DNA from: Deltaproteobacteria bacterium
GTDB lineage: Bacteria > Desulfobacterota > Desulfobacteria > Desulfobacterales > C00003060
DNA length: 47,153 nucleotides
Reading direction: 5' to 3'
Assembly: GCA_016930875.1 (NCBI GenBank)
Contig: JAFGFW010000041.1
Coordinates: 1-47,153 of the forward strand
Position 1 is the first letter of the stretch, and the number at the start of each line of letters is the position of its first letter. Shown here one piece after another: positions 1-47,153 of the stretch. The notes beneath the pieces were generated by a model, which saw only the letters and a program-made list of their open reading frames with translations, was not told the origin of the DNA and did not search any database. The translations under genes were made by a program, and so were the position numbers.

Positions 1-268
1 CAAACTGGTCCTCGTGGCACTCGGCGCACACGCTTTCATCGGGAAGCTCTGCAAGATCGGCGTCTTTTGCTCCTTTGTGCTTGTCACCATGGCACACGGA
101 ACACGTCACCTCTTCCTTGCTGTGCCTGCTGGACTCCCAGTCAGCTACCTGTCCCGGAGAAATCTTCTTGTGACAGGTGATACAGGCATCTTCAGCTCCC
201 ATTGCCAAGCTCGTGAAACACATGGTGGCAATTAGGCACCCTAGTAAGACGGACAACTTTTTCTTCAT
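1..268 (-). CDS. Multihaem cytochrome c, N-terminal part (runs off the window)
   Basis: Translating the minus strand from the ATG at 268 gives a signal peptide (MKKK, then a hydrophobic stretch ending near SLAMGA) followed by three haem c motifs in about 89 residues: CITCH, CSVCH and CAECH. It is therefore an exported multihaem cytochrome, periplasmic or membrane-facing. A GGAGGTG ribosome site precedes the start. The spacing resembles the N-terminus of octahaem hydroxylamine-oxidoreductase-like and related respiratory cytochromes, but too little is visible to name the family. It lies about 100 bases downstream of the siroheme reductase and may share its operon, which suggests a redox partner role (inference). 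The 3' end is outside the window. Confidence 0.85.
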   Translation of the reverse strand, partial: MKKKLSVLLGCLIATMCFTSLAMGAEDACITCHKKISPGQVADWESSRHSKEEVTCSVCHGDKHKGAKDADLAELPDESVCAECHEDQF

Positions 269-365
269 AACGCACCTCCTGATAACCGAGATTGACCGGA
301 AATCCGAATTTCACATGGAACGGACCAATACACCAGGCATGATGATAAATGGATGAAAAAAAGCA

Positions 366-1019
366 TCAAAGAACTGCCTTCTTGAATTCCTCAATGCTAA
401 TGCGCTCGATGAATCGAGCGGTTCTTTCCTTCTTCTTACCGTTGGCCGCATAGTACTCAAAACATTTCCTGGCTAATTCGATCACCTCCTCGTTGGTCAG
501 GTCTTCCGCAATCACATCTCCAATTCGGGGCTTACGCGCAGCATTACCCCCGAAGATCACTGTCCATCCTGACTTCTTGCCAAAGGCGCCAAAGTCTCGC
601 ATGTAGCTCTCGCCACAGTTCATGGAACAGCCTGATATGCCGATTTTGGCCTTTGCAGGTAGATCCATGCCCACGAAAAGGTTTTCCAGTTTACCTCCCA
701 ATCCCAGCGAGTCCTGCACACCTAACTTACACAAACTATTCCCAGGACAAGCTTGTACATAATGAACGCACAATTCGACGGCCGGTCCCACGTCTATGCC
801 CAGATCTCGCCAGACATCATCAACGACTTCCGGTTTCATTCCAACCAATGCCATGCGTTGGGCTGATGTAATCTTGATGATGGGGATCTCATATTTGCGC
901 ACTACGTTGGCTATGGTTTCCAACGTACCGGGCGTCACAATGCCCAAGGGCATTCTGGGTACGACTCCATAGGTCTTCTTGTCTCGTTGAATGATAGCTC
1001 CTTTTGGTCTATCAGGCAT
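366..1019 (-). CDS. Small siroheme [4Fe-4S] sulfite/nitrite reductase
   Basis: This 217-residue protein carries the siroheme-[4Fe-4S] signature of the nitrite/sulfite reductase family: C91-P-G-N-S-L-C97 and C131-S-M-N-C135, preceded by the ferredoxin-like half domain (GVVPRMPLG onward). Its length matches the small, single-subunit assimilatory-type sulfite reductase of Desulfovibrio rather than DsrA/DsrB or NirB. The family reduces sulfite or nitrite by six electrons in the cytoplasm; the true substrate cannot be read from sequence. I chose the ATG at 1019 because AGGAGGACAATC precedes it; an ATG at 1040 has no such site. It follows a zinc-ribbon gene and a Rrf2 regulator on the same strand, so Fe-S or nitrosative control is plausible. 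Confidence 0.85.
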   Translation of the reverse strand: MPDRPKGAIIQRDKKTYGVVPRMPLGIVTPGTLETIANVVRKYEIPIIKITSAQRMALVGMKPEVVDDVWRDLGIDVGPAVELCVHYVQACPGNSLCKLGVQDSLGLGGKLENLFVGMDLPAKAKIGISGCSMNCGESYMRDFGAFGKKSGWTVIFGGNAARKPRIGDVIAEDLTNEEVIELARKCFEYYAANGKKKERTARFIERISIEEFKKAVL

Positions 1020-1105
1020 GATTGTCCTCCTTGATTTCAATAATCTTTGTCTTCACCTTTCCTGCCCAAACAAGACCTCACGGGCCAACCGCCTGCCGGA
1101 ATCAG

Positions 1106-1381
1106 TTAACATTTTCTTTTCAAGGCCTTTTCCTCTTTGTCAGTCAATCGCACGGATTCCTTTGGATCGAATCCGAGGCAATCTATGGCGTGCTCGCACC
1201 ACTGGGCGCAGCCAACGTTGAGTTTGGGGTTTCGTATCTGGTGACCACAGCGTGGACAGCGACGTTTAGCGTCGTCTTTGAAAAACTCCACGAAAAAACC
1301 GCACTCTGCACAGGGTATCTCAAAAATATCTCCAGGCGTCCAAAACATGGTGTCTTGCCCTGGGCACATAGTTTTGGCCAT
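1106..1381 (-). CDS. Small cysteine-rich zinc-ribbon protein
   Basis: A 91-residue protein with a C-x-x-C pair near residue 25 (CAEC), a second C-x-x-C about 20 residues later (CPRC), and a C-terminal cluster CAQWCEHAIDC. This looks like a zinc ribbon followed by a second Cys-rich metal-binding loop. Similar modules occur in deltaproteobacteria alone or joined to HD phosphohydrolase domains (recalled, not checked), so automatic annotation may call it a phosphohydrolase although no HD domain is present. The start at 1381 has AGGGATGA upstream and lies five bases from the end of the Rrf2 gene, so the two are translated together. Function unknown; regulation with the siroheme reductase is inferred from position. 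Confidence 0.7.
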   Translation of the reverse strand: MAKTMCPGQDTMFWTPGDIFEIPCAECGFFVEFFKDDAKRRCPRCGHQIRNPKLNVGCAQWCEHAIDCLGFDPKESVRLTDKEEKALKRKC

Positions 1382-1385
1382 GATG

Positions 1386-1802
1386 TCATCCCTTAAACAC
1401 GCTTGCCAAATGCGAAAGTTTGTTTTTTGTAAGGTATCTCTTGGTCCGCTGATCGATTTGCTTGAGCAGATCTCCGAAGATGCACTTCCCTCCGTGACAA
1501 ATAGGCCGGCCAAGAAGACACTTCGTCTCCTCAAGCTGACCTTCAATAGCTTCGTAGACTTCCAGCAGGCTGATCTCCCTGGCAGGCCGTTTAAGGACAA
1601 AGCCGCCTTTGGGGCCTCGCGTGGAGCTGACCAATCCTGCCTTGGCCAGCCGCTGCAGGATCTTAGCGAGGTGAGCTTCCGAGCTTCCGAGCATGGAGGC
1701 AATCTCCTTGCTCGGCACCACCCGACCCGATTCGCTGGCAAGAAAAACCATTGCATGCATGGCCACGGAAGCAGCTTCGGATATTCGTATTACGTTTGAC
1801 AT
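1386..1802 (-). CDS. Rrf2-family transcriptional regulator
   Basis: A 138-residue Rrf2 protein: an N-terminal winged helix with the family pattern (ISEAASVAMHAM, then SSEAHLAKILQRLAKAGLV and STRGPKGGF) and a C-terminal cysteine cluster C94-x7-C102-x4-C107, the usual Fe-S ligand arrangement of IscR/NsrR/RsrR-type sensors. It probably binds a [2Fe-2S] or [4Fe-4S] cluster and senses NO, redox state or iron; which one is not decidable here. Starts are ATG at 1802 or an in-frame TTG at 1808; neither has a strong ribosome site. It heads the minus-strand run zinc ribbon, siroheme reductase, cytochrome, and a perfect palindrome lies 29 bases upstream, which suggests autoregulation. Confidence 0.9.
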   Translation of the reverse strand: MSNVIRISEAASVAMHAMVFLASESGRVVPSKEIASMLGSSEAHLAKILQRLAKAGLVSSTRGPKGGFVLKRPAREISLLEVYEAIEGQLEETKCLLGRPICHGGKCIFGDLLKQIDQRTKRYLTKNKLSHLASVFKG

Positions 1803-1830
1803 AGGCAATTCATTCTATATTTGCGTATTC

Positions 1831-1846
1831 AGGTATTTAAATACCT
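1831..1846. promoter_or_regulatory. Candidate Rrf2 operator (perfect 16-bp palindrome)
   Basis: AGGTATTTAAATACCT is a perfect inverted repeat with an AT-rich centre in the leader of the Rrf2 gene. Size, symmetry and A/T core resemble binding sites of NsrR/RsrR-type Rrf2 proteins. That the adjacent regulator binds it is inference. Confidence 0.55.
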
Positions 1847-1900
1847 ATATATCACTTTTAGGTCATCGTCAAGATCTTTAAGTGTAGGGTCTAACATTTT

Positions 1901-1925
1901 GTCATTTCGAGCGTAGCGAGAAATC
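1901..1925. repeat. REP-like element, half copy
   Basis: GTCATTTCGAGCGTAGCGAG followed by AAATC is a member of the GTCATTGCGAG...GAATC repeat type seen again at 19852-19936, 26710-26740 and 29562-29590. The inner TTTCGAGC/GCGAGAAA portion can fold back. It also forms the last codons of the small open frame at 1902-2033. Confidence 0.6.
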
Positions 1926-2033
1926 TTGTATGCAACAGATGAACTTGACAGTGATTGAGGTTTCATCGCTCTTGAGAAAGCTCTTCAATTTCTTCGGTCG
2001 TATGTTCCAGATGATCTTGACTTGTCTTTTCAT
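1902..2033 (-). CDS. Possible small protein coupled to the DVU0298-like gene
   Basis: A 43-residue frame whose ATG overlaps the stop codon of the upstream gene as ATGA (2030-2033) and has GGGAGAAT upstream, both signs of translational coupling. The product is basic (begins MKRQVKIIWNIRPKK) and ends in SLRSK encoded by a REP-like repeat, so the natural C-terminus may have been replaced. I do not recognise a family. It may be a genuine small gene or a chance frame. Confidence 0.35.
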   Translation of the reverse strand: MKRQVKIIWNIRPKKLKSFLKSDETSITVKFICCIQDFSLRSK

Positions 2034-2740
2034 GGCAACAATTCTCCCTTTCCATCTATGCCGTCCAAGGCTTTTTTGGCCAAATGACTCACCCGACGGC
2101 ACACCAAGGAGCGATCCAAATACAAAAAGATCTCTGCATTGTCTCCCAAAAGCGCTTCAAGCTGACAGCGGGCGGCCTCAGCTCCAAGCAAACCCATTGT
2201 CCAAGCCGTAAGACCTCTGAGTGTAGCGTCTGCAGATGTCAGATGTGGCAGGAGATAGTGGCGGGCATCTTGCACCAACTCGGGTCTCGCCTGGGCCACC
2301 CTTCCAACGCCCCACACAGCGCCTCTCTGCAACATCTCGTACTCCAGGAAATTTCCCTCTTCCCAGACGTAAGAGATCAGGACCGCTGCATATTCCTTTG
2401 CAAGACCTTCATGAGAAGCAATGATCTCACCCATGGCCTCGGGAGCGCCCCAACCGATGCCCCCGGATTCATCATTTAAGCTCCACATAAGGCGGCGCAT
2501 GATCACACGGGCCGATTCCATATCTTCGTCAGCAAGATTTGCCACGACTGCACCCATGGCTGTGATGGCCCGCCATTTAATTTGCTCATCATTGCTGAGA
2601 AGAAACGAAAAAAGTGGGTTGATCACCTGGCGGGCAGGCAGATGGCACAGCTCGTTTAGTCTCTGGCCAAAATTGTCCGATCGGAGCACGGCCAAGGCCT
2701 TTCGTTTCAGATCCCGGTAGCTCTGTTTTTCAGTACTCAT
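2030..2740 (-). CDS. HEAT-repeat protein, DVU0298 family
   Basis: A 236-residue alpha-helical protein with repeated helix pairs (for example IKWRAITAMGAVVANL, QRGAVWGVGRVAQ and LRGLTAWTMGLLGA) typical of HEAT/armadillo repeats, matching the DVU0298 family of sulfate reducers as I remember it. No enzyme motif, signal peptide or membrane segment is visible, so it is probably a cytoplasmic scaffold or partner-binding protein of unknown role. AGGAGACGCG precedes the ATG at 2740. Its stop overlaps the start of a small frame. It sits between the efflux operon and the Rrf2 cluster, with about 70 bases separating it from the RND gene stop. Confidence 0.75.
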   Translation of the reverse strand: MSTEKQSYRDLKRKALAVLRSDNFGQRLNELCHLPARQVINPLFSFLLSNDEQIKWRAITAMGAVVANLADEDMESARVIMRRLMWSLNDESGGIGWGAPEAMGEIIASHEGLAKEYAAVLISYVWEEGNFLEYEMLQRGAVWGVGRVAQARPELVQDARHYLLPHLTSADATLRGLTAWTMGLLGAEAARCQLEALLGDNAEIFLYLDRSLVCRRVSHLAKKALDGIDGKGELLP

Positions 2741-2801
2741 CGCGTCTCCTGCAACCGTTAAAAGGCCAGATCAGTTTTCGACACCTCCAGGACGATTGAC
2801 A

Positions 2802-2841
2802 AACGACTCAACTACTCAACCATTCGACCACTCAACCGTCT
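2802..2841. repeat. ACTACTCAACC-type repeat (partner of 9598-9645)
   Basis: CGACTCAACTACTCAACCAT and the following bases to CAACCGTCT form a short-period repeat. A clearly related copy in inverted orientation lies at 9598-9645, at the other end of the efflux and peroxiredoxin block. The repeat encodes the last residues of the RND pump gene. Confidence 0.6.
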
Positions 2842-5800
2842 CTGCCCAAACTCCCATCGCTTGTCCAGATAATATAGTACGGGCACAGTCATCCGTGAAA
2901 GCAGAAGTGATGCCACTTCTCCGGCCATGAGCGATATGGCAAGGCCCTGGAAGATCGGGTCAAAGAGTATGACCGAGGCGGCCACAACAACGGCCGCAGC
3001 CGTGAGCATCATGGGACGGAACCGGACGGCTCCGGCATCGATGACAGCCTTGTCCAGCGGCATGCCCTGTTTGAGGCGCAGCTCGATGAAGTCCACCAGG
3101 ATAATGGAGTTTCGCACTACAATGCCGGCGCCTGCGATGAAACCGATCATGGAAGTTGCCGTAAAGAATGCGCCCATAAGACCATGGGCAGGCAGGATCC
3201 CTATCAGAGAGAAAGGGATTGCCGCCATGATGACCAGCGGCGTACTAAGGGACTGGAACCATCCCACCACAAGGACAAAGATGAGCACCAGGACCACCCC
3301 GAAGGCGATACCCAGATCGCGGAATACCTCATAGGTGATGTGCCATTCGCCGTCCCATTTCATGGCTATTCGTTTGTTGCTGTCTGGGATGTGGGCCGTA
3401 TGCTGGACGATTCCATATCCCTCTGGCAGGGAGATGGCATCAATCTTCTTGCGCATCTCCAAAATGGCATACACCGGACTCTCCTTGACCCCAGCTACAT
3501 CACCGGTAACGTAGACAACCGGCATCAGGTTTTTATGATAGATGCTGCGGTCCAGATCCGTTTCATGGGGAGATACGAGGTCGGAAAGGGCCACCAGGTG
3601 GCCATCAGCAGAGGAGACCTTCATGGCCTCCAATCGCTCGATTCCGGCCCGATCGGCCAGTGGCAGGCGGAGCACTATAGGCACGTCCTCTTTCTCACGG
3701 GGCTGATGGAGCAGACCCACCGACATCCCCTTCAGGGCCAGCTTAAGGGCCTGGTTGATCTGGGCGGCGCTGATTCCGTGGAGGGCCGCCTTTTCCTTAT
3801 CAAGGACAAAATCGACACGGGTTTGCCTATCTTCCATGTACCAGTCCGTGTCCACTACCCCAGGGGTCTCTTCAAAGATTTTCATCACTTCTCTGGCAAT
3901 TTCGCGCTGGCGCTCATAGTCCGGGCCGTAGATCTCTGCCACCAGGGTGGATAGCACCGGAGGTCCAGGGGGGACCTCGGCCACTTTGACGCGGGCCCCA
4001 AACCTGTCGGCAATCCGTTTTAGGCCTGGCCGCACCCGCTTTGCAATATCGTGGCTTTGGGCCTTGCGGTGGTGCTTGTGTACGAGATTCACCTGGATGT
4101 CAGCAACGTTTGAGCCTTGCCGCAGATAGTAGTGGCGTACCAGGCCGTTGAAGTTAAAGGGCGAGGCAGTGCCGATATAGATTTCATAATCCACGACCTC
4201 GTTCACGGTCTTCAAGAAATTGCCCATCTCTAGGGCTGCTGCCGATGTCTCCTCTAACGTGGCGGATTCCGGCATATCAATAATCACCTGACACTCGCTC
4301 TTATTATCAAAGGGAAGCATCTTGACACGCACCCAGCCCAATCCGATGAGGGCGCAGGAAGCCACAAGCAGCGCCACGACGCCCATCAAAAAAAGCCAAC
4401 GCCAGAGAGGCGCTTCAATAAGAGGGGTCATGATCCGGCGATAGAGCTTCACCGACCAGTCCTCCCTTTCGCCATGCTCTTTGGGATCGCCATTTTCTTT
4501 GTGCTTCAAGAAACGAACGGATGCCCACGGTGTAACAACAAAGGCCACCAAGATGGAAAAGACCATGGCAGCCGAGGCGCCCATGGGAATAGGCCGCATG
4601 TAGGGTCCCATAAGGCCGCCCACAAAGGCCATAGGCAGAATGGCGGCAATCACGGCAAGGGTTGCAAGAATGGTAGGATTTCCCACCTCATCCACTGCCT
4701 CAATAGCCACTTCCAGAAAGGGGCGATCCTTGTTTTCGGAAAGACGAAAGTGGCGAACCACATTTTCCACCACAACGATTGCATCATCCACAAGAATACC
4801 TATGGAAAAGATCAGGGCAAACAAGGTGATACGATTCAGCGTATAGCCATAAAGATAAAAAACAGTAAGGGTCAGAGCCAGAGTCACCGGAATGGCCAGG
4901 GCCACCACACCTGATTCACGAAGGCCAAGGGCGAACCATATCAGGAGCGTGACTGAGAAAACCGCAATGAACATATGAAGCAGAAGCTCGTCAGACTTTT
5001 CCTTGGCCGTCTCGCCGTAATGGCGTGTCACTGTCATGTGTATGTTTTCAGGGATGACCACGCCCCGGCTCTCTTCTACCCGGCGCAAGATCTTTTCGGC
5101 CACAGTAATGGCGTTGACCCCCTTTCGCTTGGCAACGGTAAGGGTTGCGGCAGGATAGACACCCTGGGGCGAGGGAGCCGCAACAATACCCTTACCCTTA
5201 TCCGGGGCCGCAGGTCCTGTTCCAAGAAAGACATATTGGTCCGGCTCTTCAGGACCGTCCTCGATGGTTGCTACATCTCCTAAGTAGACGGGCCTGCCCT
5301 CATAGATCGCCACCACCACCCGGCTCACATCCTCTACATCAGTCAAGTAGCCGCGTGTATGCACCAGGATTTCGCCGTCCATTGATGGGAAGCTTCCGAT
5401 CTCCGATTCCTGGTTGGCAGCACACAACATGTCAACGATGGCGCCGGGGGTCAGGTGGAATGCTGCGAGACGCACCGGATCGAGGCGCACTGCCACCTGT
5501 CTTCGGTAACCGCCAATGATCTTGGTGATGGAGGCATTGTCCTCGCGCTTTACCAGATCTTCCACCTCGGCTACAACCCTGCGTAACGTGTAATGGTCTA
5601 CATCTTCTCCCCAAAAGGTCATGGCAAGGATGGGAACGTCGTCGATATAGCGTGGCTTGACCAGGGGTGGGGTGGCGCAACAAGGGATCCGGTCGGAATT
5701 GGCCAGCAGTTTTGACTGGAGCCTGACGATGGCGTGTTCCTCGTTTTCTCCTACAAAAAAACGGACCACCGCCATGGACATCCCAGGGCTTGAGGTGGAA

Positions 5801-6063
5801 TAGATATACTCCACCCCGGGAATCTCCCACACCAGTTTTTCCATGGGCTTGGTGACACGCTCTTCTACTTCTTTTGCGCTTGCCCCCGGCATCTGCGCGA
5901 ATATATCAATCATCGGGACAATGATCTGGGGCTCTTCCTCCCTGGGGAGGGCATAAACAGCAGCCATGCCCAAGATGATGGAGGCTACAATGATTAGAGG
6001 GGTGAGCTTGGAATCTATGAAAAACCTCGCGATTTTTCCTGCTGCCCCCATGTCATGCTTCAT
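2812..6063 (-). CDS. RND efflux pump, inner-membrane permease
   Basis: This 1083-residue protein has the RND/AcrB layout: a first membrane helix at about residues 20-40, a large periplasmic loop, a membrane block from about 360, a second periplasmic loop, and a final membrane block from about 880. TM4 carries the proton-relay pair D426-D427 ([13 protein letters not shown]). It is the proton-driven pump of a tripartite exporter; the family cannot be narrowed safely to drug or metal substrates, though the absence of CusA-type features favours hydrophobic compounds. The start overlaps the adaptor stop as ATGA, so the two are coupled. The last few residues are encoded by a dispersed repeat, which suggests the 3' end has been remodelled. 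Confidence 0.93.
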
Positions 6064-7223
6064 GGTGTTGTCTCCACGCGGGCCCCGTCCTCAAGTCTCG
6101 AATGTAGGTTTTTAACGTAACGGTCTCCATCCTTGAGTCCTGACAGGACTTCTACAGAATCACCGAAGGTCTTTCCAAGACGAATGAGACGGAAATGTGC
6201 TATCCCTTCAGTGTCCACCACGTAGATGCCGGTGAGTTGTCCGCGCCTAACTACTCCCTTTTGGGCTATCAGAAGCTTCTTGTTACGGCCCACTGGGATT
6301 TCTGCCCGTGCGAAGAGACCGGATGTGACCTTTCGATCTATGGGCAGCCTAATCTTGACAATAAAGGAGCGGCTTCTGGCGTCTGCACTGGGCACCATGG
6401 TACACACACTTCCCTCCAGAGGTCCGGTCTTAAGTGCGGGCACTCTCACTGATACCTTCTGCCCCGGCTCCGCGTAGCCAATATATGTCTCTGGTAGTAC
6501 CACATCTATACAAAAGCCACGGGTGGTCTCTAAGGTCAGCAGCGGGGTCCCGGGTTTTGCGAGATCACCTTTGTCAACCATTTTCCCAGTGATGATACCA
6601 TCGTGGGGAGCAATAATCACAGCATCCTTTTTGCTGACACAGGCTGTGGCCACGGCGGCCTCAGCCTGTGTCACTCTTGCAGCGGCTGCCCCCACCATGG
6701 CCTCTGCCTGACCGAGGCCCGCTTTTGCCTGGCGGTAGCGGGCCTCAACCTCATCAAATTCCTGCATGCTCACGGAATCGTCTCTCTTTAGGTTCAAATA
6801 TCGTTCATAGGTGGCAAGGGCGAGCTTTTCTGAAGCCCAGGCAACTTCACTGTTAGATTTGGCTGCAGCCAAGCCCTTCCTGGCTTCAGACAGACTCGCT
6901 TCAGCTCTGCGGAGCCCGGCATTCACCTGACGCTCGTCGATAAGGAGAAGGGTATCTCCCTTTTTCACGCGGTCGCCTTCCCGGACCTGAACGGCCTCTA
7001 TTGTGCCCAAAAGCTTGCTGGCCAAATTACTTTTAATGCCAGCCTGCACCGTACCGACGGCTCCATAAATGAGGGGCTGGTCGGTCATTCGTGCGGTTGC
7101 CACAGCTACATCTTTCACCACCGGAGGTGACTCCGAGGTGGTTCCCGGTTCTGTTTTCTCACCGCATCCGAGTGAGAAAAGAAGTATGAAAAGGGCAAAG
7201 AGAGATAGGAATCGATGCTTCAT
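6060..7223 (-). CDS. RND efflux periplasmic adaptor lipoprotein (HlyD/AcrA-like)
   Basis: A 387-residue membrane fusion protein. It begins with a lipoprotein signal (hydrophobic run, then a lipobox LFSLGC) and continues with a barrel-sandwich half ([19 protein letters not shown]), a long alpha-helical hairpin rich in Ala and Glu, the second half ([18 protein letters not shown]) and a beta-barrel region. It links the pump to TolC in the periplasm. I chose the ATG at 7223 because GGAG stands six bases before it and the lipoprotein signal starts there; longer in-frame starts add a non-signal leader. Its stop overlaps the pump start (ATGA). TolC lies upstream across a 135-base gap holding an inverted repeat. 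Confidence 0.92.
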
Positions 7224-7265
7224 GACATGCTCCATTATGGTCGAGTTAGTCGTGTGCATGGGCTG

Positions 7266-7360
7266 AAAGGTCAAAGCTGAAGGCTCAAAGTAAAGACAGG
7301 GCAATCGTTGTCTACATTCTCTTTTTTCCTTTCAGCTTTCAGCCTTCAGCTTTGACCTTT
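7266..7360. repeat. Perfect 20-bp inverted repeat between tolC and adaptor genes
   Basis: AAAGGTCAAAGCTGAAGGCT at 7266-7285 is matched by its exact reverse complement at 7341-7360, with a 55-base loop. The right arm touches the TolC stop codon. In the transcript it could fold into a long hairpin that alters the TolC to adaptor ratio (inference). The TTTCAGCTTTCAGCC wording also looks like a dispersed simple repeat. Confidence 0.7.
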
Positions 7361-8735
7361 ACCGAAAATCCTCATCTATTATCCCGGCGGCCAAATTCAA
7401 CCGGGCTATGCCCACTTCGAAATCATGCAGTGACCGGAAGTAATTGGTACGGGCCTGTTGCAGTGCCACCTCGGCATCAAGCAGATTAACAATGGTAAAA
7501 AGGCCGCTCTCATAACGGTTACGCACGATACGTAATCCTTCCTCTGCTTGGGCCACTGCTGCCCGGGCAACCCCAATGCGCTGATAGGCGCTCTGTGCCA
7601 TGAAGAAGGCCTGCCTGGTCTCCACCCTGACACCGAGTTCCAGTAGCCGGGCCATAGCCTGTGTCTGGCGCAACTTTGCTGCGGCCTCATTTACTTTTGA
7701 CTGCAGGCCAAACCCGCTGAACAGATTGAAGCGCATCACTGCGCCAAGGGTGTAATTATTGACCGTTTCACTGAAATCTTCTGAATTGATCTCATAGCTT
7801 CCCGATAGATATACGCCCGGAAGGTGTGCTGCTTTGGCCTTCTTAACCTGTTCCTCTGCCATCAATTCTTGAAATTGTATCTCTTGTAAGTCCGGGCGAT
7901 TCTCTAAGGATTTGCTGATCCAGACTTCCAAAGAACCTGGTGGCTCCGTCCCCCGCTCCAGTTCGGTTACCAGGTAAAAAGAGCGACGAATCTCAACCCC
8001 CATGGCCGCATTAAGTGCCGCGCGGGCAACCTCCACCTGGCTCTCGGCTTCCAATCGCTCCTGTTCAAGTTCGGCAATGCGCACCTCGGCCCGGAGCAGA
8101 TCGCTTTTCACTACAAGCCCGCTCTGAAAACGTGAACTTACCATCTTGAAATGGGCCCTGGCCGTCTCCAGTGTCTGCTCCACCACACGCAGGTTTTCCT
8201 GGGCAAGAAGAACAGCCGTATAGGAGACTACAACACCTACAATGACCTGTTGACGAATGCGATCCTCAAACCGGGAGATGGCCTTTTGATTCAGCTTGGC
8301 TTGGCTCAACCCGATCCAGTTTTGCCCACGGTCGTAAAGAGGTAAGGTGACAGATAACGTGGTTGCAAAATTGTTTATCGCTTCCGGGTCATTAAGCGTT
8401 TGCGGGTCAAAATCCCGTGATGTTATGACTTCCTGGTTGAGCTTGGTACCGAAGGCCCACATAGGGTTGGTAATTCGGCTGAAAGACTCACTGATATCCA
8501 CCCTGGGAAAGAAACCCGAACGGGCCTGGGAAACTCTCGCCATCGAGGCATCTACCTTGGACTTGACCGCTGCTATCTGTGGATTATTGGCGAGCCCCAT
8601 CTTGATGGCTTCGCCCAACGTCAGGGGCGTGTCAGGTATCTCAGTCCGGGCAGCCAGCAGCGGGTGCCCGAGGCTCAACAACACACATAAACTGATGACA
8701 CTCGAGAGCTTAATTCCTGGGACACATTTTGCCAT
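7359..8735 (-). CDS. TolC-family outer-membrane efflux protein
   Basis: A 458-residue outer-membrane factor with a signal peptide (hydrophobic run ending near PLLAA) and two homologous halves, each rich in long amphipathic helices with the OEP pattern (LTLGEAIKMGLANNPQIAAVKS at the N-terminus and the matching NRPDLQ region in the second half). It forms the outer-membrane channel of the exporter whose adaptor and pump follow downstream. GGAG lies seven bases before the ATG. The Sec-peroxiredoxin gene ends 75 bases upstream on the same strand, so both may be transcribed together. Confidence 0.92.
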   Translation of the reverse strand: MAKCVPGIKLSSVISLCVLLSLGHPLLAARTEIPDTPLTLGEAIKMGLANNPQIAAVKSKVDASMARVSQARSGFFPRVDISESFSRITNPMWAFGTKLNQEVITSRDFDPQTLNDPEAINNFATTLSVTLPLYDRGQNWIGLSQAKLNQKAISRFEDRIRQQVIVGVVVSYTAVLLAQENLRVVEQTLETARAHFKMVSSRFQSGLVVKSDLLRAEVRIAELEQERLEAESQVEVARAALNAAMGVEIRRSFYLVTELERGTEPPGSLEVWISKSLENRPDLQEIQFQELMAEEQVKKAKAAHLPGVYLSGSYEINSEDFSETVNNYTLGAVMRFNLFSGFGLQSKVNEAAAKLRQTQAMARLLELGVRVETRQAFFMAQSAYQRIGVARAAVAQAEEGLRIVRNRYESGLFTIVNLLDAEVALQQARTNYFRSLHDFEVGIARLNLAAGIIDEDFR

Positions 8736-8810
8736 AGAAAGACTCCGTTTACAGCTTCCGCCAGAAAAAGCAGTGTCCTGGCGGAAACCGTCATATTTTT
8801 CTCATTGGCA

Positions 8811-9530
8811 TCAGAAGGCCAGATCCGTCGTCCACACCTCCCAGACCTTGCCCACAAGGTCGGGCCCGGGTTTGAGTGTTGGTCTGCCCGGTTGCCAGCC
8901 CGATGGGGTGGCTTCTGCACCCTTGGTCTTTCGGATCAGTTGAAAGGCCTGGATTTGTCGAATCAACTCGCTCACGTTCCGACCCACTGGCGGGGCCAGT
9001 ATCTCAACAGCCTGAATGACCCCATCTGGATCAATAATAAAGCGGCCACGGACGTTCACGCCAGCGGCCTCGTCATAAACCCCGTAGACGGAACCGATCT
9101 TTCCCGCAGCATCTGAGATCATAGGAAAGGGAACTCCGCCTTTCACCATCTTGGAGAGCTCTTCCTCCTGCCATATCTTGTGCACAAAATGACTGTCCAC
9201 GCTGGCCGCCAGCAACTCAACGCCCAGTTTTTTCAGCTCCTTATATTTGGTGGCAACTGCCGCCAACTCTGTGGGTCAGACAAACGTAAAATCCCCAGGG
9301 TAAAAGCACAAGACCACCCACTTTCCCAGATAGTCTGAGAGTTTCATCTGTATGAACTTGCCTTTGTGAAATGCCGGAGCTTGAAAATCCGGAGCCTTGG
9401 CCCCTATTTTGGCTACTGTCATCGCTACCCCCTTTGTCTTTCCCTCGTCTTTTTCATGAACTTCCTCCTTTACGGACTCACCAACCGCTGCACCCATTGG
9501 TTTCCCACAGCCAATGTCCATATCTTCCAT
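8811..9530 (-). CDS. Selenocysteine-containing peroxiredoxin (TGA read as Sec85)
   Basis: The frame reads through one TGA (9276-9278) exactly where AhpC/Prx6-type peroxiredoxins have the peroxidatic cysteine: GDFTFV-U-PTE, followed without a break by a complete C-terminal half ([38 protein letters not shown]). The protein has 239 residues including Sec85. Other cysteines are C8 (IGCGKP) and C75; the usual C-terminal resolving Cys is absent (ATPSGW), so it may act as a 1-Sec enzyme. It would reduce H2O2 or organic peroxides. Sec forms of peroxiredoxin are known from clostridia and deltaproteobacteria. The ATG at 9530 has a strong GGGAGGTGA site. A SECIS-like hairpin follows the TGA. Standard gene callers would split it in two. 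Confidence 0.88.
9247..9266 (-). promoter_or_regulatory. SECIS-like hairpin for the Sec-peroxiredoxin
   Basis: Counting from the base after the TGA, nucleotides 10-29 form TTGGCGGC-AGTT-GCCACCAA: an 8-pair stem with one C/A mismatch and an AGUU loop. Position and a GU-containing loop agree with bacterial SECIS elements read by SelB. The glutaredoxin TGA at 23189 is followed by a hairpin with the same AGUU loop. Confidence 0.7.
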
Positions 9531-9597
9531 CAAATCACCTCCCATGAATAGGCCATTAGTCGCTTGCCATTTGTCACCTGTCATCCGTCATTTTCAG

Positions 9598-9645
9598 ACG
9601 GTTGAGTAGTCAAATAGTTGAGCAGTTGAATTGTTAAGTCGTTAG
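9598..9645. repeat. GTTGAGTAGT-type repeat (partner of 2802-2841)
   Basis: GACGGTTGAGTAGTCAAATA and the following bases to AAGTCGTTAG are an inverted relative of the repeat at 2802-2841. The two bracket the peroxiredoxin/TolC/adaptor/RND block. Confidence 0.6.
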
Positions 9646-9655
9646 AATGTGATGG

Positions 9656-9782
9656 ACTCGTAAAAAGTCGAAATCCGCCTCCGGCGGACTGTCATTCCGG
9701 CGAAAGCCGGAATCCAGTTTATTCAGCTAGTGACAAAGGCTCTGGACTCCGGCTTTCACCGGAGTGACGACTTTTTGCGAGT
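9656..9782. repeat. Miniature inverted-repeat element, 127 bp
   Basis: ACTCGTAAAAAGTCG (9656-9670) and CGACTTTTTGCGAGT (9768-9782) are inverted arms with one mismatch. Inside lie a second pair, GTCATTCCGGCGAAAGCCGG (from 9691) against a matching arm ending near 9767, so the whole unit can fold into a long hairpin. It has no coding capacity. It fills most of the 350-base gap between the peroxiredoxin and the ATPase stop; the rest of that gap shows nothing further. Confidence 0.75.
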
Positions 9783-9881
9783 TGATCAGAATGTAATAAC
9801 CTCGAATTTTCCTCCTTTCCTCAAACTCCTTTCTTCGACCATACTCTTTGTCAACGCTGAAAAAATCTTTGCTCCTCAAAA

Positions 9882-12590
9882 TCATTCCGGTAAATCACAT
9901 ACGCCGAAATCTGTCCGGTCCAGCGTCTCAACCCCCTTTCTTGATCTTCTAATCGCTTTATCTACTTCAACAGCAATGATAACCGTTATAGCAATGATGC
10001 CTGTCTGCAGCCACTCACCACCTGTCAAAGGTACCGTTCTGAAGATCCATTGAAGGGTAGGGACGTGTATCAGAGCCACTTGCGCAAAGAGGGCAGCCAG
10101 CAAAGAGTAAAGCAAAAATGGGTTGCTGAATACGTTCATCCGGAAAACAGACTGCAGTCCGGACCGGGAGTTCCATGCCTGGAAAAACTGAAAGAAAACC
10201 ATGGTTGTTACAGCCATGGTTCTTGCCTCTTCAAGAGGTGCCCCTCCCTTCAATGCTGTAATGTAGTTGTACACAACGCCCGCGGATATCACAAAGGCGA
10301 CAAGGAGACTCCGCTCGATCATGGCCCTTGATATGATCCCTTCTCTGGGGTGCCTGGGCGGTTTCTTGATGATATCTTTTTCACCCGGCTCAAAAGCAAG
10401 GGCCACGTCCTGGAGACCGTTGGTCACTAGGTTGATCCAGAGAAGCTGGGCAGGCACGTAAGGGATGGGTACGCCAAGAAACATCGTGGCAAGTATGGAG
10501 AGGATAGCGGCAAAACCCGTGGGGATGAGAAATAAAATGACCTTTCTGATATTTTCAAAAACGACCCTCCCTTCTTCGACTGCGTTAAAGATGCTTGCAA
10601 AGTTATCGTCCATGACCAGCATGTCTGCAGCCTCTTTTGCCACATCCGTTCCTGACCGTCCCATTGCCACACCGATGTGAGCGGCCTTCAAGGCTGGTGC
10701 ATCGTTTACACCATCGCCCGTGGCAGCGACCACCTCGCAGTGCCTCATCAGTTGCTGCACCACTCTTAATTTATGCTGCGGCGAAACCCGCGCGAAGACG
10801 GAAACGTTCTGGACGCTCTCGAAGAGATGTTCGTCGCTCATTCCCTCCAGCTCTTTTCCTGTTAAAACCTCAAATCCCTCCATGGTTATGCCCAGCCTCC
10901 TACCAATGGCAGAGGCCGTATCGGAATTATCGCCTGTGATCATCACCACCCTGATGCCTGCGTCTTGACACCCTTTCACCGCATCAACGGCTTCCGCCTT
11001 TGGCGGATCTATCATCCCCTGAAGACCTGCAAGCGTAAGGTATCCCTCCACATGATCGTGAGTCAATTCAATAAGATCATCTGGCGCCTCCTTGTAGGCC
11101 ATGGCAAGAACCCTCATTGCCTCAGTACCAAAATGGCTTGTTCGGTCTAATACCCGCTTGGTTATGGACCCTGGGCCCACAGCACACTTTGTGCAGAGAC
11201 TCATAACCTGCTCCGGAGCGCCCTTTACATAAATGAATTTCTTATCACCGTCCTTGTGGAGGGTGGCCATGTAGCCCCGTTCGGATTCAAACGGAATCAT
11301 GGCCAGACGTGGATAATGCTTCAGTTCGTCTTCTGGGTTCAAACCACCCTTGATGGCAGATACGATTAAGGCCCCCTCGGTCGGATCGCCATCCACCTTG
11401 TACTGTCCCTCTTCTTCGTAAATATCAGATTCATTGCAAAGCAGGCCTATCGTGAGAAGCATACGGAGGTTGCTTGATGCTGTAGTATCAACAATGTGCC
11501 CTTCGTGGAGAAACTCTCCTTTCGGTTCATAGCCGTTTCCTGTTACCTCATATATGCGTTCACCATCACACATCAACTTCACAGTCATCTCATTCTTTGT
11601 AAGGGTTCCTGTCTTGTCCGAGCATATGACTGTGGTGCTACCGAGTGTCTCGACCGCAGGGACCTTTCTGATGATGGCGTTTCTCCTTGCCATCCTGTTT
11701 ATCCCTACAGCCATGGTGATAGTCACAACAATGGGAAGTCCCTCTGGGATGGCAGCAACAGATGCTGCCACAGCTGTCATGAACATCTCCGATGTCTTTT
11801 CGCCCAGGATAAACCCTACTGTGAATATCGCTACGGCGCTACCCGAGACTATGAGACCTATAAGTTTTGCGAATCTTGCTATTTTCTCCTGAATGGGTGT
11901 CTTGGTAACCGACAGTTCCTTTACTTCGCGGGCAATCTGCCCGAGGACAGTTCTTTCTCCGCTCTCCACAACAAGGCCTTTGGCCCTGCCGCTCACTACA
12001 ACAGTACCCATAAAGGCTATGTTCCTTTGGTCCCCTGGGGTCAAGTTTTTTTCATCGAGTGCATCGACCATCTTTTCGGCCGGGATGGATTCGCCTGTGA
12101 GCATGGCCTCGTCAATCCTCAACTCTTTTGAACTAAATAGCCTGAGGTCCGCCGGCACCTTGAGCCCGGACGTAAGCAACACAATGTCCCCCGGTACCAG
12201 TTCCTCGCTGTGAATTTCCTTTTCCATGCCATTCCTGAGAACCCGTGCCTTGAGAACCACCATCTTTTGCAGGGCCTTGACGCTTTCTTCTGCTTTATAT
12301 TCCTGGAGATAACCGATGAGTGCATTCAGCAATACAACGGACACAATCACACCCGTATCAACATACTCACGAAAAATGGCTGTCACGATTGCAGCAATGA
12401 GCAGGATATAGATCAGCGGGCTTGCGAATTGGCCTATAAGAATTCGTAGTCTATTTACCTTCTCTTCTTCGGCAAGTTTGTTCGGGCCGTACTGCGCAAA
12501 ACGCTCTCTGGCTTCTTTCTCCGTGAGCCCTGCGTCTGAGACGCTCAGTTCTCGAAATGTTTTCTTGATGTCAAGTTGATACCAGTTCAT
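9882..12590 (-). CDS. P-type cation ATPase (PacL/Ca2+-type, type II)
   Basis: A 902-residue P-type ATPase: N-terminal cation-ATPase domain, actuator TGES (LTGESIP near 165), TM4 PEGLP (282-286), phosphorylation site D325 (SDKTGT), nucleotide domain, hinge TGDGVNDAP, and six C-terminal membrane helices. PEGLP and overall length place it in type II (calcium or related cation export). In TM6 it has NLVTNGLQD where SERCA has NLVTDGLP, so one classical Ca ligand differs and the ion is uncertain. I prefer the ATG at 12590, 13 bases after the yedE stop, over a TTG at 12623 that would overlap it. It is the last gene of the sulfur operon. Confidence 0.9.
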   Translation of the reverse strand: MNWYQLDIKKTFRELSVSDAGLTEKEARERFAQYGPNKLAEEEKVNRLRILIGQFASPLIYILLIAAIVTAIFREYVDTGVIVSVVLLNALIGYLQEYKAEESVKALQKMVVLKARVLRNGMEKEIHSEELVPGDIVLLTSGLKVPADLRLFSSKELRIDEAMLTGESIPAEKMVDALDEKNLTPGDQRNIAFMGTVVVSGRAKGLVVESGERTVLGQIAREVKELSVTKTPIQEKIARFAKLIGLIVSGSAVAIFTVGFILGEKTSEMFMTAVAASVAAIPEGLPIVVTITMAVGINRMARRNAIIRKVPAVETLGSTTVICSDKTGTLTKNEMTVKLMCDGERIYEVTGNGYEPKGEFLHEGHIVDTTASSNLRMLLTIGLLCNESDIYEEEGQYKVDGDPTEGALIVSAIKGGLNPEDELKHYPRLAMIPFESERGYMATLHKDGDKKFIYVKGAPEQVMSLCTKCAVGPGSITKRVLDRTSHFGTEAMRVLAMAYKEAPDDLIELTHDHVEGYLTLAGLQGMIDPPKAEAVDAVKGCQDAGIRVVMITGDNSDTASAIGRRLGITMEGFEVLTGKELEGMSDEHLFESVQNVSVFARVSPQHKLRVVQQLMRHCEVVAATGDGVNDAPALKAAHIGVAMGRSGTDVAKEAADMLVMDDNFASIFNAVEEGRVVFENIRKVILFLIPTGFAAILSILATMFLGVPIPYVPAQLLWINLVTNGLQDVALAFEPGEKDIIKKPPRHPREGIISRAMIERSLLVAFVISAGVVYNYITALKGGAPLEEARTMAVTTMVFFQFFQAWNSRSGLQSVFRMNVFSNPFLLYSLLAALFAQVALIHVPTLQWIFRTVPLTGGEWLQTGIIAITVIIAVEVDKAIRRSRKGVETLDRTDFGVCDLPE

Positions 12591-12603
12591 TATCTGGCCA
12601 AAA

Positions 12604-13131
12604 TCAAAGCCCTTTTTTCTCAAACCATCGAAAAAGGGCTAGTCCTCCCATAATAAAGATAGGGATAATGACCCAGTGGTTCAGACTGAGTATCTCGGGC
12701 ACAGTGATCTTGCCAAAATCTGCCCATGTTAAGACCGTTTTCTTCAGGCTCGGATACACCTCTGCAAAGAGCGCTGCTCCGGCCAGCATTCCCAGGATAC
12801 CCCATAGTCCATCCCATCGACCTTCACCTAGAGCACCAACCGCGGTCCCGGGACAATAGCCCAACAATCCCCAGCCACCCCCAAAGATGAGTCCACCAAC
12901 AATATTGCCTCCTAAGATGGTAGGCTTGACAGAAAGTTTGGCTAACCCAAGATCGAAAAGTATGTAAACCCCTACCATGCTAACCAGGATGCTCGAGAGC
13001 ATGAACTTGACGATAGTCATATCCATAAGACGCATTGCACCAAGCTGCTTGTCGTACCGGATGACGCCGGCTTTTTGCAGTAAAAAGCCAAAGAGAATGC
13101 CAGCTATCAGCCCGTAAGTCAGTATTCTCAT
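12604..13131 (-). CDS. YeeE/YedE-family transporter, second half-size subunit
   Basis: A 175-residue membrane protein with about five hydrophobic helices and the family motif GLLGYCPGTAVGA, the equivalent of the second cysteine-bearing repeat of full-length YeeE/YedE. The family imports thiosulfate or other sulfane-sulfur species (or, in the YedE branch, is linked to selenium). Half-size pairs such as this are known as PmpA/PmpB-type genes. Its start overlaps the stop of the Sec-containing partner as ATGA, so the two subunits are made together and probably form one transporter. GAGAGGTGATCGCAC precedes the ATG. The Cys in GYCPG is a normal TGC codon, unlike in the partner. Confidence 0.88.
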   Translation of the reverse strand: MRILTYGLIAGILFGFLLQKAGVIRYDKQLGAMRLMDMTIVKFMLSSILVSMVGVYILFDLGLAKLSVKPTILGGNIVGGLIFGGGWGLLGYCPGTAVGALGEGRWDGLWGILGMLAGAALFAEVYPSLKKTVLTWADFGKITVPEILSLNHWVIIPIFIMGGLALFRWFEKKGL

Positions 13132-13655
13132 GTGCGATCACCTCTCCCATAAAGGGCACGAGCAACGATGATGCCACCTACAAAAAAGCAAATCAAGCCA
13201 ACGTATCCACTCACTGCTAGCTGAAGCGAGCCGCCCAGCCCATGGCCGCTCGGTCAGCCACCGGCCAGACGCGCTCCAAATATGGCTACAAGTCCACCTG
13301 TAAAGGCGCAAAGGCCTCGCTTGATCCGGCTCGGACCAAAACGCGCCTCCCACATATCGGGCAGGGCCTTCCATTGGAAACTACCACTGGTTGTCGACGC
13401 AATCAAAGATCCGACAAAAATTCCTGCTACAAACATCCACTGCCAGTCGATCTTTGGCACCTTTTTGACAAAATAATCCATCCTGGCTACCCGCTCGGCA
13501 TTGAAGCGCTTTTCGATCATGCCTGCCGAGCGTACAAAACTGGTTGACGCGCCAATGACCTTGCCTGCAAACCACACAGACAGGATGAACACCATGCCAC
13601 TCAGCGCCCCAGCTAGGTACGGGCTCCAGCCTTTGCCTTCCATCATACGTATCAT
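13128..13655 (-). CDS. YeeE/YedE-family transporter, first half-size subunit, with in-frame TGA (probable Sec134)
   Basis: Reading through the TGA at 13254-13256 gives a 175-residue membrane protein: ARLAGG-U-PSGHGLGG, then further hydrophobic helices and a stop overlapping the next start (ATGA). In YeeE/YedE proteins the motif is GGC-T/P-SGHG, so TGA replaces the conserved cysteine that lies in the sulfur-transfer path of YeeE. Conservation on both sides and perfect operon coupling argue against a dead gene. A possible hairpin follows the TGA but is less typical than the other two SECIS candidates. AAGGGGACGG precedes the ATG at 13655. The alternative is a nonsense mutation of TGC. Transport of thiosulfate, sulfane sulfur or selenium species is inferred from the family and the neighbouring sulfur oxygenase reductase. 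Confidence 0.75.
13220..13239 (-). promoter_or_regulatory. Possible SECIS hairpin in the yedE-like gene
   Basis: Nucleotides 15-34 after the TGA can form GCTG/CAGC closed by GCG/CGC around a GCT loop, at the distance expected for a bacterial SECIS. An alternative fold pairs CGAGC (2-6) with GCTCG (23-27). The AGUU loop of the other two candidates is missing, so support is modest. Confidence 0.35.
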
Positions 13656-13698
13656 TTGAGCCGTCCCCTTACGCTAACTTGAGACCATCCCGCCGCAC

Positions 13699-14736
13699 CT
13701 AGACAACCATGGACCGCCAGCCTGGTTCTTCCATTATGGGCTGGAAAAACATGATGTAAGGACCTCTCATGAGGTGCGCCATCACCCCATCATCGTGAAT
13801 TTTTCTGATCCTGTGGTTGACCAACACCTTGGCAAAACCTAACTGTGCCATCTCGACCGCATCCCATTCGCTGTGAATCAAATACTCCGGAGGGCTGGGC
13901 ATGGCTTCAGGCGTTTTGAATAAGGGCTTGGGATCTTTCGGTGGATTTGCACCCAAAGTCTGTAAGGATTGTGCCATCGATTTCGGATCCATCATGAAGC
14001 TCCCCAGAGCGCAAACGCCCATCTGTTTAAGGATCATATATCCCAAAAAACCGGTCGAATCCGACACGGCCTCCATGGTGGCAATAGCGCCCTCCTCAAA
14101 AGCCTTTTCTCTGCCAGGTCTGACGGTATGCTCCGCCATGGCCACACAACGACGGGGTGTAGCAAAACGGATGAATTCCTTTTGCTGCTGCATGTCTGTG
14201 GCAAGATCGGTGATCTGGCCCATAGACCTTATGGGTGCCATCTTGGCTTTGACGATCCTGTAAACCGGCTCCCATGGACCCTCAATGACCATGGACAAAC
14301 AGCGCCCGCACAGTTCAAAGACTCGGTCAAACTGCTTTTGATGAAAGTCGTCGTGGTCCTGCCACCTCTTCCACATGGTATACTGATAGTTGCGAATAGG
14401 GTTGAGTTCCTTTTCCATGTGGACTTTTCCTCCACCGAATCGACCAGCAAGAGGGAGAATTCCGGTCTGGATGTTGGCCTGGAAACCAACAAAACCCGGG
14501 TGGGTGGCCGTTGTGATACACACTTTTGGCCCAACCTTTTTCATCAACCGGAAACTTTCTTCGTTGTTGGACACTTTTGACATGTTCAGTGCTGCATAGA
14601 TAGGGCTATCAGGCTCTTCAGTTGTCTGACGTGCATGGGCGAAAGGCAATCCTGCCGCAAAGCTGGCGCCACCGGCGGCCAACGCAGCTATCTTCATGAA
14701 ATTCCTGCGATCCATTCTTGTTTCATTCTCTGACAT
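13699..14736 (-). CDS. sor: Sulfur oxygenase reductase with Tat signal peptide
   Basis: After a 42-residue extension the protein aligns with sulfur oxygenase reductase, keeping every catalytic position at a constant offset of 42 from the Acidianus enzyme: C73 (C31, GPKVC), iron ligands H128 and H132 (DHDDFH), C143/C146 (LCGRC) and E156 (GPWEP). The enzyme disproportionates elemental sulfur with O2 to sulfite, thiosulfate and sulfide. The extension is a clear Tat signal (DRRNFMK, hydrophobic AALAAGGASFAAG, cleavage near AHA), implying export of the folded iron enzyme to the periplasm; the well-studied SORs are cytoplasmic. GGGAGGTAAGCT precedes the ATG. It lies between a Tll0287-like gene and the paired YeeE/YedE transporter, suggesting its products are imported. 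Confidence 0.9.
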   Translation of the reverse strand: MSENETRMDRRNFMKIAALAAGGASFAAGLPFAHARQTTEEPDSPIYAALNMSKVSNNEESFRLMKKVGPKVCITTATHPGFVGFQANIQTGILPLAGRFGGGKVHMEKELNPIRNYQYTMWKRWQDHDDFHQKQFDRVFELCGRCLSMVIEGPWEPVYRIVKAKMAPIRSMGQITDLATDMQQQKEFIRFATPRRCVAMAEHTVRPGREKAFEEGAIATMEAVSDSTGFLGYMILKQMGVCALGSFMMDPKSMAQSLQTLGANPPKDPKPLFKTPEAMPSPPEYLIHSEWDAVEMAQLGFAKVLVNHRIRKIHDDGVMAHLMRGPYIMFFQPIMEEPGWRSMVV

Positions 14737-14805
14737 AGCTTACCTCCCTTGAACGTGTTTATGGTTTATCAAAATAGCAATTCTCATTAGCCAAGTGCTC
14801 CTACG

Positions 14806-15174
14806 TCATGCCTTCTTTTTGGGGTTTTCCCCAGAGGCCCTACGTTTTTCAAAATCTTCCAGTACCCTTCGCTCCCACGCATCTGGGGTGTTGGCCGGAT
14901 TGTGTACCTTGAGCGCTCTATGCCCGACGAGCCAGCCTGTCCCCTCTGAAACGCGGGCACCTATTTCCGGCGCAATCCTTTTGCAGACGTCAATAGCCTG
15001 AATAGGGCCACCGCTTTGCATAACCTTTTTCAACTCGCTCTTGAGTTCACCCCCAAACTCTTTGACAACCGAACGGCTTGCAATGATGCGTTCCTGTTGA
15101 TCGACTGCCAGAGCCACAGAAGATAACAGGCCTGTTACCAAAATAAGAAATATTACTTTGTTCATGTTCGCCAT
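14806..15174 (-). CDS. Exported Tll0287-like (DUF3365) protein
   Basis: A 122-residue protein with a signal peptide (hydrophobic VIFLILVTGLLSSVALA) and one Tll0287-like domain. The conserved features are QAIDVCKRIAPEIG and the ETGW-like STGEGW region followed by LKVHNPANTPDAWE. Members are periplasmic, and some bind haem or act as sensor domains; here no CXXCH is present, only one Cys, so covalent haem is not supported. It lies 29 bases after the octahaem cytochrome gene and 69 before the sulfur oxygenase reductase. Start is ATG at 15174 or 15165; neither has a strong ribosome site. It may be a redox or structural partner of the cytochrome (inference). Confidence 0.75.
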   Translation of the reverse strand: MANMNKVIFLILVTGLLSSVALAVDQQERIIASRSVVKEFGGELKSELKKVMQSGGPIQAIDVCKRIAPEIGARVSEGTGWLVGHRALKVHNPANTPDAWERRVLEDFEKRRASGENPKKKA

Positions 15175-15203
15175 CCAAAACTTTCGTTTTCACTTTCGCC
15201 AAC

Positions 15204-16685
15204 TCACCATTTTTTCACCTTAAATTCCAGCCAATCTACCATCTCCTGAATGTTTTTTGACATATACCACCGTCCATCGGCGAAAACACCATAGTCGGCT
15301 CCGGCCATGGCAGAGGCAAAACGGGTTGAATTGGCAAAGAAGAGCCACTGTTCTACCCATTTTTTCTCAATAGCCTCATTAAAGATGCTGTCCTTCTGCG
15401 CAAGGCCTTTGGCGGCCCCCTTTTCCCACGCCGAAAGGAGAACCTTGGTGGCGGTCAGCGTCATCTCGTTCGTAATCTTGATTGTGTTCTCAAGGCGGGC
15501 AAACTGTCCGTCCACCCACCCTTGGCTGTGGCAAGCAGCACAAACGCCCTGCATGGTCTTTTTTCTCTTGGCCTGCTCCTTTGCGTTGATCAAAAAGGGA
15601 GTCACAGGCTCTCCGGTCAACTCCGTTGGCAAAGGCAATCCAGCCTTGTTTTTGATAATCGTAGTATCCGGCGAGTCGGGATGGGCATGGGCGTAAATCA
15701 ACCCGAATATCCGCCAAGAGAGCCGATCATTCATCTGGTGGGTCCGCTCTGCCAGTACTTCGCCTTCTTCAGAAACTACGAGGCTCGCATGGCAGGTGGC
15801 ACAGGTGGGGGCCGTGAAGTCTTTTCCCACGGTCCAGGGAACCGGCTTGTAATTCCAAGCCTTCCCGAGGCCGGAATAGATGTTTCCATGTTTGCTAACC
15901 GAATACACCTTATATGCCGGCACATCAGGACCCTTATGACATTCAGAGCAGGTATAAGGCTTTCTGGCCATTTCAATTGAAAATTGATGTCGTGTATGAC
16001 AAGAAGCACAAGACCCCATACTCCCGTCAGGATTGATCCGCCCAACGCCCTGATTGGGCAAGCCGGAAAGAACAGGAAACGACATTTCACCGTGGGCCGT
16101 GTCTCTTGCCATTGTACCTTTAACCTCAACAACCGTACCGTGGCAGTAAAAACAAGAATCGGCATCAGTCTCAGCATCCGGAGCCTTTTGGGTCGTCTTC
16201 ATGTCCCTAAAGGACTGGATGCCGTTCACCGAGTCTACCAGGGCACGGTACACCGGATTGTTCTGAAGGTTTCCATAGGCACGAGACATGATGTTTTTGT
16301 GATATTGTCCCGCTTCCACGGGATGACAGGTAGCACAATCCTCAGGGGTCACCACCACATGGACCTGGTAGCCGTTGTGTTCAAAGGTGTCCTGATGCCT
16401 TTCGGGGTTCAAGGTGTGACACTCTGCACACCCGACGACAACACGCGCCAGTTTGTTGGGCACATCATCGAACGAAACCCGCCGCTTCTTTAAAATCATA
16501 CTCCTTGCTGCCCTGGGGGTGACCCTGGCCATGCGGCCCTTCTGCCAGTTCGCCACAATTCCCGGATGCTCCGAGGTGTGGCATTCAATACAAGTCCCGG
16601 TCTCTTCGCTGATTCGGCCATTGGCCCCAAGGGCCGTCTGGGCGAAAAGAAATACCATCAGCATAGCAAACATGCACTTCTTCAT
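15204..16685 (-). CDS. Octahaem cytochrome c, hydroxylamine-oxidoreductase-like
   Basis: A 493-residue exported protein with exactly eight CXXCH motifs (CIECH, CAECH, CATCH, CFYCH, CASCH, CSECH, CATCH, CAACH) after an N-terminal signal peptide. Spacing and the long C-terminal helical part match the octahaem HAO family. Relatives oxidise hydroxylamine or, in anaerobes (epsilon-HAO type), reduce nitrite or hydroxylamine; other relatives handle sulfur oxyanions, so the substrate is open. AGGAGGTGCTACG precedes the ATG at 16685. It is the first gene of the operon with the Tll0287-like protein, sulfur oxygenase reductase and YeeE/YedE pair, which makes periplasmic sulfur or nitrogen electron transfer likely. 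Confidence 0.9.
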   Translation of the reverse strand: MKKCMFAMLMVFLFAQTALGANGRISEETGTCIECHTSEHPGIVANWQKGRMARVTPRAARSMILKKRRVSFDDVPNKLARVVVGCAECHTLNPERHQDTFEHNGYQVHVVVTPEDCATCHPVEAGQYHKNIMSRAYGNLQNNPVYRALVDSVNGIQSFRDMKTTQKAPDAETDADSCFYCHGTVVEVKGTMARDTAHGEMSFPVLSGLPNQGVGRINPDGSMGSCASCHTRHQFSIEMARKPYTCSECHKGPDVPAYKVYSVSKHGNIYSGLGKAWNYKPVPWTVGKDFTAPTCATCHASLVVSEEGEVLAERTHQMNDRLSWRIFGLIYAHAHPDSPDTTIIKNKAGLPLPTELTGEPVTPFLINAKEQAKRKKTMQGVCAACHSQGWVDGQFARLENTIKITNEMTLTATKVLLSAWEKGAAKGLAQKDSIFNEAIEKKWVEQWLFFANSTRFASAMAGADYGVFADGRWYMSKNIQEMVDWLEFKVKKW

Positions 16686-16812
16686 CGTAGCACCTCCTCT
16701 TTCTTACTGAACTCACATCCTGTTAGCCAGTGCCCATCCAGAGAAGACCCTTTTCCGCAAACTTGAGGTCAATCTGTCCCACCAGAGGCTGGCTTGTGCG
16801 ATGTACGACCAC

Positions 16813-16998
16813 TTAACCAGGCAACTCCACTGCGGCTACAAAATTTTCTTTTGTTTCCGAAATATCTACGGACGGCACCCATTCCCGTGCAAAAACTCTC
16901 GGAAAACGGGTTTCGCCGAAAAACCTATTCCAAAGTTCGTCCATCTCCCTGCGAACGGTACCCAGCTCCCTAAAGGGCCTCCAGGGTACTACTTCCAT
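16813..16998 (-). pseudogene. Truncated small heat-shock protein (Hsp20)
   Basis: The 61-residue frame starts like a bacterial Hsp20 (MEVVPWRPFREL, MDELWNRFFGE, VPSVDISET) and stops at AVELPG with TAA, just where the alpha-crystallin domain should begin. Nothing resembling the missing two thirds follows. A good AGGAGGTAG site precedes the ATG. It is a broken chaperone gene, probably cut by a deletion. Confidence 0.8.
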
Positions 16999-17059
16999 AG
17001 ACTACCTCCTTTCCTTTTGCCGTGCCTCCTTTTTCCCCTGAAGCTCTGCCGCGGTCCAG

Positions 17060-17236
17060 TTACACGGAATCCCAATACTCCCTGACATTCTCAATACATT
17101 TCCTTTTTTCCTCTTCAGAAACAGCAGATGGGTCCTTTAGGTCACCAACCTTGCATATGAACTCGTTTCCGGCTTTGTCTCTGACCAGGACAAACTGTGT
17201 TGCCGTTGATTCAGTTATTTCTGGTTTCTTTTCCAT
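17060..17236 (-). CDS. Small conserved-looking hypothetical protein
   Basis: A 58-residue frame (ATG at 17236, preceded by AAGGGGGGAAA) with balanced codon use. The product begins MEKKPEITES, has a middle FVLVRDKAGNEFICKVGDL that looks like two beta strands, and ends in a charged helix with IENVREYWDSV. Two cysteines do not form a motif. It lies 60 bases upstream of the Hsp20 fragment on the same strand and may have formed a stress operon with it. I do not recognise a named family. Confidence 0.6.
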   Translation of the reverse strand: MEKKPEITESTATQFVLVRDKAGNEFICKVGDLKDPSAVSEEEKRKCIENVREYWDSV

Positions 17237-17344
17237 TTTCCCCCCTTTTGTCTTTAAGCGTTTTTTATGAAGTGAGAAGCCAGCTAACCAAGCAATTTTG
17301 GAATGCTGCTAATTCCCTTTGAGACACCACCATTGGTTACGTAC

Positions 17345-17783
17345 GCCTACACGAACCAAAGATAGAGCATCGCCACGACCTGCATGGCCGGATGCAGTTT
17401 GACATGTGGCGCCTGTTTGACTTCATCCATTAGAATCGGGTCGGCCTGGAAGTCTTCCATGATGTTGATGATGTGAATTTCTCGCGCATAATGGAGCATG
17501 TCCCGTGCGGCCGTGAAAGCGGAGTTGCCACCTCCTGCCACCGCGACGCGCTTGTCACGGTAAAGTGGAGCGTCACAGGTGGCGCAAAACGCAATGCCGT
17601 GGCCGATAAGCCGGTGCTCTCCCGGCACGCCAAGGCGGCGGCCTTACCCGCACAGTAGATGACGCAGCGCCCACGGTAGCTCTTACCATCGGCTGTGGTA
17701 ACGCGAAAGCCGTGGTTGGTGTGTACCATATCAGCGCGAATCTTCTCGTTAGCCATCGCCATCTGATGGCCAACGTGGACCAT
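17345..17783 (-). pseudogene. Thioredoxin reductase fragment, frameshifted and truncated
   Basis: Two overlapping frames together give the middle of a thioredoxin reductase: GRCVIYCAGKAAAL in one, then after a shift near 17630 IAFCATCDAPLYRDKRVAVAGGGNSAFTAARDML in the next, including the redox pair CATC and the NAD(P) glycine motif. The N-terminal FAD part and the C-terminus are missing. Upstream it abuts the ion channel gene, whose frame runs into it. A full thioredoxin reductase is present at 21763-22950, so this is a decayed extra copy. Confidence 0.8.
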
Positions 17784-18412
17784 CTGGGGAGGAGTTCTTC
17801 CTTCATATGAAGAATTGCCCTAAGAGTTTCCGTAAAGGCTTCTTGCTCAAGCAAATTGGGATTTTCCCACAAGGTGAGTAGGAAGTAACCATTTTGCTCG
17901 AGCAGACTTTTCAAATCTTGCAGTCTGAGCTTTTGCGGATCTACCTCATATTGGTACTTGTCAAGAAGGGCTTTTACATCTAGAAAATCTTCTTCAGACC
18001 AATCACTTTTGACAATGAGTTTTTTTCTAATGACATCCACTTGGGGGTCGTATCCGGTAAAATAAGATAGGATTTTGGTGCCTAATTCGCTGAAAAACAT
18101 GCCGACTACCATGTTCAATTTCTGCTCTCTGATCTTTTTCTCTCTCCTATTCAGCAACATCTCTGTAGCGTTGGCAACTACCCCTAGGAAGGTGCCTACA
18201 CCGGTAATAATCAACACAACGGCTAGGATTTTACCAAGCTGGGTTGCCGGATGGATGTCTCCGTACCCGACCGTGGTGATGGTGACAATGCTAAAATAAA
18301 AGGCGTCTGCTGGTGATAAGCTTTCAATGAACATGAAGCCGAAGGTGCCGACAATAATAATAATGAACAACAGTAGAATAAAAACTCGTAACCTAAATGC
18401 CAGTGTATCCAT
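17573..18412 (-). CDS. Two-helix potassium channel with aberrant C-terminus
   Basis: Residues 10-28 and 61-82 are membrane helices around a pore loop with the K+ selectivity filter TTVGYGD (about 46-52), typical of Ion_trans_2 channels. A cytoplasmic helical part follows to about residue 210 (HMKEELLPRW). From there to the stop at 17573 the reading frame crosses thioredoxin-reductase debris out of frame, giving a meaningless Arg/Trp/Pro-rich tail. The original C-terminus was evidently lost at a junction near 17785. The pore part could still work; whether the gene is expressed is unknown. ATG at 18412. Confidence 0.65.
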   Translation of the reverse strand: MDTLAFRLRVFILLLFIIIIVGTFGFMFIESLSPADAFYFSIVTITTVGYGDIHPATQLGKILAVVLIITGVGTFLGVVANATEMLLNRREKKIREQKLNMVVGMFFSELGTKILSYFTGYDPQVDVIRKKLIVKSDWSEEDFLDVKALLDKYQYEVDPQKLRLQDLKSLLEQNGYFLLTLWENPNLLEQEAFTETLRAILHMKEELLPRWSTLAIRWRWLTRRFALIWYTPTTAFALPQPMVRATVGAASSTVRVRPPPWRAGRAPAYRPRHCVLRHL

Positions 18413-18423
18413 AGCTCTATTTA

Positions 18424-18576
18424 GTATTCACGTTTTGCAATCTTCTCGATAACCTTCTGTAATTTTACCGCAACCTCCTCGGCAATCTTTTTTAACTTCT
18501 TGCTTTTGATTATCTCGAGAGCGAAAACCGGATTGATGGCTGAAACATAGGATTTTTTATCAAGGAACAGGTCTTA
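18424..18576 (-). pseudogene. C-terminal gene remnant of unknown family
   Basis: A 50-residue open stretch without start codon, ending at TAA (18424-18426), reads LFLDKKSYVSAINPVFALEI, then a Lys-rich amphipathic helix (KKLKKIAEEVAVKLQKVIEK). It lies just upstream of the channel gene amid other fragments. I do not recognise it; it is probably the tail of a lost gene. Confidence 0.35.
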
Positions 18577-18714
18577 GGCCGACCAGATGGCTAGCTTTGG
18601 AAGCCCCCGAGAATATGTCTACAATTTCTAAAGTCTTTCCACTGCCAACCATTCTGGTCGCACTTCACAGGCCACTCCGGGAAAAGCTGTAACCACCTGG
18701 GTACGAGCTTTTCT

Positions 18715-19024
18715 CTATTTCGAATCGCCGTAGGTTCCTTGGTCTGTTGCGTTGGCCCGTTCCCCTTGAGACATATCTGCCAAACGTTCAACCTCCTTCT
18801 TATCCAGTCCCAACCCTTCGGCCACCCGCCGGCCGTACTCAGGGTCTGCCTTATAGAAGACGACTGTCTGGCGCATCTGGATGCGTTTTTTCGCATTGCC
18901 CAAGTGGTTTGCAATATTCCCGGTCAAGTGATCCCTATCCTCGTCCGTCATCACCCTTCGGTAAAGTTCCCCGGGCTGAAAGAAATCGTCGTTAGGGTGG
19001 GTGTATGGCTTACGTAAAACCTTT
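18715..19024 (-). pseudogene. Catalase C-terminal fragment
   Basis: The frame reads NDDFFQPGELYRRVM, DRDHLTGNIANHLG and ADPEYGRRVAEGLGL, the well-known C-terminal segment of monofunctional haem catalases, ending in TDQGTYGDSK. The catalytic N-terminal four fifths are missing and a TAA stops the frame upstream. It is a deletion remnant of a catalase gene. Confidence 0.8.
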
Positions 19025-19090
19025 TAATGGCAAACTTCTTTTTACAAACAACATAGCGCGCAGGTTGCGCCTGACGGCTTGAAAACATTA

Positions 19091-19156
19091 CACTTCGTGT
19101 CCATCATTCCAACATTCCATCATGAGCGCAAGCTTCACTTCGTGTCCATCATTCCA
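19091..19156. repeat. Exact 21-bp direct repeat, two copies
   Basis: CACTTCGTGTCCATCATTCC plus A occurs at 19091-19111 and again at 19136-19156, a 45-base period. The 200-base gap between the catalase remnant and superoxide dismutase stop holds nothing else that I recognise. Confidence 0.8.
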
Positions 19157-19229
19157 GTGCGAGGCAAGAGCTCAGACCTCACAAAACTCCTATAAGTTCG
19201 ATAGGTTGTAAAAATTCCGAGACGTTTAA

Positions 19230-19808
19230 TTATAGCAGGCGCTTACCCGCCTCGTTCCAGTCGATGTTGTTGAAAAAGGCATCGATATAATCGGCTCGTT
19301 TGAGGCCATAGTCTAACATAAAGGCATGTTCAAAGACGTCGAGCACCAAAATAGGTCTGCAACCTGCAGGGTGGCCCACATCGTGCTCATTAATCCACAG
19401 GTTGATCAGCCGGCGAGTCACAGAATCCTGATAGAGCACTGTCCAGCCAATGCCTCTCATTGCGCCGATCGCTTTGAAGTCCTTCTGCCAGCTTGCATAG
19501 TTAGCGAAATTTTCGTTAATCTCGTGTGCAAGCTTTCCTCCTGTGTCAAGGCTGCCGTGTCCTCCTAGATTGTCAAAATAGTATTCATGGAGGCGCATAC
19601 CATTGAACTCCCAGCCCAGGCGTCTTTTCAGCTCAGCATACCCCGGGGTCCCTGTTTTGTCCGCTTTCAGCATCTCATCAAGCAACCCCATGACTTTGTT
19701 GGTATTCGCCACATAGCCTTGATAGAGGGTAAAATGATTCTTGAGCAAGGCTTCACTGAACCCTTTAATGCCGATCAGGCTGCTGTAGTCTTTTGCTTCA
19801 TAAGCCAT
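19230..19808 (-). CDS. sodB: Iron/manganese superoxide dismutase
   Basis: A 192-residue Fe/Mn superoxide dismutase with all four metal ligands: H25 (KNHFTLYQGY), H74 (RLHEYYFDNLGG), D157 and H161 (LVLDVFEHAF). No signal peptide is present, so it acts in the cytoplasm, converting superoxide to O2 and H2O2. Whether iron or manganese is used is not readable with confidence. GAAAGGAGGTAGC precedes the ATG. It ends the long minus-strand oxygen-defence run, separated from the DsrE gene by 185 bases containing a REP-like hairpin, so it may have its own control. Confidence 0.95.
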   Translation of the reverse strand: MAYEAKDYSSLIGIKGFSEALLKNHFTLYQGYVANTNKVMGLLDEMLKADKTGTPGYAELKRRLGWEFNGMRLHEYYFDNLGGHGSLDTGGKLAHEINENFANYASWQKDFKAIGAMRGIGWTVLYQDSVTRRLINLWINEHDVGHPAGCRPILVLDVFEHAFMLDYGLKRADYIDAFFNNIDWNEAGKRLL

Positions 19809-19851
19809 TTTGCTACCTCCTTTCGAAAACTCCCTGCATTACAGTTTTCCT

Positions 19852-19936
19852 GTCATTGCGAGGGAGGTACGACCGAAGCAATCTCCTGAAAATAACGGGA
19901 TTGCTTCGTCGTTCGTTCCTCGCTCCTCGCAATGAC
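19852..19936. repeat. REP-like inverted element, complete copy
   Basis: The left arm starts GTCATTGCGAGGGAGGTACG (19852) and ends GAAGCAATC (19883); the right arm starts GATTGCTTCG (19899) and ends CTCGCAATGAC (19936). The arms are nearly complementary around a short AT-rich loop. It lies between the superoxide dismutase start and the DsrE gene stop. Related half copies lie at 1901, 26710 and 29562. Confidence 0.8.
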
Positions 19937-19993
19937 AGCTCGGAACCAGAGGTTTTCGTTCAGATACTACTTACCTACTCAACCAATGCCCTC

Positions 19994-20341
19994 TCAAAAT
20001 GTAATAACCTCAAAACCTTCTTCCAGGTACCGGGCCATGCTGGGATGTCCGGACATTTCGTCTAAGAGCCTCAACCCCTGGGCCTTTGCGCCTTCCAGGG
20101 TGCCCATCTTGTTGGAGCATGCCTTGCAAGCCCCATCAATCAGGTCTAAACCCTTGGCCTTCTCATACAGGCGGTACATTGGGTGATTATCCTTGCCCAG
20201 TTCAGGGATCAGCTTGGTGGCAGAACCCTCAACGATAATCTTGACGTCATACCCTTTATCGTTCATGTCGACGGCATTCAACAGAACATGGATAAAGCAC
20301 ATGGCATCGCCATTAAAGGCAAACAGGGCAACCTTTTTCAT
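19994..20341 (-). CDS. DsrE-family protein
   Basis: A 115-residue DsrE/F-like protein: a Rossmann-type start (KKVALFAFNGDAMCFIHVLLNA) and a conserved C-terminal cysteine pair in DGACKACSNKMG, the position of the sulfur-carrying cysteine in sulfur-relay members. Cytoplasmic. Members of this subgroup occur beside redox and sulfur genes and may carry persulfide or serve as redox partners; the exact role is unknown. It starts 17 bases after the ferredoxin stop and belongs to the FprA operon. A strong GGAGGTG site precedes the ATG. Confidence 0.85.
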   Translation of the reverse strand: MKKVALFAFNGDAMCFIHVLLNAVDMNDKGYDVKIIVEGSATKLIPELGKDNHPMYRLYEKAKGLDLIDGACKACSNKMGTLEGAKAQGLRLLDEMSGHPSMARYLEEGFEVITF

Positions 20342-20358
20342 CGAAACACCTCCTTGTT

Positions 20359-20565
20359 CTAGGACACTTCCCAGCAGGCTATGCAGTCAGCCGGGCAGTT
20401 CTTAATGGCCTCCCCCACCTCTTCCTCCGGATATTTCTCCAAGTCAACGACCTCTATATACCCCGCATCATTGCGTCTAAATACGCTGGGGCACAGCTCC
20501 AAACAGGCCTCACAGTAAACGCATTCACCCAGATCAATGACTGGAACCTTCACTACCTGTCTCAC
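20359..20565 (-). CDS. Single-cluster [4Fe-4S] ferredoxin
   Basis: A 68-residue ferredoxin with CVYCEACLELCPSVF near residue 15 and NCPADCI near residue 57. The pattern C-x2-C-x2-C-x3-CP gives four ligands, with the remote CP supplying the last or a disulfide; this is the one-cluster Desulfovibrio ferredoxin type. It starts three bases after the FprA stop, so it is a likely electron donor for the flavodiiron protein or thioredoxin-reducing enzymes nearby (inference). Confidence 0.9.
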   Translation of the reverse strand: MRQVVKVPVIDLGECVYCEACLELCPSVFRRNDAGYIEVVDLEKYPEEEVGEAIKNCPADCIACWEVS

Positions 20566-20568
20566 TCC

Positions 20569-21753
20569 TTAATTGGGAAGGGCCTGGGCTATCTTCTTGC
20601 CAAGCTGATGGCACGCGTCGATGCCTTGATCATTCGGGACGTATTTTATCTGCACCCCCGGATCGATTAGTTCGAACTTCATCGCGTCCAGTTTCTTGTT
20701 AATCAGTTTGACTGCCTCGCCGCTCCAGCCGTAGGAACCAAAGGCGGCCCCAATCTTGTTTTTCGGCTTCAGGCCCTTCATGTAGGTAAGAAAATCACTG
20801 ACAGTAGGAAAAAGGCCGTTGTTTAGGGTCGGGGAACCGACGATGACTGCCCCCGCATCAAGGACCTCTGTCATAATGTCGCTCCGGTCACAGTGTCTCA
20901 AGTGCATGGGTCTGGCATCCACACCTTCCTGGCCAAGCGCATCCACAATCGCTTCTGCCATGGTTTCAGTGCTGTGCCACATGCTATCATAGACGACCAC
21001 TGCCTTTCTTCTAGGTGTCTGAGTGCTCCATTCCACGTAGGCATTAATGATCCTTGAAGGGTCATGCCGCCAAATGATACCGTGGTCAGGGCAAATCATG
21101 TCCAGGGATAGACCCATCTCCTGAACCTTGCCCACTAATTTGAGAATTAGAGGGGAATAAAGGAGTAAGATATTGGCAAAGTATTTCTTGGCATGGGGCA
21201 TGATGGCATCACCAACCTGGTCGTCAAACCTTTCAAGTCCTGCGTAGTGCTGTCCGAATGCATCACTGGAAAAGAGAATCTTGTCTTCTTTAACATACGT
21301 AAACATGCTGTCCGGCCAGTGGAGCATTCGGGTCTCCATAAAGGTGAGGGTCCTTTTTCCCAGGGTCAATTCTCCTCCGTTTTCCACAGGCTGGTAATTC
21401 CATTTCTGCCGGAAATGACGGGAGAGATTCTTCAAACCCATCTTTGAACAATACAGCGGTTTGTCCTCCCCTAGCCTGTGCATCACCCTTGGCAAGCCCC
21501 CTGAATGGTCCATTTCCGTGTGGTTGCTGATGACACACTCGATCTTTTTTGGCTCGACAATTTGACTGATGCCATCGATCAATTCATCGGCAAACTCTTT
21601 TTTCACAGCGTCAATCAGGGCAATCTTTTCGTCCACGATCAAAAAGGCATTGTATGTAGTTCCATAGGGCGTGGAATAACCATGCATGTTCCGGATATTC
21701 CAGTCAATAACGCCTAACCAGTAAATGTCTTCTGCGATTTCTATTGGTTTCAT
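20569..21753 (-). CDS. A-type flavodiiron protein (FprA/rubredoxin:oxygen oxidoreductase)
   Basis: A 394-residue flavodiiron protein: an N-terminal metallo-beta-lactamase-like domain with diiron ligands H78-x-E80-x-D82-H83 (NHTEMDHSGG) and further His/Asp downstream, then a flavodoxin-like FMN domain from about residue 252 (VVVYDSMWHSTETMAEAI, GAAFGSYGWSGEAV). It reduces O2 to water or NO to N2O in the cytoplasm, taking electrons from rubredoxin or ferredoxin. A ferredoxin follows three bases downstream and a rubredoxin gene lies upstream in the same run. It starts nine bases after the thioredoxin reductase stop, so it is part of that operon. Confidence 0.95.
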   Translation of the reverse strand: MKPIEIAEDIYWLGVIDWNIRNMHGYSTPYGTTYNAFLIVDEKIALIDAVKKEFADELIDGISQIVEPKKIECVISNHTEMDHSGGLPRVMHRLGEDKPLYCSKMGLKNLSRHFRQKWNYQPVENGGELTLGKRTLTFMETRMLHWPDSMFTYVKEDKILFSSDAFGQHYAGLERFDDQVGDAIMPHAKKYFANILLLYSPLILKLVGKVQEMGLSLDMICPDHGIIWRHDPSRIINAYVEWSTQTPRRKAVVVYDSMWHSTETMAEAIVDALGQEGVDARPMHLRHCDRSDIMTEVLDAGAVIVGSPTLNNGLFPTVSDFLTYMKGLKPKNKIGAAFGSYGWSGEAVKLINKKLDAMKFELIDPGVQIKYVPNDQGIDACHQLGKKIAQALPN

Positions 21754-21762
21754 TTCTTCTCC

Positions 21763-22950
21763 CTACCTCTGAGTCACGAGATAATCAGAGGCTGCCAGGG
21801 CAGCCTTGGCCCCTTCGCCGGCAGCCACAATGACTTGTTTAAATGGTACATCCGTCACATCCCCGCAGGCAAAAACCCCAGCGACTCCTGTACGGCACCT
21901 GGAATCTATCGCAATCTCTCCAATACGATTCGTCTTCAAGGTATCCAGGACCAACTCGGAATTGGGCTGCAGCCCAATTTCTATGATGATTCCCTGCACA
22001 TCGCGTTTTTTAACCTCACGGGTTTTCAATGACGCTATCTCAATGGCCTCAACGGCCGATTTACCCACAATCCGGAGAAACTCGTATTCGGTGAAAATCT
22101 CTACCTTCGGCGAAGCTATAACCTTGTCCTGGAGTAGCTGGTCACCAGTTAACGGCGTAAAAGAGACCATGTACACCTTCCGGGCCACCTTCACCAGATC
22201 GATAACAGCTTCAAGAGCCGAATTTCCACCGCCCGCCACTGCCACATCAAGGTCTGCAAATAATGGCGCATCGCAGGTAGAGCAATAAGTCACCCCCATA
22301 CCGATCAATTCTTTTTCCCCCGGTACATTGAGCGGCCTGGGACTCTTTCCGGTGGCAATGATCACCGTCTTGGTAAAATATGTCTTCCCAGCACTTGTGA
22401 TGACGTTCTTTATTTTTCCAAACAGCTCTATGGCTTTCACCTCAGCCCCTACGAGCTCTTCTACACCGTACTTTTGAACATGTTCATCAAACTTGGCGAT
22501 AAGGTCGACCGTCTCTATGTGGCTAAAACCAAGGTAGTTATCCACATCGTAGGTCCAGGCTACCTGGCCCCCAATGTCTTTGCTCACAAGGAGGGTTTTG
22601 AGGATCTTTCTGGCCGCATAAATCGCAGCGCTCAGTCCGGCCGGTCCCCCACCGATAATGATCACATCATAGAGGCAAGAAAGCGGCCCTTCCAGAGTCT
22701 CCCCCAGTCTCTGATCCAACTCACCAGTGGCTTCGAGATGAACCAGATCACTGTATCCACCTACTGGTTCATCCCCGATCAGGATCTGCGGGACCGAACT
22801 GCTGCCCGTTTTTTCTCTCATCTTCTCCCAGGCTTTTGATCCTGGCCGGGCCTCAATTTCTTCATAACTGATTCCTCTTTCTGCCAGGAACGATTTTGCC
22901 TTGGCACAAAACGGGCATCCATCTGTAAAATAAATGGTTACGCTTGCCAT
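21763..22950 (-). CDS. Glutaredoxin-thioredoxin reductase fusion
   Basis: Residues 1-80 are a glutaredoxin domain with C12-P-F-C15; residues 93-395 are a thioredoxin reductase with FAD motif GGGPAG (100-105), redox pair C223-S-T-C226, NAD(P) motif GGGNSALEA and a C-terminal GDVTD FAD motif. The fusion probably passes electrons from NAD(P)H straight to its own glutaredoxin domain or to the separate Sec-glutaredoxin encoded 16 bases upstream. Cytoplasmic. The neighbours (Sec-glutaredoxin, FprA, ferredoxin, DsrE) suggest thiol/selenol repair and oxygen defence. GAGGAGACT precedes the ATG. Confidence 0.92.
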   Translation of the reverse strand: MASVTIYFTDGCPFCAKAKSFLAERGISYEEIEARPGSKAWEKMREKTGSSSVPQILIGDEPVGGYSDLVHLEATGELDQRLGETLEGPLSCLYDVIIIGGGPAGLSAAIYAARKILKTLLVSKDIGGQVAWTYDVDNYLGFSHIETVDLIAKFDEHVQKYGVEELVGAEVKAIELFGKIKNVITSAGKTYFTKTVIIATGKSPRPLNVPGEKELIGMGVTYCSTCDAPLFADLDVAVAGGGNSALEAVIDLVKVARKVYMVSFTPLTGDQLLQDKVIASPKVEIFTEYEFLRIVGKSAVEAIEIASLKTREVKKRDVQGIIIEIGLQPNSELVLDTLKTNRIGEIAIDSRCRTGVAGVFACGDVTDVPFKQVIVAAGEGAKAALAASDYLVTQR

Positions 22951-22966
22951 AGTCTCCTCGACACTA

Positions 22967-23227
22967 TTAGATCTCTGAGCTCTGGCTAAGGCAACTCACG
23001 GCCTGTTCAAGACGCGTCTGGTCAAAGCCCACCATCACTTCATTGCACACCGCTATCACGGGCACCCTGAGGGCGCCGCCGGATATTTTTCGCATTTCTG
23101 CCAGCGCTTCCTTGTCCTTAGTCACGTCATAGGCCGTGAACGCAATTCCCTTTTGCGAAAGGAACTCCTTTGCTCTCTTGCAATAGGGTCACGTCGGGGT
23201 CGTATAGATCTTTACCTCTTCTGGCAT
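22967..23227 (-). CDS. Selenocysteine-containing glutaredoxin (UPYC active site)
   Basis: Reading through the TGA at 23189-23191 gives an 86-residue glutaredoxin with active site T-P-T-U13-P-Y-C16, followed by KRAKEFLSQKGIAF, a cis-Pro loop (LRVPVIAV) and the GF-D glutathione-site region (VMVGFDQ). All family landmarks are present, so TGA very probably encodes Sec at the catalytic position; UXXC glutaredoxins are known in bacteria. GGAGGAAATTG precedes the ATG at 23227. A SECIS-like hairpin with an AGUU loop follows the TGA. It lies directly upstream of the thioredoxin reductase fusion, its probable reductant. Standard gene callers would miss it because the stretch before the TGA is only 12 codons. 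Confidence 0.88.
23155..23173 (-). promoter_or_regulatory. SECIS-like hairpin for the Sec-glutaredoxin
   Basis: Nucleotides 16-34 after the TGA form GC-AAAGG-AGTT-CCTTT-(C)GC: a 5-pair stem extended by two pairs past a bulged C, with an AGUU loop 23-26 bases after the TGA. Loop and spacing match the element in the Sec-peroxiredoxin. Confidence 0.7.
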
Positions 23228-23301
23228 GACAATTTCCTCCGTAAGCCGGACAAGCCGGAACCGAAAAAGAGACAATTCATCACGAGGGCACCCCCCTTTC
23301 C

Positions 23302-23360
23302 AAGGCGAACGCCGCAACCAACAAAAAAAATATGATTTCGTGTTTTGCGGCATGCGCCTT
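23302..23360. repeat. Large hairpin upstream of the Sec-glutaredoxin
   Basis: AAGGCGAACGCCGCAA (23302-23317) and TTGCGGCATGCGCCTT (23345-23360) are 16-base inverted arms with two mismatches and a 27-base AT-rich loop. It fills the 180-base gap between rubredoxin stop and glutaredoxin start. It could be a processing site, an attenuator or a terminator without a clear T-run. Confidence 0.6.
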
Positions 23361-23408
23361 AGGAAGAGGCGTGATTGTTTTCAGCTTTTTCTGGTTTTTG
23401 CTTGTTGA

Positions 23409-23570
23409 CTAGCCTTCCTTTTCAAACTGGTCCTTTTCTGCCCCGCACACAGGACAGGTCCAATCATCCGGCAAGCCTTCAAACTTCGTTCCCGGCTCGA
23501 TCCCATTGTCCGGGTCTCCCTCTACCGGATCATACACATACCCACAGACTGAACACACATACCGATCCAT
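23409..23570 (-). CDS. Rubredoxin
   Basis: A 53-residue rubredoxin translated from the ATG at 23570: [10 protein letters not shown] near the N-terminus and [12 protein letters not shown] near the C-terminus supply the four iron ligands, with the usual GLPDDW before the second pair. It carries single electrons in the cytoplasm and is a likely donor to the flavodiiron protein and desulfoferrodoxin encoded nearby. AAAGGAGGTTAG precedes the ATG; it starts 17 bases after the copper ATPase stop. Confidence 0.95.
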
Positions 23571-23587
23571 AATCTCTAACCTCCTTT

Positions 23588-25843
23588 CTACCCAAGCTGG
23601 AATTTACGCAGTCGCAATGAATTGCTCACAACAGAAACCGAGCTCATGGCCATGGCGGCCGCTGCAAAGACAGGATTCAAGAGGATCCCAAAGAACGGAT
23701 ACAATGCCCCGGCTGCAATGGGAATCCCCAGGGTGTTGTAAAAGAATGCCCAGAAAAGGTTCTGTTTGATTACTCTCATGGTCTGAAACGAAAGCTTGAT
23801 GGCTGAAGGAACCGATCGCAAATCATCTCTCATCAGGGTGATATCGCTGGCTTCCATGGCTACATCTGTCCCGGCGCCGATGGCGATCCCGATGTCGGCC
23901 GTTGTGAGAGCCGGCCCATCGTTAATACCGTCTCCCACCATAGCGACGACCTGACCCTTGCCCTGCAGGCGTCTTATCTCATCGGCCTTATCACCTGGAA
24001 GCACCTCGGCGAGTATCTGATCGATGCCGACTACATCAGCAACGGCTCGGGCTGTTTTTTCATTATCTCCGGTGATCATGGCGACATTCAAACCCATCTC
24101 CTTTAGCCTGGAAACGGTTGCCCGTGCAGACGCCTTGGGTATGTCTGAAAGGGCAATAAGGCCAAGAACACGGCCTGCCTCGGCCACAAAAACACACGTC
24201 TTGCCATCACTGGCAACCCTTTTTGCCTTCTCGTTGAAACCGTTCATTGCTACGGCCTCTTTTTCCATGAGCCGCAGGTTGCCCAGAAGGCATTTTTTGC
24301 CATTTACGACTGCCCTGGCCCCAAGGCCTGATAGGGCCTGAAAATCCTCCGCTCGTTCAGGCTCCAATCCTTCCTGGCGGCCTTTTTCAATGATGGCCTG
24401 GGCCAGGGGGTGTTCAGAAACGGCCTCAATAGAAACAGCCACTTTCAAGATATCGTGTTGTTCTGTGTCTCCTTCGGTCAATATGTCCGTAACCTCCGGT
24501 TCTCCCCTAGTCAGGGTGCCGGTCTTGTCAAAAACAATGGTGGTTAGTTTATAGGCCCTCTCCAGGCTTTCTCCGCCTTTGATCAAAATGCCATTTTCAG
24601 CCCCCAATCCCGTTCCGACCATCACTGCGGTAGGTGTTGCCAGGCCCATGGCACATGGGCAGGCAATGATCAGGACCGAGACAAAATTAAGCAAGGCGCG
24701 GCTGAAGATCGGCTCGGGTACGAAAAAGTACCAGACCAGGAAAGTCAGCATTGCTACACCGAAAACTACAGGCACAAAGATGGATGCCACTTTGTCTGCC
24801 ACCCGCTGAATGGGGGCCTTGGACCCCTGAGCCTCTTCGACCAGCCGGATGATTTGGGCAAGGGCTGTCTCGGCTCCTACTTTGGTTGCCCTGAAGGTGA
24901 AGCTCCCGCTCTTGTTCAGGGTAGCTGCAAACACATCGCCTCCCGCCTCTTTGGCCACGGGAATGCTTTCTCCGGTGAGCATGGATTCGTCGATTGAAGA
25001 TGATCCTGAAACAATCACCCCATCTGTGGGGATCTTTTCACCGGGCCGTACCAAGATCAGGTCTCCTTTTATCACGGCCTCAATAGGAATGTCGATTTCC
25101 TTGCCATCCCGGATAATTCGCGCGGTCTTTGGCTTAAGCCCCATCAGCCTTTTGATAGCCATGGAGGTTTTTCCTTTGGCCTTGGCCTCCAGCAGGCGCC
25201 CCAGAAGGATGAGGGTTATGATCATGGCTGCCCCGTCAAAGTACACGTGTGGAGCTATCCCAGCGCCAATAAAAAGCTGCGGCAAAAAGGTGACCAAAGC
25301 AGAATAGAGGTAAGCAGAAAAAGCCCCCACAGCTACCAGGGTGTTCATGTCTGTGGTCTTTTGCTTAGCGGCCTTAATAGCGCCGATATAAAACCGGCTC
25401 CCGACCCAGAATACGACGGGCGTCGTGAGCACAAAAAGGCAAAAAAGCATAATGTGTCTAGGAATCGACCGGAGCCACGGAAACCAGTCTTGCATGGAAG
25501 CCATGAAGATAACGATGCTTAGGACCACGCCAACACTGAATTTGACTTTCAGTTCTTTGAGTTCTCTTTTATGGGCAGCCTCAACCGGGTCCTCTGGACT
25601 TTCACCAAGCAGGCCCAAAAATTCGTAGCCGGCATCAGAGACCACCCGTCTTAGCGCTTCCACGCCGGTCCAGCCAGGTTCGTGAATGACAGTGGCCCTG
25701 GCAGTGGAAAGGTTGACGCTCGAATCCTTGACGCCGTCAATCGCTTTTAAGGCCAATTCCACACGCCGGACGCACGCCGCACAGGTCATCCCCCCGACGC
25801 TAATGGTTGTTTGGGGAATGTGAGGTGTGGCTGTGCTAGACAA
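23588..25843 (-). CDS. copA: Copper-exporting P1B-type ATPase
   Basis: A 751-residue P1B ATPase: one N-terminal heavy-metal domain with C21-A-A-C24 (GMTCAAC), actuator TGES, TM6 metal site C395-P-C397, phosphorylation site D439 (DKTGTLT), the P1B marker HP (EHPLAQA) and hinge [10 protein letters not shown]. The CPC motif and single HMA domain fit Cu(I) export across the inner membrane. Its start overlaps the end of the CopZ-like gene by eight bases and its stop lies 17 bases before rubredoxin, so copper control is built into the oxygen-defence run. Confidence 0.93.
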
Positions 25844-26033
25844 CTTCGTATCCTGCCTTCTTGATGTCTTTTCTCAAAAGGTCCATGTCAATGGGCTTTA
25901 TCTCATCAAAAGCAGCCTCACCTTTTGCAAGGTCCACTTTGACGTTTTTGATCCCATCAATTTCATTCAAGGCCTTGGTAACAGCCATGACACAGTGATT
26001 GCACGACATCCCCTTTATCATGATCGTAGTCAT
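25836..26033 (-). CDS. copZ: CopZ-like copper chaperone
   Basis: A 65-residue heavy-metal-associated domain: [11 protein letters not shown] gives the metal-binding CxxC, followed by the ferredoxin-like fold pattern ([20 protein letters not shown]). It would deliver Cu(I) to the ATPase encoded next. I chose the ATG at 26033 (AAAGGGGAAC upstream); a longer frame adds seven residues. It overlaps copA by eight bases. Confidence 0.9.
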
Positions 26034-26108
26034 GACAAGTTCCCCTTTCTGCATCAGTTCAAGCTGACTTAGAATGACCTGGTCATTCTCATATGCAGTT
26101 ATTTATTG

Positions 26109-26603
26109 CTAGTCGTTGAGCCTTCTAAGCTCCAGAGAAAGCTTTTTTAAGTGCTCTTTCTCCTCATCAATCAACTGACCGATAAATTCACGTCCCTTCT
26201 TTTCTTCAGTAAAATCTTGCATGGTTACAAAAAATATTATGGAATCCTTCTCAAATTGAACGCCGAGCTTAAGTATATCTTCAGGATTTTTGGCCTGAGA
26301 TAATTTCTTTTCCACATCCAAATCCGATCTGAAGACATGCATATCAGCCATCATTTTTAGGTATTGATTCATCTCATGTTCAGGATCCCAAACAGTATCC
26401 TCAGTGGCTATTTTGGGCAATTGGGCTTTTAGCTCGGCAAATCTCTTCAAGTGTTTCGCTTCATCTTTAGCAAGAGAGCGCAAAACAGCCTTTACATCAG
26501 AATTATCAACGATATCCATGGCTTTTTCATAAAAGCGCTTGCCGTTTTCCTCTATGTCAATAGCTATCTGGAAAACCTCATCTGCATTAAATCTATAAAT
26601 CAC
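26109..26603 (-). CDS. Ferritin-like diiron protein (rubrerythrin-type domain only)
   Basis: A 164-residue four-helix protein with the ferritin-like/rubrerythrin pattern: AIDIEENGKRFYEKA, DEAKHLKRF, FEKDSIIFF and DEEKEHLKKL provide Glu and His pairs for a diiron centre. The rubredoxin domain of true rubrerythrin is absent; a broken rubredoxin piece lies just upstream. Members reduce peroxide or store iron in the cytoplasm. The start is GTG at 26603 with GGAGAGGG upstream. CopZ follows 75 bases downstream. Confidence 0.88.
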   Translation of the reverse strand: MIYRFNADEVFQIAIDIEENGKRFYEKAMDIVDNSDVKAVLRSLAKDEAKHLKRFAELKAQLPKIATEDTVWDPEHEMNQYLKMMADMHVFRSDLDVEKKLSQAKNPEDILKLGVQFEKDSIIFFVTMQDFTEEKKGREFIGQLIDEEKEHLKKLSLELRRLND

Positions 26604-26625
26604 GATAGCGACCCTCTCCTATTTT

Positions 26626-26707
26626 CTATTCTTCCTTTTCGAACTCATCTTTTGAGGCGCCACAGACCGGGCAGGTCCCAGTCATCTGGCACATCTTTAC
26701 AGGCAGA
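26626..26707 (-). pseudogene. Rubredoxin remnant with frameshift
   Basis: The sequence encodes CKDVPDDW in one frame and, after one extra G in TGGGACC, TCPVCGASKDEFEKEE with a TAG stop in the next: the C-terminal third of a rubredoxin. The N-terminal CxxCG half is missing and is replaced by a REP-like element at 26710-26740. It is a dead gene; an intact rubredoxin exists at 23409-23570. Confidence 0.75.
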
Positions 26708-26709
26708 CT

Positions 26710-26740
26710 GAGATTGCCACGCCCGTTGGGCTCGCAATGA
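26710..26740. repeat. REP-like element, half copy at a gene breakpoint
   Basis: On the minus strand it reads TCATTGCGAGCCCAACGGGC and continues to GGCAATCTC, the same repeat type as 19852-19936. It sits exactly where the rubredoxin remnant loses homology. Confidence 0.7.
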
Positions 26741-26768
26741 GGATGTAGAAAATTGTAGTGCATTTGCA

Positions 26769-27104
26769 TTAATACGGGATTTTTTCCGCCGGCCTCCTCT
26801 CCGGCACATGTGCACGAGGGACCTTATCCTCATTCCAGGCCTTTGAAACATAAAGGTTGCAATAGCAGCTCCCATACTCTTCTACGTCAGGGGCTCTGTA
26901 CTCGCAGGGGCACAAGATGTCTTTATCCAGTTCACGGTCACCAGAGGCCAGCCTGCAAGGGCAGGACATGTAGCCATAGCGATTTTTGTTGATAAGGAGA
27001 GCTTCAAGAAGTTCGAAGACCCTTTCTTTGTCCTTGTTAAAGTAGTAACCTTTTGGCTCTTGAACCTTCTTTAACGTCTCATATAGCCTTTCCACGTCGT
27101 TCAT
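26769..27104 (-). CDS. Ferredoxin:thioredoxin reductase, catalytic subunit
   Basis: A 111-residue protein with the seven-cysteine pattern of FTR catalytic chain: SCPCR, ILCPCEYR, and GSCYC, binding a [4Fe-4S] cluster next to a redox disulfide. It passes electrons from ferredoxin to thioredoxin- or glutaredoxin-like partners in the cytoplasm. The ATG at 27104 overlaps the stop of the glutaredoxin gene (ATGA), so the adjacent glutaredoxin is the likely partner. Anaerobes often carry this pair without the plant-type variable chain. GGAGGCTTTGGG precedes the start. Confidence 0.92.
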   Translation of the reverse strand: MNDVERLYETLKKVQEPKGYYFNKDKERVFELLEALLINKNRYGYMSCPCRLASGDRELDKDILCPCEYRAPDVEEYGSCYCNLYVSKAWNEDKVPRAHVPERRPAEKIPY

Positions 27105-27352
27105 AATCCCAAAGCCTCCTTGATCTCGTCTTCTCTGTATCCGACAACGACTTTGTCGCCAATGATGATTGTAGGAAAGGTACACCGCGGATTCCATCTC
27201 TTTACGTCTTCCAGAATAGCCGCCCTTTCTTCCCCATCAAGCAAATCCACATCAACGAAATCGTACTTTACAGCGCAGTCATTCAGGAATTTTTTTGTGG
27301 CTTTACAATGACTGCAGGTACTAAGCGTATAGATATTAACAGGCTTTTGCAT
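27101..27352 (-). CDS. Glutaredoxin-like (NrdH-type) protein
   Basis: An 83-residue thioredoxin-fold protein with active site STC13SHC16KATKKFL, cis-Pro loop (CTFPTIIIGD) and the GYREDEI tail. Cytoplasmic thiol carrier, translationally coupled to the FTR catalytic subunit and so probably reduced by ferredoxin rather than NADPH. GGTAAGGGATGC precedes the start. The 214 bases between its start and the preceding zinc-ribbon gene hold nothing I can identify. Confidence 0.9.
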   Translation of the reverse strand: MQKPVNIYTLSTCSHCKATKKFLNDCAVKYDFVDVDLLDGEERAAILEDVKRWNPRCTFPTIIIGDKVVVGYREDEIKEALGL

Positions 27353-27566
27353 CCCTTACCTCCTTTGCCTGTCCGTATTCCGCCTTTAAAGCAGCGCAAC
27401 AGTCCGTTAGATAACGGAATTTTACTTGTTCTTGGACAGTCTTCGATCTCTGCCCCTTGATATTCTTCTTGCACAATCTCCCGATGAGGCGAGAGGCCTT
27501 TCCCGTTGGAAGTCAAAAATCTGCGTCCTGCGAAGAAAGGCCTCATCTGTGTCCGCTCTTCGCCCT

Positions 27567-27764
27567 TTACTTGGAACCAGCTTCTTCTTCCTCCTCGTGT
27601 AATGTCCCCTTGTGCTTGGTCCCACAGAGAGGGCATAGAATATCGATCTCTTTTTCATCGCCTATGAACTTTTCGCGCATGACTTCCGGGCTAATATTGT
27701 CGATGGTCCCACAGCCGGCGCATGCCGGGCATCTGGCTCTTACTACAAATCTTTTCTTTGGCAT
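27567..27764 (-). CDS. Small zinc-ribbon protein
   Basis: A 65-residue protein with CPACAGCG near residue 12 and CPLCGTKHKG near residue 47, an apparent zinc ribbon, and an acidic tail (HEEEEEAG). AGGAGGATC precedes the ATG at 27764, which I prefer to a longer in-frame start. No further family is recognisable. It may be a rubredoxin-like electron carrier or a zinc-binding adaptor within the oxygen-defence run. Confidence 0.75.
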   Translation of the reverse strand: MPKKRFVVRARCPACAGCGTIDNISPEVMREKFIGDEKEIDILCPLCGTKHKGTLHEEEEEAGSK

Positions 27765-27989
27765 TTTGATCCTCCTATATGACTTAGACCTTTTCCTTTC
27801 CTCGCGTTCTTTGCACAATGAAACGCATTATACGGATTCCTCCGGCCTTTCGGCCTGAAGGGCTTTACTTCGCCTGCAATCCGGTCTCGTCTCCCACCTC
27901 CTTTCCGAAAGAAAGCCTCCAAGCAGTTCTTGTTCGTGGAATCAAAAAACCCCCTGAACACTTGCTAGTACCTGCGCCTTGCATCGCAC

Positions 27990-28592
27990 CTACTTTCCCA
28001 GCTTTTCCAGCTCGTTGACGAGCACTTCGAGCCGAGGCCGTTCGTTGATATTGTGCACGTCGATGTATCGAACAATACCGTTCTTATCGATGACAAAGAG
28101 CGCTCTTTCCGTAACACCACCGGAGCGCAATACCCCGTACCTGGCAGCCACAGCACCGTGGGGCCAGAAGTCAGAAAGTATGTCAAACCATAACTTACCC
28201 ATCTGGTTGGTCCAGGCAAACAGGGTGGGGATGTTGTCTACTGTGATGCCGAGCAGGATGGCATTGTTCTTGTCAAAAATCTGTTTCACGATATTGTAAC
28301 CCGGCCACTGATCCGAGCAGACAGGGGTCCATGCGGCGGGGACAAAGGATAAAACCACATTCTTTTTCCCCAAATACTGGCCAAGAGAAACCTTTCCGCC
28401 AGAAACGGCCGGAAGCGTGAAGTCAGGAGCACGATCTCCCACTTTGACCTTCAACACACTGTCCGTGGGCTTCATGATGCCCGGGTTATAGATATTGTTC
28501 TTGAATGCATCCGAAAGGCCAAAGGCGCTGGTACTCAAGCAGAATATTGCTGCAAGCCCAGATAGCAAAAGGAGAGTTTTCTTATTTCTCAT
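27990..28592 (-). CDS. Exported peroxiredoxin (AhpC/TSA, redoxin type)
   Basis: A 200-residue thioredoxin-fold peroxidase with a signal peptide (LLLLSGLAAIFCLSTSAFG). The core has GDRAPDFTLPAVSGG, peroxidatic site AAWTPVCSDQ, and ERALFVIDKNGIVRYIDVH. It reduces peroxides in the periplasm. The Cys codon is TGT here, unlike in the Sec-peroxiredoxin at 8811. It follows the TlpA-like gene by ten bases, so that exported thioredoxin-like protein may be its reductant. AGGGGGTGTCCC precedes the ATG. Confidence 0.9.
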   Translation of the reverse strand: MRNKKTLLLLSGLAAIFCLSTSAFGLSDAFKNNIYNPGIMKPTDSVLKVKVGDRAPDFTLPAVSGGKVSLGQYLGKKNVVLSFVPAAWTPVCSDQWPGYNIVKQIFDKNNAILLGITVDNIPTLFAWTNQMGKLWFDILSDFWPHGAVAARYGVLRSGGVTERALFVIDKNGIVRYIDVHNINERPRLEVLVNELEKLGK

Positions 28593-28602
28593 GGGACACC
28601 CC

Positions 28603-29181
28603 CTAATCTAATTCTGACAATTTGAGCATCATTTGCAAAAACTCATCGGCATTGTTGAAACCCCCGAGTTTGGAATAAAAGACCTCATAGGTTCCGTCGT
28701 CCTTGATCTTCACACCGAAAAAGTACGGCGTTCTGACCTCTCCCAGGCTTTTGTGAATGGAAAAATCGCCGTCTGCAAAAAGCGGAAACGGAACTTTGTA
28801 TGTCTCTTTGAATATACCCACTTCAAAGGCTGAATTGCCCGCGCCAATGCCTATCAACTTGAGTTTGCCTTTGGCGTTCAAGCTTTTCTCTATTGACTCA
28901 TACAGCTCGTTTACACGGGGCGCTTCACCCTGACAATGGGGGCAATACATACTGAAGATCTCTATGATTACCGCCTCTGCCTTAATTTGTCCTATCCTAA
29001 ACAGACCTTGACCTGAAAGGCCCAGATACTCTCTATGCCCTGGGTCTTTCGGTACTGACAGGCATATTTCCGGCAGAGCACTGCCCTTTTTCGGTGTCGA
29101 CCCGGCCGCAACCGGCCCAGAATCAAACATTAAAACAAACATCAAAACGGCTGCCAACTGACAGATGAACGCTTTTTTCAT
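28603..29181 (-). CDS. Exported TlpA-like thioredoxin
   Basis: A 192-residue protein with a signal peptide (hydrophobic AAVLMFVLMF, cleavage near VAAG) and a thioredoxin-fold domain with the active site SMYCPHCQGEAP. It acts as a periplasmic thiol-disulfide protein. Unlike classical TlpA, no long hydrophobic anchor follows. It lies just upstream of the exported peroxiredoxin and likely feeds it (inference). GAGGTAAAAATC precedes the ATG. Confidence 0.88.
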   Translation of the reverse strand: MKKAFICQLAAVLMFVLMFDSGPVAAGSTPKKGSALPEICLSVPKDPGHREYLGLSGQGLFRIGQIKAEAVIIEIFSMYCPHCQGEAPRVNELYESIEKSLNAKGKLKLIGIGAGNSAFEVGIFKETYKVPFPLFADGDFSIHKSLGEVRTPYFFGVKIKDDGTYEVFYSKLGGFNNADEFLQMMLKLSELD

Positions 29182-29258
29182 GATTTTTACCTCGTCTCCT
29201 TGTTAACCAGGCCGTGGTAAACGGAATTTTTCTTCAGGTTTCCATATTCACACTTGGT

Positions 29259-29504
29259 CTATAACCTGGGATCAATGTGGCCAGGCCCCCCGCACTCCGG
29301 AGTATAGCAAGAGACGTTTAAGAAATCACACTTCTCGCCACAATTAGGACAAACACCGGGTGGTGTTGTGGCCGTAATCAGAAACCCGCACTTGCCACAT
29401 TTCCAGTAATTCTGGTTGCATTGAGGACAGATATCCCCAACAAATTTGCCTGAAGCTGTGTAGCCACAGTGGGCACATACCCATTTTTCTTGTTCGTTTG
29501 CCAT
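29259..29504 (-). CDS. Double rubredoxin-like/zinc-ribbon protein
   Basis: An 81-residue protein with two consecutive metal-binding ribbons: [10 protein letters not shown] ... CPQC and CGKCGFLI ... CPNCGEKC, followed by a short tail with CYTPECGG. The first resembles the rubredoxin module of rubrerythrin ([10 protein letters not shown]). It may carry electrons to ferritin-like or desulfoferrodoxin proteins of the run. AAAGGAGGTAG precedes the ATG. Confidence 0.8.
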
Positions 29505-29526
29505 TTTTTCTACCTCCTTTTTTTGT

Positions 29527-29590
29527 GACCTTACGCCTAGTTCTCAGTAAGGTCGGTTTTTGTCATTGCAAGCGAAGCGAAGGAATCTCC
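29527..29590. repeat. 8-bp perfect hairpin plus REP-like half copy
   Basis: GACCTTAC (29527-29534) and GTAAGGTC (29547-29554) form a perfect hairpin with a 12-base loop, followed on the plus strand by GGTTTTTG. Next comes GTCATTGCAAGCGAAGCGAA (29562 onward), a half copy of the REP-like repeat. Both lie between flavodoxin stop and the rubredoxin-like start. Confidence 0.6.
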
Positions 29591-29616
29591 TTCTCCAGGT
29601 AAATTGAAACCAGCAT

Positions 29617-30057
29617 TTAAGACGAGCCCAGCTTTTCCCCGATTTTGCGTCCATAATCCTGGGCCATCTTTGTCCCGCCTTGCAACAAGGCGGATTTCAG
29701 TCTCAGTGGTCCGCTTACCAGGTCCATTCCAAAGATGTTTTTCATCGTGTCGTAGATACGACCCGACGCTTCGCCGCTCCAGCCATAGGCTCCAAAAGAA
29801 CCGCCCGCTTTCCCTTGCAGGTTCGCCTTTTCAGCCAAAAACAGCATGGTTCTCATGCCGGCCATCATCTGGCCGTGGTAAGTGGCAGAGCCAAAGACGT
29901 ACGCGTCATAGCCCTCGAGATCTGCCTCTTTCTTTACTTCGGTGACGTTGACAACGGTGGCCTCCGCACCCGCAGAACGGATTCCCTCCGCAATCAGTTC
30001 CGCGATATCCTTTGTTTTACTTGTCCTTGTCGCATAGACTATGAGTATTCCTTGCAT
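29617..30057 (-). CDS. Flavodoxin-domain protein
   Basis: A 146-residue flavodoxin fold: FMN phosphate loop VYATRTSKTKDIAE at the N-terminus, YVFGSATYHGQM and GSFGAYGWSGEASG around the isoalloxazine. It closely resembles the C-terminal domain of flavodiiron proteins rather than a long-chain flavodoxin. It would carry electrons in the cytoplasm, perhaps to desulfoferrodoxin encoded 20 bases upstream. I chose the ATG at 30057 with GGAGGCAAGTG upstream; a longer frame starts within the spacer. Confidence 0.88.
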   Translation of the reverse strand: MQGILIVYATRTSKTKDIAELIAEGIRSAGAEATVVNVTEVKKEADLEGYDAYVFGSATYHGQMMAGMRTMLFLAEKANLQGKAGGSFGAYGWSGEASGRIYDTMKNIFGMDLVSGPLRLKSALLQGGTKMAQDYGRKIGEKLGSS

Positions 30058-30077
30058 CACTTGCCTCCGCCTGGTTC

Positions 30078-30452
30078 CTATGCTTTCCACAAACCGTGCA
30101 GGTTGCAGTACTCGCGGGCTGTGACTTGGACTGCATCGATATCAAAAACCGCCTCTGGGGTTTCTCCAGGCTTTAAGAACTGACGGTAGGCCTTTCCGTC
30201 AGCGATCACCTCGATCCACTCAATATAGTGCTTCTCCTCCATGGGGTGGGAAACGCTGCCGACTTTTACCTTGACGCCTTCTTCCGTCTTTTCCACCACA
30301 GGCACATGTTTTTCCTTTGCTGCATCCACGGTATTTTCGACAAAAAGCTTCATCGGCTGCTTGCAGCACACAAGCTCGCCCTTACCCGCATGGAGCACCT
30401 CCACAATGTTCCCACACACTTCACACTTGTACACTTGCAGTCTTTCCGTCAT
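30078..30452 (-). CDS. dfx: Desulfoferrodoxin (superoxide reductase)
   Basis: A 124-residue two-domain protein: an N-terminal desulforedoxin-like FeCys4 centre (YKCEVCGN ... VCCKQPM) and a superoxide reductase domain with [23 protein letters not shown] and CNLHGLW, which provide the His4Cys site including the EKH glutamate. It reduces superoxide to H2O2 without making O2, in the cytoplasm, using rubredoxin-type donors. The run around it holds rubredoxin, flavodoxin and peroxidases that complete the pathway. AAGGAGGCGCC precedes the ATG. Confidence 0.96.
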
Positions 30453-30501
30453 GTTGGCGCCTCCTTAGTTTTGTTGTGTTTTTGAGTTTGTCACATTCAC
30501 A

Positions 30502-30873
30502 TCAATGAACGTTAGAACTCTCGGCATATAGCTCCTTTTCCAACCAGGCCTTGACTTCGTCGTTTATAGTGTAAACCCCTTTGTTGTGACCAACCGTTTC
30601 CAGAAAGCGGTCCCTAAGCGCTTCCGGCATATCGATGGTAGCCAGTTCAACCGCATCTTCTGAATTGCGGCGTATGAAGTAAGTCCTCGGGGGTTCATCC
30701 CATGTGTTCACCACAAAATAGTAAGATACGTCGTTTTTCGATCTAATCACATATTTGCCGTGTGCCCAGTTGTTGCCCCATTCAAGGTACAGGGTAACCG
30801 CCTCCTCAGGAGTCATGTCCCAATCTATCACGCTGATGATTTCACTGTTGTTTCGAATCTCCTCTAATCCCAT
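30502..30873 (-). CDS. DVU0772-family protein
   Basis: A 123-residue protein beginning MGLEEIRNNSEI with DWDMTPEEAVTLYLEWGNNW and FVVNTWDEPPRTYFIRR, which I recognise as the DVU0772 type found in sulfate reducers. No catalytic motif is obvious. AGGAGGAGTCA precedes the ATG at 30873, which I prefer to a longer frame from 30993. It lies second in the sigma-54-linked run directly upstream of desulfoferrodoxin, so a role in oxygen or redox stress is likely but unproven. Confidence 0.75.
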   Translation of the reverse strand: MGLEEIRNNSEIISVIDWDMTPEEAVTLYLEWGNNWAHGKYVIRSKNDVSYYFVVNTWDEPPRTYFIRRNSEDAVELATIDMPEALRDRFLETVGHNKGVYTINDEVKAWLEKELYAESSNVH

Positions 30874-30887
30874 TGACTCCTCCTTTC

Positions 30888-31094
30888 TCACTCTTTCCAC
30901 CAGCCCTTTCTTATGTGGGCCTCCTTTTCTGCTTCTGCCAGTTTCTTGATCTTGTAGGCTGAATCCCTCACAACACCGTAGAGCACGCCGCAACCATTGT
31001 CTTCGCGTACCGCGTCCCCTTCATCTGCAATGTCAAGCATGTCTTTCACCAGTTTGAACGTCTTCTTAATGCTCTCATCACACGCCCTGATCAT
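30888..31094 (-). CDS. Small helical protein, first gene of the oxygen-defence run
   Basis: A 68-residue, mostly helical protein (ACDESIKKTFKLVKDMLDIA, YKIKKLAEAEKEAHIRKGWW) with two cysteines. AAGGGGATAAC precedes the ATG. It begins the operon, about 40 bases from the inferred sigma-54 start site, and is followed 14 bases later by the DVU0772-like gene. I do not recognise a characterised family. Confidence 0.7.
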   Translation of the reverse strand: MIRACDESIKKTFKLVKDMLDIADEGDAVREDNGCGVLYGVVRDSAYKIKKLAEAEKEAHIRKGWWKE

Positions 31095-31145
31095 GTTATC
31101 CCCTTCGAATGAACCTCTCTCTAAGAATCTTTGTGATCCTGAGTT

Positions 31146-31161
31146 ATCAAGATTTGTGCCA
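31146..31161 (-). promoter_or_regulatory. Sigma-54-type promoter upstream of the oxygen-defence run
   Basis: On the minus strand TGGCACAAATCTTGAT matches the sigma-54 pattern TGGCAC-N5-TTGCW with GG and the -12 G ten bases apart; the single deviation is A for C after that G. It lies about 50 bases before the first ATG (31094). A sigma-54 activator gene starts the next transcription unit. Confidence 0.6.
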
Positions 31162-31520
31162 TATCAAATTTCGACAAGATGATAGGGCAAACCGACTGTT
31201 ATATTAGATGGTTAACGGGCATTTACCGGGTTGACACGCAGTAGCTTCGTGCGCGAAACCTGAGACACCATTGAGACGCTCTGTGTCACCACCAGAAAAA
31301 TAAAGTTAACCTCTTGATATTGCAATCTATTTTGCACACCGCGGCATAGGTTATGTTATGAAGTGCGTGAGCGGGGGAAATCATTAACATTGGATCTTTT
31401 GAAAGGACATGAGGAGGGAAATCGGTCAAGCGTTATTCATAAAAGGCAGTTATATGTATGTCGAAGCAGATGGGCCTGTGAGTCTCCTCTCAAAGTAAGG
31501 CCATGAGGAAGAAGCAAAAG

Positions 31521-31562
31521 TGTCTCATCGACAAATATGAGACGAATGTGTCTCGTGAGACA
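31521..31562. promoter_or_regulatory. Candidate enhancer: TGTCTC/GAGACA inverted repeats
   Basis: Two dyads lie side by side: GTCTCAT...ATGAGAC (31522-31528 and 31537-31543) and TGTCTC-GT-GAGACA (31549-31562). They stand about 390 bases upstream of the sigma-54-type promoter, a workable enhancer distance, and next to the end of the activator gene. The remainder of the 31095-31593 gap shows no gene. Confidence 0.55.
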
Positions 31563-31593
31563 TCCAGAAGACTGAACGAAGCAGCTATCACTG

Positions 31594-32778
31594 TCAGGTA
31601 CAATCATGTCGCCGAAGGCAACCTGGTGATCCCGGCTCTACTGCTACCCTTTCGGGGTCATTATGCTTACTTTCCTCAATTGCGCATTCTTTAATCTTGT
31701 AAAGAAGGGTTCTGTAGCTAATTTTTAGCAAAGCTGCCGCTTTCCTGCGATTCCAGTCAGTGTAGCAAAGTACATCAGCAATGGCATCCCTCTCGGCCTT
31801 GCGCGAAGCTTTCTTGCTGACATCCTTTAAGCTGTATTGTGTCAGCAGCTTGGCCGCGATCTCAGTCACAGCCCCTGTAGTCATCATAGGTCCCCTCCCA
31901 TTCCGCGGTTCCCCTGAAGGAGCATGATTTCTGGTCTTTTCATAAAAGATCTCCTCGTTTCCGAGCGCAGTGATGGTTTGGACAACATTTTCCAGTTCGC
32001 GAACGTTTCCAGGCCACCAATACTCATAAAACTGCTTTCGGACTTGGTCGGAAAGAGGCTTATACTCCGTGCCATAGCGGGCCGCATATTTCCTCAGGAA
32101 GTGGTGGCACAGCAAATTAATGTCGTCCCTGCGTTCCCTTAGGGGCGGGATATGAATGGAGACAACGCTCAGGCGATAATAAAGGTCCAATCTGAAGCGC
32201 CTCCGGGAAAGCATCTGACCAAGGTTGGCGTTAGTAGTTGCCAGGACGCGGGCATCTATTCTTGTATTGGTAGTGCTCCCCAGAGGTGAAAATTCGTTAT
32301 CCTCAAGCACCTGTAGCAGCTTGGCTTGCATAGGCAAGTGAGTTTCCCCGATCTCATCCAAAAGGATGGTGCCTGAGTGAGCCAGTTGGAACTTTCCCGG
32401 CTTTTTCTTGAAGGCCCCAGTGAAGGCCCCTTTTTCAAATCCAAACAATTCACTTTCAAAAAGATCTGTCGGCAATGCAGCACTGTTGACCTTGATGAAG
32501 GGTTTTTGTGCACGGGGCGAACACTTGTGAATTGCACGGGCTACCAGTTCTTTGCCTGTCCCACTCTCGCCGGTGATGAGCACGGTCAAATCACATTGGC
32601 CCAAGCGCAAAATGTGGCGCTTTATTTGCGCCATAGCCGGGGCCTGCCCAACAATAGTACTGTCCAATTCCTCGTCATCCTGATCCGGCGATCCCTTGAT
32701 AGGCTTTTCCATAGCCAGATTCAAACAATCAGGATGGAAATTACTACGAGGGAAAAACACACGAGCAGTGCTTGGCAT
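31594..32778 (-). CDS. Sigma-54-dependent transcriptional activator (NtrC type, no receiver)
   Basis: A 394-residue activator: a short N-terminal region of about 40 residues without receiver, PAS or GAF domain, an AAA+ domain with Walker A GESGTGKE (70-77), the sigma-54 contact loop GAFTGA (117-122), Walker B ILLDEIGE, arginine finger region LRERRDDI, and a Fis-type helix-turn-helix near the C-terminus (NRRKAAALLKISYRTLLYKIKE). Lacking a sensor domain, it may be controlled by a partner protein or by its own level. GGAGGACGTAGC precedes the ATG. Target sites may be the inverted repeats just beyond its stop. Confidence 0.93.
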   Translation of the reverse strand: MPSTARVFFPRSNFHPDCLNLAMEKPIKGSPDQDDEELDSTIVGQAPAMAQIKRHILRLGQCDLTVLITGESGTGKELVARAIHKCSPRAQKPFIKVNSAALPTDLFESELFGFEKGAFTGAFKKKPGKFQLAHSGTILLDEIGETHLPMQAKLLQVLEDNEFSPLGSTTNTRIDARVLATTNANLGQMLSRRRFRLDLYYRLSVVSIHIPPLRERRDDINLLCHHFLRKYAARYGTEYKPLSDQVRKQFYEYWWPGNVRELENVVQTITALGNEEIFYEKTRNHAPSGEPRNGRGPMMTTGAVTEIAAKLLTQYSLKDVSKKASRKAERDAIADVLCYTDWNRRKAAALLKISYRTLLYKIKECAIEESKHNDPERVAVEPGSPGCLRRHDCT

Positions 32779-33063
32779 GCTACGTCCTCCAAGGGTTCTT
32801 CGCCCTTGCGGATCAAGAAAATCAGAGATCCTTTGTATCGTGACCAGATACCTCAGCCAAAGCCCCTGTCCGCCCCAAAGAGGGTGATTGAGCGCAGAAA
32901 CAGCAGGTGACGACTATGGTGTTTGATGCTTGTTACCGTTTCCCAAGGCCACTGTATCCTGGAAAAATATCGGTTCAGCGGCCGCCTCTGGCAGACTCTT
33001 AGTTATTAATAATACGTCTTGTAAAATAAACAATGTTAGTGGATAACTATTCTCCCCAAAAAG
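32779..33063. other. Intergenic region between activator and Fur genes
   Basis: About 285 bases without a convincing frame on either strand. An AT-rich stretch near 33000-33050 (TTATTAATAATACG) could contain the promoter for the activator gene, but I see no clear match to a consensus. Confidence 0.4.
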
Positions 33064-33101
33064 CAAAAAAAAAGGAGCGCCCAAATGTCGAGCTACTCCT
33101 T
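33064..33101 (-). terminator. Intrinsic terminator of the Fur-family gene
   Basis: On the minus strand AAGGAG (33096-33101) pairs with CTCCTT (33072-33077), with further GC pairing inside, followed directly by a run of nine T. The stem includes the fur stop codon. Confidence 0.75.
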
Positions 33102-33533
33102 CTCCTGACACTTGCGGCAGATGCCGAAAAAGTCGAGACGATGGCTCACGATCCGATAGCCCGTTTTTTTTGATACCTCTTCGCACAGTCCAGTCACGTC
33201 GCCGACATCCGCATCAACGATGTTTCTGCACTGCAAGCATATGAGATGCGGGTGCGGATGTGGGTTTCTCCCATCATAGCGGCAACCCATACCACCAAAG
33301 CTGAGTTCCATAACCTGTCCCATCTCTTTGAGCAACGTTACAGTCTTGTATATAGTGGCCAGGCTGGTCATCGGAAAATCCCCTCTTACGCGCTCGTAAA
33401 TCCCTTCCACACCGGGATGCTTCTGGCTAGCGGCCAGAATCCTCAGCACAGCAAGCCTCTGAGGGGTCAAACGATAGCCCTCTTCTCTCAATCTAGCAAT
33501 CATTTCATCCAGACGTGTGTCAAGATCAGCCAC
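33093..33533 (-). CDS. Fur-family regulator, PerR-like
   Basis: A 146-residue Fur-family protein: winged helix (YRLTPQRLAVLRIL, TSLATIYKTVTLL), dimer domain with the His-rich PHPHPHLICLQC, and zinc site cysteines C99/C102 and C139/C142 (GICRKC). The layout suits PerR/Fur; the regulatory metal residues cannot be assigned safely. It probably controls peroxide or iron genes, fitting the neighbouring oxygen-defence run. I chose the GTG at 33533 with AAGGAGG ten bases upstream; the longer frame from 33677 lacks family similarity before that point. A palindrome lies 93 bases upstream. Confidence 0.9.
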   Translation of the reverse strand: MADLDTRLDEMIARLREEGYRLTPQRLAVLRILAASQKHPGVEGIYERVRGDFPMTSLATIYKTVTLLKEMGQVMELSFGGMGCRYDGRNPHPHPHLICLQCRNIVDADVGDVTGLCEEVSKKTGYRIVSHRLDFFGICRKCQEKE

Positions 33534-33625
33534 AGGCTTGGAGCCTCCTTGCGGCGGACTTCTTTGGCCAGAAAAAGTGTGTATAGAGAAAAGTTTTAGT
33601 TCTTTCCAAATAATAGCTTTCCATA

Positions 33626-33638
33626 AGATTGTCAATCT
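33626..33638. promoter_or_regulatory. Possible operator upstream of the Fur-family gene
   Basis: AGATTGTCAATCT is a perfect 6-1-6 inverted repeat in an AT-rich leader. Its size and odd centre recall Fur/PerR half-site symmetry, but the sequence is not a clear match to a known box. Confidence 0.35.
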
Positions 33639-33677
33639 GTTCGTAGTAATCTTGGTAAAAGGGGCTATAGGAGGCAA

Positions 33678-33709
33678 AATGTGTCTCGTGAGAAATCCGG
33701 AAGACGGAA
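33678..33709. repeat. Second copy of the TGTCTCGTGAGA region
   Basis: Bases 33678-33709 match 31545-31576 at 29 of 32 positions, including the dyad TGTCTC-GT-GAGAAA (33682-33695). The two copies flank the sigma-54 activator and Fur genes. A plus-strand frame from 33679 with AGGAGG upstream runs to 34035 but crosses the repeat element at 33874, has no recognisable family and is probably not a gene. Confidence 0.6.
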
Positions 33710-33873
33710 AAAAGACAGAAGGTCATATGAGGAAGAATTTGGCTTGCCGCAGACGTATACCCTCTGATACAAAGAAGGTACGTAACAGATCGCACAAGGC
33801 TCGGATCAATGAAAATCCTTTCTCATCGACACGCGAGTTCATTCCTTCATGGGCACAAGATGTGTTGGTTAAG

Positions 33874-34031
33874 GGTTCGCGAAGAAATACATTGACATTT
33901 TCAGGAGTCGAGGCGCGAGGAGGGCGAATAGCAAGCCATTTAACCGACGAGCAACGCAGCCAAGTGGGATGGACCTGCCTGCCGGCAGGCAGGTCGGCGC
34001 ATCAAAATGTGAAGTTATTTTTGAGCGAGCC
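33874..34031. repeat. Inverted-repeat element with central 22-bp palindrome
   Basis: The left end (GGTTCGCGAAGAAATACATT, 33874 on) and the right end (reverse complement GGCTCGCTCAAAAATAACTT, ending 34031) are imperfect terminal inverted repeats of about 30 bases, both leading into ACATTTT. Inside, 33973-33994 is a perfect 22-bp palindrome centred on GCCGGC. It has no coding capacity and looks like a miniature mobile element just before the glycosyltransferase. Confidence 0.6.
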
Positions 34032-34047
34032 CTAAGTTCACGGCCTT

Positions 34048-34722
34048 ATGAAGCTATCCATTATCATACCTGCACTGAACGAAGCGCAGATATTGGGAAA
34101 CACCCTCGAAAGCCTTAAGGGGCCACCTGCCGAGATCATTGTAGTGGACGGCGGCAGCAGGGACGGTACTGTTGAGGTGGCCCGTCAATACACCTCGCAC
34201 GTTCTCGTTGCGCGCGCAGGTCGCGGCTTTCAGCAAGACACAGGGGCACGTCAATCACATGGCAGCGTGCTGGTTTTTCTCCATGCAGACACACAACTGC
34301 CCGGAAAGTATCCGCATCTCATTCATCAAGCATTGCATGATCCGGGCGTCATTTTTGGCGCCTTTTCCCTGGGCATTCACCGATCCACACCTGTCTTAGA
34401 TTTTATTGCATTCATGGCCAACTTGCGATCGCGGCTTTTAAAGCTGCCATATGGAGACCAAGCCCTCTTTGTGCGACGAGACTCCTACTTCCAAGTGGGC
34501 GGATTTCAAGATTGGTCCATCATGGAAGACGTGGACCTCGTTCGTCGGTTGAACCGCGTTGGAGGCTTCAGGCTGGCCCATAGCTCAGTACAGACATCGG
34601 CCCGACGCTGGGAAAGGGAAAACTTGATTTTCACAACGTTGAGGAATTGGTCCCTAATGATTCGATACTACATGAGAGTCCCTCCACTGGCCTTGGCCCG
34701 CCATTATCCCGACACCCGATAG
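34048..34722 (+). CDS. Glycosyltransferase, rSAM/selenodomain-associated transferase 2 type (TIGR04283)
   Basis: A 224-residue GT2-fold protein: N-terminal LSIIIPALNEAQIL, VDGGSRDGTVEVA, HADTQLP (the D-x-D-like metal site) and EDVDLVRRL. Short length and pattern fit the TIGR04283 family, named for its co-occurrence with radical SAM and selenium-related domains. It is cytoplasmic, possibly membrane-associated, and the sugar and acceptor are unknown. The ribosome site is weak. It is the first plus-strand gene and stands alone, with 250 bases of featureless sequence after it. Its name links it loosely to the selenoproteins found elsewhere in the window. Confidence 0.85.
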   Translation: MKLSIIIPALNEAQILGNTLESLKGPPAEIIVVDGGSRDGTVEVARQYTSHVLVARAGRGFQQDTGARQSHGSVLVFLHADTQLPGKYPHLIHQALHDPGVIFGAFSLGIHRSTPVLDFIAFMANLRSRLLKLPYGDQALFVRRDSYFQVGGFQDWSIMEDVDLVRRLNRVGGFRLAHSSVQTSARRWERENLIFTTLRNWSLMIRYYMRVPPLALARHYPDTR

Positions 34723-34971
34723 GAACGGCCTGAATATATTCTATTTATCCATCCCCAATGAATTAAGCTAAGCGTGGCTAATCGCCTGTCAAGGAAGTTG
34801 AGCGGTTGCCGGTTAGATGAGAGCTGTTGGCCGGGATCTTTTTGCCGAGACAAAACCTCATCCATGTCAAACCAACTCGGCGCCTTGACTTATCAAAGCG
34901 CAGTATTGGGTTTCCAAAGTAAGTCCTCAACTAAAATGTCTATTTTTCTATCTGCAGAAAAGGGGATTTGT

Positions 34972-35476
34972 ATGTCAAACCGGTTGCCCATTTTTCTAAT
35001 GTATATAGGTATCATTGTAGTGATTGCTCTCTGTACTGCTGATAAGCAAACAGAAACGTTGGCGGAACAGATTCTTGAACCTCCCGCTGAGAAGGAGTCA
35101 AACACGCTTGACAAGATAGTGAAAAGCGATGAAGACTGGAGGAGGATACTGACACCTGAGCAATACAGAATTACTCGCAGAAAAGGAACTGAACGATCCT
35201 TCACAGGAAAATACCACAACTTTAAAGGGAAAGGAATATATCAGTATGTATGTTGTGGCTTGGACCTCTTTAGTTCAGAAGCAAAGTTTGATTCCGGGAC
35301 AGGTTGGCCCAGCTTTTAGGCGCCGATATCAGAGGGTCACATAAAAACGGCGGCAGATAATAGCCTTTTTGTGAAAAGGACTGAGGTATTGTGTAAGAGA
35401 TGTGACGCCCATCTCGGACATGTGTTCAGTGACGGCCCTCCACCAACGGGAGTTCGTTACTGTATTAATTCAGTTG
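34972..35476 (+). pseudogene. msrB: Methionine sulfoxide reductase B, interrupted by TAG
   Basis: The frame from ATG 34972 (AAAAGGGGATTTG upstream) has a signal-anchor (LPIFLMYIGIIVVIAL), then MsrB: LTPEQYRITRRKGTE, YVCCGLDLF, GTGWPSF, followed by TAG at 35317-35319. The same frame continues with [40 protein letters not shown], including the zinc cysteines and catalytic Cys. Relatives have Trp or Tyr at the TAG position, so one substitution explains it. After RYCINS homology ends at a junction with a zwf fragment near 35476. I call it a decaying gene; amber read-through as pyrrolysine is possible but unsupported here. Confidence 0.8.
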
Positions 35477-35818
35477 CACTACGAAAGAATCACCTTGACG
35501 TTTCAGACAAAGCTTCCTGGTGCAAAAGTTTGCCTGCAACCGGTGACCATGGATTGTCATTACAGTTCCGTTAAAAAAGCCTTATTTTTGGACGCTTACG
35601 AAAAGGTCATGTCGGATTGTCTGCTGGGGGACCATATGTTGTTCGTCCGGCAGGACGGAGTGGAGCAGTGCTGGGCTTTTCTCTCGCCGATTCTGGATGC
35701 CTGTGAAAGATGTAAAGATCGTGAACAAAAGCTCCGTTTTTACAATGCAGGGACATGGGGGCCCCAGGAGGCTGATGACCGGTTAACAGGTGACAGCCGT
35801 GCATGGCGGGATGTTTAA
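35477..35818 (+). pseudogene. Glucose-6-phosphate dehydrogenase C-terminal fragment
   Basis: In a different frame from msrB the sequence reads [45 protein letters not shown] and FYNAGTWGPQEADDRL: the C-terminal fifth of glucose-6-phosphate dehydrogenase, ending at TAA. No start or N-terminal part is present. The abrupt join to msrB marks a deletion junction. Confidence 0.8.
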
Positions 35819-35845
35819 TTTTCATCCATAAGAGGGGTACAGCGG

Positions 35846-37282
35846 ATGTCAAAGTACGATTATGACATGATCATTATTGGGGGAGGTGCGGCAGGCTTAA
35901 CCGTAGCGGCCGGAGCGGCTCAGCTTGGGGCAAAGACAGCCTTGATCGAAAAAGATAAACTAGGAGGAGACTGTCTGTACTACGGCTGTGTCCCCAGTAA
36001 AACCCTGATAAAGACGGCAAAGGTCTACCACTATGCAAGAAACTTGAAGGCCTTTGGCTTGCCGGAGGTAGATGTCCCCCCCTGCGACCTGAAATCGGTC
36101 ATGAATCATGTTAGAGAGGTGATTGATAAGGCAGCGATACACGATTCTGTGGAGCGATTTGAAAGCTTGGGTGTAGACGTGATTTTTGGGAGTGCGGAGT
36201 TTGTGTCCGAACACGAGGTGAAGGTAAACGCAAAAACGTTGTCCGGCAGCCGCTTCACGATTGCTACGGGAAGCAGCCCCATGGTTTTTCCTATTGAAGG
36301 ATTGCAACAGATAGGTTTTATTACTAATGTTGAGACCTTCTCCCTGGAAGAGCTACCCCCCCTACTCGTGGTCCTTGGCGCAGGTCCCATTGGTGCGGAA
36401 CTGGCCCACGCCTTTGCCAGACTTGGGAGTACAGTTACTCTCATTGATTTAGTCGAATACCCCTTGAGTGTTGAAGACTACGATATGGCCGAAGTCGTTA
36501 TCAAACAGATGGTTAACGATGGTATATCCCTTCGGATGAGTTCAAAGGTAAAAAAGGTTCATCAAGAAGGGAACCACAAAGTAATGGTTATTGAGAACAG
36601 AGAAGGACAAGAAGAAGCCATTCAATGTGATGAGATACTGGTGGCCACAGGAAGAAGAGTTAATGTTGAAGGCTTAAATTTGGAAGCTGCAGGCGTCAGC
36701 TATACGAACAAGGGGATCGAGACAGATCTCCACATGAAGACAAGCCGGAAGCATATCTATGCCGCTGGAGACGTAAACGGCAAATTCCCCTTTACCCATA
36801 TGGCCGGGGCCGAGGGGGCGGCTATCGTGAGAAATGCCATCATGCACATCCCAGGCAAGATTGACTACAACATGACCCCATGGGTTATTTTTACGGACCC
36901 GGAAATTGCCTCCGTTGGCTACAATGAACAACGGGCCAAGAACGACGACATTGCCTACGATATCCACGTGGAAGCCTTTGAGGAGGTGGACCGTGCGTTG
37001 GCAGAAAGCGAATATCAGGGAAAGATCAAGATCCTCACCGAAGCAGGATCTGATAAAATTATTGGTGTTCAGATCGTGGGGTTGCATGCCGGGGAACTCA
37101 TCGGTTCGTCGGTCATTGCCCTAAACAAGGGCATGAAACTATCCGACCTGGCGACCCAGATTTTTGCCTATCCAACTCTATCGGAAATACACAAAAAGAG
37201 TGCCGGCAAATATTATGCCCGGAAGATTTTTAGTCCTAGAGTCAAAAGTATCTTAAAGTTTCTTTTTGGTTTTCTGGGGTAA
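35846..37282 (+). CDS. Dihydrolipoamide-dehydrogenase/mercuric-reductase-like flavoprotein
   Basis: A 478-residue pyridine nucleotide-disulfide oxidoreductase: FAD motif IIGGGAAGLT, redox disulfide C43-LYYG-C48 (GGDCLYYGCVPSK), NAD motif VLGAGPIGAELA, second FAD motif IYAAGDVNG, and a dimerisation domain. Where dihydrolipoamide dehydrogenase has the catalytic HPT-x-x-E, this protein has FAYPTLSE, so the active-site His is Tyr, as in MerA-like relatives of unknown substrate. A short hydrophobic, basic C-terminus (VKSILKFLFGFLG) could touch the membrane. It heads the plus-strand operon; such enzymes often occur with TVP38-type membrane proteins, and one is encoded five genes on. Confidence 0.9.
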   Translation: MSKYDYDMIIIGGGAAGLTVAAGAAQLGAKTALIEKDKLGGDCLYYGCVPSKTLIKTAKVYHYARNLKAFGLPEVDVPPCDLKSVMNHVREVIDKAAIHDSVERFESLGVDVIFGSAEFVSEHEVKVNAKTLSGSRFTIATGSSPMVFPIEGLQQIGFITNVETFSLEELPPLLVVLGAGPIGAELAHAFARLGSTVTLIDLVEYPLSVEDYDMAEVVIKQMVNDGISLRMSSKVKKVHQEGNHKVMVIENREGQEEAIQCDEILVATGRRVNVEGLNLEAAGVSYTNKGIETDLHMKTSRKHIYAAGDVNGKFPFTHMAGAEGAAIVRNAIMHIPGKIDYNMTPWVIFTDPEIASVGYNEQRAKNDDIAYDIHVEAFEEVDRALAESEYQGKIKILTEAGSDKIIGVQIVGLHAGELIGSSVIALNKGMKLSDLATQIFAYPTLSEIHKKSAGKYYARKIFSPRVKSILKFLFGFLG

Positions 37283-37309
37283 GGGGTTGAGTGAAAAGGG
37301 AGCCTGCGA

Positions 37310-38356
37310 GTGGCCTGGCGCATTAGTCCGAAAATTGAAGACATTCTGAAAAAGGGTGCAGGACTGGAAGGATTGAGCGATGAAGAAGCTGTCGCGCTTC
37401 TATCCCTGGAGTTGCATAGCAAAGAAGTCTACGCACTCATGGAGACGGCCAATGCCGTATCCCGTGAGCAATTCAAGGGAAAAGGCGAAAACCACTTTCA
37501 TATCGGGCTCAATGCCGAGCCTTGTCCCTTCAACTGTCGTTTCTGTTCCCTTGCCAAAGAGGCTGGCATCTTTACCGGCAACGTTGAATTCACCCGGGAA
37601 GAAGTCGTCACATGGGCCAGAATGGCCGAATCTCAACATGCCGATGCCTTGAACCTTATGACAACAGGAACCTATGGTTTCAACCGATTGCTGGAGACTG
37701 GAAGCGTATTGAATAAGGAGGTCTCGACACCTCTGGTAGCCAATACAAGAGACATAAGTCATCGGGAAGGCGAAGCGCTCCTCAAGGCCGGCTTTGTTGG
37801 AGCATATCATGCGGTGCGGTTGGGTGAGGGCAGAGACACACCCTTTAAGATCGAAAAACGTATTCGTACCATCACTGTTTTTAAAGACGTGGGACTCCTT
37901 TGGATGAATTGCGTAGAACCCGTGGGTCCTGAACACGATTTTAGAGAAATTGCCTATCTCATGGTCTTGGCACGACAATATGGCGCCACTTACAGCGGGG
38001 TGATGCGGCGGATCAACTTCCCCGGATCGCCTTTTGAAAAAGAAGGCATGATCAGCGAACTGGAAATGGCCAGAATGGTAGCCGTGAGCCGGTTGGTCAT
38101 GGGCGACGTTCCAAAGGCTCACTGTACCCACGAACCTCACTCCGCCTCGCTGCTTGCCGGGGCCAATTTGTTTTTTCCCGAGGTGGGAGCCAGCCCCCGT
38201 GACGCTAGAGCGGATACAGGGGAAGGTCGCGGGAAAAGCCTGGCGGCTTGTCGGCAGATGTTTATTGAAATGGGATGGGATCCGGATTTACCGTCCAATT
38301 GTTTTGCAGATAAGAAAAAGGACAGGAGGTACAGTCAATGGGCAAGATGCATGTGA
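37310..38356 (+). CDS. BioB-like radical SAM protein
   Basis: A 348-residue radical SAM enzyme with C72-PFN-C76-RF-C79 binding the [4Fe-4S] cluster and the biotin-synthase-like layout (helical N-terminus EEAVALLSL, HFHIGLNAEPCPFNC, then barrel strands with LMTTGTYGFN, NTRDISH, VGAYHAVRLGEGRDTPF). The C-terminal HCTHEPHSASLLAGANLFFPEVG resembles the BioB end. The 2Fe-2S ligands of true BioB are not obvious, so it is a relative rather than biotin synthase. Start is GTG at 37310 with AGGGAG upstream. The ABC transporter genes overlap and follow, so its substrate or product may be the transported compound (inference). Confidence 0.88.
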   Translation: MAWRISPKIEDILKKGAGLEGLSDEEAVALLSLELHSKEVYALMETANAVSREQFKGKGENHFHIGLNAEPCPFNCRFCSLAKEAGIFTGNVEFTREEVVTWARMAESQHADALNLMTTGTYGFNRLLETGSVLNKEVSTPLVANTRDISHREGEALLKAGFVGAYHAVRLGEGRDTPFKIEKRIRTITVFKDVGLLWMNCVEPVGPEHDFREIAYLMVLARQYGATYSGVMRRINFPGSPFEKEGMISELEMARMVAVSRLVMGDVPKAHCTHEPHSASLLAGANLFFPEVGASPRDARADTGEGRGKSLAACRQMFIEMGWDPDLPSNCFADKKKDRRYSQWARCM

Positions 38357-39318
38357 ACAGGTCAAGACAACGCCTCTGGATTCCACTTCTCCTTCTTGTG
38401 TCGCTCCTATTTGTTCATGTCCCCCCAGGCAGGTGCCAGAACGTCAAAGTGGGAACCTGGAAGACGGCTCAGACCATTCAGCCTTTTTACTATGACAAAT
38501 TCTTGCCGCCCTCTTACAACGCCTCTACCTACTCTTTTACAAACCCGGCTGATCAGAAAGTAGCCCTTCTGGCAGGCAGTCTGGATATGTGCGGGACAAC
38601 ATTGGCACATGCCATCCATGCGGCTTCAAGGGGAGAGCCCGTGGTTGTAGTGGCGGCACTGTGTAACAAATGTTCGGCCCTGGTGGTCAAGAAAGATGGC
38701 CCTGTTAGGACTGTCAAGGATCTCCGCGGCAAGAAGATCGGTTATGTTCCCGGTACAATGCACGAAATTCTTCTAAGAGAGACACTAACCCGCAATGGTC
38801 TCTCCCCGGAGAAAGATGTACATCTGACCCGGGTCGATTTTTTTGACATGGGGCTCGCTTTGGCCCGCGGGGGGATCGACGCCTTTCTGTCTGGCGAACC
38901 ATTCCCGTCGGTTGCGGTGCAACAAGGCTACGGCAAGATTCTGTCTCATCCATACTTCGGGGAGTCCATCGGGACGATCAATGCGGGCATGCTGGTTCGT
39001 CAGGAGACTATTGATCGAGATCCGGGCCGAGTCTATGATTTGGTGCTGGCCCACGCCCTGGCTACCGACTATCTCAAGGCCCACTCAAAAGAGTGGCTTA
39101 AGAAGGCATCCACATTTGGGACCCCTCTGACAGTTTTGGAGCAGGCCGCTAGCAACATGGAACTGGCGTGGGGCATGGATATGTCTTTTGTTCAGAAGGC
39201 GCGCGCCCTGGGAGAACGAATGCAGGCCTTGAGAGTCATTGATCGACAACCTGACTACGGAAAACTATTCAACCTGTCCTTTGTCGGGAAGGTCAAGGAA
39301 CATCTGGAAAAAGATTAA
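38338..39318 (+). CDS. ABC transporter substrate-binding protein (SsuA/THI5 type)
   Basis: A 326-residue periplasmic binding protein: signal peptide (LLLLVSLLFVHV, cleavage near GRCQ), then an NMT1/THI5-like domain (GTWKTAQTIQPFYYDKF, LRGKKIGYVPGTMHEILLRETL, FDMGLALARGGIDAFLSGEP). The substrate is not readable; relatives bind pyrimidines, sulfonates, nitrate or other small molecules. A C109-NK-C112 pair inside the binding domain (ALCNKCSALVV) is unusual and could bind a metal or thiol. Its ATG overlaps the radical SAM stop by 19 bases and has AGGAGGTAC upstream. Confidence 0.88.
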   Translation: MGKMHVNRSRQRLWIPLLLLVSLLFVHVPPGRCQNVKVGTWKTAQTIQPFYYDKFLPPSYNASTYSFTNPADQKVALLAGSLDMCGTTLAHAIHAASRGEPVVVVAALCNKCSALVVKKDGPVRTVKDLRGKKIGYVPGTMHEILLRETLTRNGLSPEKDVHLTRVDFFDMGLALARGGIDAFLSGEPFPSVAVQQGYGKILSHPYFGESIGTINAGMLVRQETIDRDPGRVYDLVLAHALATDYLKAHSKEWLKKASTFGTPLTVLEQAASNMELAWGMDMSFVQKARALGERMQALRVIDRQPDYGKLFNLSFVGKVKEHLEKD

Positions 39319-39350
39319 ACGACTACGGAGGTCGGGGACGGGGATAGCAC

Positions 39351-40154
39351 ATGGAAAAATATTCAGGAAGAGCAAAGATGTTTCGAGCCTTGTTGCCGTG
39401 GATGATTCCCGTTGGCTTGGTGTTGGTCTGGGTCGCAATGAGCCAGACCGGCATCTTCCCCGGCTATTTGATCCCTCACCCCATGGACATCATGAAAATG
39501 TGCTATAGCTACATGTTCCATGATCTGGGCAGTTCCCCTTATGCGGGTCGGTTCGTGACCGACGCATCGGCCAGCGCAGTCAGGGTAAGTGTGGGATTCA
39601 CCTCTGCCATCCTCTTCGGCTTGCCCCTGGGTATCCTCTCCGGGCGACTCACGTTGGTCAACGCTCTGCTAAACAATGTGGTCAACGGGCTCAGGGCTGT
39701 GCCTGGCATCACATGGCTTCCCCTGGCCATGGTCTGGTTCGGTATAGGGACGAGCACTACCGTTTTTCTGGTAGCGCTGGCAGCCTTTTTCCCCATTTAT
39801 CTGAATGCCGCTGCAGGGGCCCGGCAAATCAATCCGCTGCTATTGCAGGCAGGGGCCATGATGGGCGTGAAAAGATTACGCGGCACTTTCAGGATATTGC
39901 TTCCCGGCGCCATGCCTCATATCGTGACAGGGCTCAGGCTTGGCCTGGGCATTTCCTGGGCCTACCTGGTGCTGGGCGAATTGACCGGGGTTCCCAATGG
40001 ACTGGGGGCGGTTATTATGGACGCACGGATGCTTGGCCGGGTCGATATGATCGTGGTGGGCATGATGCTTATTGCAGTCATCGGTCGGTTGAGTGACCGA
40101 CTCTTGATTGGGGGCTTAAAACTGTGTTTCAAAAGCGCCAAGACAATGTCATAA
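39351..40154 (+). CDS. ABC transporter permease (SsuC/TauC type)
   Basis: A 267-residue inner-membrane protein with about six helices and the permease EAA-type loop (AAGARQINPLLLQAGAMMGVKRLRG), as in nitrate/sulfonate/taurine permeases. It lies 32 bases after the binding protein gene and overlaps the ATPase start. With both neighbours it forms one importer. The ATG at 39351 has a GGAGGTCGG site some distance upstream. Confidence 0.9.
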   Translation: MEKYSGRAKMFRALLPWMIPVGLVLVWVAMSQTGIFPGYLIPHPMDIMKMCYSYMFHDLGSSPYAGRFVTDASASAVRVSVGFTSAILFGLPLGILSGRLTLVNALLNNVVNGLRAVPGITWLPLAMVWFGIGTSTTVFLVALAAFFPIYLNAAAGARQINPLLLQAGAMMGVKRLRGTFRILLPGAMPHIVTGLRLGLGISWAYLVLGELTGVPNGLGAVIMDARMLGRVDMIVVGMMLIAVIGRLSDRLLIGGLKLCFKSAKTMS

Positions 40155-40948
40155 CCACTAAAACGGCAAGGACACCCGGAGAACCGGGGGCCGGTCCGGG
40201 GCAGCCTTTCCTTGAAGTCATTAATTTGACGAAGGATTTTGAAATCAACCATGCCTCGGTGAGAGTCCTTGACGACATAAGCTTTATTGCCGGAGCCGGC
40301 GAGATGATCTGTATCCTCGGACGTAGCGGATGTGGCAAGACCACGCTTTTAAATATCCTTGCCGGCTTTTTGCCTCCTACTTCCGGCACGGTTCTCTTGA
40401 ATCATCAAGCAGTGCATTGCCCAGGTCCTGATCGGTGCGTTGTCTTTCAAGAAGATGCCCTGTTCCCTTGGCTGACGGTTCGGGAAAATATCGCCTTCGG
40501 CCTACAAGGTCGCACCAAAGACAAGGCGTATCTCAACAAAGAGGTAGACCGCTTCCTGTCTCTCGCCGGACTGAGCGCTTTTCAGGGATATCTTCCTCGG
40601 GAAATCTCCGGGGGTATGAAGCAAAGAGTGGCTTTGGCACGGGTCCTTATCCTTCAGCCCGCAGTCTTACTCATGGATGAGCCTTTTGTCTCCTTGGACC
40701 TTCAGACCCGCGAAGAAATGCACAATCTACTTGTTTCCCTTTGGGAGAAACTGGCTCAGACCATATTATTCGTGACACACGATGTAGACGAAGCCATCAA
40801 ACTGGCGGACAGAATCCTGCTTGTAGATCGAGCCCCAGGACGTATTCGTGAAAAAATTCCTGTGTCCTTGCCACGGCCGAGAACCGTGGAAAACACAGAC
40901 TTTGTCTTTTTCAGGCGCAAACTTCACGAGACCTTGAGACAAGGCTGA
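40124..40948 (+). CDS. ABC transporter ATP-binding protein
   Basis: A 274-residue ABC ATPase of the SsuB/TauB group: Walker A GRSGCGKTT, Q-loop VVFQEDALFPW, signature ISGGMKQRVALAR (the standard LSGGQ reads ISGGM), Walker B VLLMDEPF and switch His in FVTHDVDEA. It powers the importer at the cytoplasmic face. The start is taken as GTG at 40124, overlapping the permease gene by 31 bases; a slightly later start is possible because the first 25 residues are not conserved-looking. Confidence 0.9.
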   Translation: MFQKRQDNVITTKTARTPGEPGAGPGQPFLEVINLTKDFEINHASVRVLDDISFIAGAGEMICILGRSGCGKTTLLNILAGFLPPTSGTVLLNHQAVHCPGPDRCVVFQEDALFPWLTVRENIAFGLQGRTKDKAYLNKEVDRFLSLAGLSAFQGYLPREISGGMKQRVALARVLILQPAVLLMDEPFVSLDLQTREEMHNLLVSLWEKLAQTILFVTHDVDEAIKLADRILLVDRAPGRIREKIPVSLPRPRTVENTDFVFFRRKLHETLRQG

Positions 40949-40958
40949 GGGAAAATTC

Positions 40959-41666
40959 ATGGAGAAAGTCGTTCAAGGACAAACGCAAAACCGGGGGAGA
41001 GCCATCATAAAGGCCTCTATCTTTGCCGCCTTTATGATTGCAGCCATCGCCCTGGTGCGATTTACGCCCGTAAAAGGCTATCTAACAGCTGAGGCATTGG
41101 GGCGTTTCCTAGGGCAAGCGGGGTTTTGGGCGCCTTTGGTCTTTATGCTTGTCTATGCTGGGGGGGTGTGTCTGTTTTTGCCCGGAACCTTGTTGACCGG
41201 CCTGGGCGCGGCTATTTTTGGGGCCTACTGGGGATTTCTGTATGTATGGATTGGGGCCATGTTAGGGGCCACCGCCGCCTTCTGGATCGGCCGCACCCTC
41301 GGAAGGGAGTTTGCTGCCTCCTTGATTGGGGATAGACTGATGAAGTATGACGAGGCCATTGAGCGTAATGGATTTGCCACGGTCCTTTACCTACGCCTTG
41401 TATACTTCCCTTTTACGCCAATGAACTTTGGCATGGGATTGACGAAGGTGCGCTTCCGGGACTACTGCTTTGGTACAGGTTTGGGCATTATTGTCGGAAC
41501 TTTTATCTTTACATTCTTCATAGGCACGGTCAAGGAGGTTTGGGCCTCCGGCAACTGGGCAGAATTACTTTCTTTTAAGGTTTTCTTTTCCCTGGGACTG
41601 TTCGCTTTCTCATTTTTTATCCCGAAAATCATTAAGAAGATTAAAGGAGAAGATGAACACGCATGA
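40959..41666 (+). CDS. TVP38/TMEM64-family membrane protein
   Basis: A 235-residue membrane protein of the SNARE-associated/VTT (DedA-like) fold: FLPGTLLTGLGAAIFGAYWGF, LGATAAFWIGRTLGR and the re-entrant YLRLVYFPFTPMNFGMG motif with the conserved Arg and Pro residues. Roles proposed for the family include lipid scrambling and cation or selenite transport. It starts ten bases after the ATPase gene. Frequent pairing with dihydrolipoamide-dehydrogenase-like flavoproteins, as in this operon, suggests a shared membrane redox job of unknown nature. Confidence 0.9.
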   Translation: MEKVVQGQTQNRGRAIIKASIFAAFMIAAIALVRFTPVKGYLTAEALGRFLGQAGFWAPLVFMLVYAGGVCLFLPGTLLTGLGAAIFGAYWGFLYVWIGAMLGATAAFWIGRTLGREFAASLIGDRLMKYDEAIERNGFATVLYLRLVYFPFTPMNFGMGLTKVRFRDYCFGTGLGIIVGTFIFTFFIGTVKEVWASGNWAELLSFKVFFSLGLFAFSFFIPKIIKKIKGEDEHA

Positions 41667-41678
41667 AAGGAGGACATG

Positions 41679-42311
41679 ATGGACTTCAAAGAAGTTGTTA
41701 ACAAGAGGCGGGCTGTCAACTATTTCGACTCCCAAAAGACTGTTTCCGATGAACTCCTGAGAGAGTTGGTTGATATGGCAGCAAAGGCGCCTTCCAGCTT
41801 TAATCTTCAGCCGTGGAACGTGATGATACTCAATGATCCGGAAGAAAAAATGCGGTTGAGAAAACTCGCTTGGGACCAACCCAAGGTTACCGAGGCCCCT
41901 GTTGTCTTCATCGTGCTGGCGGACCGGGACGGCTGGAAAGGGGGACATACAATAGTGGAAAAGAATTTCAGGGAGATGGTAAAGGCGGGCGGCATGTCAG
42001 AGGATCAGCACGAGTGGTTTGTCAATGCCTGTCAGGGCCTTTATGGCGCAAGCCAAGAAAAGCAACAGGCCTTTGCGTGCAAGAACACTGGCTTTTTCGC
42101 CATGGCTCTGATGTTTGCGGCCAAAAGTCTCGGACTGGATACCCATCCCATGGACGGTTTTGATCATGACGGTGTACGTAAGGCGTTTAACATTCCAGAA
42201 AATTACTGGGTTCCCCTTCTGCTGGCCATTGGCTACTTTGATGAGACAAAAGAACTGTATCCGCCCAAGTGGAGAAAAACCTTTGACGAAATCGTGGTGA
42301 AATTCAACTGA
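41679..42311 (+). CDS. Nitroreductase-family FMN protein
   Basis: A 210-residue nitroreductase fold: N-terminal FMN-binding RRAVNYFDSQ, APSSFNLQPWNV, and C-terminal LPMDGFD-like THPMDGFDHDGVRKAFNIP with VPLLLAIGYFD. It uses NAD(P)H to reduce nitro, quinone or other substrates; the natural one is unknown. AAAGGAGGAC precedes two adjacent ATGs (41676, 41679); spacing favours the second. It is preceded closely by the TVP38 gene and followed after three bases by the glycosidase. Confidence 0.88.
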   Translation: MDFKEVVNKRRAVNYFDSQKTVSDELLRELVDMAAKAPSSFNLQPWNVMILNDPEEKMRLRKLAWDQPKVTEAPVVFIVLADRDGWKGGHTIVEKNFREMVKAGGMSEDQHEWFVNACQGLYGASQEKQQAFACKNTGFFAMALMFAAKSLGLDTHPMDGFDHDGVRKAFNIPENYWVPLLLAIGYFDETKELYPPKWRKTFDEIVVKFN

Positions 42312-42314
42312 ACC

Positions 42315-44496
42315 ATGTCCAGAGTTTTCTCCAACTACGTAGAAAAGGCCAGGCGTATCCTGGACCAGAATTGGACAGGCTCGTATACAAAACCAGCCCC
42401 CGCCCTGTACCCCCACCAGTGGAATTGGGACTCGGCATTCATAGCCATGGGTCGCTCTCACTATGACACCCCTAGAGCGATGTTGGAGATCGAAACACTC
42501 TTTGACGCCCAGTGGCAAAACGGCATGGCGCCCCAGATCGTCTTTAGCCCTGACGCCCTTGGCCACTACTTTCCTGAGCCCGACCTCTGGCAGACCGAAC
42601 GATCTCCACACGCTCCCCCGGGCAAGCTCACCTCAGGTATCACCATGCCACCGATCCACGCCGTGGCAGTGGAGAGGGTCTACCGAAACGCCCGGCGCCC
42701 CCGTGGGGTGCTGCCCTTCCTGGAGCGCATCTACCCCAAGCTGTTGGCGCTCCATGCTTATCTTTACCGGGAGCGGGACCCGAACGATGAAGGGCTTGTG
42801 TACATCCGCCACCCGTGGGAGTCGGGCGTGGATAACTCGCCCACTTGGGATGCGCCCTTTAGGCGGATTGAGGTAGACCGGGTCGCCTTGCCTCCATATC
42901 AACGCAAGGACCTGGACCACGGGGTAGACCCAAAGATGCGCCCCTCGGACGAAGACTACGACCGCTATGTCTACCTGGTGGACCTCTTTCGTCGGTGTGA
43001 CTACGATGAGGACATGGTCCGCGAGTCTTGTCCTTTTTTGGTTCAAGACCCTCTTTTCAACTCAGTACTGTGTCGAGCAAATGAGTCATTGGCCCAAATT
43101 GCAACGCTTATCGGAGAATCTCCGGATCTGCCCCGATTCTGGGCGGAGAAGACGGCCGTCGCCATCCGCCAAAAGCTCTGGCGTCCCGAGCACAACATAT
43201 TCGACTGCTACGATCTTGTGGCCGACACGCCCATTGAAGTAGACACCGCCGCAGGCTTCCTGCCCCTCTTCGCAGGAGCAGCGAGCAAAGAGCAGGCGGA
43301 GTTTCTCTACCAGCAAGCATCTCGACTCCGCCTCGTTCTGTGGTCTCCACCAGGGCAACTGTTTCACTGTGCCCAACTACGACACCCAACGCCAGGGTTT
43401 TGATCGCACAAACTACTGGCGAGGACCTGTGTGGATCAATATCAATTGGATGCTTGCTCATGGCCTGCGTCGATACGGATATACCCTGAAGGCCGACTCC
43501 CTCCAAAAGGACCTCTTACAGCTTCCTCTCCGATTCGGCTTCCACGAGTACTTCGACTCTTTCCATGGCACAGGTTACGGGAGTGACGACTTTGGTTGGA
43601 CAGCCGCCCTGTTTATCGATCTTGTGCACGACTTCTACGAAAGCGAGAGGGCATCGAGACAAATAGCGGCCAAAGCACGGGGGTTCTTATCTTCGGATCT
43701 AATCCTGAACAGCGGGGAGAACATGCCCCGGATCTCCCCTCCAGACCTCGCCGGCGCCTTGATGCAAAGCATCCGGGACCTGCGGGACGCATTCTACGAC
43801 GCGACTCGAAGCCGCATCGACTACCCCGCACTCCGGAAGTCCCCTGAGTATCAGCAATACCGGATACTGACCAACGGTCTCCGCGACTTTGACCTGCGTC
43901 GACTGGTTGGGCGGAGGCGGAAACTGGCCTTTTGGGTGAATCTCTATAACACTATCATAGTCGATGGCATCGTCGCCCTGGGCATCAGGCAATCGGTGAA
44001 GGAAGCCCCGCAAATATTCACTCGCTTGAAATACGCAATAGGGGGACACCTTTTTTCTGCCGATGACATGGAACACGGTATCCTGCGGGGCAATGCCCGG
44101 CCCTGGTTTCACGTGCTCAAGCAATTCGGGCCAAGGGACCCGCGCAAGGCCTGGATCCTGAAACCACTTGACCCGCGCGTTCACTTTGCCCTGGTGTGTG
44201 GCTCCCGGTCGTGTGCCCCTATAAGGTACTACGAGCCTGCAACGATATACGATCAGCTTGACGATGCGGCCAAGAGTTTCGTCAATTCCTCTGAAGTTAT
44301 TGTTCTCCCTGAACAAGGCAAGGTGCTTCTCTCCGAGATCTTCCGCTGGTACCAATCCGATTTCGGCGGCAAGCGTGGCGTTTTGGATTTCCTGTACGAC
44401 TACATGGCCGACGAACACGCTCGGCAATGCATCCAGGATAAGGGGGAAACACTTCAGTTTGAGTACATCTACTACGACTGGAATCTCAATCAGTAA
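42315..44496 (+). pseudogene. GH63/MGH1-like glycosidase fused to DUF547, with a frameshift near 43314
   Basis: Frame one (from ATG 42315) encodes a six-hairpin glycosidase start: YPHQWNWDSAFIAMG, GMAPQIVF, RHPWESGVDNSPTWDAP. Near 43314 one extra base (CAG-C-AAG-CAT) moves the gene to the next frame, where the same domain continues with SASFCGLHQGNC, PNYDTQ, YWRGPVWININW and GSDDFGWTAAL. Without the shift this would be a roughly 726-residue protein. From about 43720 a second domain follows: DUF547, with FWVNLYNT and DPRVHFALVCGSRSCAP. A glycosidase joined to DUF547 is unusual. The shift may be a mutation, an assembly error or recoding; the gene tails the plus-strand operon. Confidence 0.75.
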
Positions 44497-44530
44497 AACC
44501 GCTTGGCGCCAATTTGGAAGAACTTCCGGA

Positions 44531-44659
44531 GGACGTTACTTCAGACTCATATATCTTTCTGATCCACAGCCAAACAGCGTTTTTGTGGTCACTGCATACG
44601 ATCTACGCGGCAAACCCTTAACTGCCTATCGGCGTCGCCAAAGGAGAAAGCCGAGATAA
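44531..44659 (+). pseudogene. Possible toxin-like gene remnant
   Basis: The frame reads YFRLIYLSDPQPNSVFVVTAYDL with tail AYRRRQRRKPR and a TAA stop, reminiscent of the C-terminal half of small BrnT/DUF4258-type toxin proteins. No start or N-terminal half is present in frame. Weak call. Confidence 0.35.
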
Positions 44660-44693
44660 TATAATTAGTTTGACATAATGTGAGGTGATTTGC

Positions 44694-44810
44694 TACGCGT
44701 TTACGGACTTATCCAGGCGTCTCGGGATGACCCAGCCCGGAGTGGGGTACGCCGTAAAAAGAGGCGAACAGTATGCTGAAGAAAACAACCGTCGGCTCAT
44801 GGAAACTTAA
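44694..44810 (+). pseudogene. C-terminal remnant of a REP-associated (RAYT-like) transposase
   Basis: Without a start, 38 codons read FTDLSRRLGMTQPGVGYAVK then RGEQYAEENNRRLMET and TAA. This helix-turn-helix ending (RRLG-x-x-QP-x-V, then RGE) resembles the C-terminus of RAYT/IS200-like transposases. The catalytic domain is missing. RAYTs are linked to REP elements, and REP-like repeats occur at four places in this window. The rest of the 44497-44943 gap shows nothing else. Confidence 0.5.
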
Positions 44811-44943
44811 TGATCTACTTATGCCCCCCTGATGTATTTACGATGACTTCTCTTAATGGGACTGACAAAAGCTCCATGCATCGTGTTCAAGATACGAATG
44901 CTTGGGGCCTTCTGTTTTTTGGGCGCGATTGGAGGATCTTCCC

Positions 44944-47153
44944 ATGACTAGGAAACCAACATATGAAGAATTGGAACAAAGGGTCAGGAAGCTGGAGAAA
45001 GAAGCCAGCGAGCGCAAGCTTCTGGAGAATGAGTTGATCCTCAAGAGCATCGTCTTTGATATGTCTATTGCAGCCAACAGCACGGCAGATAAGGAAGGTG
45101 TGATCAACTATGTGAACCTAACCTTCTTGAAAATGTGGGGCTACGAGACGAAGGAAGAGGCAACAGGAAACCCTGTTCCGCACTTCTTCCAAAACCCAGA
45201 CGATGCTATCCCAGTTTTAGAGGCACTAAATAAGTCTGGCTTTTGGAGGGGAGAGTTCAAGGCCAAGAGGAAAGATGGATCAATCTTCATCTCCCGCGGG
45301 CTCGCCTCGGTCGTGCGGGATGAGGCAGGCCATCAAATCGGATATTACTCCGCGAACATTGATATCACAGAACAAAAGCAGGCTGAGGACAAAATCAAAG
45401 AGCTCAACGCCACGCTAGAACAGCGTGTCGTGGAACGTACTATAGAACTGGAAGCCACAAACAAACAATTGAAGGCCGAAATCACCGAGCGCAAGCAGGC
45501 AGAGGAGACGCTGAAAGAATCTGAAGAAAGGTATCGGACTCTCTTTGAAGGTGCGGCTGAGGGACTACTGGTTGCAGACATTGAAACAAAGCAGTTCAAA
45601 TATGCTAATCCAGCCATGTGTAGAATGTTGGGTTATACTGAAAAGGAAATAGGACGATTGAGTATCCTTGATATTCACCCCAAAGAAGATATGGAGCGTG
45701 TAACTTCTGAATTCGAGGCCATAGGCAAAGGAGAAACAGAGTTAGCTCAAGGCATCCCTTTTCTGCGAAAAGATGGGACATTAATGTATGCGGAACATCA
45801 AAGCAACCAATATGTTGATAGATGGAAGAAAATGCAACGTCGGTTTCTTCACAGACATCACCCAGCGCAAGCAGGCAGAGGAGGCGTTGCGGCAGAGCGA
45901 AGAACGGCTTCGTCAATTATCAAAGATCTCGCCTGTGGGGATATTCATCACCGATCTCGACGGAAAGACCGAGTACTGGAATGACATGCTATGTAAAATC
46001 ACCAGCATGTCCGCAGAAGAGGGGGCAGGTGAAGGTTGGGCAGATGGTGTACACCCTGAAGATCGAGAACGAGTGTTCAATGAATGGTATGAGAGCACCA
46101 ATGCCAGAACAAATTTCAGATCAGAATACCGTTTCGTTGATCGTGAAGGCAATGTAACTTGGACTATCGGGCAGGCCGTTCCCATATTAAATTCTCAGGG
46201 AGACACAACGGGTTTTATCGGAACCATAACGGACATCAACGAGCGCAAGCGAACCGAGGAGGCGCTTCGGCAGAAGACACATGACCTTGGGGAGCGAGTC
46301 AAGGAACTGAATTGCCTCTATGGTATTTCAAGTCTTGTTGAAAAACCAGATATCTCGTTAGGAGAGATTTTTCAGGGTGTAGTTGATCTCATTCCCCCGT
46401 CTTGGCAATATCCAGAGATTACTTGTTCACGAATCATATTTGACGATGAAGAGTACAAAACATCTAACTTCAAAGAAACTACTTGGAATCAGTCCAACGA
46501 AATCTTTGTAACCGGCAAACAAATCGGGACGTTGGAGGTCTTTTATCTGGAGGAAAGACCAGAGGATTATGAAGGCCCTTTTCTCAAGGAAGAAAGACGT
46601 CTGATCAATGAAATTACAGGTCGGTTAGAAATGATAATTCAGCGCAAGCAGGCGGAGGAGACGCTGCGGGAGAGTGAGCAGTTCAGTTCGAGCCTGCTGA
46701 CTCATTCTCCCCATCCTATAATAGTTATCAATCCGGATAGTTCGATAAAATATCTGAATCCTTCCCTGGAAAAGCTAACGGGCTTTTCTTCTTCAGAGCT
46801 TATTGGGGCCAAAGCTCCATACCCTTGGTGGACGGAAGAAACAGTTAAGAAAACCAGTCGGGACTTGGAAGAAGCTATGGCCAAGGGAGCACAGAGGCTC
46901 GAGGAGCTTTTCAAAAAGAAGAATGGGGAGCGATTCTGGGTTGAGATAACTTCCGCACCGGTAAGTAGTAAAGGTGATTTCAAGTATTACCTGGCAAACT
47001 GGGTTGAGATCACCAAGCGCAAGCGAGCGGAGGGGGCCCTGAGAGAAAAGGACGCAGAATTGAGGGTTAAGGCAAACAATCTTGAGGAAGTAAATACCGC
47101 CTTGCGAGTCTTATTGAAAAGAAGGGAGGAGGATAAGGAAGAGCTTGAAGAAA
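44944..47153 (+). CDS. Multi-PAS sensor protein, frameshifted near 45815, runs off the window
   Basis: It starts at ATG 44944 (GGAGGATCTTCCC upstream) with a coiled coil (YEELEQRVRKLEKEASE), then PAS 1, a second coiled coil (LNATLEQRVVERTIELE) and PAS 2. Near 45811-45818 the frame changes; the next frame continues the same PAS (IDGRKCNVGFFTDITQRKQ), then PAS 3 (KISPVGIFITDLDG), a region NCLYGISSL typical of these sensors, PAS 4 (HSPHPIIVINPDS) and a helical linker ending ALRVLLKRREEDKEELEE at the window end. That ending resembles PAS-LuxR regulators of deltaproteobacteria, so a HTH rather than a kinase may follow (inference). The frameshift may disable the gene or be a sequencing error. Confidence 0.75.

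Follow-up and report, generated by a model that had tools for sequence, protein, structure and literature searches.

A predicted selenocysteine at the TsuA first-cysteine position of a half-size YeeE/YedE transporter subunit from a Desulfobacterales bacterium

Introduction

Members of the YeeE/YedE family (PF04143) include the thiosulfate transporter TsuA, in which, according to PMC11073785, C293, C91 and C22 are the first, second and third cysteines, thiosulfate lies near the outer cysteine, and the substrate is relayed through hydrogen bonds. The fold also occurs divided between two proteins; PMC11582611 describes PmpA and PmpB as YeeE halves with Cys293- and Cys91-type residues, for which a heterodimer is proposed. 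Two reviews connect the family with selenium. That of 2026 (PMC13188914) includes YeeE/YedE (PF04143), with the motif GUxSG, in its set of transporters 'predicted to contain Sec residues', that of 2022 (PMC9312934) also names it as a predicted selenoprotein family, and WP_012471001.1 is the example given. A redox function is assumed for most selenoproteins of prokaryotes (PMC9312934), and the roles of predicted Sec-containing transporters are considered to need further study (PMC13188914).

Within the literature searched, and in the portions of each source at hand, YeeE is named as a selenoprotein in these two reviews only; the main texts of two papers that they cite, PMC2398784 and PMC5029168, contain 0 occurrences of YeeE or YedE and of YeeE or pfam04143, respectively. 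A literature search that covered few subscription papers and no supplements found no description of Sec at the position of Cys293.

We analysed a window of 47,153 nucleotides (positions 1 to 47,153 of contig JAFGFW010000041.1, assembly GCA_016930875.1, from a bacterium of the Desulfobacterales), in which a first-pass annotation, made from the letters alone, had proposed a YeeE/YedE subunit with selenocysteine in the transport pore, a use of Sec that it presented as apparently undescribed. This last point is not supported, given the predictions in PMC13188914 and PMC9312934. The gene is well supported as a selenocysteine gene, real and known in kind by prediction, with a function that we infer. 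Less described are the position of Sec in the pore, the repeated exchange of Sec and Cys, and, in two genomes of the genus, a sulfur oxygenase/reductase (SOR) homologue with a Tat-like signal next to the Sec gene.

Results

A half-size YeeE gene with one internal TGA

The features of the locus, all on the minus strand, are as follows.

12604..13131, minus strand: partner subunit (PmpB-like, N-terminal half; PF04143 profile 18-151; sole cysteine Cys93 in GYCPG)
13128..13655, minus strand: half-size YeeE protein with predicted Sec (PmpA-like, C-terminal half of the YeeE fold; 175 aa plus stop; from translation and PF04143)
13254..13256, minus strand: predicted Sec134, an in-frame TGA aligned with TsuA Cys293 (from alignments; only TGA, TGC or TGT in 106 distinct loci)
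13220..13239, minus strand: SECIS-like hairpin (bases 18-37 from the T of TGA, 15-34 past TGA; loop starts GG)
13699..14736, minus strand: SOR homologue with a presumed N-terminal twin-arginine-like signal (PF07682, 471.6 bits; SOR matches in the PDB)
14806..15174, minus strand: Tll0287-like protein (PF11845, 30.8 bits)
15204..16685, minus strand: multihaem c-type cytochrome (PF13447, 74.9 bits)

The frame comprises 176 codons, read from 13655 to 13128, and contains a single internal TGA at 13256-13254, which lies in the context ARLAGG-U-PSGHGLGG when TGA is translated as U. Its final stop is also a TGA (13130-13128), which overlaps the ATG of the partner gene (13131) as ATGA; since the same codon terminates the gene, TGA cannot have been reassigned throughout as an ordinary sense codon. 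The first-pass annotation had given the coordinates of the gene exactly, leaving the minus strand unstated, and had correctly recognised both the overlap with the next gene and the replacement of Cys by TGA in a GG-C-x-SGHG motif, relatives having Cys at this place (GGC-PSGHG). We conclude that the in-frame TGA very probably encodes selenocysteine.

Two probable halves of a YeeE-like transporter

The Sec protein matches PF04143 with 73.7 bits (gathering threshold 27) over positions 174-310 of the 310-position profile, corresponding to the C-terminal half. Both phmmer and profile alignment place Sec134 at Cys293 of TsuA from S. thermophila, and the only cysteine of the partner, Cys93, corresponds to Cys91, in agreement with the earlier proposals that Sec occupies the conserved transport cysteine and that the partner keeps a normal Cys in GYCPG; partner Ile24 aligns with Cys22, leaving the third cysteine of TsuA with no counterpart. 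A homologue of the partner starts within 120 bases downstream in 42/42 TGA loci and 62/64 Cys loci, the exceptions being L034 and L043, the latter with a weak match. From gene layout and these residues, the pair looks like a two-subunit sulfur importer of the PmpA/PmpB type. Judged by its scores, it is no TsuA equivalog, the equivalog models giving 38.8 against a cut-off of 645 and 38.3 against 400, far below both; the TusA/YeeD family (TsuB/YeeD) had no match among the window proteins scanned.

AlphaFold modelled the half alone with low confidence (pTM 0.48; eight helices of various length in 175 aa), and with this low-confidence model Foldseek returned no PDB match and VIA-align a single chain, YeeE 6lep (Z 4.0). 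These predicted-structure results were set aside and are not used as evidence.

The substrate of such a pair might be selenium rather than sulfur, as proposed for YedE/FdhT, in which case Sec would act as a selenium sensor or ligand. YedE belongs to the same superfamily, a YedE-like protein in Methanococcus selenium transport is cited in PMC11582611, and the selenium YedE models (NF033796, TIGR04112) do match weakly. Their scores are, however, far below the cut-offs (20.1 against 350; for the partner 27.2 against 200 and 22.6 against 350), selA, selB and selD lie on contigs other than that of the window (C41), and SOR, pyridine-nucleotide disulfide oxidoreductase and peroxiredoxin, the few recurring neighbours among those scanned (described below), are all connected with sulfur or thiols. 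We consider selenium transport very unlikely.

TGA or a cysteine codon at one position

The homologue set combined 80 stretches from genome contigs, the best of 185 that were confirmed, with 29 loci from 60 relatives, the window's own included, making 109 loci, or 106 distinct loci after removal of three duplicates. At the aligned codon the 109 loci have TGA (43), TGC (47) or TGT (19), and the distinct loci TGA (42, one of them a broken second copy from the same genome on C140), TGC (45) or TGT (19), giving 64 Cys loci; no other codon occurs in either count. The first-pass annotation had suggested looking for homologues that share the TGA codon and had named random stop positions in close relatives as a refutation of its reading: such homologues are present, and random positions are not what the relatives show.

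The pattern extends to a phylum sample of 395 genomes, in which a search at E 1e-35 finds a homologue in 85 genomes and one with an internal TGA in 41 of the 85. TGA stands at the exact Sec column in 40/40 further TGA-flagged loci of this sample outside G000 and G024, whose TGA loci are covered by the count of 109, and eight new Cys-type loci have TGC (7) or TGT (1) at the aligned codon. One distant match came from a plasmid collection and none from a phage collection.

The frame beyond the TGA is under purifying selection, with constraint at least as strong as before it: among 41 TGA genes (820 pairs, the broken copy excluded), pN is 0.206 and pS 0.779 for codons 14-37 after the TGA, beyond the hairpin, and 0.309 and 0.737 for the 37 codons before it.

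The second copy (L039/L126; G000:C140, 1421-1942) carries two extra in-frame stops, TAG and TAA, besides the Sec TGA, and has a partner gene at 894-1418; it is either a decaying paralogue or an assembly error.

These observations bear on the simplest alternative, that the TGA of the window gene is an ordinary stop, produced by nonsense mutation, sequencing error or pseudogene formation, and that the rest of the frame is dead. The genome is a 212-contig assembly and the C140 copy, with its TAG and TAA, might be cited in favour of this explanation, but TGA occupies the exact codon in 42/106 distinct loci with Cys in all others, the frame is conserved beyond it, the 3' part is intact together with its gene overlap, and a hairpin is specific to TGA genes (see below). 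The homologues refute the explanation in practice, and its probability is negligible.

A SECIS-like hairpin specific to TGA genes

The hairpin was compared between the 42 TGA genes and 47 of the 64 Cys genes, those with more than 50% identity. Its inner three pairs (bases 22-24 with 30-32 or 31-33 from TGA) are present in 42/42 TGA genes and 1/47 Cys genes, the complete seven-pair stem in 35/42 and 1/47, and the mean minimum free energy of bases 16-39 is -10.6 against -4.4 kcal/mol. As the positions for this test were chosen after viewing the folds of the first set, loci outside that set serve as the check; among these the inner pairs occur in 36/36 TGA and 1/5 Cys loci, and all seven pairs in 23/36 TGA loci. 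The SECIS search that had been recommended at the outset has thereby produced, in silico, a SECIS-like hairpin past the TGA that distinguishes TGA genes from Cys genes. A generic SECIS pattern was powerless, matching 42/42 TGA and 47/47 Cys rows alike. Nor do the loop letters discriminate, since the loop starts with GG in 40/42 TGA genes (AG in 2) and also in 46/47 Cys genes.

In an alignment of 72 distinct TGA sequences the proportion of paired cells is 87.1%, falling to 52.6% at most when the partner is slid. Changes on both sides affect 29 cells against a shuffled mean of 8.6, while neither the pairs with double changes nor the further pair types exceeded the shuffles in these 72 sequences. 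Loss of pair 21-34 is offset by pair 21-33 in 6/6 sequences that have lost it. Applied to all 72 sequences together, RNAalifold returned a different, weak hairpin (-1.66 kcal/mol), with its cells paired in 99% of the TGA rows and 76% of the Cys rows, and the miss is likely due to the presence of two registers. When the sequences were split by register (52 with a bulge, 20 without), each subset gave the expected hairpin from column 15 at about -9.3 to -9.9 kcal/mol, of which only the outer stem counts as independent support because the split uses the inner pairs; RNAalifold found no hairpin at that position in the Cys set. Rfam gave no SECIS family at the hairpin up to E 5, where two unrelated sub-threshold matches appeared over 151 bases, and no SECIS match reached the gathering score anywhere in the window. 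At the hairpin, Sec genes mostly encode SLQL or LAQ, and Cys genes MMQL, VMQL or one of many other peptides, a shift that would follow if the choice of amino acids were limited by the RNA.

Two Cys genes, L061 (found again as L139) and L158, are exceptional in that their hairpin is intact. In the tree L061 joins the TGA gene L072 at full support, and looks like a recent loss of Sec. A third Cys gene, L070, is one inner pair short and stands beside a Sec relative, L074. All three are possible cases of recent Sec-to-Cys loss.

Selenocysteine machinery

The genome encodes SelA (616.8 bits), SelB (379.9 bits) and SelD (385.2 bits), as well as a tRNA-Sec (selC, L008; RF01852, 57.1 bits) of which the 5' side is cut by the contig end. 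Two matches passed the RF01852 cut-off; one is a tRNA-Trp according to ARAGORN, and L008 remains tRNA-Sec with the Rfam tRNA clan competing. ARAGORN reported no tRNA-Sec on L008, where the gene is cut by the contig end. All four genes for which the first-pass annotation had suggested a search are therefore present, selC in truncated form, and the lack of selB or selC that it would have taken as grounds for rejection does not apply. The selD gene has its own in-frame TGA (L131, G000:C58:315-1241), and the SelD of this genome is probably itself a selenoprotein.

In the phylum set (80 of the 85 genomes), selA exceeds the cut-off in 38/41 TGA genomes and 37/39 Cys genomes, and being about equally frequent does not discriminate between them. 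G128 and G327 have a TGA gene and no selA match, and G210 has a selA fragment; all three have selB. For G128 and G327 the explanation is either an assembly gap or an unusual Sec synthesis.

The window also contains a second, known selenoprotein gene, encoding the peroxiredoxin PrxU (8811-9584, minus strand), with TGA at 9278-9276 following DFTFV (NF040737, 402.6 bits; cut-off 270).

Exchange of Sec and Cys on the tree

A tree was built from 102 of the 106 proteins, rows shorter than 150 aa or with unread letters being excluded. Parsimony requires at least nine changes of the Sec/Cys label, six of them forced by well-supported branches, on a tree in which the bootstrap has not fully settled, U was entered as C, and the hairpin-coded residues were kept, which would tend to draw Sec rows together. 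As close relatives naturally possess either the Sec or the Cys form of this transporter, comparing the two forms would be a direct way to learn what a selenol does in sulfur import.

Gene neighbourhood

Upstream genes follow on the same strand at gaps of 43 (SOR to Sec gene), 69 and 29 bases, and those for the Tll0287-like protein and the multihaem cytochrome are likely to be on the same transcript. The SOR homologue has its best PDB match in 6qpa (1.2e-91). Its N-terminus is MSENETRMDRRNFMK, which we take to be a twin-arginine-like signal motif, and the model TIGR02811 scores 20.7 bits against a cut-off of 48.45. A full-length SOR containing MDRREFVK also lies beside a Sec gene in G020, and beside the Cys versions of G014 and G005 there is only a C-terminal part (residues 192-345 and 209-345), apparently a remnant in each case. 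With flanks of 1.5 to 4 kb, the SOR link is found in 4/106 loci, all in this genus, and SOR is intact in two genomes only. Among the papers listed by a literature search on SOR, and in the passages of PMC5114278 consulted, no exported SOR appeared.

Apart from the partner gene, most loci have no neighbour in common; clustering of neighbours returned mostly antisense shadows of that gene, and few genes recur. Near 11 loci (7 Sec, 4 Cys) there is a pyridine-nucleotide disulfide oxidoreductase, and near 6/106 (1 Sec, 5 Cys) a peroxiredoxin-like gene, each assigned by Pfam on one representative. That the recurring neighbours are sulfur- or thiol-related leans slightly towards a sulfur rather than a selenium role.

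At 17347-18412 (minus strand), a potassium-channel-like frame (NCBIfam) is followed by overlapping, frame-shifted pieces that by eye resemble thioredoxin reductase, possibly a broken gene.

Discussion

Our preferred reading, to which we assign a probability of about 0.83, is that the gene encodes a genuine selenoprotein, a PmpA-like half with a separate PmpB-like half, in which Sec134 lies in the sulfur transport path together with partner Cys93. The TGA would be read as selenocysteine by way of SelB, tRNA-Sec and the hairpin just 3' of it, all recognised in silico, and the two halves would probably form one hourglass transporter. By analogy with TsuA, Sec134 at the first-cysteine position would contact incoming thiosulfate or another sulfane-sulfur species and hand it to partner Cys93, nearer the cytoplasm; it is from TsuA that we infer a passage of the substrate via the selenol. 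Compared with a thiol, a selenol has higher acidity and is the stronger nucleophile, and would tune the first contact with the substrate, which may come from the putatively exported SOR encoded next door.

A more specific chemistry can be imagined, in which the selenolate binds thiosulfate or sulfane sulfur made outside by a Tat-exported SOR, possibly as a transient Se-S adduct, and passes it to the partner cysteine. The occurrence of an intact SOR in two genomes only lowers the odds of this proposal, which we think unlikely; if true, selenium would serve to carry sulfur through the membrane, a task for which the known transporter is believed to rely on hydrogen bonding to thiols.

We know of no structure of the Sec half with its partner. 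The Sec-Cys pair might act as a redox switch, gating the transporter through a selenenylsulfide under oxidation with no relay of substrate, and it is consistent with this that both residues map onto the transport path of TsuA, that a peroxiredoxin-like gene lies near 6/106 loci (1 Sec, 5 Cys), and that PrxU is encoded in this window. In TsuA, by contrast, the two cysteines are 8.6 A apart and active in transport (PMC11073785), and we regard a switch of this kind as distinctly unlikely.

Read as a selenoprotein half in a sulfur transport path, the Sec gene can be placed among four described systems. With the YedE/FdhT membrane proteins of selenium metabolism it has the superfamily in common, but the scores are far below the cut-offs of their models and selA, selB and selD are on other contigs. 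With the YeeE/YedE selenoproteins of the reviews it shares the Pfam family PF04143, the motif GUxSG (here GUPSG) and the prediction of Sec from TGA; the excerpts of PMC13188914 and PMC9312934 are silent on the position in the pore, the half-size partner, the conservation of a SECIS element and the exchange of Sec and Cys. With TsuA/YeeE (6LEO, 8J4C) the correspondence extends to residues, Sec134 being equivalent to Cys293 and partner Cys93 to Cys91, although here the protein is split between two genes, there is no counterpart of Cys22, and no TsuB/YeeD match occurs among the neighbours scanned. PmpA/PmpB (PMC11582611) are likewise encoded by two adjacent genes, one for the C-terminal half with a Cys293-type residue and one for the N-terminal half with a Cys91-type residue; those proteins have about 130 aa and four transmembrane helices, whereas the present halves have 175 aa each, and the PmpA-like one carries the predicted Sec.
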